NCBI GenBank assembly: GCA_900128585.1
Contig: LT642200.1
Coordinates: forward strand, 1 to 35,186
Origin: Stramenopiles sp. TOSAG23-3
Lineage: Eukaryota; Sar
Direction of reading: 5' to 3'
Length of the DNA stretch: 35,186 nt
Shown piece after piece: positions 1 to 35,186 of the stretch; the first letter of the stretch is position 1; each line of letters opens with the position of its first letter. Position numbers and translations under genes: made by a program. The notes beneath the pieces were generated by a model. The model had not been told where the DNA came from. It saw only the letters and a list, made by a program, of their open reading frames with translations, and did not search any database.

Positions 1-426
1 GACGGTACGTACGATATCCGTTTTGTAGATGGTGAACGTAAATCGGGAGTAAAGAAAAAGCAAATCAAGACAAAAGAGATACCGAAGGAAAGTGATATGA
101 GCGCGTTTCGTAAGAAGAGCAATGTGGGTGTTAAATCTCGTGGTAATTCAAGGCGGAAAAAATATTATAAAGGTCAAACCGTTATGGTCAGTAATTCAGA
201 TGGTCGATTTACGAAAGAAGCATCCATTAAAAAAGTCAATGTAGATGGGACGTATGATGTTTTGTATAGAAGCAGTGGTGAGCGGGAATTGCAGCTTCCG
301 TCACATAGAATTAAAGAGAAAGGTGGTGGAAGTTTGAAAAGTTCTGGTCGTTCTGGCTTATCGTCTCTGGAGCCGTTAGGGGAGTTGGAGGAAGTCGAAG
401 AGGATGAAGTTGAGGATGCTTGGTAA
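1..426 (+). CDS. Tudor-like repeat protein, C-terminal part (5' end outside window)
   Basis: The reading frame is open from the first base, so this is the 3' end of a longer gene; the ATG at 97 is probably internal. Two similar units are visible. The first begins DGTYDIRFVDGE and the second, near residues 48-75, begins DGTYDVLYRSSGE. Each is followed by a basic stretch. The pattern of basic lead, small-residue turn, DGTYD and acidic strand resembles Tudor/agenet-like beta-barrel repeats, which often read methylated histones or other modified proteins. The tail is serine- and glycine-rich and ends in an acidic run (EEVEEDEVEDAW). The specific function cannot be told from this fragment. It converges on UTP25 and is followed 41 bases after the stop by one copy of the AAACAAATTATA 3'-flank motif. 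Confidence 0.6.
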   Translation, partial: DGTYDIRFVDGERKSGVKKKQIKTKEIPKESDMSAFRKKSNVGVKSRGNSRRKKYYKGQTVMVSNSDGRFTKEASIKKVNVDGTYDVLYRSSGERELQLPSHRIKEKGGGSLKSSGRSGLSSLEPLGELEEVEEDEVEDAW

Positions 427-466
427 ATTCTTAAAGTTCTTTAATTTATTGAATCTTAATTTAGAT

Positions 467-484
467 AAAAAAACAAATTATATA
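467..484 (+). repeat. 3'-flank motif AAAACAAATTATA, copy 1
   Basis: An A-run followed by CAAATTATATA lies about 41 bases after the stop of the Tudor-like gene, in sense orientation. The same core recurs downstream of other genes in the window. It could be a 3'-end formation signal or a dispersed repeat. Confidence 0.5.
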
Positions 485-523
485 ATCTATATATATATTA
501 TTGACTAAAACATACTATAAAAA

Positions 524-540
524 TATAATTTGTTTTTATA
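524..540 (-). repeat. 3'-flank motif AAAACAAATTATA, copy 2 (inverted)
   Basis: On the minus strand this reads TATAAAAACAAATTATA. It lies about 105 bases past the UTP25 stop, so it is in sense orientation for UTP25. Together with copy 1 it forms an inverted pair between the two convergent genes. The adjacent plus-strand bases AAAACATACTATA also match the flank of the longer copies near 15600 and 28075. Confidence 0.5.
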
Positions 541-644
541 CTACCTTCATGTACTGCGTATTTATTTCTGCTCCTGTGGTTTTCTTGATCAAAAATTAAT
601 AACTGGCGTGCGTAATTTTGTTTAAAACTTTTGTATGAGCTGTT

Positions 645-2894
645 TTAACTGAATTTAAAGAGGAACGTATCCTGCTCCGTATTTACCATCTTCTTAAATT
701 TTCCAGAACCAACAATACTTTCAATTTGAAATGTATCGTACTTTGTGAACAAAGTTGTTACTTGCGGGGACGATTGGTCTTGCACAACCAAGTTGCCAAG
801 ATCACCATAGAATCGAGATGGCGGCGCATAAAATATTAAATTTTTCACCCCACGGATGGTGATGCGGTTGTAGTGATGGAACCGCTCTGTGACAAGCAAC
901 AGTCTAGATTTGCCATGATAAAACGCTCCACGTTGGCGTGTAATTTCAGACGGCTCTGAGTATTCGGACAAAATACCGGGAGATAGATTTTCGTCTTTGA
1001 ATTTTTTCTTTAATCGCAGAAAATCGTAGTACGATGGTATAAACAGCATTGTCCCTGTGTTCTTTTGAGACGGGACAAACGCCTCTTCGTCCGTATCTAA
1101 CCCTTGGCAGATCCGACGAAGCCGTGGGAATACATTCTTGAGAAAATATTTAAAGCGGCTATCATCTGAGTTTACAGGCCCTCCTAACACTTCTATGCGT
1201 CGGAAAAGATGCTTTGTCTTTGGCAAAACCTCTGTAATTTCTCCATCCTGAAACCATTGTCGTACTTTCATGCATCCTGAGATATTATGGCATTTTTTTC
1301 CCATGAGAGAGTTTAATCTGACGTCCATGTGATCGGAAAATACGATCGTCTGCCGCAATTTGTTTCCTTCACTATTCAGAAACTGCGGCAATACCCTAGA
1401 GAAGTCTGTCCCTTCGCGGTGCGACGTCGGGATCGAGTTTGCAATCTCAACAATATCTTGCAAATGTCGCCAGTTTTGCATCAAAATAGCAGATGCATTT
1501 TCGATAACAATCATCTCTAACGAAGACAAAAAGTCAGAGTCATTTTCCATCAAAATTCTTAAACCAAGCGGGGACGCGATTATGATGTCCGAGTCATAGA
1601 AGTCGCTGTATAGCTTACATGTTTTCCGTGCCAAAGAAATGCCTATTCGAAAAGCATCGTCGTTATTTTTTGCAAACAATTCTATCCAATCTTCAGGTTT
1701 CCGGCTACCGTCACGATTGTACTCCAATTTTCTTCGACCCAGTTCATCCTTTTCATCTTCTTCCTCTGTCAATCCGAACTCTAGATGAAATTTTCTTTTG
1801 TTCATTATGTTGGAAATGGTTGCTGGCAGCACTGACAAAAACGAGTTGATAAATGTCTCTGCCGTAGCTCGAACTGGGAGTAAGACTAAGACTCGCGGTC
1901 GAGTAAAACCTTGATCTCTTAAATTGCCCAAACTTCCAGAATTATCAATATCTTCGTCGCGATCCTCTATCCGCGTTGGCAGTTCGCTTGCTGGAACGGA
2001 CAGCATCTCTGCGTTTGCTTTGGCGCGTGCCTCCAATCGCCTCTTTTTTTTATCTCTGCTCCGCTGTTTTCTTTCGCGTTCTTTCTCTGCAGCAGACATA
2101 GGCACCTTTTTTATGCCTTTCTCGCTCGCAACTCTTGCCTGCACAGTAATATGATCGCGATGTTGTTTGGAGGCAATCCCTGCCATTTTTATTTTGCTGT
2201 TGTTCTTCACTACGATGTCCCGCGCTTTCATGATGTGGTTGACAATGTGCAGGTTGACTATATCCCGTAATTGCGAAGGAAAAGAATCTTCTTCCCGCCT
2301 AGCTGAGAACAGCACATCTTTATAATCGTTAAATGTAGAAAACAATCTTGACTGCAGGGGTGTGAACGCCTTCTCCCCACTTCCTCCGCCAAGGTATTGC
2401 CGAAGTGGTGAGGTAGACACCCAGTGCGCTTTCAGTCTTGGTTTGAGGTGTTCAAAAATACTCTCTTCGGGCTGTTTGGTGGACTGGATAAATTCTTTTG
2501 TGTTAATTCTGTTTTTCTGTGACTTGGCAATCTTTCTATCGAACAAACTTTCGCCCATTCGAACGCTTAGAAATCGTTTTTTAAAGTTATCATTAGAAGG
2601 CAGGGGTACCTCGCTCGGCTCGGCCTTGGTATCGGCTGGGTCTTCTTCTTCTGAGCTTGACTCCGACGCTTCTGAGACAGATTGACTGCCAGAACCTAGA
2701 TCTTTCTGAACTTGACCTGGAGTGCAATTTTCAACATTTTCATATGTATACTCGTCCTCAGACTCCGATTCAGAGCCAGTGCCATCGTATTCATGAACCC
2801 GTGAGCGTTTCCCCGTGACTTGTTTCAACAGCTGATTGTACGCTCCATCGTCACTGTCGCTATCCTCCCCATTTGAGGAAGAAGAAAACGACAT
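645..2894 (-). CDS. UTP25: UTP25 / DIEXF-like small-subunit processome protein
   Basis: This 749-residue protein matches the UTP25 (DIEXF, Def) family, nucleolar factors of the small-subunit processome needed for 18S rRNA maturation. The N-terminus (about 1-100) is acidic and serine-rich, as is usual for the family. The body is a DEAD-box-like fold with degraded motifs: RPRVLVLLPVRATAE (Ia-like region), SDIIIASPLGLRIL, then MIVIENASAILMQNW where DEAD would be, and IVFSDH in place of SAT. The C-terminal half holds hallmark stretches such as GTMLFIPSYYDFLRLKK, the SRLLLVTERFHHYNRI block and IFYAPPSRFYGD. Walker A and DEAD residues are absent, consistent with the family's predicted lack of ATPase activity. 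The ATG at 2894 gives a normal full-length protein without introns. Its 3' end faces the Tudor-like gene. Confidence 0.93.
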   Translation of the reverse strand: MSFSSSSNGEDSDSDDGAYNQLLKQVTGKRSRVHEYDGTGSESESEDEYTYENVENCTPGQVQKDLGSGSQSVSEASESSSEEEDPADTKAEPSEVPLPSNDNFKKRFLSVRMGESLFDRKIAKSQKNRINTKEFIQSTKQPEESIFEHLKPRLKAHWVSTSPLRQYLGGGSGEKAFTPLQSRLFSTFNDYKDVLFSARREEDSFPSQLRDIVNLHIVNHIMKARDIVVKNNSKIKMAGIASKQHRDHITVQARVASEKGIKKVPMSAAEKERERKQRSRDKKKRRLEARAKANAEMLSVPASELPTRIEDRDEDIDNSGSLGNLRDQGFTRPRVLVLLPVRATAETFINSFLSVLPATISNIMNKRKFHLEFGLTEEEDEKDELGRRKLEYNRDGSRKPEDWIELFAKNNDDAFRIGISLARKTCKLYSDFYDSDIIIASPLGLRILMENDSDFLSSLEMIVIENASAILMQNWRHLQDIVEIANSIPTSHREGTDFSRVLPQFLNSEGNKLRQTIVFSDHMDVRLNSLMGKKCHNISGCMKVRQWFQDGEITEVLPKTKHLFRRIEVLGGPVNSDDSRFKYFLKNVFPRLRRICQGLDTDEEAFVPSQKNTGTMLFIPSYYDFLRLKKKFKDENLSPGILSEYSEPSEITRQRGAFYHGKSRLLLVTERFHHYNRITIRGVKNLIFYAPPSRFYGDLGNLVVQDQSSPQVTTLFTKYDTFQIESIVGSGKFKKMVNTEQDTFLFKFS

Positions 2895-3572
2895 GGGAAC
2901 TAACTTGTTTCTCTTTTCAAGCGTATCGGATCACTCTTATCAAAAATATCGTTGAGTAGCCTAATCAAAATTATTTCGGTACCATCAAATACTATGTTTA
3001 ATCTCTTGGAGTATTTTTAGTAAATGTTGATCAAGAATATAAACGAACACGGACCAGAATTGTAACACATACAAAAAATATTATTATTTATTTATTTATT
3101 TATTGCCCATCACATCTCGTGGTGCATCGGTGCATCCTCCTAAAATAATAATAGGACTAATAATAATACAATAATGAATAATAGCAGATTTATCATCTTT
3201 TAGCTAACTACGGTACCAGGTATAATAATATAATACCTGGTATTACCTGTACCGGTACAACGTACAACACCCTGCAAAAACAAAAAAAATGAAGAAGAAG
3301 AAGTAGTTTTTTGTTTGTGTGTTGTGTTGTTGTTGTTGTATATATTTGGTGGATGGTGCTCTTTCGCTAAATAAATTGTATTTATTTGTTTTGTATCAGC
3401 TCATAATAGGGACATAGCATTTGGAATAAAGGCCACCACATTCTTTTGGTACACTGTATACCCTTGGTAGTACAGGAATAATTTTAATTATGAAAATACT
3501 TAGTAATAATTAAATTATTAATTATAATAAATCATGATCGATAGCTACAACCTCCCCTCCAGTCACATCTCA
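2895..3572. other. AT-rich spacer between WDR4 3' end and UTP25 5' end
   Basis: No credible coding sequence is seen. The stretch holds short ATTT repeats near 3085-3106, a run of TTG/TGT repeats near 3313-3340, and the CCTGGTA hairpin and ACCGGT palindrome described separately. It must contain the UTP25 promoter, but no clear core element can be assigned. Confidence 0.6.
3213..3258. repeat. Palindromic element: TACCAGGTAT hairpin plus GTACCGGTAC
   Basis: A perfect 10-base inverted repeat (TACCAGGTAT at 3214-3223, ATACCTGGTA at 3233-3242) is followed by the 10-base palindrome GTACCGGTAC at 3249-3258. The same arm sequence occurs about 30 kb away at 33324-33351, so this belongs to a dispersed palindromic family found beside gene 5' ends. 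Confidence 0.6.
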
Positions 3573-4769
3573 TCACGGCAATGTTAAAACATCAATTTTT
3601 CGTTTATGATTGTTCTTTTGCATTCCCTTGTATAAACCCTCGCTTAGGCTGTTGGCGGTTGAATTTCTAGCTTTGGAAACTATCAATTTTCCTGAAAGAC
3701 CATTCCCCCCTTTGCTCTCTTCGTTAATTTCGTATTTGTAGACCGCAAACGATTCTTTGTTGACCGACATCCCAGCGGCGCACAGCACAGTGCCATCCAC
3801 GGATTGAAGCGCAACGATGCTGGACAAAGACTGAAGGTCGGTGAGCTTCAGGTACACCATGTCCTTTAATTCGGAAATTTTTTCGCCTGTCTTTTCCATT
3901 TTAAACCGAACAACCGTGTTGGTACCATCAAACCTCACAAAAAAATCGCAGCTGTCAGATGTCTTGACGTTGCCTTGGCTTTCCGCCGCTACAATCTCAC
4001 GCACAACAATACCCTCTGGCAAGGGGTTCTCCGAAGAAGATCCTGCACCATCGGCCAGTCTCGAACTTTGTGGCTCCAAGTCGAACGCATCAAAACACAA
4101 CACTTCTTTCCCCTCAGCTATGTTGAAACAGCGGATGGAACCATCACCACTAGATGACAAAATATAATTATCGTCGAACGGAACGGCTAGCACACACGTT
4201 ACAAATGCCGTGTGGCCCAGGCAAAAGGAATGGATGAGGTGGGTCCTCGGGAAGTGTGTGACCCTAACTTGCTCGTCTCGGTCCCCAGTCAGCAAAAAGT
4301 TTCCATTGTTGGAAAACGCAACCGTCGTGATCATGGAGCAGGAGTGCGTCACCAACGTTTTATACAATGTCTTCATTTTATTTTCATTTTCACTGGGAGC
4401 AACGGCTGGAAACGCACCTACCTCGCCGTTGTTCATCCCTACGACGATTATTTTCGTACCAAACATACTATGAAAATGAAGGGAAACCGCTTTTTTGCGT
4501 ACCGTGGTCGAGTTTATTGGCACCAAGATAGCCCCATCGTCGCAATCTTTAACTTCCCAAAGAATTAATTTCTTTTCCGTGTCTACGGATCCTATAAGCC
4601 CGTCTTCAAAAGCAAGAGCTGTTATACTTTCGCTATGGGTAATGGGTGAATCCTGCACTTTTGAAACCACAGAATCGCTTCCCAAATCGATGACGGAAAC
4701 GCTTGCTTCGTGAGAGAAAGCAAGGTAGGCTTTCGAGTCGTGGGAGGATTTGCGGATGGAGAGATTCAT
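3573..4769 (-). CDS. WDR4: WDR4/Trm82-like tRNA m7G methyltransferase regulatory subunit
   Basis: A 398-residue WD40-repeat protein. The block around residues 160-220 (LLTGDRDEQVRVTHF, then HSFCLGHTAFVTCV and ILSSSGDGSIRCF) closely matches the signature region of WDR4/Trm82. That protein is the non-catalytic beta-propeller partner of METTL1/Trm8, which makes 7-methylguanosine at position 46 of tRNAs. Other repeats are degenerate, as in known orthologues. The length is normal for the family. The METTL1/Trm8 partner gene is not in this window. The ATG at 4769 sits 8 bases after the stop codon of a small same-strand ORF, an unusually tight arrangement for a eukaryote. No intron is needed. Confidence 0.87.
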   Translation of the reverse strand: MNLSIRKSSHDSKAYLAFSHEASVSVIDLGSDSVVSKVQDSPITHSESITALAFEDGLIGSVDTEKKLILWEVKDCDDGAILVPINSTTVRKKAVSLHFHSMFGTKIIVVGMNNGEVGAFPAVAPSENENKMKTLYKTLVTHSCSMITTVAFSNNGNFLLTGDRDEQVRVTHFPRTHLIHSFCLGHTAFVTCVLAVPFDDNYILSSSGDGSIRCFNIAEGKEVLCFDAFDLEPQSSRLADGAGSSSENPLPEGIVVREIVAAESQGNVKTSDSCDFFVRFDGTNTVVRFKMEKTGEKISELKDMVYLKLTDLQSLSSIVALQSVDGTVLCAAGMSVNKESFAVYKYEINEESKGGNGLSGKLIVSKARNSTANSLSEGLYKGMQKNNHKRKIDVLTLP

Positions 4770-4777
4770 GGTAAAAT

Positions 4778-5041
4778 TTACGATTTCTCTTTCACAGCAG
4801 TTTCAGCAGGTTTCGACGGAACGATTGCGGGAATATTACACTGAAAATCAGCCCCTATACGCGTCCCAGACTTTCTAGTTTTCAACCACTGCTTTTTATA
4901 GTCGCCTTTCTTTTTTTTCTTCGGCACAGGAAAGTTGACCTGTGGTGGTGCGTCCAGGGGGCTGGTGTCTGCTGACGATATATCGCTGTGCTCTCGTTTT
5001 GCCTTGCCGCTGTTCTCTTCTGTAGTTGCTAAAGAACTCAT
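4778..5041 (-). CDS. Small nuclear-type protein with ELM2-like motif
   Basis: An 87-residue ORF from the ATG at 5041; an in-frame ATG at 5119 would give 113 residues. The sequence has a low-complexity, Ser/Thr-rich start, a basic KKKKKGDYKKQW patch that may be a nuclear localisation signal, and then TRIGADFQCNIPAI. The last segment resembles the opening of an ELM2 domain (compare RVGADYQAVIP in CoREST), but the rest of ELM2 is missing. The later start is preferred because the extra 26 codons are AT-rich and contain a TATA-like stretch. The stop TAA is followed by 8 bases and then the WDR4 ATG in another frame, so the two may share one transcript. Function is unknown; it could also act as an upstream regulatory ORF for WDR4. 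Confidence 0.55.
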   Translation of the reverse strand: MSSLATTEENSGKAKREHSDISSADTSPLDAPPQVNFPVPKKKKKGDYKKQWLKTRKSGTRIGADFQCNIPAIVPSKPAETAVKEKS

Positions 5042-5078
5042 TATACATGTAAGATTTAACTCGTCTTGTTGTCTGAAT

Positions 5079-5088
5079 GTATATAAAT
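5079..5088 (-). promoter_or_regulatory. TATA-like element upstream of the ELM2-motif ORF and WDR4
   Basis: On the minus strand this reads ATTTATATAC, about 40 bases before the ATG at 5041. If it is a TATA box, transcription would begin just before that ATG, which favours the 87-residue start and a very short leader. Confidence 0.25.
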
Positions 5089-5119
5089 CTACTACCGTAC
5101 ACGGAACATTTGAAACCAT

Positions 5120-5773
5120 CTATATTACAAGGAACGTATCCTTCTATAATATAGACGATTATAATATTTAATTACATTCTTCATTTTTTTTTGTCTCCTC
5201 CTCCTCCATCCGGAAAGAGGACGGATGATGATGATGGAGAAGAAGAAGAAGAAGGTGATGATGATGGAGAGTCGTCTGTCGGTGGTGGTGTCCTGTTTCG
5301 TTGTTCTTGTTTTTTTTCTTGTTCATTATTGGATGATGATGGAGTTCGAAGATAGTTAGAGGAGGTTAAAATTTCATTTTATTATTTAATATTATTAATA
5401 CAGTACGGCACCGTACGAACCCAACCGGGTGATAATACCTACCGGTACCATGGTAGGGAAGGGGAGCAGGGAGCGTTTTGTATTTTTTACCACAGGTGCA
5501 CAGGTGTATGAGCGCTATTGTTTGTGCGTGTGGTGCGGGGTGCGGGATTGGATTTTTATAGACCGACTACTATTTTATTCTACCGTACCTTGGTATCACA
5601 GTCCTCGTAGACGAGATCGATTTATAATTTCTTTGCATTATTCAAATATATACCAAATTGTATATGAGAAAATGAAATGCAACAAACGAAAGTACATTTA
5701 TAATCAAGTTTAATTTAATTTAGAGGCACAAGCGACTCTTCTTTTCTGGCAACCTTTTGTTGCATAAAGGAGA
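5120..5773. other. Divergent promoter spacer between the ELM2-motif ORF/WDR4 and the RBR gene
   Basis: No coding sequence is supported. The stretch contains a GAT/GAA-rich simple repeat (about 5222-5275) and palindromes near 5440-5455 (TACCGGTA overlapping TACCATGGTA). An in-frame TAA at 5765-5767 lies just before the RBR start codon. Confidence 0.55.
5440..5455. repeat. Overlapping palindromes TACCGGTA and TACCATGGTA
   Basis: Two palindromes overlap within 16 bases in a divergent promoter region. They share the ACCGGT/GGTACC vocabulary of the elements near 3213, 14272, 29388 and 33324. Confidence 0.45.
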
Positions 5774-8700
5774 ATGCAAGGAGGGAAATATAACTGGCAA
5801 CACTTGGAGGCCGAGGACCGGGAAAGGCAGGGGTTGCTTGCTGTTTTGGGGGATGAAGCTTGCCAGTGCCCTGGCTGCGGGTTTGTTATAGTAAAAAATG
5901 GAGGTGACCATCAGATGATGTGCGGCTGTGAAGCGAAGCCAGCGGGGGGGACGATGGAGAAGGCATTGCGTGGGGGGGGCTGCGGCCACCAGTTTGATTT
6001 CAGAAACGGGAACCCTCTGGGGGAGGGGAAAATGGGTGAGCCTGTGAACGAGCGCCAGTGGAAGTTTATACCCCGCAACCAAAGGGCTAACCCCGACCGT
6101 TACCTTATAAGAATGGCTGAACAGCGAGATCGGCAGCAGAGAGATATCGCAGAGCAGGCGCGACGGAAAAATGAAGAGGAGCGTGTGAAGAGAGAGCAAG
6201 CGGCAAAGCGGAAAGTGAAAAATGCGGCGGCCGAAAAAATGCTGCATGACAAAACGCCGGTAAATTTTATCCTTCGAGAAGCAGTGGAAGTGATGGCAAA
6301 GGTGGTCAAACACATGGTCACCCCGATGGACTTGCCGCACGAACTCGACCTGCTGCAGCTTCTGCAAGGCGGCGACAAACGAAATCGCTGTTCCAACTGC
6401 CAAGGGAGTGGAAAAGATACCAATCGTGGCGCCAAAGTCGGCGAACGTGGGGGAGAGAAAGAACAAGCGCCAAAAGCAGCGTCGTCCACGCTGCACCTGG
6501 AAAATGAAGAGCTGCTAGCGTCCATCAAGGCCATCTACCACGACGCAGATATGACTAGGAATACAAAAGTACGAAAAGTCATGCTTTTGAAAAATATAGA
6601 TGCCAGACTGAAGCAGAAAATTGTGTCCTCTATTTTGAGTGGAAAAGAGCTCCAGCTGACTTCGTGTCCACAGCAGCTGAATCCCGAGTACGAGAACGGT
6701 GGCGCTTCGAGCGGAGCGAAGCGAAGCGCGGGGGCGAAGTTCGAGGATGACTATGATTTGCTGCACCGGGCGGGATCGCACTCGTCCAGCTTGGCGACAT
6801 GGCTGTATATGAGCAATAAGGGGGAGTTTGAAATTTATGACCCAAAAACAAACAGTGTGCTCGAAGAAGCTTATGCCTCCGGCGGCAGAGGCACGATAGT
6901 CCAGATTCAAGGTCCACATTCCGAATACATAATCGACCTGGCAGAATTGATGCAAATTAATGTAGGTACGGGGGAAAAAGTGTCCATTCTTCGGGTAGCC
7001 GGCGACGAGAACGACAATCACACAAAACATACGGAGAAAAATTCTCGGGACGCACGCATTATGGTCCTGGTTCGGGGCGCATCTCTGGAGCAAGAGTTCG
7101 AGGACTCTTCCGGGGAAGAAGACAACGAGTTTGCGATCGCCGAAAAGGAAGAGCCTGCCACGTGGATATTCGATTTGGGCGGAGGAAACTGGGACCTGTT
7201 TACAAACGATTCGGCGACCCTGTGCGAAAGGAACTGTAGGGAGAACGCGATGTCTCTAGAAATTGACCTTTTCAACCCCAAGGGTCGGTTTAAGATCAGC
7301 TTTGCGGACATGAACATGAAGCGGTTGCCGCAGCACGAGGGACCGCCCATCGCCATTCGAAGGTTGGGGGACCCCATCCCAGAGAAGAAAAAAGTGGAGC
7401 AAAAGCCGAAAGCGAAGGTTGACAAAAACGCCCATGCGAACACAAGAGGGAGGGCACTGAAACGGCGCAGGGAGAAGCTGTTGCAGTCAATGACCCCGAC
7501 CACAGGGGTGAGCGCCACAGTTGTATACCCGACCTTGTCGATGAAAGAAAGGAGGTATGCGTGCCAAGTTTGCCGGGGGACGGGGAAGACGTCCCACTAT
7601 ATGACTCCAAGGGATTGTTCCGCGGTTGCAAGGGCAATGAGCGTCGAGCGGGATGGCAAGTACGATTGTTTGGTATGCTATGGAGATGGGGAATTCTGCC
7701 TTTCCGAGGAATGCGGAAGGCACTATTACTGCGGGGACTGCCTGCGAGGGTCGCTTGAAGCCATCCTGAACACCGGGCAATTCCCGGCGTTTTGCCCTGC
7801 GTGCCGCGCAGAGTCGGGAGCCAACAGTGCCAAACCAGTGAACCACGGAAAAATAGACGAAGCATCGCTGGCATTTCTACAAATGCGAGGGGTCATCAGC
7901 GTCAAGTTGTTCAACCGCTTTCTGAGCGGTGCAATACGAGCGCAGACGGCCGGAGGGGAAGTGATGGCCAACGATGGTGACGGTGACAACGAGGGCGAAG
8001 TTTCCATTGGCATGAATAATGACGATGTCAGGGGAACGTGGAGGCTGATAGCGAAGAGCTGGAATTTGCGAAGTGTGCCACATAGTCGAGCCGGAAGCCA
8101 GGTTGTGCGCGTTCTTAAGAAAGGCTACGAGGTAAAAGTGAAACGGCATATTAAGAAAGACTGGTGCCTTCTCTCGGGGCCTGCGGAAGTGAAGAATCGC
8201 TACATAAAGTTGAGGTCGTCCAGTCACAGGGCCCGTTCATGGGAACACATTAAAAAGGTGAAAACAGGGGCTAAAAAGCTGCGAGACGGTAAAGGCAAAG
8301 GAGGCAATGAAGCCTGCGACAGCAAGCGGTCGTTTGAATGCCCAGGGAAGTGTGGCGCTTTTCTGTTATCAAACCACAAAAGTTATGTGGAAAAACGAAT
8401 GGGGGAGTTTTATGAACAAGGGGACAAAATTGGCCTAAGGCTGGGGGAGTGCCCACAATGCAACGCCCTCATTTGCAAGCGTTGCACAGCATGTGTGCCG
8501 AGCAACGATGTCTGCCACGTCTGCCCAAAAGCAAAGTTGCAAAAGAACGACAAAGCAACAGAACAGTGGATGCGAAAGATTTGTAAGAAGTGCCCCGGGT
8601 GTGGTCAGTATGTACAAAAAACTGAAGGGTGTGACATTATGATGTGCGGCACAAATGCCCATGGGAAGGTCAGAGATGCATTAAGAAACGGTGGGTGCGC

Positions 8701-8830
8701 CCTCATATTTAGCTGGAAGAACCTGAAAGAATGTAATGATGGTCACGGGTACACTGGGATGGATGGCAAATGGCACAAAGGGAAAGGTCCAGTTACAGAC
8801 CGGCAGGTTTTGCTCCGTGGGAAAAAATAA
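5774..8830 (+). CDS. RBR-type E3 ubiquitin ligase with tandem WWE domains and a duplicated RING2
   Basis: A 1018-residue protein. Domains in order: a RING2-like zinc module (about 30-77); a coiled, charged region (110-155); a CxxCxGxGK knuckle (C206, C209); WWE 1 (about 340-410, WLYMSNKGEFEIYDP to NVGTGEKVSILR); a diverged WWE 2 (about 462-532); a second CxxCxGxGK knuckle (C597, C600); RING1 (C632 to C677); an SH3b-like segment (754-815, SWNLRSVPHSRAG); IBR (about 855-917); and C-terminal RING2 (938-981). RBR ligases pass ubiquitin through a RING2 cysteine. Here C953 in KTEGCDIMMCG fits that position. In the N-terminal copy the matching residue is Asp45 (NGGDHQMMCG), so that copy should be inactive. 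WWE domains commonly bind ADP-ribose units, so recognition of poly-ADP-ribosylated targets is plausible. The start follows an in-frame stop at 5765. The substrate is unknown. Confidence 0.82.
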   Translation: MQGGKYNWQHLEAEDRERQGLLAVLGDEACQCPGCGFVIVKNGGDHQMMCGCEAKPAGGTMEKALRGGGCGHQFDFRNGNPLGEGKMGEPVNERQWKFIPRNQRANPDRYLIRMAEQRDRQQRDIAEQARRKNEEERVKREQAAKRKVKNAAAEKMLHDKTPVNFILREAVEVMAKVVKHMVTPMDLPHELDLLQLLQGGDKRNRCSNCQGSGKDTNRGAKVGERGGEKEQAPKAASSTLHLENEELLASIKAIYHDADMTRNTKVRKVMLLKNIDARLKQKIVSSILSGKELQLTSCPQQLNPEYENGGASSGAKRSAGAKFEDDYDLLHRAGSHSSSLATWLYMSNKGEFEIYDPKTNSVLEEAYASGGRGTIVQIQGPHSEYIIDLAELMQINVGTGEKVSILRVAGDENDNHTKHTEKNSRDARIMVLVRGASLEQEFEDSSGEEDNEFAIAEKEEPATWIFDLGGGNWDLFTNDSATLCERNCRENAMSLEIDLFNPKGRFKISFADMNMKRLPQHEGPPIAIRRLGDPIPEKKKVEQKPKAKVDKNAHANTRGRALKRRREKLLQSMTPTTGVSATVVYPTLSMKERRYACQVCRGTGKTSHYMTPRDCSAVARAMSVERDGKYDCLVCYGDGEFCLSEECGRHYYCGDCLRGSLEAILNTGQFPAFCPACRAESGANSAKPVNHGKIDEASLAFLQMRGVISVKLFNRFLSGAIRAQTAGGEVMANDGDGDNEGEVSIGMNNDDVRGTWRLIAKSWNLRSVPHSRAGSQVVRVLKKGYEVKVKRHIKKDWCLLSGPAEVKNRYIKLRSSSHRARSWEHIKKVKTGAKKLRDGKGKGGNEACDSKRSFECPGKCGAFLLSNHKSYVEKRMGEFYEQGDKIGLRLGECPQCNALICKRCTACVPSNDVCHVCPKAKLQKNDKATEQWMRKICKKCPGCGQYVQKTEGCDIMMCGTNAHGKVRDALRNGGCALIFSWKNLKECNDGHGYTGMDGKWHKGKGPVTDRQVLLRGKK

Positions 8831-9165
8831 TAAAAAAATATTATTTGTGATAAATATAATTTCTAATAAATTATTACAACAACAGAGCAGCCAGCGTCGT
8901 CATCATTTATTTATTTTTCAGCATACTACTACTATATCTATATTATATCTTCTCATCGTCACAACACAGAAGACGAGAAGACGACTACTGCAAATTGTTT
9001 AGATTTGTTTTAGTAAACTACAAGAAAAAGAGATCGCAAACAGAAGAAGATTGTGAAATAAAATGCGTACATTCGTATTGGTTCCATTCAATAACGTTAG
9101 TTAACAAACGGGAAAACAGCCATCCAAGGGATAACTGAATTCATAACGACATCAATACGCGAACA
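8831..9165. other. Spacer between the RBR and HD-domain genes
   Basis: AT-rich, no coding sequence supported. It holds the RBR 3' flank and HD promoter. The 3'-flank motif seen after other genes is not clearly present; only a looser AATAAAAAAATATTATTTG lies at the RBR stop. Confidence 0.5.
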
Positions 9166-9861
9166 ATGCAATTTTCTAACAACAATGTCGTAGATCAGAC
9201 CTCGGCCTTCGTGAAAAACTCCTTGGCGGGAAACGACGCTTCCCACGATTTTGCTCATATTGAAAGGGTATTTGCTGTCGCGAAGACGATTGCAAAAGAA
9301 GAGAACTGTGCGCCTGATGAGTGTGAAGTGGTAGCCTTGGCGGCCTTGCTGCACGACATTGACGATTGGAAATACAGCGGGAGTGAAACTGCGGGTGTAG
9401 AGGCCGCAAAAGCATTTCTTTCGGGGATAAATTACCCACCCCAGCTGACGGATCGAATCTGCTGGATCATTCAAAGGGTGTCCTTTCACGATGAAATAGG
9501 ACGAACGAAGGAGGAAGTCGAAAAAATGTCAAAAGATAAATTGCTCTGCATCGTACAAGATGCAGACCGCCTGGATGCCATCGGGGCAATAGGAATTGCG
9601 CGATGTTTTACGTACGGCGGAAAGAAGGGGAGGCCTTTCTACGACGGCAGCGGGAAAGAAAATATTGTTCGGGCCATATCCAAAGAAGACTACATGTCCG
9701 CAGGCAAAAATGCCCCGACAATCGATCATTTCTACGAAAAATTATTACTTTTAAAGGATATGATGAAGACCGAGGGGGGGAAACGAATCGCAGAAGGCAG
9801 GCATGAATTCATGAAGAGCTTTTTGCAGCAATTCTCGCACGAAATCAATGGCAAGGCTTGA
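9166..9861 (+). CDS. HD-domain phosphohydrolase, YedJ-like
   Basis: A 231-residue single-domain HD-superfamily protein. Metal-binding motifs are all visible: His in DASHDFAHIERV (near residue 28), the His-Asp pair in ALLHDIDDWK (near 63), and a late Asp in IVQDADRLDAIGAIG (near 128). The arrangement and the DRLDAIGAIGIAR block match the YedJ/YpgQ-type group, bacterial and eukaryotic metal-dependent hydrolases of which some act on nucleotides. The substrate here cannot be read from sequence. The length is normal for the family and no targeting peptide is obvious. The tubby gene faces it from the other side of a repeat-bearing spacer. Two copies of the AAACAAATTATA motif follow its stop. Confidence 0.85.
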   Translation: MQFSNNNVVDQTSAFVKNSLAGNDASHDFAHIERVFAVAKTIAKEENCAPDECEVVALAALLHDIDDWKYSGSETAGVEAAKAFLSGINYPPQLTDRICWIIQRVSFHDEIGRTKEEVEKMSKDKLLCIVQDADRLDAIGAIGIARCFTYGGKKGRPFYDGSGKENIVRAISKEDYMSAGKNAPTIDHFYEKLLLLKDMMKTEGGKRIAEGRHEFMKSFLQQFSHEINGKA

Positions 9862-9920
9862 ACGGACGCGGTTTATAAAGAATAAATATAATTTAATATC
9901 ATATGAACTCTTATCATATC

Positions 9921-9937
9921 AAAAAAACAAATTATAT
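9921..9937 (+). repeat. 3'-flank motif AAAACAAATTATA, copy 3
   Basis: AAAAAAACAAATTATAT lies 60 bases after the HD-gene stop, in sense orientation, preceded by TTATCATATC. The downstream bases (GTATATATTCAGACGCTC) loosely match the flank of the CAF1 copy (GTATGCTTTAAGACTCTC). Confidence 0.5.
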
Positions 9938-9965
9938 CTAGTATATATTCAGACGCTCACTTTAG

Positions 9966-9979
9966 AAAAACAAATTATA
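9966..9979 (+). repeat. 3'-flank motif AAAACAAATTATA, copy 4
   Basis: A second AAAAACAAATTATA core, 45 bases after copy 3 and in the same orientation. Confidence 0.45.
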
Positions 9980-10181
9980 AAGCACTTTAAAAATAAACTT
10001 ATGGCTGCTATTTACGTAATTAAAATTAATGTACTGCGAACTGAACTCTACTGGTGTGATTTTAGTAAATCAATATATCCTTGTCACTTTGACTTTTTAT
10101 CATTTATTTCTTTTTTCGTTGTTTGTCGAGTGTCTTATTCGAATGAACTTTTACCAAAGTGATAATGTTTTTATTTTTGTT

Positions 10182-10338
10182 ATAGAGGTGATCTGTGTAT
10201 TCAACAAATCGATTCTTCTCCCTGACGAAGTCCCTGAACTCTTATGATATGATATGATAAATATGATATGATATCATAGAGGTGATCTGTGTATTCAACA
10301 AATCGATTCTTCTCCCGGTCGAAGTCCCTGAACTTTTA
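10182..10338. repeat. 63-base direct repeat (10182-10244 and 10276-10338)
   Basis: Two copies of a 63-base unit starting ATAGAGGTGATCTGTG differ at only three positions by eye. They are separated by about 31 bases of GATATGATA-type repeats. Each copy has a GTGATCT near its start and a CTGA near its end, bounded by short AGAG and CTCT/CTTT arms, faintly recalling a C/D-box RNA. No RNA gene is called. Confidence 0.75.
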
Positions 10339-10467
10339 TCAAAAACTAATGCGATAAATAAATTCTTATAATGATTCTGGTATAAGATATCATAGGACGC
10401 GTACGCTCTCGTCATCTTGTAGAGCCGAGCAGAGTTAATACCAAATGTCCTGCCCGCACCGTCAACC

Positions 10468-12855
10468 TTACTCGTCGCTTTGCTTTGTTACAAAGCGGCA
10501 CAAGCAAATGGCAAAGGCGGTAAATGCCGGAACCGGGTACTGAAAATCGACGTTGAAGCGATCCGCGTCCCTGCCCATCTGGACGAGGACGTTGGACACG
10601 TCGTCCGTGTCGATTGTCCCCAGCGGGGACTGGTCGTACTTGGCTTTTAGGTACCGGTCTTGAGGCGGGCTCACCACCAGCTGAAAATTCTTGACAGACG
10701 TTTCGTTCGCTCGTCCCATGAAATCAATCAAATTCGAGGTGCGGCCAGAAGACCATGTACGGTTGTGCATGCACATCATCCGCTCCCGGCACATAATGTT
10801 CTGGGCGCCTTTGATAATGATTCGTTTGAACCAGCTGCGCATGGTGTCCTCGTTCGTGATGGGCCTCCACTCCACTGTATGCTCCGTACCGTCGGCCGTT
10901 GCAATGATAGAGGGTATGCATACCTCCATCCGCCTGTCCGCCTCCGTCTGCTTCGACCGTTGGAAAAGCATAACGCCCATTTCCTTCCGGACAACGCTCT
11001 CACGGCTCATGTTTTTTCCAAAAAATTCTTTGTGGGAAGCGTTCAGCACGTCGACGGGGTTCAGCCCACGGTCGTACAGCGTGTACTCCGTCTCGCCGTG
11101 GGACGACTGCAGTTTCCCCAGGTACCCAGAGCCACGCTTAGAGTGCGACTTGTTCAGGTCCTTTTCGTCCAGAGAGATCAGCACGTTGGTCTTCGCGGTC
11201 ATGGACTTTTTCTGGGCAACCATCAGCAGCCGCGGGGGGGTTTCGGGCCCCTGCTCCAGGTACAGCCGGTAAACCGGGTTCAGCTTTTTCTTGATCCCAG
11301 ACCGGTCCCGCTCGATGTAGCACCGGACAAACCTGTCTTCCCCGCCAGTGGGCGGGTTCAACAACCACTGGATCAGCTCGTCGCGCCCCTGCGGAACGTT
11401 CGCCGGGTTGTAGTACCGCATGATGCTGTCCCCAACGCTCGAATCGTCCTCGCTGATCAACGATTTCGGCGACCCGGCCGCGTCCCAATCCTCCGCGTTC
11501 GACTTGGACGATGACGTGTCCCTTGGGTGGACCCCCTCCCCTTCGTACTCCAAATCATCCGCCTCGCCGTCGACGTTCGCCTTGGCCTCCCGTTCCTGCT
11601 GGCGCCTCCGCCTCCGCTCCTCCTCTTCGGCCTCCTCCATGGCTTCTTCCATCTCTCGCTGCCTCCGGCGCTCTGCCTTTCGGCGCTCAAACTCGGCCTC
11701 TTCCTTGTCCAGCTCCATCTGGCGCTCCCGCCGTCTCCGCCCCGCGGCGTCCTCCCCGTCGTCCTTCAGCTTTTCGCCTTCCATGTCGGCAACTTCCCCA
11801 TAAAAATCTGACTCGAACTTGTCCCTGTCGTCCCCGCTACCAACATCATCGCGGTCATCGCGCCGCCCATCGCCGTCCCGGCCCGCCCCTAGCTTTTTGG
11901 TGGTCGGCCCGGCCCGCATAATGTTGGAGGGGACTTTGTTCCTGCCGCCGCCGCCCCGCTCCCTATCGTCGTCGTCGTCACTGTCCCCGCCGCCGAGCAC
12001 GTCACCGTGGGTGTCGGTCTTCCGGCCCTTCCCGCGCCGGATGGAGCGGTTCTTTGGCTGCTCGTACCGGCCCCCGTCCCCGGCGCCCCGCCTCGTGGAG
12101 CGCCCTTTGGCGCTGGCGGACGTGCTGCCGCCCTTGGGGGTCTGCACTTCCCACTCGTGCGAGAACACGTCCTTCACCCGGTCCCCGACCCCGAAGAGCG
12201 GGTGCGCGTCCCCGTCGTCGTCCGAGTTGGAGTTGTCCCCCTCTCGTGTATCTTTATTCACGACCTCCTTGCGAATCTGTTTATAAATATCGCCGCCCCC
12301 CTCTCCGCTCGCACCCATGTCTCCCCCGATCTCGATCGCGGCCTGGCGGGCGAAGCGGGACACTGCCGGCTTCCCTTTGGGCGGGGGGACCTTGCGCCCC
12401 CCCGCCGCGCTGTTTTTGGCCATTTTCGCCCGAAACATGGCTCGGGCGTTCAGATTCGCCGACTTCGGCGGGGGGCTCGACGGGGGCGCCATGCCCGATT
12501 GGAGCTGTTTCCTCACCATGCTGACCGCCCCACTCGGCCTCGCCCCACGCGGGGGGGCGCCCCGGGGGGGAGGCACGCCTTTCTTCGGCGGCGGCACCCT
12601 CTCCGAGACTTTCCCTTCGGCCACTTTCCCTTCATCTCTGTGGGAAACTTTCCCTTCGTCTTCCTCGTCGTCCCGTCGCCGGTTCATGGACGGCAAAATG
12701 TGTTCCCTGCTGTCCTCGTCGTCGGAGTCCGACCCATGGTTCCATTCCCTGCTCCTCGAGGAGACCACTTTCTTTCCAAGTTTCGTAAAGGCCGTCTGCC
12801 GGCGAGTGTCCAAATAGTCGTCCTCGTCCAGCTCCTCGCCGTACTTGCGAGACAT
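10468..12855 (-). CDS. Tubby-domain protein with long disordered N-terminus
   Basis: A 795-residue protein from the ATG at 12855; the frame is open slightly further upstream but only with a non-ATG codon. The C-terminal third (about 505-795) is a tubby domain: VRCYIERDRSGIKKKLNP, then KTNVLISLDEKDL, YLGKLQSS, EYTLYDRGLNP, SVKNFQLV, VQMGRDADRFNVDFQYP and the terminal AFTAFAICLCRFV. Tubby domains form a beta-barrel round a central helix and bind phosphoinositides at the membrane; several deliver receptors to cilia. Lysines at the presumed lipid-binding loop (AQKKSMTAKT) are kept. The N-terminal two thirds are disordered: a proline-rich PPRGAPPRG region, acidic patches, and a charged coiled-coil run rich in Glu and Arg. 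No F-box is seen, unlike plant TULPs. It diverges from CAF1. Confidence 0.9.
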   Translation of the reverse strand: MSRKYGEELDEDDYLDTRRQTAFTKLGKKVVSSRSREWNHGSDSDDEDSREHILPSMNRRRDDEEDEGKVSHRDEGKVAEGKVSERVPPPKKGVPPPRGAPPRGARPSGAVSMVRKQLQSGMAPPSSPPPKSANLNARAMFRAKMAKNSAAGGRKVPPPKGKPAVSRFARQAAIEIGGDMGASGEGGGDIYKQIRKEVVNKDTREGDNSNSDDDGDAHPLFGVGDRVKDVFSHEWEVQTPKGGSTSASAKGRSTRRGAGDGGRYEQPKNRSIRRGKGRKTDTHGDVLGGGDSDDDDDRERGGGGRNKVPSNIMRAGPTTKKLGAGRDGDGRRDDRDDVGSGDDRDKFESDFYGEVADMEGEKLKDDGEDAAGRRRRERQMELDKEEAEFERRKAERRRQREMEEAMEEAEEEERRRRRQQEREAKANVDGEADDLEYEGEGVHPRDTSSSKSNAEDWDAAGSPKSLISEDDSSVGDSIMRYYNPANVPQGRDELIQWLLNPPTGGEDRFVRCYIERDRSGIKKKLNPVYRLYLEQGPETPPRLLMVAQKKSMTAKTNVLISLDEKDLNKSHSKRGSGYLGKLQSSHGETEYTLYDRGLNPVDVLNASHKEFFGKNMSRESVVRKEMGVMLFQRSKQTEADRRMEVCIPSIIATADGTEHTVEWRPITNEDTMRSWFKRIIIKGAQNIMCRERMMCMHNRTWSSGRTSNLIDFMGRANETSVKNFQLVVSPPQDRYLKAKYDQSPLGTIDTDDVSNVLVQMGRDADRFNVDFQYPVPAFTAFAICLCRFVTKQSDE

Positions 12856-13351
12856 TGCAGTTTGAGTAGGAAAGGGGGGAGAGGGGGGAGAGAGAGACAC
12901 ACGTACGCAAACTAACCAACGTAGTAGAAATCACACACAAACACTCTTTGACTCAATTCACACTTGTATATGTCTTATTTTGTTTTCTTAAATCCTTCGC
13001 ACACATTCTATTGTTTACTTTTTTCCGTTGGTACAAAGTGAAATGTGTTGCTCTCTGTTGTGTGATGATGATGAATGACTAAATTATTATAATTTTTTTT
13101 TTTTTTTTTTAAATATAATAAATAATACTACAGTGTTGGTTGTGTCTAGTAGTTAGTATATAACTACAAATTAGATACACACAGTACATGAATACAAAGA
13201 AAGAAAGAAAGCAAAAAAAATCCAATGGAATAGTAAGTAGAAAGTCAATAAAAAAAGGAAAAATGAAATTAAAAAAAAAATCATATGTAATTATAGTTTT
13301 AGAGATAGAGAGTGTAAAAAGTACATTTCAACATTTTAATTTATTAAGTAG

Positions 13352-13457
<106 letters not shown>

Positions 13458-14271
13458 TTCAATATTTATTATAGGACTATCGTATCACAATCATCAGTAG
13501 AAGAAAAAAGGAGAGAAGGTTAGATTAAATGTAATACTGTACACTTTTATTAATAAAAAAACAAAAAATGAACCAAAATACTTGGTATAAAGAAGAGTTT
13601 ATTTTAGATTTTAGAAGAAGAGTGTACATTATTTATATACATATTTATATATATTTATAGTTAAGTAGCTATTACATTATACAGTAGTCATCTAAAAGTA
13701 AGTAATTTTTTTTGATTTAGCAACAGCTAACGAAGTAGAGAGAGCAGAGACTAAAACTTGGATAAATCAGACGACCGTCGGAATTTTTTGAAATTTAGTA
13801 TTTATTTTTAATTACTTCCTTCCAGTGACATAGATACCATATAATACAATAGAGAAGAATGTACCAACAGTAATTTCTCCACTCCAGGACATATTATGTA
13901 TTAGCTAACTAAACACAAAAGAAATTCACAACGGCAAATATCCAAATCCTCCTAATTTAAAACAAACAAAAATTCTCCCAAACAAGATGACTGACTACTA
14001 CTGTAACAACTAATAATTATAAATAATTTAAAAGGAAGAAGAAGAAAAAGAAGAAGAAGGCAAATTAATTAAAATGACATTCGATTTTATTTTTATTATG
14101 GATGGACGGACTTTTATACTTATATCATATTTATGTTTACTGGTAGTCGCCTATAATACTATTCAATATAAATAAAATAATTAAGATAGATAGAAGGAAG
14201 GAAGGAAGGAAGGACGATGATGAATGAAGATATAAATAGAGAGAGGAAGGAAGAAGGAAGAAGATGAAACC

Positions 14272-14335
14272 GGGGTACCAACACCTACCGTAATATTTAA
14301 TATTACCAGTATACTACTATATAATACCATGGCGG
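14272..14335. repeat. GGTACC/CACCTACCG promoter-side element
   Basis: It contains GGGGTACC, CACCTACCG, a near-palindrome TAATATTTAATATTA and TACCATGG, words shared with the palindromic elements beside other gene 5' ends. The match is looser than at 3213 and 33324. Confidence 0.35.
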
Positions 14336-14349
14336 CGGCGGGTAGAATA

Positions 14350-14392
14350 GAAGAAGAAGAAGAAGAAGAAGAAGAAGAAGAAGAAGAAGAAG
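14350..14392. repeat. GAA microsatellite, about 14 copies
   Basis: A trinucleotide run about 180 bases upstream of the CAF1 start. Confidence 0.9.
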
Positions 14393-14568
14393 ATTGAAAG
14401 AAGAAAAAAAAACACCACCACGGACGACGACAAAGTAAGAATTAGAAATGACGAGACTTTAATTCAATCATTGACAAACGAACACTATCTTTACATGTTC
14501 ATCAAGTTTAAATATTTAACCGAACAGTTCGGACAGCATTAGAGAACACATTGTTTCGTGTGTAAGCG

Positions 14569-15537
14569 ATGATGCAAAACTTTGTGTCAAACTTGCAACA
14601 GCAGCAAGCCAAGGGGGGCGCCAATAATATCATGCCAATTCCGTCCATGTTCGGTATGGGGCAAGGGACCTTTCGCCCGCAGGCGGCTGGGGAGGCGAAT
14701 GCGGGGGCGAATCCCGCTCAAGCCCAGACAAAAACGTCTGTCTTTTCCTATGCTGGGCAGCGTCTAGAGATCCGCGACGTCTATAGGGAGACGTTGGAGC
14801 AAGAGTTAGCCTGCATCCGTGCCCTGATCCCAAAATACAAATACGTTGCCATGGACACGGAGTTCCCTGGCATCGTGGCGCGGCCGATTGGGGAGAACAA
14901 CCCGGAACAGCAGTACCAAACCTTGCGGTGCAACGTAGACCTCCTCAAGATCATTCAGCTCGGTGTGGCATTTCTGGACGAGAACGGAAACGTCGCCCCA
15001 GGGTGCCCCTGCTGGCAGTTTAACTTCAAGTTTAGTTTGGAAGACGACATGTACGCGCAAGACTCCATCGAGTTGCTGCAGCGTTCCGGGATCGACTTTG
15101 ATGCCCACAACGAGCGTGGGATCGACGTCCACGATTTTGGGGAGCTCTTGATCAGCTCTGGGCTAGTGCTCGTGCCCAACGTCACCTGGATTACCTTCCA
15201 CGGGGGTTACGACTTTGGTTACTTGCTGAAAGTGCTGACCTGCAAGCCTTTGCCGGCGGACGAGGCAAGTTTTTTTGAGCTACTGCGCACGTATTTCCCG
15301 TCGATCTACGACGAAAAGTACATGGCAAAGACGTCCAGTGGGTTTACGGGCGGGCTGAATCAGTTGGCGGATGAGCTAGGGGTAGAACGCATCGGGCAAA
15401 TGCACCAAGCAGGTAGTGATAGTTTGTTGACGGGTCAAGTGTTTTTCAAAATGCGGGACAAATTGATGCAGGGGAAGGTGGCAATCACAGAAAATGTTCT
15501 GTATGGCTTGGGAACGGACCGGCAGATCATTTACTAA
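14569..15537 (+). CDS. CAF1: CAF1/CNOT7-like deadenylase of the CCR4-NOT complex
   Basis: A 322-residue protein. After a Gln/Gly/Pro-rich leader (about 1-60) it carries a complete DEDD-family exonuclease domain. The catalytic residues are Asp96 and Glu98 (AMDTEFPG), Asp215 (FHGGYDFGYLLK), and His279 with Asp284 (MHQAGSDSLLTG). Family-typical blocks include VDLLKIIQLG, FNFKFSLEDDMYAQDSI and FFELLRTYFPSIYD. It should trim mRNA poly(A) tails in the cytoplasm as part of CCR4-NOT. All active-site residues are present, so activity is expected. Two adjacent ATGs (14569, 14572) give starts differing by one residue. It converges on the Ulp1-like gene and is followed, 40 bases after the stop, by the longest clear copy of the 3'-flank motif. 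Confidence 0.96.
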   Translation: MMQNFVSNLQQQQAKGGANNIMPIPSMFGMGQGTFRPQAAGEANAGANPAQAQTKTSVFSYAGQRLEIRDVYRETLEQELACIRALIPKYKYVAMDTEFPGIVARPIGENNPEQQYQTLRCNVDLLKIIQLGVAFLDENGNVAPGCPCWQFNFKFSLEDDMYAQDSIELLQRSGIDFDAHNERGIDVHDFGELLISSGLVLVPNVTWITFHGGYDFGYLLKVLTCKPLPADEASFFELLRTYFPSIYDEKYMAKTSSGFTGGLNQLADELGVERIGQMHQAGSDSLLTGQVFFKMRDKLMQGKVAITENVLYGLGTDRQIIY

Positions 15538-15576
15538 GAGCGGGAAGCAGTTTATTTAACGTCATCATGTATCATG

Positions 15577-15611
15577 AAAAAACAAATTATATAGTATGCT
15601 TTAAGACTCTC
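15577..15611 (+). repeat. 3'-flank element, long copy (35 bases)
   Basis: AAAAAACAAATTATATAGT continues through ATGCTTTAAGACTCTC. It matches the minus-strand element at 28061-28098 at about 33 of 35 positions by eye, 12 kb away, and lies in sense orientation after CAF1. Confidence 0.65.
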
Positions 15612-15815
15612 ATTTTATGTCAATTACGATTTCTATACATGATATATTTTTAATTTGCTCGTGCGCGTATACCACTAAGAACCTTAACAACACAAGTTTA
15701 ATAAATACACTCGTATTTATAATTTAATGATTTTTTAGAGAGACGCGCCGTACGTTGTTCCTTAAAGTACTAAACTTAGCGTTGATTTTAAATTACCCAC
15801 ACTCGTCCAGTCACC

Positions 15816-17276
15816 TCAGCTGTCCTCCCGTTTAGGGGTGGGCGCCCGGAGCACGGTCTTCTCCATCATCTCGCTGAGCAGGGTCCGGTACCGGGTAATC
15901 TCGCTTTGGTCCGTCCACCGGTCTACCGAGTCTCGGTCCTGCCCGCTGGCAATCTTCTCCGAGTACAGCAAGCACGCCACGCCGCAGTCGAAGCTCGTTA
16001 GCTGGTGCTGGGCCGTGATGGCGCTGATGGATGCGCTCGGCCAATCCTTTGGCATGGGCTTCGAGGGCATCGGCTGGCTTCCGCCGCTGGCCTTCAGCTG
16101 CCGGGTCCCCCCTATAGACTCGAGGGACGCCACCAAGTTCTTCATCGGCCACATGCTCTCCAGCCAGTTGAACAGACGTTTGGGCAAGTTCCTTGCCGAA
16201 ACCTTGGAGGTCCCGTCCGCCCGCGAGATGCGAGACGGCTTCCCCATCGGTTCAAACAGCTGGAGCTCCGGCTGCGGGCTAAGAATCAGCCGCACGACGT
16301 TCCAATGGCGGTTCATGACGTTGAAGGTAAAAATCATCTCCCGCGCCGCCGTGGGGTCCACCGTATTCCCCAGGACGTCCGTCAGTTCCATAGTCTTCAG
16401 CTTGTTCTGGACGTGCGCCCGCTGCAAATCGTGCGCCGCAAACATGGTCGGCAAAAAGACTACTTTCCGGTATTTCTTGGCAAAGATACAGAACACAAAA
16501 TCCATGAACGCCCCGCTCAGCCACCCGTGCTCGTCGTTCATGTCGAACTCCAAAAGGTTTGACACCGCGTCCGCCCCCTCCACGCCGCACAACGACCGCG
16601 CCGGGGTCCGGGGCAGGGAGGTCTTCTCCTCGCTGTTCCCCCGCCCTAGGACCCGGTGGTTGGAGCTTCCCCCAAGCACGGACAAAAAGGTCGGCCGGCA
16701 CAGGCGCTTCTCCTCCGCCTGCCTCCTGCTTCGGCGCGGGCCCTGCGCCAGGTTTCGGTACGTCAGGTCGAGCCGGGTTGCCCTCCCGTCCGACACCCGG
16801 AGCCGCTTGGCGGACGGGTGGTACGCTCCCGAGGCGCCGCCGGGTGCCGCCCGCCCCTTCCCCACGTCGCACCCCGGGTCGGCCCTCTGCACAAAAATGT
16901 CAGCAATGTGTTTCGGTATGGTGGAAAACGTTGCTTTTCTAAACCGGGCAACGTGGTGAAGCAAGTCCGACACGGAAGCCCTCCACGCCCGGAACTCGTG
17001 GTTCCCAAAATTGTACCCCTCGACCAAGCTGTCCGGCGTGAACCTCTCCAGGGCGCCAGGCGTCGTCAGCACCTCCCGCCCCTCCCCGCACACATATACA
17101 TTGCACCGGCCCTTGGACACCCAAAGGAGCCGCCCGGCCAACGGGAACCCTTCCCCCATATTTGCCAATCGCACGGCGGACTCTTTCAGCCATACCAAAT
17201 CCCCCTTTGAAAAGTTTTTCTTCTTTCCTTTGTTCCGACCACCACCCGACGACCGTGGGGAGGCAACCGAGGCCAT
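15816..17276 (-). CDS. Ulp1/C48-like cysteine protease
   Basis: A 486-residue protein. The C-terminal half has the layout of a Ulp1-type (C48, adenain-like fold) protease: His324 in MNRHWNVVRL, an acidic residue in LFEPMGKPSR that is Glu342 where Ulp1 enzymes usually have Asp, Gln425 in AQHQLTSFDCG, and nucleophile Cys431. The Gln-to-Cys spacing of six is the family norm. Such enzymes remove SUMO or related modifiers; this one could equally act on another ubiquitin-like protein. The N-terminus (about 23-85, KGDLVWLKESAVR) resembles an SH3-like/PWWP-type barrel, which is a weak call. The middle is basic and disordered. The gene converges on CAF1 and diverges from the NDUFAF4-like gene. Confidence 0.8.
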   Translation of the reverse strand: MASVASPRSSGGGRNKGKKKNFSKGDLVWLKESAVRLANMGEGFPLAGRLLWVSKGRCNVYVCGEGREVLTTPGALERFTPDSLVEGYNFGNHEFRAWRASVSDLLHHVARFRKATFSTIPKHIADIFVQRADPGCDVGKGRAAPGGASGAYHPSAKRLRVSDGRATRLDLTYRNLAQGPRRSRRQAEEKRLCRPTFLSVLGGSSNHRVLGRGNSEEKTSLPRTPARSLCGVEGADAVSNLLEFDMNDEHGWLSGAFMDFVFCIFAKKYRKVVFLPTMFAAHDLQRAHVQNKLKTMELTDVLGNTVDPTAAREMIFTFNVMNRHWNVVRLILSPQPELQLFEPMGKPSRISRADGTSKVSARNLPKRLFNWLESMWPMKNLVASLESIGGTRQLKASGGSQPMPSKPMPKDWPSASISAITAQHQLTSFDCGVACLLYSEKIASGQDRDSVDRWTDQSEITRYRTLLSEMMEKTVLRAPTPKREDS

Positions 17277-18108
17277 GTGATGATGCTCCTCCTATGTCGA
17301 CTTGGCAAAAAAGGGCGTTCCTTCCTTTTCTTTCGTTCTATATGGTGGTGTTCGTTTATTCTACCAAATACCCTTGCTTCGTTTGATAAATCCACTTTTT
17401 GCTTTGTTGACAATCATTTCATAAATCCTGTTAACTTCCTTTTCTTCTTCTCACATGACATAGTATAATACGTATTATATTTTATTATTACTTTTTTTTT
17501 TAAATAATATTTTTTTATTTTATATTATTATTACGTACACGTACTTTTACACTTCTTCTTCTTCTTTCTTCTCCTCTTCTTTTATTTCTTAAGTGAAAAA
17601 ATAAAATATCATCTTCTTCTCTCTTCTTCTCTCTTCTGTCGTAAATATATATTTAAGTATACATAGCACAGGCGGCGAACATCGCATCGCATCGCACCTG
17701 AGACCTGCTGAGATGCTGAGGTGCTGAGGGCTGAGGGAGGGCCCTGAACGAAATTTGAAACGAAATGAATACTATGTACCTGTTATATTTATATTATAGA
17801 TCATCATCATCCGCCCCTCCTCTCCTCCCTTCACCGCTCATCGCCAAGCCCTCTGCCCTCTTCTCTCTTCTCTCTTCTCCTCCATCACACCACCACCCGA
17901 CCCCCCAAATAGAACACTAAAAAACATTCGATTTCATGTTTTCTTTGTTGGTATATGATACTGATTTAAATATATACACTCGTAGTTGTAACTCATCTAC
18001 GACTACGTTGGATCAAAATGATGTGTAAACAACGTCAAGAAACAAAAAAGCAACGATTACACAATCGAACGGATATAGAATTATATATATACATACACAC
18101 ACACAACC
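17277..18108. other. Divergent spacer between the Ulp1-like and NDUFAF4-like genes
   Basis: No gene supported. AT-rich with CTT and TCTCTTC tracts (about 17550-17635 and 17860-17880), a CATCG/CTGAG short-repeat patch near 17683-17740, and a TATATATATACATAC stretch just before the NDUFAF4-like start. The GGTACC palindromes found in other 5' spacers are not seen. Confidence 0.55.
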
Positions 18109-18648
18109 ATGGGGGTAAAATTATCGAAGAAAGCGTTGCAGGTCGCCACTAAGAACCAGCTGGCGAACGCCGAGCGGCAGGTAGCGAGCAGGCGCCCAGG
18201 GACGCTTGACAAGAGCGGGTTGGAACGTTTGCCGACGTCGAACATGATAAATGCCTCTGAACAGATGCTAAGTGAGAATAAGCACGTCATTGGTGAAGGA
18301 TATAACACTGAATTAGGGAAGAATTTAGAGACACTGACCGGATCCATACTCCAGAGCTCAGATTTTGTTCTTCCGCAACGTTCGAACCCGGCGATGATAA
18401 GCTCCTTGCCCCGCGTGGAAAGGACCACCGCTGCTGCTATGTTGGAGTACACGAAAAAGTACTACAAGAGCAATAGTCAGACGTTTCCTGACAGTACCGC
18501 ACTAGCCAAGGAGTTCGATGTGGACGAGGAGGTTGTGGCAACCCTTTTGAAGTACCATGCAGTGGCTTCCACGGTGGACAGGGTGGACGGGGGCCAGGCC
18601 ATCAGTCTCGGTCTGTGGCCTTACCCAAGGCCCGATGGTAGTACGTAG
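18109..18648 (+). CDS. NDUFAF4-like complex I assembly factor
   Basis: A 179-residue protein resembling NDUFAF4 (C6orf66; human form about 175 residues), a mitochondrial factor needed to assemble respiratory complex I. The N-terminus begins MG, followed by NQLANAERQVASRRPGT, which parallels the NLENRAEREISK/APRHPST region of NDUFAF4. The C-terminal part YYKSNSQTFPDSTALAKEFD followed by VDEEVVATLLKYH matches the family's LFPETWTAEKIMQEYQLE plus DVNSLLKYF segment. The middle is weakly conserved. The Gly after Met makes N-myristoylation possible. The ATG has a good context (ACCATGG). The assignment rests on pattern matching from memory, and other small mitochondrial assembly factors remain possible. 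Confidence 0.65.
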   Translation: MGVKLSKKALQVATKNQLANAERQVASRRPGTLDKSGLERLPTSNMINASEQMLSENKHVIGEGYNTELGKNLETLTGSILQSSDFVLPQRSNPAMISSLPRVERTTAAAMLEYTKKYYKSNSQTFPDSTALAKEFDVDEEVVATLLKYHAVASTVDRVDGGQAISLGLWPYPRPDGST

Positions 18649-18998
18649 TAAAGAGGTTCGTACGTGCGTTCGTTAGACTCTGTGGTGTGCGTCCGCGTGC
18701 GTTGTATTTTTGATTTTTTGTACATAATAAGTTTCTTTTATACACGTAAACGCTTCTATTGTTTTGGAAATACTGTTGGGGTGATCAGGTCCAACGCACG
18801 GTATGCTAGATCTCCCGGACCCTGGCACAGAAGAAGTAAAAGGAATGAAAAGATGTTCCCAAACGAAACGGCGTGGCGCGACTACTCCGGTAAATGTTAA
18901 AACTAAAAGCCGTAGGAACACAAAAAAAAACGTACACGCGCTAAAACCTAAAACACTACGCTCTCTCGATCTTGCACTCTCTCTCTCTCCCGTAAAAC
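18649..18998. other. Convergent 3' spacer between the NDUFAF4-like and Rpn5 genes
   Basis: About 350 bases with no gene. It ends in a CT-rich stretch (18960-18990) next to the Rpn5 stop. No clear copy of the AAACAAATTATA motif is present. Confidence 0.5.
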
Positions 18999-20447
18999 TC
19001 AAGCTTTCGTATTGTTCACCATGGTCTCTTTCGAAATAAGGTGGCAGGTCTGGTCCACCAACGACAACATGTTCGACACGTCCGTGCTCCACGCGTCTAG
19101 GATCTCTTCCGGCGATTTTGCTTTGACAAACGTTGCGATGCCCATTGGTCTGTCTATCTTGCAAAACAAAATTTTGTCCGATACCATGTCCGACAGGATG
19201 GCTTCCAACTCGTCCCGGTTCGTGTTCAGCAGTTGCGCCATACGGTCTAACGGGATGCGGCGGTAATACCCGGCGATCGTCCGAGAGTTCATCTCCATGA
19301 CCCGGCGCCGCAGAAGCTTCCAGTACGCCTTGCCCCGTTCCACACCAGTCTCCGTGCCGTCCCATTCTTTCCCGGTGAACATGTCGTGCCCCACGATGCT
19401 GGCCTTGGTCACCAAGTCCAGGCAGACCTCTGGCGTTCGCATTCGCTCGAGCACCCACTTAAAATCCACTAGTTTGGCCAGCTTCTTCTCTGCGTAGACT
19501 TCCTGGATCAACTGCCGCTGCTCCGCGTCTTGCGGGGCGAGGGCAATGTACACGACGACGCGCTCCAGGGCCTTCGTCCACGCGGCCTCGTCCTCCTGGA
19601 CGGATGGGGTGTTGAACCTCGACAAAAAATCCTTCGCTAGCGGCAGCATTTTCTTCTCGTGCGTGTTGAACTCGATCATCAGCTCGCAGTGGCGCAGCTT
19701 CAGGTCGTGGAACCCTTGCTTGACGAGCTTGTCCCGCTTGATCTTCTTCCCGATAATCTCCGCGCGCACGTAGTCTTTCTTCGCCAAACACAGGCGGACC
19801 TGCTCCAAAATGTAGTCCGCCTTTTCCCGTGCATCCATCGAGCCCACCGTTTCGACGGCAACCTCCTGCATGATGCTCGCCGCCTCTGCAATGTCCCCGT
19901 TCTTCTCTTTGATTATCGCGAGCATCCTTGTCAGGCGCGCACTTTCCAGCTCTAAAAATATTTTCCCCTCCGTAATCTCGCGCAGCGCCTCGATCAAGGC
20001 GATCTTCTTCTCCTCGCTGGGCGACTTCTCGACGTACTCGATCGCCTTCTTCACCATGTTCAGCACGGGCGTGTTCAGCACCGAGCGGCGCTTGGCAAGC
20101 ATTGTCACCGTCGATATGCCGGTGTCCCAGTCGCCATTCTCAAAGCACATGGTGGTGACGCTGACGACGACGGTGGAGCAGGCCGGGGAGTCCTGCGCAT
20201 TTCGCGTCGCTTTCTCCAGGGGCAGAAGCGTGTTTATTGCCTCCGATAGGTTGCCATCTTTCGCTAACGTTTGGGCCTTCGCGACCGCTTCCTCGACCTC
20301 CTTCGTAAAGTCCTTCTTCGGCTGTGCCCGCTCCCACGATGGTGTGGATTTCTTCTTCTTCTTCGGCTTGTCAGCCTTCTTCTCCACCGCGGGGGTGTCC
20401 TCCTCCACTTCCATCGGGGCGGACGTGTCTTTCGTGGCCTCTGCCAT
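18999..20447 (-). CDS. RPN5: 26S proteasome regulatory subunit Rpn5 / PSMD12
   Basis: A 482-residue protein from the ATG at 20447 (MAEATKDTSAPME); the frame extends upstream only with a non-ATG codon. The N-terminus is acidic and then basic (VEKKADKPKKKKK). The middle is helical repeat. The C-terminal PCI region includes RTIAGYYRRIPLDRMAQLL, SDMVSDKILFCKIDRP and the long terminal helix, all typical of Rpn5 (PSMD12), a lid subunit of the 19S regulatory particle. Family landmarks such as YVRAEIIGKKI and KDFLSRFNTPSVQ are also present. The length is close to the human protein (about 456). It converges on the NDUFAF4-like gene; a 2.7 kb spacer separates its 5' end from the JmjC gene. Confidence 0.95.
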   Translation of the reverse strand: MAEATKDTSAPMEVEEDTPAVEKKADKPKKKKKSTPSWERAQPKKDFTKEVEEAVAKAQTLAKDGNLSEAINTLLPLEKATRNAQDSPACSTVVVSVTTMCFENGDWDTGISTVTMLAKRRSVLNTPVLNMVKKAIEYVEKSPSEEKKIALIEALREITEGKIFLELESARLTRMLAIIKEKNGDIAEAASIMQEVAVETVGSMDAREKADYILEQVRLCLAKKDYVRAEIIGKKIKRDKLVKQGFHDLKLRHCELMIEFNTHEKKMLPLAKDFLSRFNTPSVQEDEAAWTKALERVVVYIALAPQDAEQRQLIQEVYAEKKLAKLVDFKWVLERMRTPEVCLDLVTKASIVGHDMFTGKEWDGTETGVERGKAYWKLLRRRVMEMNSRTIAGYYRRIPLDRMAQLLNTNRDELEAILSDMVSDKILFCKIDRPMGIATFVKAKSPEEILDAWSTDVSNMLSLVDQTCHLISKETMVNNTKA

Positions 20448-21141
20448 GTGTCTCTTAGTCTTTGTGCTGAAAAGCTTCAAAAATATGTAAAAATTCTCCG
20501 ATTAATACGATGAATCGGTTCGTTCGTGTACTCGTTTCTGGTCGAGAACGTTTCTTCTAATTTCATTCAATTCCTACTTTCATACACAAGACGTATATGC
20601 TTCAAGAGCTTTGGCTCTGCGGACCGGTGCGGGCGGGCGGTATTACGACGTGCGTGTAATGGATGGAATTATTATTAATTGTTGTTGATGATATTTTTAT
20701 TTATTTTTTTTGATTATAATATTATTCTATTTTTTGTAGTAGTTTAGTAGAGGTAGTAGAAGTAATAGTAGAAGTTCCTGTAGTGTTATTTTTATTTACA
20801 AAATTTCTTCTTAATTTGTTCTTGATTGATTTGATTAAAAATAAATGCTGTGTGTATGTATATCCCTACTATATTTCTTAAAAATTAAATTAATAATTCA
20901 ACAGGACAACAACATTCCTTCCTATCAATTTAATAATGATGATTTCTTCTATTATGGTGTCTTTATATTAATGGTGAACAAATTCTAATAATTATGTATA
21001 ATATATATAGGTAAATATATATTATAAGTACAATTTATTTAAAAGATCTAAAAATTGAAATTCTATTCTATGCACTATATACCTGTATGTGTTAAATAAT
21101 CAGAATATATTGTACATTATTAAATTCTCTGGTCTCTCTCT

Positions 21142-21209
21142 NNNNNNNNNNNNNNNNNNNNNNNNNNNNNNNNNNNNNNNNNNNNNNNNNNNNNNNNNNN
21201 NNNNNNNNN
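21142..21209. other. Assembly gap (68 N)
   Basis: A run of N bounded by CT repeats on the left and CTTT repeats on the right. The true sequence is almost certainly more of the same microsatellite. Confidence 0.98.
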
Positions 21210-21264
<55 letters not shown>

Positions 21265-21321
21265 CTCTTTCTTTCTTTCTTTCTTTCTCTCTTTCTTTCT
21301 CTCTTTCTTTCTTTCTCTCTC
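21210..21321. repeat. CTTT/CT microsatellite beside the gap
   Basis: TTTC units with interspersed CTCT. Translation gives only Phe/Leu/Ser repeats. Confidence 0.95.
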
Positions 21322-21664
21322 CTTGTCGTTCTGTTTCTCTCTTTTCTTCCCCGCTACGCTACGCTATTTATTTATTCTCTGTTGTTTTCATTGGATTCCT
21401 ACTCTTCCACTATTTAAATAGGTAAATACAAATATACTTATAAATACTTAGTCTATGTTGTCTTTTCAATTTGCTATTCTGTTTTTAATTTGCTTTGTAA
21501 CTAACTCACTCACTCACTCTCACTGTGTAAGCTTTGATGAATGAATTCTAGATTATTTTGAGATACCTGTTGTTCCTCTCTCTCTCTCTCTTTCTCTCTC
21601 TTGCTATTTAAATAGTTGAAATTTCTACTTCTTCTTACAGCTTCGCTTGTCCACATTATATAAC

Positions 21665-21713
21665 TGTGGCTGTGGCTATGCTATGGCTATGCTATGGCTA
21701 TGGCTGTGGCTGG
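21665..21713. repeat. GGCTATG/GGCTGT minisatellite
   Basis: Imperfect tandem units of TGGCTGTGGC and TATGCTATGGC type, about 49 bases. Confidence 0.8.
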
Positions 21714-22717
21714 TTGATTATTTCACATTATAATTATAATTAAAAAATGATGAATAAAATGATTTTGAATTTTCTTCTTCTTTCTTTCAATTTCGTTCGT
21801 TCTCTTCTTTCTTGTTTTAAATTTTAAATAATAGGGTTAATTAAACAATGTAATCCTTTCATTTAGTCTAATACAAATCAATCGTTCAATTTATAAATGC
21901 TTCATTGAATCAAAATTCGATTGAACTTGCAAGATAATTAATTCTCCGAATTCTTATAATTAATATACTGTATCATTTCTCTTCGACTTTAACTGTGTGT
22001 GAACCATATTTCTGTTTAAAGAAGAATTATATTTAAATCTTATTATTTTATTTATATAGTATTAATTGTAAATAACATTATATTCAAATTCTATACTATG
22101 TTCCTGTTTTTTATGTTTTAATAGGTTATTAATTTAAATATTACTATATTCATATGTATACTAATTGTGTAAAAAATATTCAATACCTTAAAAATAGTGT
22201 ATTTTTAGTGTTATCTATAGGGTTACCCCCACTTTTTAACGACCAATCACTCAACTTATTTTTTTGTACGTTCCTTCTTTTTTTTCATTTAAAAAAAGAA
22301 AGAAGACAATAATAATAAGTGTACAGTATAAAAACAATAACCAATTCCTATGGTATTTCTATATTATATAGATTAAATAATAGAATGGAAAGATAATCCC
22401 AACTAAGATTATTAATTAAAGAGGAACAAACACAGCATATAAATAGCATTAGCATTAATGGAGAAATGTACATACAGTTTATTTTTAAATAAATTAATAA
22501 TGATGCGATCCATTGATTGTAAGTGCTATGTACCTGTTAGAGTCCTCTCAAATAACAACGAACCACATCACATTTTGTTATTTAATTATATTTAGAAATA
22601 CAACTATTCAAATTACATACTATACATAATTAATTCTATTATACTATATTTATTTATTCATAGTATATGATTCTATTTTATATTTACGATTATTTATGTA
22701 TATTGTATTTAAAAGAC

Positions 22718-22739
22718 CCCGGGAACTTCAGTTCCAGGG
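22718..22739. other. GC-rich hairpin in AT-rich DNA
   Basis: CCCGGGAAC and GTTCCAGGG form a stem of eight pairs with one G-A mismatch round a TTCA loop. It stands out in its AT-rich surroundings. No transcript or terminator role can be assigned. Confidence 0.5.
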
Positions 22740-23155
22740 TTGAAATCACATCATCATCATCTGAACAAAATATTAGTATTGTAGTAGAGCAATAGAATGT
22801 ATGAAATCTTGTGGAGAAGGAAGGGAAAGAGTGTGTGCAACATAAAGAAACGAGGGAGAGGCCTGCATGAACATTACGATTGAGGAGGTGTATATTATCA
22901 ACCCCTTCTGTTCCATAAATACCAGGTGAGTGGCCGTTTGTTGTCTTTGTTCCAACGGACTATTGTGTGTCGCTCCGTCGCAGTGACAACGGATCTAGGA
23001 CCTTTCAGCACGCCTGTTGTACCTGGAACCCCGATTGTCCGCAGCCGCTGGCCCGATAATCCCCCGATTTCTTTGTGTTCGCCCAGGAAAGATACATATA
23101 TCAATAGGTTTGGCCCAAGCAGTCGTAGGGGAACCACTTGTCGTTCGGTGCTGCC

Positions 23156-26100
23156 ATGGTCAAGAAACGCCGCCTTGACGCGTCGCACTTGCCCGCCAAG
23201 AAGCGGGCAGTCTTAGGCCCAAATGCCACCTCCATCACGCCGACGTACGTTGAATCGTCCGGCGCGTCCAGCTCGCGTCCGTCGGGGGAGGCCCTTATCG
23301 CCCACCGCGTTAGTGTCCTGTGGGACGACGATGGGAAGTGGTACAGTGGCATCATCACGGACTACCGGGTGAAGCAGGGCATTGGAAAGCACCAAATCGT
23401 GTACGACGTAGCCGATGGTGGACAAATTATGAGAACTATTAGCCAAGCGCAAGGCCTGTTGGGGGCGGGCGTGACCACGCACGAGTGGCTTATTTTTGAG
23501 GCTGGTAGGGGAAAGAAGATTGGAAATGTAGTTAAGTGGAAGTTAATAGAAGAGGACGACGAGCTATCGGTGGGGTCGTCGAAACCTTCCGCCCGAGGAG
23601 CGAGGAAGCCCATGGTAGCCAAGCCCAAGGGGCCGGGCTCGTACGCGCGGAACGTAGGGAGGGGGAGGGGCGCGGGCGGGGACGACGCGCACAAGCGCCG
23701 GGGCGGGCCCGTTCGCCCCTCGAGCAAGCGCTACTCCCCCACCAGCGAGTTCGACGATTCCACCTTTAGTTCCGGGATGGGCGAATTCGGTGCGTTGGAC
23801 GAGATGGGGAACGAGAACGATTTCGTCAACATGATCGATGACATCGACGACCCAGGCGAATCGGACGCCAGGCCAGGCCGGGGAGGCAGCAGCGCGTTAG
23901 ATACGTCTGATGGGCAGTGGGGCAACCTGTTCCTCCCCTTTGACATTGGCGAGGATGACGAAGCAGAGGACGACCTCCAGGACTCCGGGTTTGGGACAAA
24001 TTTTTCACAGATTTTTGGAGCAGACAATGACTACAACGACGGGGGCGGTGGGAGTGATAACAGCGACTACGATAGCGGCGGCGAAGATTTTGACTCGTTG
24101 GCAGCGAGCGCGGCCAACAACGGCACCAAGCAATTGGGCTGGCAGGGCGACGATACTTCGAACAGCGACAGGAAGAAAGGGAGGGGCAAGCGCCCTGCCG
24201 GTGGGCCCATTAGTGGGTCTGCAGGCGGCCAATACAGCAGCTCGTCCCACGGGGCTGGCGCTGGGGCCGAAACGTCGCCGTCGACTGCTGCGGACGATGG
24301 GGGCGAGGAGCCCATCAAGCAGAAAGTGGCCGCCGTGAAAGAGCCGGAATATTTCACTCTGCAGGGTTCGGAAATGACCAAGTCGTGGATGCGCGAAAGT
24401 GGGTTCGAGAAGCCAATAGTAGTAAAGGATGTGAAAGATATGGGGATGACCATTCCGGACCCTAAGATGGATATTTTTGCGTTTTGCAATGCCATCGGGG
24501 ACGAGACCATGACTGGGTTGCGGGTGAAGGCCCAGTCCGAAATAGACGTGAAAATGTCCGATTGGGCCAAGCATTTCAGCGTGACGGGGCGGCCCAAAGA
24601 CGACCCATCCGAATTGAGGCTTCCCACATTGGCCATAAATGGGACTGAGCTTCATAAACAGATTAGTGTACCAAGTTTTGTGGAAACTTTGGACTGGTCC
24701 AAGTACGTGCTGCGCGTCGGAAACGACGATGTCCACGACGACTGCCGGCTCGTCCTAGAGCTGGGGCGGTCAACGGGACTTAACAAAAACTGGGACTCGA
24801 GGAGACACTTCATAGGGAAAAATGAAAAGCCTTCGGCAGAGGATGTTGAGGCCGCGCCCGTCCTCGCCACGCCAGTGGGGAGCGCTTCGCTCGACAGCGC
24901 TGCCCCAGTGAAACCTGCTCCGGCCGATGTGGTGGCGACCGGGGTGCCGGCCGTCGAGGAAATAAAGAAGGTGGAAGTGAAGGTTGAGAGCCCCGGCGAA
25001 GATGTGATCATGAAAGATGTGGAAGGGTCGAAGGGGGGCGCCGCTGTTGTTGATGCGGAACCGGCTGGTGTAACGGCCCTCGAAAAGACTGCCTTGGGGG
25101 CAGGGGACGCAAAGGCATTGAAGGCTGTCGCAACCGCAAAAGCAGCTGCACCGTCCGGCAGAAAAGGCGCTGCGGCACAGGCCGCTGTTGGGCCGGGGGC
25201 GGTGGGGACGGTGACCACATCCGTGGCCGGGGCGGTTACGACCACCAAGACGGTAGTAGAGGATTCTGACGGTACAATAAGAACTGACGTGAAGAGAACT
25301 TCCGAGCCGACCATGCTGTGCAAAATGCGCACGGAGGGGACGTACTCGGATTTTCACATCGACGAGGCCGGGTCCGCCACCTGGTATTATGCGCACCAAG
25401 GAGAAACTTGGGTGTACTTCATCCCACCCTCTGTTACGAATTTGGAAAAGTACGAAAAATGGTACATGTCGGACAATCAGACGGAAATATTTTTTGGGGA
25501 TCTTGTTTCGGACTGCTTTAAATTGAAAGTTGTACGTGGAAATTTGCTGGTGATTCCTGCCGGGTGGATCCATGCCATGTACGCCCGCTCGAACTCCGTT
25601 CTGCTCGGGTCTAGCTTCTCGAACACCCTCTGTTTGACCACGCAAATTCGAGTGCATAAGATTGAGCGCTCCTGCCATTTGACCCCAGCAAGTTTGAAGA
25701 ATGTCTTTTGGCACGTGTGCCTGCACTTTTACAAAGCCATGCTAGAGTGCTCGGTGAAAAAGCGCCAGTTCAGGAGACGCCGGGGACAAATTGAGAGAGA
25801 AGGGACCAAGTTGAGCAAAACCCGTGAAAACCGGCAGAAGTCTAGGGCCGAGAACCAAGTGAAACTAAAACGCATTCGCATATTAGCAGAGCAAAAGATA
25901 AAGGCGTTGAAAGCCATGGGGGGCATGCCTAACCTAAACCCCGTGTTGCCACCCTCCTCTACAGCAAAGGCCAAGTCAAAAGGCAAAGGGGGAAAAAAGA
26001 AAAAGGACGACGACAAAAAAGACGGGAAAAAGAAAGATGCGGGTAATGCTGCCATTCCGGCGGAATCGGCTTCGGGCGAAGCAAAAACTGGAGATGCTGA

Positions 26101-27940
26101 GCCCAAAGAAGCGGCAGAGAAGAAGAAGCCAGTCCAATTAACACCGTTGCAGCTTGCCAAAAAGGAGTGCGACGATGCCATCATGCAGCGAGATTACTTG
26201 GAACGTGAGATACAAGAAGCGGAGGAAGCTCATCGTGCCGCAGTTGGTAGGGAAAAAGATTTGCGGATGCGGCAGAAGATCGAAATGACCGAAATGACGG
26301 AAGGGCAACTGTCGATCGCGGAATTACGAGAACTCATGAGGCTCATGATACATTTGCGAAAGATGGCTGGGCCAGAGAATGCCTGGAAAAGTATTTCCCC
26401 CCCCGGAGACTCGGGAGGGGCGAAGGACGGGGAAGACATGGCGGCGCAGAATGCGTCTAAGCTAAAAAGCGACATCCGACGCGCGAACGAGGCTCGGGCA
26501 GCTGGTCTTCTGGCAGGATCCGATGGTATGGACGGTGTCCGGGTTGGGGAAGGGGATACTAGCTTTATTAAGTACCACCACCGTCCCATGCCGAAGGTTA
26601 TTAGGTTCGATGTTGAAAGCGACAAGATCCCTGATGTTATTGTGAACGCCCTGCAACTGCTCGATGATCTTGATAGGTTGTTCTGGTTTCAGCGTGCGCA
26701 TGCTTGCGCAAAAAAGGGTGTCCCGGCGTACGTTGAAGATTTTGCAGAACTGGACGAAGACGACCAGGCGGCCAAAGTGTACGAGCCGAAGAATCCTAAA
26801 TACAAGTTTCTGTGGGACGAGAATGGCAGGCCACCAGGGATTGGCAAACGCGGGGTCGACATGAAAGGCCTGTGTAAATGCCATTTAAAGAAGTGCCTCG
26901 TATGTCGTAACTGCGAAAAACGACACTGCTGGTGCCCTGGCGGTCCATTAGACCCCCACGCACCTCCTGTGCCGAAGAAGAAGCCGAAACCAAAGAAGAA
27001 GCCGCCGCCAGTCGTGAAGCCCCCCCCGGCACCGAAACCGCCTCGAAAGGGTCCCGTCGTCCAAAAACAGCCCAAGCCGAAATTGACGAAAGAACAAGAG
27101 CAGGCCCTTGTGCGCATGAAGTGGAGGAGACGCCTTGCGCTGGACACCGTCCAGGGCACGGCAGCCGCAAAGGAAGCGGAGGAGATGACGAAATGGCGGG
27201 TCAAGAATGCCAAAGTAAATGCGGCCACCTCCGGTGTAAAAGCTATGAAGGCTATGAGAGCCCAGAATGCGTTGGGTGCGGAGAAGGCGAAGGGAAAGAA
27301 AACTGGGTCGAAGGAAGCCTCCGGCGCCGACCATATTGTGCCGATAGATGCTTCTGGGCAACGATTAATATCACACCGAGCCTCATGCCATCGCTGCGGA
27401 AATCTGCGGAAGAAGACCATGAAGTGCAGCCGTTGCCCTCACGTATTTTGTCAAAAGTGTGGAGAAAAGATGCAAGAAGAACATGGCGTAATTACCTTCA
27501 AAGAAGGATGCCCAGTATGCAAGGAACTGTGCTGTTGTGGTGTCAACCGAAGCGCCGACTGTATCCGAAAATTTCATTGTTACAAAAAGTGCCCAGCCAT
27601 GAAAAAACTTGGCAAGAGAGGTGCAAAGCTTGTGGCGCAAGCAGCAGCTCTTGCAGGGACGAATGAAGTTTCGGGGAGTGGCGCCTCCGGTGGAGTGGCG
27701 AATGAATCGTCTACCACTGCCAAAACTACGAGTGCGAATGTGACCACGACTGCGAGCAGCAGTGGGGAAAAGCCCGCTGTTGAGAAGGTTAAACCTGCTC
27801 CTGCAGTTAGCGCGACGGCTGTGGCTGGGAACGCCACCAGTGGCAAGGCTGGATCAAGTGCGGCGCTAGCGGCTGGGAGCGTTGCCAGTACAGAGGCGAA
27901 CAAAGCGTCTCTTACTGCAAATCACGACGCGGTTGTGTAA
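23156..27940 (+). CDS. KDM2/KDM7-type JmjC protein with Tudor-like and 4CXXC_R1-type zinc finger domains
   Basis: A 1594-residue protein from the ATG at 23156; six codons upstream are open but start with TTG. Order: a Tudor/agenet-like barrel (about 48-110, LWDDDGKWYSGIITDY); an acidic disordered region; a JmjC fold (about 400-865); a coiled, Lys-rich stretch; a Cys cluster (about 1238-1264, CKCHLKKCLVCRNCEKRHC); a Pro/Lys-rich linker; a zinc finger (about 1410-1480, CHRCGNLRKKTMKCSRCP to CPVCKELCCC) like the 4CXXC_R1 finger of CDCA7 and plant JMJ24-type proteins; and a low-complexity tail. The JmjC core resembles KDM2/KDM7, with KPIVVKDVKDMGMTIPDP, DFHIDEAGSATWYYAHQGE and VIPAGWIHAMYA. The iron ligands His734, Asp736 and His806 are kept. 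The position of the KDM2A 2-oxoglutarate lysine is Thr751. A roughly 185-residue Ala/Val-rich insert splits the fold. It likely acts on chromatin; demethylase activity is uncertain. Confidence 0.85.
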   Translation: MVKKRRLDASHLPAKKRAVLGPNATSITPTYVESSGASSSRPSGEALIAHRVSVLWDDDGKWYSGIITDYRVKQGIGKHQIVYDVADGGQIMRTISQAQGLLGAGVTTHEWLIFEAGRGKKIGNVVKWKLIEEDDELSVGSSKPSARGARKPMVAKPKGPGSYARNVGRGRGAGGDDAHKRRGGPVRPSSKRYSPTSEFDDSTFSSGMGEFGALDEMGNENDFVNMIDDIDDPGESDARPGRGGSSALDTSDGQWGNLFLPFDIGEDDEAEDDLQDSGFGTNFSQIFGADNDYNDGGGGSDNSDYDSGGEDFDSLAASAANNGTKQLGWQGDDTSNSDRKKGRGKRPAGGPISGSAGGQYSSSSHGAGAGAETSPSTAADDGGEEPIKQKVAAVKEPEYFTLQGSEMTKSWMRESGFEKPIVVKDVKDMGMTIPDPKMDIFAFCNAIGDETMTGLRVKAQSEIDVKMSDWAKHFSVTGRPKDDPSELRLPTLAINGTELHKQISVPSFVETLDWSKYVLRVGNDDVHDDCRLVLELGRSTGLNKNWDSRRHFIGKNEKPSAEDVEAAPVLATPVGSASLDSAAPVKPAPADVVATGVPAVEEIKKVEVKVESPGEDVIMKDVEGSKGGAAVVDAEPAGVTALEKTALGAGDAKALKAVATAKAAAPSGRKGAAAQAAVGPGAVGTVTTSVAGAVTTTKTVVEDSDGTIRTDVKRTSEPTMLCKMRTEGTYSDFHIDEAGSATWYYAHQGETWVYFIPPSVTNLEKYEKWYMSDNQTEIFFGDLVSDCFKLKVVRGNLLVIPAGWIHAMYARSNSVLLGSSFSNTLCLTTQIRVHKIERSCHLTPASLKNVFWHVCLHFYKAMLECSVKKRQFRRRRGQIEREGTKLSKTRENRQKSRAENQVKLKRIRILAEQKIKALKAMGGMPNLNPVLPPSSTAKAKSKGKGGKKKKDDDKKDGKKKDAGNAAIPAESASGEAKTGDAEPKEAAEKKKPVQLTPLQLAKKECDDAIMQRDYLEREIQEAEEAHRAAVGREKDLRMRQKIEMTEMTEGQLSIAELRELMRLMIHLRKMAGPENAWKSISPPGDSGGAKDGEDMAAQNASKLKSDIRRANEARAAGLLAGSDGMDGVRVGEGDTSFIKYHHRPMPKVIRFDVESDKIPDVIVNALQLLDDLDRLFWFQRAHACAKKGVPAYVEDFAELDEDDQAAKVYEPKNPKYKFLWDENGRPPGIGKRGVDMKGLCKCHLKKCLVCRNCEKRHCWCPGGPLDPHAPPVPKKKPKPKKKPPPVVKPPPAPKPPRKGPVVQKQPKPKLTKEQEQALVRMKWRRRLALDTVQGTAAAKEAEEMTKWRVKNAKVNAATSGVKAMKAMRAQNALGAEKAKGKKTGSKEASGADHIVPIDASGQRLISHRASCHRCGNLRKKTMKCSRCPHVFCQKCGEKMQEEHGVITFKEGCPVCKELCCCGVNRSADCIRKFHCYKKCPAMKKLGKRGAKLVAQAAALAGTNEVSGSGASGGVANESSTTAKTTSANVTTTASSSGEKPAVEKVKPAPAVSATAVAGNATSGKAGSSAALAAGSVASTEANKASLTANHDAVV

Positions 27941-28262
27941 AGTTTTGACGGAAAGAGTTTTTCACTTTGCGTGAAAACATCAATTTGTGCTTTTTTTTGT
28001 GTCTAAAGTTAATTTATGATATGATGTTTTATTAGTCATAGTCACACAATTGAGATAATCTTGAGAGTCTTAAAACATACTATATAATTAGTTTTTTTAT
28101 ATCATAACATAGTAAGTATGATAAGTACTTATCTAATCATATCAAATGTAATACGATAAATATGGCCATATTTTTTAAATGAGAGATAGAGAGTAAAAAG
28201 ACGTCGTGTATTAATTGCACGCGTGCTAACTTAAGCGTAAGACTGGTGTATTTTAAATTATG
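27941..28262. other. Convergent 3' spacer between the JmjC and OXNAD1-like genes
   Basis: About 320 AT-rich bases with no gene. It holds one inverted long copy of the 3'-flank element and short ATGATA/TATCAT repeats. Confidence 0.6.
28061..28098 (-). repeat. 3'-flank element, long copy (inverted)
   Basis: Read on the minus strand it begins AAAAAAACTAATTATATAGT and runs through ATGTTTTAAGACTCTCAA. It is nearly identical to 15577-15611 and is in sense orientation for the OXNAD1-like gene, about 165 bases after its stop. Confidence 0.65.
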
Positions 28263-29216
28263 TCACCACCACCTTTCCACTCGAGTATCCTTTATTTCTA
28301 GCTGATGAAGCAATTCTTCGTAACCATCGCAGAAACTTGGGGGGCCACAAAGATAACTAATTATATTTTTCTCTCCAGTCGCGTTGGACTCACCGTTGTG
28401 ATCGGACTTCAAAAAACTAATTGCACCCTCAAAATCTGCCACTTGGAGTCTGCCGACACCCACTTGGTCGGTTGCGGTATCTATCCCATTATTCCCAGTC
28501 GTCTTCATACAAGAGTGCAACATCACAGGGTGCTCTTGTACACACGCGTTTATGGAATCAAGAAAGACTAAGCTGTCCAGGTCCTTGGCAGTATACAGAA
28601 TCGCGCATTTGGGACCTGGCTTTGAGGGCGTAGCGCTTTGTAAGCAATGGCTTACTTCCAATAGGATCGAGAAAAGAGGGTTTATTCCTATCCCCCCTGC
28701 CACAAGTAAAATTCGGTCTTCCTTCTTTGCATCGATGGAAGATTCGGGTACAGGCATCGAACACTCCTCAGTCCAAAAAAAATCCCCGCCAGACCTGATA
28801 GTAACAAAATCCCCAACTTGGCACTCACTGGTTAACCAACGTGTAGGAGGGTGGTCTGCGTCTTTAATTGCCAAAGAAAAGTAAGGCAATTGGCTAGGAA
28901 TGGAAGTCATTGAAAATCCGCCAACCACATCAACATCTGGAATAAACATATCTATCCATTGGCCGGGCCGAAACGAAAACGATTCATTGTTTCTAGCATC
29001 AGGCTCAGCGCGGAACGTAAACGATGAAACCCCTCCGCCCACATACTTTTTCTCCAAACACTCAGCAAGGAAAATACGCTGATTCGGCGGGATATTTTTA
29101 ATCGAATGTACAGCAGCCCGGTGCATTTTTTGTCCCTTTTCTGCGCTTGGCTCCAACTCACCCTGTGTCGGAAATATCATGAGATGTTTACTTTCGCATT
29201 TTTCTTCTTCGTTCAT
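28263..29216 (-). CDS. OXNAD1-like flavin/NAD(P)-binding oxidoreductase
   Basis: A 317-residue protein from the ATG at 29216; the frame is open upstream only with a TTG start. It matches OXNAD1, a ferredoxin-reductase-fold protein. The FAD-binding barrel contains FRPGQWIDMFIPDVDVVGGF, SMTSIP and HPPTRWLTSECQVGD. The NAD-binding half contains ILLVAGGIGINPLFSILLEV, AILYTAKDLDSLVF and ISYLCGPPSFCDGYEELL. The end, RVERWW, matches the family's closing FEKWW. OXNAD1 is mitochondrial in animals and its physiological reaction is not well defined, so no substrate is proposed. The first 40 residues are polar and do not look like a strong transit peptide; a start at the ATG at 29180 is possible. Confidence 0.88.
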   Translation of the reverse strand: MNEEEKCESKHLMIFPTQGELEPSAEKGQKMHRAAVHSIKNIPPNQRIFLAECLEKKYVGGGVSSFTFRAEPDARNNESFSFRPGQWIDMFIPDVDVVGGFSMTSIPSQLPYFSLAIKDADHPPTRWLTSECQVGDFVTIRSGGDFFWTEECSMPVPESSIDAKKEDRILLVAGGIGINPLFSILLEVSHCLQSATPSKPGPKCAILYTAKDLDSLVFLDSINACVQEHPVMLHSCMKTTGNNGIDTATDQVGVGRLQVADFEGAISFLKSDHNGESNATGEKNIISYLCGPPSFCDGYEELLHQLEIKDTRVERWW

Positions 29217-29387
29217 TACGAAAAAATGGGTTGAGCCTGAGACGGAAAAAATAAGAACTGAGAAAAAAAGCAAATAATTACTATTTAGTCGTAGTAGTAT
29301 TTTTTTTATTATAAAATAATTATTATTATATTTTATTATCTAATAATAAATATTATTAGATACGGTACAGGTACAGGTATTTACCAA

Positions 29388-29431
29388 GGTACCTTTTGGA
29401 GAATAATTTTTTAAATACCACTGGTAGGTGG
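29388..29431. repeat. GGTACC and TACCACTGGTA palindromic element
   Basis: GGTACC lies at 29388-29393. TACCACTGGTA (29416-29426), followed by GGTGGTAG, is nearly identical to TACCACCGGTAGGTGGTG at 33366. It sits upstream of the OXNAD1-like gene. Confidence 0.5.
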
Positions 29432-29446
29432 TAGGACGGAGGAAAA

Positions 29447-29601
29447 GGAAGAAGGAAGAAGGAAGAAGGAAGAAGGAAGAAGGAAGAAGGAAGAAGGAAG
29501 AAGGAAGAAGGAAGAAGGAAGAAAGAAGGAAGAAGGAAGAAGGAAGAAGGAAGAAGGAAGAAGAAAGAAGGAAGAAGAAAGAAGGAAGAAGAAAGAAGGA
29601 A
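29447..29601. repeat. GGAAGAA minisatellite
   Basis: About 20 imperfect 7-base units, with some variants shortened or extended by an A. It produces a false Ser/Phe/Leu-rich ORF on the minus strand. Confidence 0.92.
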
Positions 29602-29701
29602 GCAATAATTTGTTTGTTGTGTAACTATGGAACTTTTGTGTAATGAATATCACGCAGGTATTGTACGTATAATTGAATTATTCTATCGAAGAAAACTGAG
29701 A

Positions 29702-32700
29702 CTACTCAAAGAACTTGCCGGTACCACCTCGAGCAAACGGATTAGGACTTTGAGGTCCTCCCTTGGTGACGCCATTTGAAAGTTTTACACTAAGAGCTAA
29801 ATTTTCAGACGCCTGCTTCTGCAAAAACCCAGATACCATTTCTTCATCCTCGTCGCTACTGTATTGGAATGTGTCGTACATTGCGGCACCACCACTGCTC
29901 GCCTTTGGGGATGCCAATACAGCGTCCTTCATCGCTTCTTTCAATGCTTCACTTCCGTGGCGTTGCAGCGACATGGCGCGATCTCCACCGTGGTTATCGT
30001 TCCCATCGCTTCTTTGATAAGATCCCTTCTTTTTTGCCTGGGTTATAAAATCATACCCCAGTAAAGTGTCTGTTCCTGGGCGCCGCCCTTCATCGAAATC
30101 AAAGCACGCGTCCAAAAATTCAACCAAGGCATCCGACGATTGGTCGGGGTACTCGTTGCGAGGTGGTTCCATCGCGTTCGCTATGTGAAACATAAGGGTC
30201 ATTGCTGTATCGATTCCAAGAGAAGACCACGGCGGGTTGCCGGTAAACATATTCAAAACAGTCCCACCAACGCTCCAAATATCTGCCTTGCGCCCCTGTT
30301 TTTCTTGCTTGATCATTTCTGGGGCCATAAAATAAGGGGTCCCTCGATATTCCAATTCTTCCTTCCTAGAAATACTTTGCCCAGTCGTCAGCTGCCTTGC
30401 TGCACCAAAGTCAGCGAGTTTGACAGTGCCAATGTCGTCGATGAGGACATTTCCGGGCTTTATGTCTAAATGAATGACATCATTATTATGCAAGTATTGC
30501 AAGCCCAGTAGAATCTGGTGTGTATACGTCCGCGCGATCGTCTCTGTTAATCGACCGAATTTCTTCAAAATATCCACTAATGACCCTGCTGGAACCCACT
30601 CTGTAAATATAAACAGTTCGCGCGTTTTATCGTCCCATTGAGCGCCCAAATATCTTACAATATGTTCATGAGACAACGTCTTCATTACATTTATCTCATC
30701 TTGTAAATCTTGGAGTTCTTGCGGGTCGGAATTGGTGGCAACCTGCTTCACAGCCATCATTTCCCCCGTCTCGAGATTCAGCCCCATGTACACCCGGCCA
30801 TAAGCACCCTGGCCAATAATCTCCCCCCGTCTCCATTCTCCCAGTTCGCTGGGTGCACGTTTCCGGGCATTTCGGCGCCGGTCAGACTTCGAGTCAACAG
30901 GAACTGCACCTGTGCTTTTCGTGTCTTCTTTCGGTTTTGTTTCTTTCTTCGAATCATCCTTCTTCTTCACCACAACGTAATTCGCTGGAAAATACCCTTC
31001 GCCCCGCACGGAATTGCCCCACCACCAGTCGCCACTTTGCGACGTATCCGCCACCATCACCAAATCTCCCACGGCTAAAGACAACTCCGTTTCTATGTTG
31101 CTGTCATAAGTTTTGATCACTTGAACATAAAAAGGGACGGGAGGCGCCTCGGGTGGTGGCGCAGCGTTCGGATTTTCTTGCTGCTGCAGCAGCTGAGCCT
31201 TTGGGGGCGACGGGTAATAGTCCGCCTGGTTCTCCTCCAGCGGTCCTAAACTACACTTGGTTCTTAATTTTCCGATTACCCGCAGCACCTTCGCAGTATG
31301 TATCTTCTTTACCCCTAGCTCTAGCAAATCCTCCTTTCCTAGATCCAACAACGTTTCGCCGTCCACTTCCTTTAAATTGTCCCGTTTAACGGTCGCACGA
31401 ACAACTTTTAAATCCGCAGTGAAAGCAAACCACTTCATCACTTCTTGCGCACTCCACTGTTGCGCTTTCCGCTCATCTAAACTACACGCACCCTTCCACT
31501 CGTCGTAACTGAACCCAAAAAATATATTGTAATGTGACCCTACTGCTTGCCGTAGGTCGCATAGGCGGTTGTTTGCAGGCTGCGCGTTTGATCCACCGTA
31601 CTCGTGGACAATTGTCCACAATTTGTACCAATCGATGAGATCTATTCCGCCGTTTGTGTTTTGGTCAAAAAATTCAAGGGCTTCCCTCAATTCACGATCG
31701 CTCCAATTGAACCCGTGGTCGTAGACAAGTCGGCCAAACTCTTCTTTCGTAATTGTCCCCGTCCGAGAGTGGTCGTAGTCGTCGAAGGCCTGCTGGATCC
31801 CTTTGTCCGCTGCAACAGGCACTAGCTTTCGCAGTTGTCCGCCCGTCATATCTTTTGCAGGCTCCTTAAAGCTCAAAAGCTGTTCTTCTGTCGTTTTCCT
31901 GCTCAACGTTGACCTTTGGAACGGGACGTTTCTTTTTCCGCGGGTGCTGTTTCCACCCCGTGTGACTTTGTGGTCCCTCAGCGAAGCAGCTTGGGCCATC
32001 GCGAGCGCGCGAGCTTCGCGGTCATTTAAACGCTTCCGGATGGTTGCCTCCTTTTCACTTTCTCGAATGGCCTTGGCAAAATCGTCTTCGCTGCCATGCT
32101 GGCCACCATTGCTGACAGCGTTGTACGAACCGTCGCTGTACGCATGGGTCGTAGTAGAAGACAGGGATGCCGCAGATGAATTATCGTAACTATTGTGGTG
32201 GGACGGCGACGGGCTTCCCAATTTTGCACTCTGGCAATGCTCGCAGATGGTTGTCATCGGGGCATTCATCCATGTACAAGTGGAGCATGCCCAGTTTGCC
32301 CTGGAGGGTGACGCGCTGTAAGATGGGTCGTCGTATTTTTGGGCCACATGCTGCTCCGTTTCCACTGCCAAATTTTTCTCGTGCATCATTTTCTGGAACA
32401 ACATAAAATCTTCAAAGGTAAAAAGTTTGCGCAACAACGTTTTTAAAGCAGCGTCTCGGGGGCCCATATCGTTCTGGCTCAACTTGATTTCGCAAGCATA
32501 GATAAACTCTTCCGGCGTGCTCCCTATTTCTCTTAATACTCCTTCCAGCATTCCTTCCACCAATTCACGAAATTCACGAAAAACTTCCCACTGGCCGTGA
32601 TCGTGCTCGCCCTCGATGTCCGAGAAAATAGCACAGTGGGAATCTATAAATGTTGTTATCATCGCTTTCCAGTCCGGCCCTTTCAAGTAATTTTCGATGG

Positions 32701-32863
32701 ACTCTACCACGACGTCTGGTCCTAAATCCGACATTCTTGTTACAGTTCCCCCGGGTGAAGACACCTCCGTCACCCTCTCTTTTCTGCACATCACGCACGA
32801 GAGGTCAACGTTTTTGTTGTAATATGTACAATTTGGGCAGGCCCACTCGTCGGAGGACGCCAT
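29702..32863 (-). CDS. Multidomain MAPKKK: NZF-BART-NZF-UIM-EF hand-SAM-SH3-kinase
   Basis: A 1053-residue protein, ATG at 32863. Domains in order: NZF/RanBP2 zinc finger (5-30, WACPNCTYYN); a BART-like domain (about 51-170) close to that of CFAP36 (ENYLKGPDWKAMITTFIDS, LVEGMLEGVLREIGSTPEEF, FTFEDFMLFQKMM); a second NZF (190-215, WACSTCTWMN); a UIM-like helix (about 259-275, DDFAKAIRESEKEA); two EF-hands (loops at 364-375 and 400-411); SAM (about 467-535); SH3 (about 577-634, GDWWWG, GYFPANYV); and a STE11-type kinase (about 677-940). The kinase has GQGAYG, Lys706, the catalytic loop HLDIKPGN with Asp800, DFG at 818-820 and GTPYFMAPE. All core catalytic residues are present, but the Arg of HRD is Leu. 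It probably heads a MAP kinase cascade, with ubiquitin, calcium and small-GTPase inputs inferred from the domains. The tail is acidic. Confidence 0.88.
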   Translation of the reverse strand: MASSDEWACPNCTYYNKNVDLSCVMCRKERVTEVSSPGGTVTRMSDLGPDVVVESIENYLKGPDWKAMITTFIDSHCAIFSDIEGEHDHGQWEVFREFRELVEGMLEGVLREIGSTPEEFIYACEIKLSQNDMGPRDAALKTLLRKLFTFEDFMLFQKMMHEKNLAVETEQHVAQKYDDPSYSASPSRANWACSTCTWMNAPMTTICEHCQSAKLGSPSPSHHNSYDNSSAASLSSTTTHAYSDGSYNAVSNGGQHGSEDDFAKAIRESEKEATIRKRLNDREARALAMAQAASLRDHKVTRGGNSTRGKRNVPFQRSTLSRKTTEEQLLSFKEPAKDMTGGQLRKLVPVAADKGIQQAFDDYDHSRTGTITKEEFGRLVYDHGFNWSDRELREALEFFDQNTNGGIDLIDWYKLWTIVHEYGGSNAQPANNRLCDLRQAVGSHYNIFFGFSYDEWKGACSLDERKAQQWSAQEVMKWFAFTADLKVVRATVKRDNLKEVDGETLLDLGKEDLLELGVKKIHTAKVLRVIGKLRTKCSLGPLEENQADYYPSPPKAQLLQQQENPNAAPPPEAPPVPFYVQVIKTYDSNIETELSLAVGDLVMVADTSQSGDWWWGNSVRGEGYFPANYVVVKKKDDSKKETKPKEDTKSTGAVPVDSKSDRRRNARKRAPSELGEWRRGEIIGQGAYGRVYMGLNLETGEMMAVKQVATNSDPQELQDLQDEINVMKTLSHEHIVRYLGAQWDDKTRELFIFTEWVPAGSLVDILKKFGRLTETIARTYTHQILLGLQYLHNNDVIHLDIKPGNVLIDDIGTVKLADFGAARQLTTGQSISRKEELEYRGTPYFMAPEMIKQEKQGRKADIWSVGGTVLNMFTGNPPWSSLGIDTAMTLMFHIANAMEPPRNEYPDQSSDALVEFLDACFDFDEGRRPGTDTLLGYDFITQAKKKGSYQRSDGNDNHGGDRAMSLQRHGSEALKEAMKDAVLASPKASSGGAAMYDTFQYSSDEDEEMVSGFLQKQASENLALSVKLSNGVTKGGPQSPNPFARGGTGKFFE

Positions 32864-33272
32864 CTCCCGCTTACGACGCAGTCAAGTACGACGGGCCGGT
32901 GTAAGGAATAAAACAATACCCCCAAAAAACCGATGAATTTGGACTTTGGCATTCAATTTTCAGTCACCCCACGCGTACATCCATACAATATTCCCTACTC
33001 ATTTTTAAACAAGGTAATGTGTAGCACACGAACGTCCTCGAATTAAAAAGGCGCGAGGAGCACCGACGACGACGATCCCCCCAACCTGCACAACAAACAC
33101 AATTTGATGATACTATCATCATATATTAATGCTGTTGTTGCATTCTTCTTCTTTTCTTCTCGTCGTATTACGGTAGTCTCCTTCTACAACAGGTAATACC
33201 AGGTAAGTACCGTACCGTAGCTCTTATGACACCGGACAAACTGTGTCATTTAATTTTTTTGCTGTTTATATA

Positions 33273-33287
33273 CCCTAACCCTAACCC
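33273..33287. repeat. Short CCCTAA (telomere-type) run
   Basis: Two and a half units of CCCTAA. This is too short to mean a telomere, but it equals the TTAGGG repeat used by many eukaryotes. Confidence 0.6.
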
Positions 33288-33323
33288 TTTTTGAGAGGTT
33301 CCGTTGTACGAGGAGGTAGTACG

Positions 33324-33382
33324 GTACCAGGTATTATTTAATACCTGGTACGTACCGGTATTTTATACCACCGGTAGGTGGT
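33324..33382. repeat. Perfect hairpin GTACCAGGTATTA plus ACCGGT element
   Basis: The arms GTACCAGGTATTA (33324-33336) and TAATACCTGGTAC (33339-33351) are perfect complements round a TT loop. TACCGGTA follows at 33354, then TACCACCGGTAGGTGGT at 33366. This is the fullest example of the palindromic family. Confidence 0.7.
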
Positions 33383-33663
33383 GAAGAAGTTTATTCAAGA
33401 CTTCTTCATACTTCATATCCGTACCCTATTCGTAACATTATTTTCATTTAGCATAACCATAGCATTGTTTATAATTTTTTTTACTTGTTAGTCGTCTAGT
33501 ATGAATAATAGTAGTGTAATTTGTTATATAGGTTATATAAAAAAATAGACGACAACAAAAACTAGAGTTTGTGCCTGGGTGGTGTGTGGTGTATTTTATT
33601 ATTATTTAATATTTGAGGAATCAATTTACAATAAAACATTTTAATTAGAAAATGAAGAAGGGG

Positions 33664-33693
33664 GAGGTGAGGTGAGGTGAGGTGAGGTGAGGT
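33664..33693. repeat. GAGGT microsatellite, six copies
   Basis: Six perfect GAGGT units upstream of the secreted-protein gene. Confidence 0.95.
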
Positions 33694-33962
33694 GAACGCG
33701 ACTTTTGTATTTTTTATATTAATAATAGGTAAATGATAAACAGTGTATAAAAAAACAACCAACACAACACATGTACGAAAATATAATAAATGTTTTATAT
33801 TTTATTTAGTCGTCTTCGTTCTGTGTCATATATACATATGACAAATTATTTACTTTCAGACAGAAGAGATATCACATTATTGAACAGAAAGTCATACTTT
33901 AGAAAGTTCATGGCAAGATTGTTTGTTAGAAAGACTTGAACTTAACCGTAGACTTGAACAGA

Positions 33963-34418
33963 ATGAGATCGTTCGTTCCATTGCTTCTTTTGGTGGGCTC
34001 TATTGTCCTTGCTAGAACTCCCGCAGCTTTCGCTAAAGAGGACCTTGTCAAGTGCATGGAACTTGCAAAAGAAAAATGTGCGCCTAATGATTTGCTAGAA
34101 GATGCAAAAATTGGATTGAAAAAGAGCCCCATTCCTATTTTGATAAATGGAAAGCCTCTTGAGATACCAACAAAGGAAGAAGATAGAGCGGCATTTTTGG
34201 GCAGCATACTGAAGCAAACCCTTCCAGATGAGTTGAAACTTGTTGGCAAACTTATGTTTTGTGGTATGGGAAATTATGTTAAGAAGAAGTGTGCCAAAGG
34301 CACCGTCGCAGCTTTGGCGGAGACGTGTGGGGTCGAGGGCCTTAGCGAGGACAAGATCAAGGCCGAGTGCCCAGAAGCAATGTTTAAGGGGTTGAGGGCT
34401 AATAAAAATGCTGCATAG
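33963..34418 (+). CDS. Small secreted cysteine-containing protein, function unknown
   Basis: A 151-residue protein from the ATG at 33963; nine further codons are open upstream but begin with TTG. Residues 1-24 (MRSFVPLLLLVGSIVLARTP then AAFA) form a clear signal peptide with a probable cut after AFA, so the mature chain starts near KEDLVKC. Six cysteines follow, at KCMEL, KCAPN, FCGMG, KKCAKG, ETCGV and AECPE, enough for three disulfides. The rest is rich in Lys, Glu and Ala and appears helical. No transmembrane segment follows and no ER-retention motif is seen. I do not recognise a family. An extracellular or vacuolar role is the only inference. It stands alone in an AT-rich region. Confidence 0.75.
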   Translation: MRSFVPLLLLVGSIVLARTPAAFAKEDLVKCMELAKEKCAPNDLLEDAKIGLKKSPIPILINGKPLEIPTKEEDRAAFLGSILKQTLPDELKLVGKLMFCGMGNYVKKKCAKGTVAALAETCGVEGLSEDKIKAECPEAMFKGLRANKNAA

Positions 34419-34847
34419 AAAAACGAAGCTGGTGAGCGTGCTGTGCGATTTATCGGGAGAAGGAATCTCGACGTAAGTTGAAATAAAAACTTTTTTAGCG
34501 CTTACATACATTTTTTTATTTGTTTTAAGATTAACATATTATGGTTAGTAAAATCGCAAGAGCAGAGATATGTTCGCAGTTTATGAAAAGGAACGTAAAC
34601 CTTTAATGGGCAAAAGGAGCAGATTCATTTTCGCGGCCATTAATTTCATACCGATCATTCTTTCATAAAGCAGTACAACAGAAAACGAGCGCCTTTAAAA
34701 CATTTATGCCGCTGTTTACTTGCCAATTCGAATCTTGACCAGAACTTGGGGAGGATCTACAACAGGAGGCCGTGTTAGTATTGACGAGGGGGCTTTACGT
34801 ATACCTATCTTTGTGCCATTTTAACGGAAACGTTTTTCAAAAGCAAA
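34419..34847. other. Spacer with no recognised feature
   Basis: About 430 bases without a supported gene, RNA or clear repeat. GCCAATTCGAATCTTGA near 34720 is not a tRNA T-arm because the flanking bases do not pair. Confidence 0.45.
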
Positions 34848-35090
34848 ATGCATTTTAGTACTTTTAAAAAGAATTTTAAAATCGCACCGGCGAATTCAAA
34901 GAACCTTAAGGTGTTCTTGAAAACAAATTTCCAGATGAACTCGGATGTATTTGTACACACAATGCTGCACCAAGTCGTCGGTATGGACAAAATCAATACT
35001 GTCGCTACCGGGGCAACGGACGCCTTGACCCTGCTTAGAAACTACGCCGCTAGTCTAGAGAGCAAAGATAAAAACGATGCGACTTTGTAG
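34848..35090 (+). CDS. Short unassigned ORF, 80 residues
   Basis: The ORF begins with MHFSTFKKNFKIAPANS and ends KDKNDATL. It is basic at the start, with a regular hydrophobic pattern in the middle (DVFVHTMLHQVVGMDKINTV). The GATDALTLLRNY segment slightly recalls the second half of an Alba-type fold, but this is too weak to name. An in-frame stop lies about 65 bases upstream. Base composition is more coding-like than the surrounding DNA. It may be a real small gene or one exon of a larger one. No signal peptide or membrane segment is seen. Confidence 0.4.
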   Translation: MHFSTFKKNFKIAPANSKNLKVFLKTNFQMNSDVFVHTMLHQVVGMDKINTVATGATDALTLLRNYAASLESKDKNDATL

Positions 35091-35186
35091 TACAATTATT
35101 AGTAATAAAAAAATATGTTCCTTCTAGAGTCTAGATTCATTTCATACTTCTCAGTTTTGCTTTGTCTTTCAATGGCTAGTCTTCGC

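What the first reader, a model, noticed from the sequence alone, without database searches (positions are those of the whole stretch)
29702..32863. One-chain MAPKKK that could read ubiquitin, calcium and an ARL-type GTPase
NZF fingers, a BART-like domain, a UIM-like helix, EF-hands, SAM, SH3 and a STE11-type kinase lie in one intronless ORF. In animals the TAK1 MAPKKK gets its ubiquitin input from a separate NZF protein (TAB2/TAB3); here both parts appear fused. The BART-like domain resembles CFAP36, a ciliary protein that binds ARL3-type GTPases, suggesting a link to cilia or flagella. I know of no described kinase with this domain order.
Basis: partly seen in the sequence, partly recalled or inferred. 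Interest (0 to 1): 0.78.

Follow-up and report, generated by a model that had tools for sequence, protein, structure and literature searches.

The report
Ubiquitin-calcium MAPKKK with ciliary-type BART domain
One uninterrupted gene from an unidentified, likely flagellated microbe joins two zinc fingers of a type that often binds ubiquitin, a domain related to the ciliary protein CFAP36, EF-hands, SAM and SH3 domains and a MEKK-type kinase, in an order shared by three other unnamed database proteins, so one protein would likely sense ubiquitin and calcium and start a MAP-kinase cascade without separate ubiquitin-reading subunits.

Summary
The ORF at 29702-32863 (-), 1053 aa, reads NZF1, BART, NZF2, UIM-like helix, EF-hand pair, SAM, SH3, MEKK-type kinase, C-terminal NPF motif. 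Three unnamed proteins (46-57% identical over the N-terminal 640 residues) have the same order end to end, so this is one conserved protein, not a chance ORF or a joining error. Zinc cysteines, the Thr/aromatic/Met ubiquitin-type residues of NZF1, one calcium loop and the catalytic residues are kept in 4 of 4. (2) Only EF1 has a complete loop. (3) Animal MAP3K1 already has a predicted UIM beside its kinase. The UIM here rests on a motif alone. New: the kinase is non-RD (HLD, 4 of 4); a paralogue has only EF-SAM-kinase, so the ubiquitin, BART and SH3 modules look like additions to a core (loss in the paralogue is also possible); the genome encodes a MEK1-like MAP2K and flagellar genes. Function is untested.

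The parts
29702..32863 (-). Uninterrupted ORF, 1053 aa: NZF1-BART-NZF2-UIM-EF-SAM-SH3-kinase-NPF
   Evidence: same architecture in P0002-P0004
32771..32854 (-). NZF1 (RanBP2-type zinc finger), residues 4-31
   Evidence: Pfam 26.7 bits against cut-off 27; PDB: Nup153, TRABID, HOIP, NPL4; W, 4 Cys, Thr13 and Met25 kept in 4 of 4, residue 14 Tyr or Phe
32360..32716 (-). BART domain, residues 50-168, CFAP36-like
   Evidence: Pfam E 1.2e-24; CFAP36 E 4e-18 against ARL2BP E 0.008
32591..32617 (-). Family-invariant loop IEGEHDHGQ, residues 83-91, at the place of part of the GTPase-switch contact of CFAP36
32216..32299 (-). NZF2, residues 189-216
   Evidence: PDB: Nup153, Nup358, NPL4, TAB2, TAB3, HOIP; W and 4 Cys in 4 of 4
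32039..32095 (-). UIM-like helix, residues 257-275
   Evidence: motif in 4 of 4 at the same place; helix 260-295 in a low-confidence model; no Pfam UIM hit
31616..31804 (-). EF-hand pair, residues 354-416
31739..31774 (-). EF1 loop, residues 364-375: positions 1, 5, 6, 12 = D, T, G, E in 4 of 4
31631..31666 (-). EF2 loop, residues 400-411: position 12 = D/H/Q/Q, degenerate
31244..31471 (-). SAM domain, residues 465-540
30971..31129 (-). SH3 domain, residues 579-631
   Evidence: Pfam SH3_2 33.3 bits, cut-off 21.8
30029..30838 (-). MEKK/STE11-type kinase domain, residues 676-945
   Evidence: best solved relative MAP3K2 214 bits, next STK25 171
30449..30472 (-). Catalytic loop HLDIKPGN (non-RD), residues 798-805
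   Evidence: HLD in 4 of 4; HRD in paralogue L036
29726..29743 (-). C-terminal NPFARG motif, residues 1041-1046
   Evidence: 4 of 4; also NPFARG in the paralogue relative P0122 and NPF in P0121

Best explanation
It is a conserved one-chain MEKK-type kinase, a predicted MAPKKK, that is likely switched on by being gathered at ubiquitin-marked sites through its zinc fingers and BART domain, with calcium as a second predicted input, and would then phosphorylate a MAP2K. Shown: the domain order, its conservation in four sequences, intact catalytic residues, a non-RD catalytic loop, intact zinc ligands, one complete EF loop, and a MEK1-like MAP2K and flagellar genes in the same genome. Inferred: NZF1, NZF2 and the UIM-like helix together bind ubiquitin chains with useful avidity; the SAM domain would self-associate or bind another SAM protein and bring kinase domains together; because the catalytic loop lacks the HRD arginine, clustering and release from the regulatory half, rather than phosphate on the activation loop, would set activity; the BART groove would hold an amphipathic helix, perhaps of an Arf-family GTPase other than ARL2/ARL3, and so place the kinase, possibly at the flagellum base; EF1 would change the EF-SAM arrangement when calcium binds.
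For: Architecture and E-values; conservation in four sequences with 75% invariant kinase, 54-56% EF and SAM, 48% BART, 44-46% NZF columns against 0%, 3%, 25% and 31% in four linkers; NZF1 Thr13/(Tyr or Phe)14/Met25 in 4 of 4 (that these places contact ubiquitin in NPL4-type fingers is recalled); NZF2 matches NPL4 and TAB2/3; a UIM-type motif at the same place in 4 of 4, the strict pattern being matched in 10-48 of 10,000 shuffles per linker (pattern written after seeing the sequence); SAM; MAP3K2 as nearest solved kinase by 43 bits; HLD fixed in 4 of 4, against HRD in the 8 own-genome kinase loci that printed the motif, of 10 scanned; MAP2K L040 best matches MEK1 at 214 bits; 12 dynein-heavy-chain matches and IFT57.
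Against: No binding, calcium or kinase data exist. No Pfam UIM match in 5 of 5 members; the looser UIM core alone appears in 267-1321 of 10,000 shuffles, and the UIM segment is only 16% invariant. NZF folds also bind Ran or RNA (recalled), and Nup153 is the top PDB match of both fingers by E-value. NZF2 has Lys in place of the contact Thr in P0002. EF2 is degenerate. The full-length model was unusable (mean pLDDT 36), so domain arrangement and autoinhibition are guesses. Flagellar genes in the genome do not place this protein in the flagellum.
Confidence: 0.5

Rival explanations
1. It is an ARL3/ARL2 effector kinase of the flagellum: BART binds GTP-loaded ARL3 through its LLxILxxL helix, as CFAP36 does, and the kinase acts in ciliary trafficking.
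For: BART is closest to CFAP36; the groove for the Arl3 helix is mostly identical or hydrophobic, with V102, F120, C124, L144 and L147 invariant, and the switch-contact Phe106 and Glu45 are kept as F153 and E86; the genome has flagellar genes.
Against: Leu48 and Thr51 of CFAP36, which contact the Arl3 switch region (PMC4635315, passages), are His and Trp/Tyr/Tyr/His in the kinase family, but Leu/Ile and Thr/Ser in ARL2BP and in the three other BART domains of this genome; those three do vary at other contact places (Glu44 in two, Phe106 to Tyr in two). No ARL2/3-type N-terminus in the 20 of 24 Arf-Pfam matches examined (the only string found, LLTLL in L025, is in a Pfam match of 48.8 bits), and no PDE6D/UNC119 match, a search whose 14 controls also stayed silent. 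The assembly looks partial.
Confidence: 0.2
2. NZF and UIM modules serve degradation or sorting of the kinase or its substrates (ubiquitin-directed endosomal or autophagy adaptor) rather than activation; the NPF motif would link it to EH-domain endocytic proteins.
For: Several ubiquitin-type modules plus NPFARG in 4 of 4; paralogue relatives P0121 and P0122 keep NPF. EH binding of NPF is recalled.
Against: No endocytic domain in the Pfam list; NPF motifs are short.
Confidence: 0.2
3. The zinc fingers are not ubiquitin readers but bind Ran, RNA or protein, and the kinase is simply a Ca/SAM-regulated MEKK.
For: Nup153 is the top PDB match for both fingers by E-value; UIM has no Pfam support.
Against: NZF1 keeps Thr, Tyr/Phe and Met at the ubiquitin-contact places in 4 of 4 and aligns without gaps with TRABID NZF over residues 6-30.
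Confidence: 0.12
4. Gene fusion artefact: two neighbouring genes joined by assembly error.
For: The window comes from a fragmented assembly (660 contigs); in the paralogue locus L036 the frame breaks at a G-run where P0121 reads on, so frame differences do occur between these sequences.
Against: Three full-length homologues of 1040, 1076 and 1081 aa with the same order.
Confidence: 0.01

Closest known systems
MAP3K2/MAP3K3 (MEKK2/3)
   Same: MAP3K2 is the nearest solved kinase domain, 214 bits
   Different: MEKK2/3 have a PB1 domain and no NZF, BART, EF-hand, SAM or SH3 (recalled); HRD catalytic loop (alignment) against HLD here
MAP3K1 (MEKK1)
   Same: MAPKKK with in-chain ubiquitin modules: E3 PHD/RING and a predicted UIM just upstream of the kinase (PMC13072407, passages)
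   Different: SWIM-RING-TOG architecture; no NZF, BART, EF-hand, SAM or SH3 (recalled); HRD loop in P0005, which I take for a MAP3K1 relative
TAK1 with TAB2/TAB3
   Same: NZF-directed MAPKKK; NZF2 here matches TAB2/TAB3 NZF
   Different: There the NZF is on a separate subunit (recalled)
CFAP36 (CCDC104/BARTL1)
   Same: BART domain, E 4e-18, helix groove mostly kept
   Different: No kinase (recalled); two switch-contact positions differ in the whole kinase family
Ste11/Ste50 and ZAK (MAP3K20)
   Same: SAM domains in MAPKKK signalling; Ste50 and MAP3K20 are among the PDB matches of the SAM profile
   Different: No NZF, BART or EF-hand (recalled)
Own-genome paralogue L036 (538 of first 540 residues identical in database protein P0121; P0122 is a 57% relative)
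   Same: EF-hand pair, SAM region, MEKK-type kinase; the EF-SAM region of P0121 is 31% identical on its own (94.7 bits, E 1e-23), kinase E 9e-78; NPF near the C-terminus of P0121 and P0122
   Different: No NZF, BART, UIM or SH3 seen; HRDIKPAN; the complete EF loop is the second, not the first. The L036 ORF breaks at a G-run before the NPF tail, which lies in another frame
Phytophthora infestans PITG_08008
   Same: Kinase with N-terminal EF-hands (PMC3019232, passages)
   Different: PH domain between EF-hands and kinase; not called a MAPKKK in the passages seen

Membership tests
STE11/MEKK-type MAPKKK | Kinase domain nearest to MEKKs | tested here: met
   MAP3K2 214 bits against STK25 171; no tree was built
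STE11/MEKK-type MAPKKK | Intact catalytic residues (Lys, Glu, Asp, DFG, APE) | tested here: met
   K706, E723, D800, N805, D818-G820, A847-E849 invariant in 4 of 4
STE11/MEKK-type MAPKKK | RD catalytic loop, usual in MEKKs but not shared by all MAP3Ks (NIK and COT are non-RD, recalled), so not defining | tested here: not met
   HLD in 4 of 4
STE11/MEKK-type MAPKKK | Phosphorylates a MAP2K | not testable with these tools
   A MEK1-like MAP2K is encoded; no assay
NZF ubiquitin-binding zinc finger | W-x-C-x2-C...C-x2-C zinc site | tested here: met
   Both fingers, 4 of 4
NZF ubiquitin-binding zinc finger | Thr-Phe/Tyr and hydrophobic contact residues (recalled) | tested here: met
   NZF1 4 of 4; NZF2 only in part (Thr/Lys/Thr/Thr, Trp/Tyr/Tyr/Tyr, His/Tyr/Tyr/Tyr)
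NZF ubiquitin-binding zinc finger | Binds ubiquitin | not testable with these tools
   No assay
CFAP36/BART ARL effector | BART fold | tested here: met
   Pfam E 1.2e-24; CFAP36 E 4e-18, by sequence; no confident model
CFAP36/BART ARL effector | Hydrophobic groove for LLxILxxL helix | tested here: met
   Of 10 positions, 8 are hydrophobic or Cys, Lys58 is Arg/Lys, Ala88 is Ser/Gln
CFAP36/BART ARL effector | Switch-contact residues Glu44, Glu45, Leu48, Thr51, Phe106 | tested here: not met
   Gly, Glu, His, Trp/Tyr/Tyr/His, Phe: 2 of 5 kept in the family
UIM | Acidic patch, hydrophobic-x-x-Ala-x-x-x-Ser-x-x-acidic | tested here: met
   4 of 4; the pattern is recalled
UIM | Match to the Pfam UIM profile | tested here: inconclusive
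   No UIM hit in 5 of 5 members at E 10; HMMER filters may drop so short a motif
SAM | Five-helix SAM fold | tested here: met
EF-hand | Complete 12-residue loop | tested here: met
   EF1 4 of 4; EF2 fails at position 12

The most novel reading that the evidence does not exclude
A ubiquitin-gated, activation-loop-independent MAPKKK that carries its own CFAP36-type ciliary anchor: ubiquitin chains at the flagellum base, read together with calcium through a BART domain retuned to a new Arf-family partner, switch on a MAP-kinase cascade from one polypeptide.
Probability: 0.2. Interest if true: 0.82.

Novelty: new variant of a known kind. Interest (0 to 1): 0.56.

Why it matters
If the inputs are real, one chain does what animal TAK1 signalling does with a MAPKKK plus a separate ubiquitin-reading subunit, which would make the logic of ubiquitin-to-MAPK signalling testable in a single recombinant protein. 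No BART-bearing kinase outside this family showed among the listed matches, so it would extend BART domains to protein kinases and show how a plain EF-SAM-MAPKKK core can acquire ubiquitin and localisation modules in microbial eukaryotes. The paralogue gives a natural control.

Full report

CONSERVATION. Of 7,995 scored candidates from 5.8 billion proteins, 4 matched residues 1-640 at E <= 0.001: the window's own copy P0001 (starting at an in-frame GTG, so without NZF1) and P0002 (57% identical), P0003 (47%) and P0004 (46%), each covering 98%. The last three carry no name; their sources are ena, ena and jgi/lgn, probably metagenomes. Their lengths are 1040, 1076 and 1081 aa and the alignment runs end to end. 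A profile search gave 151 matches, 120 listed; below these four the best covers only 26% of the query, the kinase. More diverged members may have been missed, since the method needs shared 5-residue words. Invariant columns in the four sequences: kinase 75%, SAM region 56%, EF 54%, BART 48%, NZF2 46%, NZF1 44%, SH3 38%, tail 25%, UIM segment 16%, against 0%, 3%, 25% and 31% in four linkers. Eight of eight zinc cysteines are kept in 4 of 4.

UBIQUITIN PART. NZF1 has Thr13, Tyr/Phe14 and Met25 in 4 of 4; NZF2 is looser, with Lys for Thr in one homologue. That these places contact ubiquitin in NPL4-type fingers is recalled. Nup153, not a ubiquitin reader in my knowledge, is the top PDB match of both fingers by E-value. 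A UIM-type string (EDDFAKAIRESEKE in the window) lies at the same place in 4 of 4; the strict pattern, written after seeing the sequence, occurs in 10 to 48 of 10,000 shuffles of each linker, the bare core in 267 to 1321. Against it, no Pfam UIM match in five members, and the aligned letters are diverged.

BART PART. The domain is much nearer CFAP36 (E 4e-18) than ARL2BP (E 0.008). The Arl3-CFAP36 structure paper (PMC4635315, passages) names a groove that buries Arl3's LLxILxxL helix and a second contact with the switch regions. Mapped by alignment, the groove is largely kept. In the second contact Glu45 and Phe106 are kept, Glu44 is Gly, and Leu48 and Thr51 become His and Trp/Tyr/Tyr/His; most of this lies in or beside a loop IEGEHDHGQ that is identical in 4 of 4. 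ARL2BP and three other BART domains of this genome (L010-L012) keep Leu/Ile and Thr/Ser at 48 and 51, though those three vary at Glu44 (two of three) and Phe106 (Tyr in two of three). So this BART is under strong constraint for something, but probably not for a standard ARL2/ARL3 switch. Of 24 Arf-Pfam matches, the 20 held as loci show no ARL2/3-type N-terminus; one LLTLL string stands in L025, a 48.8-bit match. No PDE6D/UNC119 relative was found, but that search rang in no control. The genome is 12.9 Mb in 660 contigs and an exact 16-base 18S pattern is not in it, so absence proves little. It has 12 dynein-heavy-chain matches and IFT57 (E 3e-107), so the organism very likely builds flagella.

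KINASE AND PARALOGUE. The nearest solved kinase is MAP3K2 (214 bits; next STK25, 171). Catalytic Lys, Glu, Asp and DFG are invariant, but HRD is HLD in 4 of 4; of 10 own-genome kinase loci scanned, 8 printed the motif, all HRD. The closest paralogue, L036 (45% identical in the kinase), is EF-SAM-kinase with HRDIKPAN. It is 538 of 540 residues identical to the database protein P0121, whose EF-SAM region is homologous to this protein on its own (E 1e-23). P0121 and its 57% relative P0122 bear NPF near their C-terminus; in the L036 locus the frame breaks at a G-run before that tail, which continues in another frame. The EF loops degenerate in opposite ways: EF1 complete here, EF2 complete there (ligand positions recalled). 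The simplest reading is an EF-SAM-MAPKKK-NPF core to which this family added NZF-BART-NZF-UIM and SH3; loss in the paralogue is the alternative. A MEK1-like MAP2K is present (L040).

MECHANISM. Recruitment by ubiquitin chains and BART, clustering through SAM, tuning by calcium, output through a MAP2K. Every binding step is inferred. A non-RD kinase is usually less dependent on activation-loop phosphate (recalled), which fits control by recruitment.

KNOWN OR NEW. MAP3K1 already joins an E3 domain and a predicted UIM to a MAPKKK (PMC13072407, passages), so ubiquitin-in-chain is not new; NZF-in-chain with BART, EF, SAM and SH3 did not show in the listings. I file it as a new variant of MEKK-type MAPKKKs.

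Noticed in passing
32591-32617: IEGEHDHGQ loop, identical in all four family members and not in the other five BART sequences aligned; Glu-His-Asp-His could be a metal site.
   Followed up: partly
29726-29743: Invariant C-terminal NPFARG, also in the paralogue relative P0122; NPF is an EH-domain ligand (recalled).
   Followed up: partly
L036 712-2367 and 2300-2959: Paralogue EF-SAM-MAPKKK with N-terminal MGAGAS (possible myristoylation); its frame breaks at a G-run where database protein P0121 reads on.
   Followed up: partly
29440-29602: AGGAAGA tandem repeat, about 24 copies, just downstream of the gene.
   Followed up: no
10468-12900: Tubby-family protein (Tub E 1.9e-48) on the same contig; Tubby-like proteins act in ciliary trafficking (recalled).
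   Followed up: no
5774-8830: 1018-aa ORF with a WWE domain and no other Pfam match at E 0.001.
   Followed up: no
23138-27940: 1600-codon ORF without a Pfam match at E 0.001.
   Followed up: no
P0003 303-310 and P0004 299-306: A second UIM-like core (LEIAMRES, MELAMRES) that the window protein lacks.
   Followed up: partly
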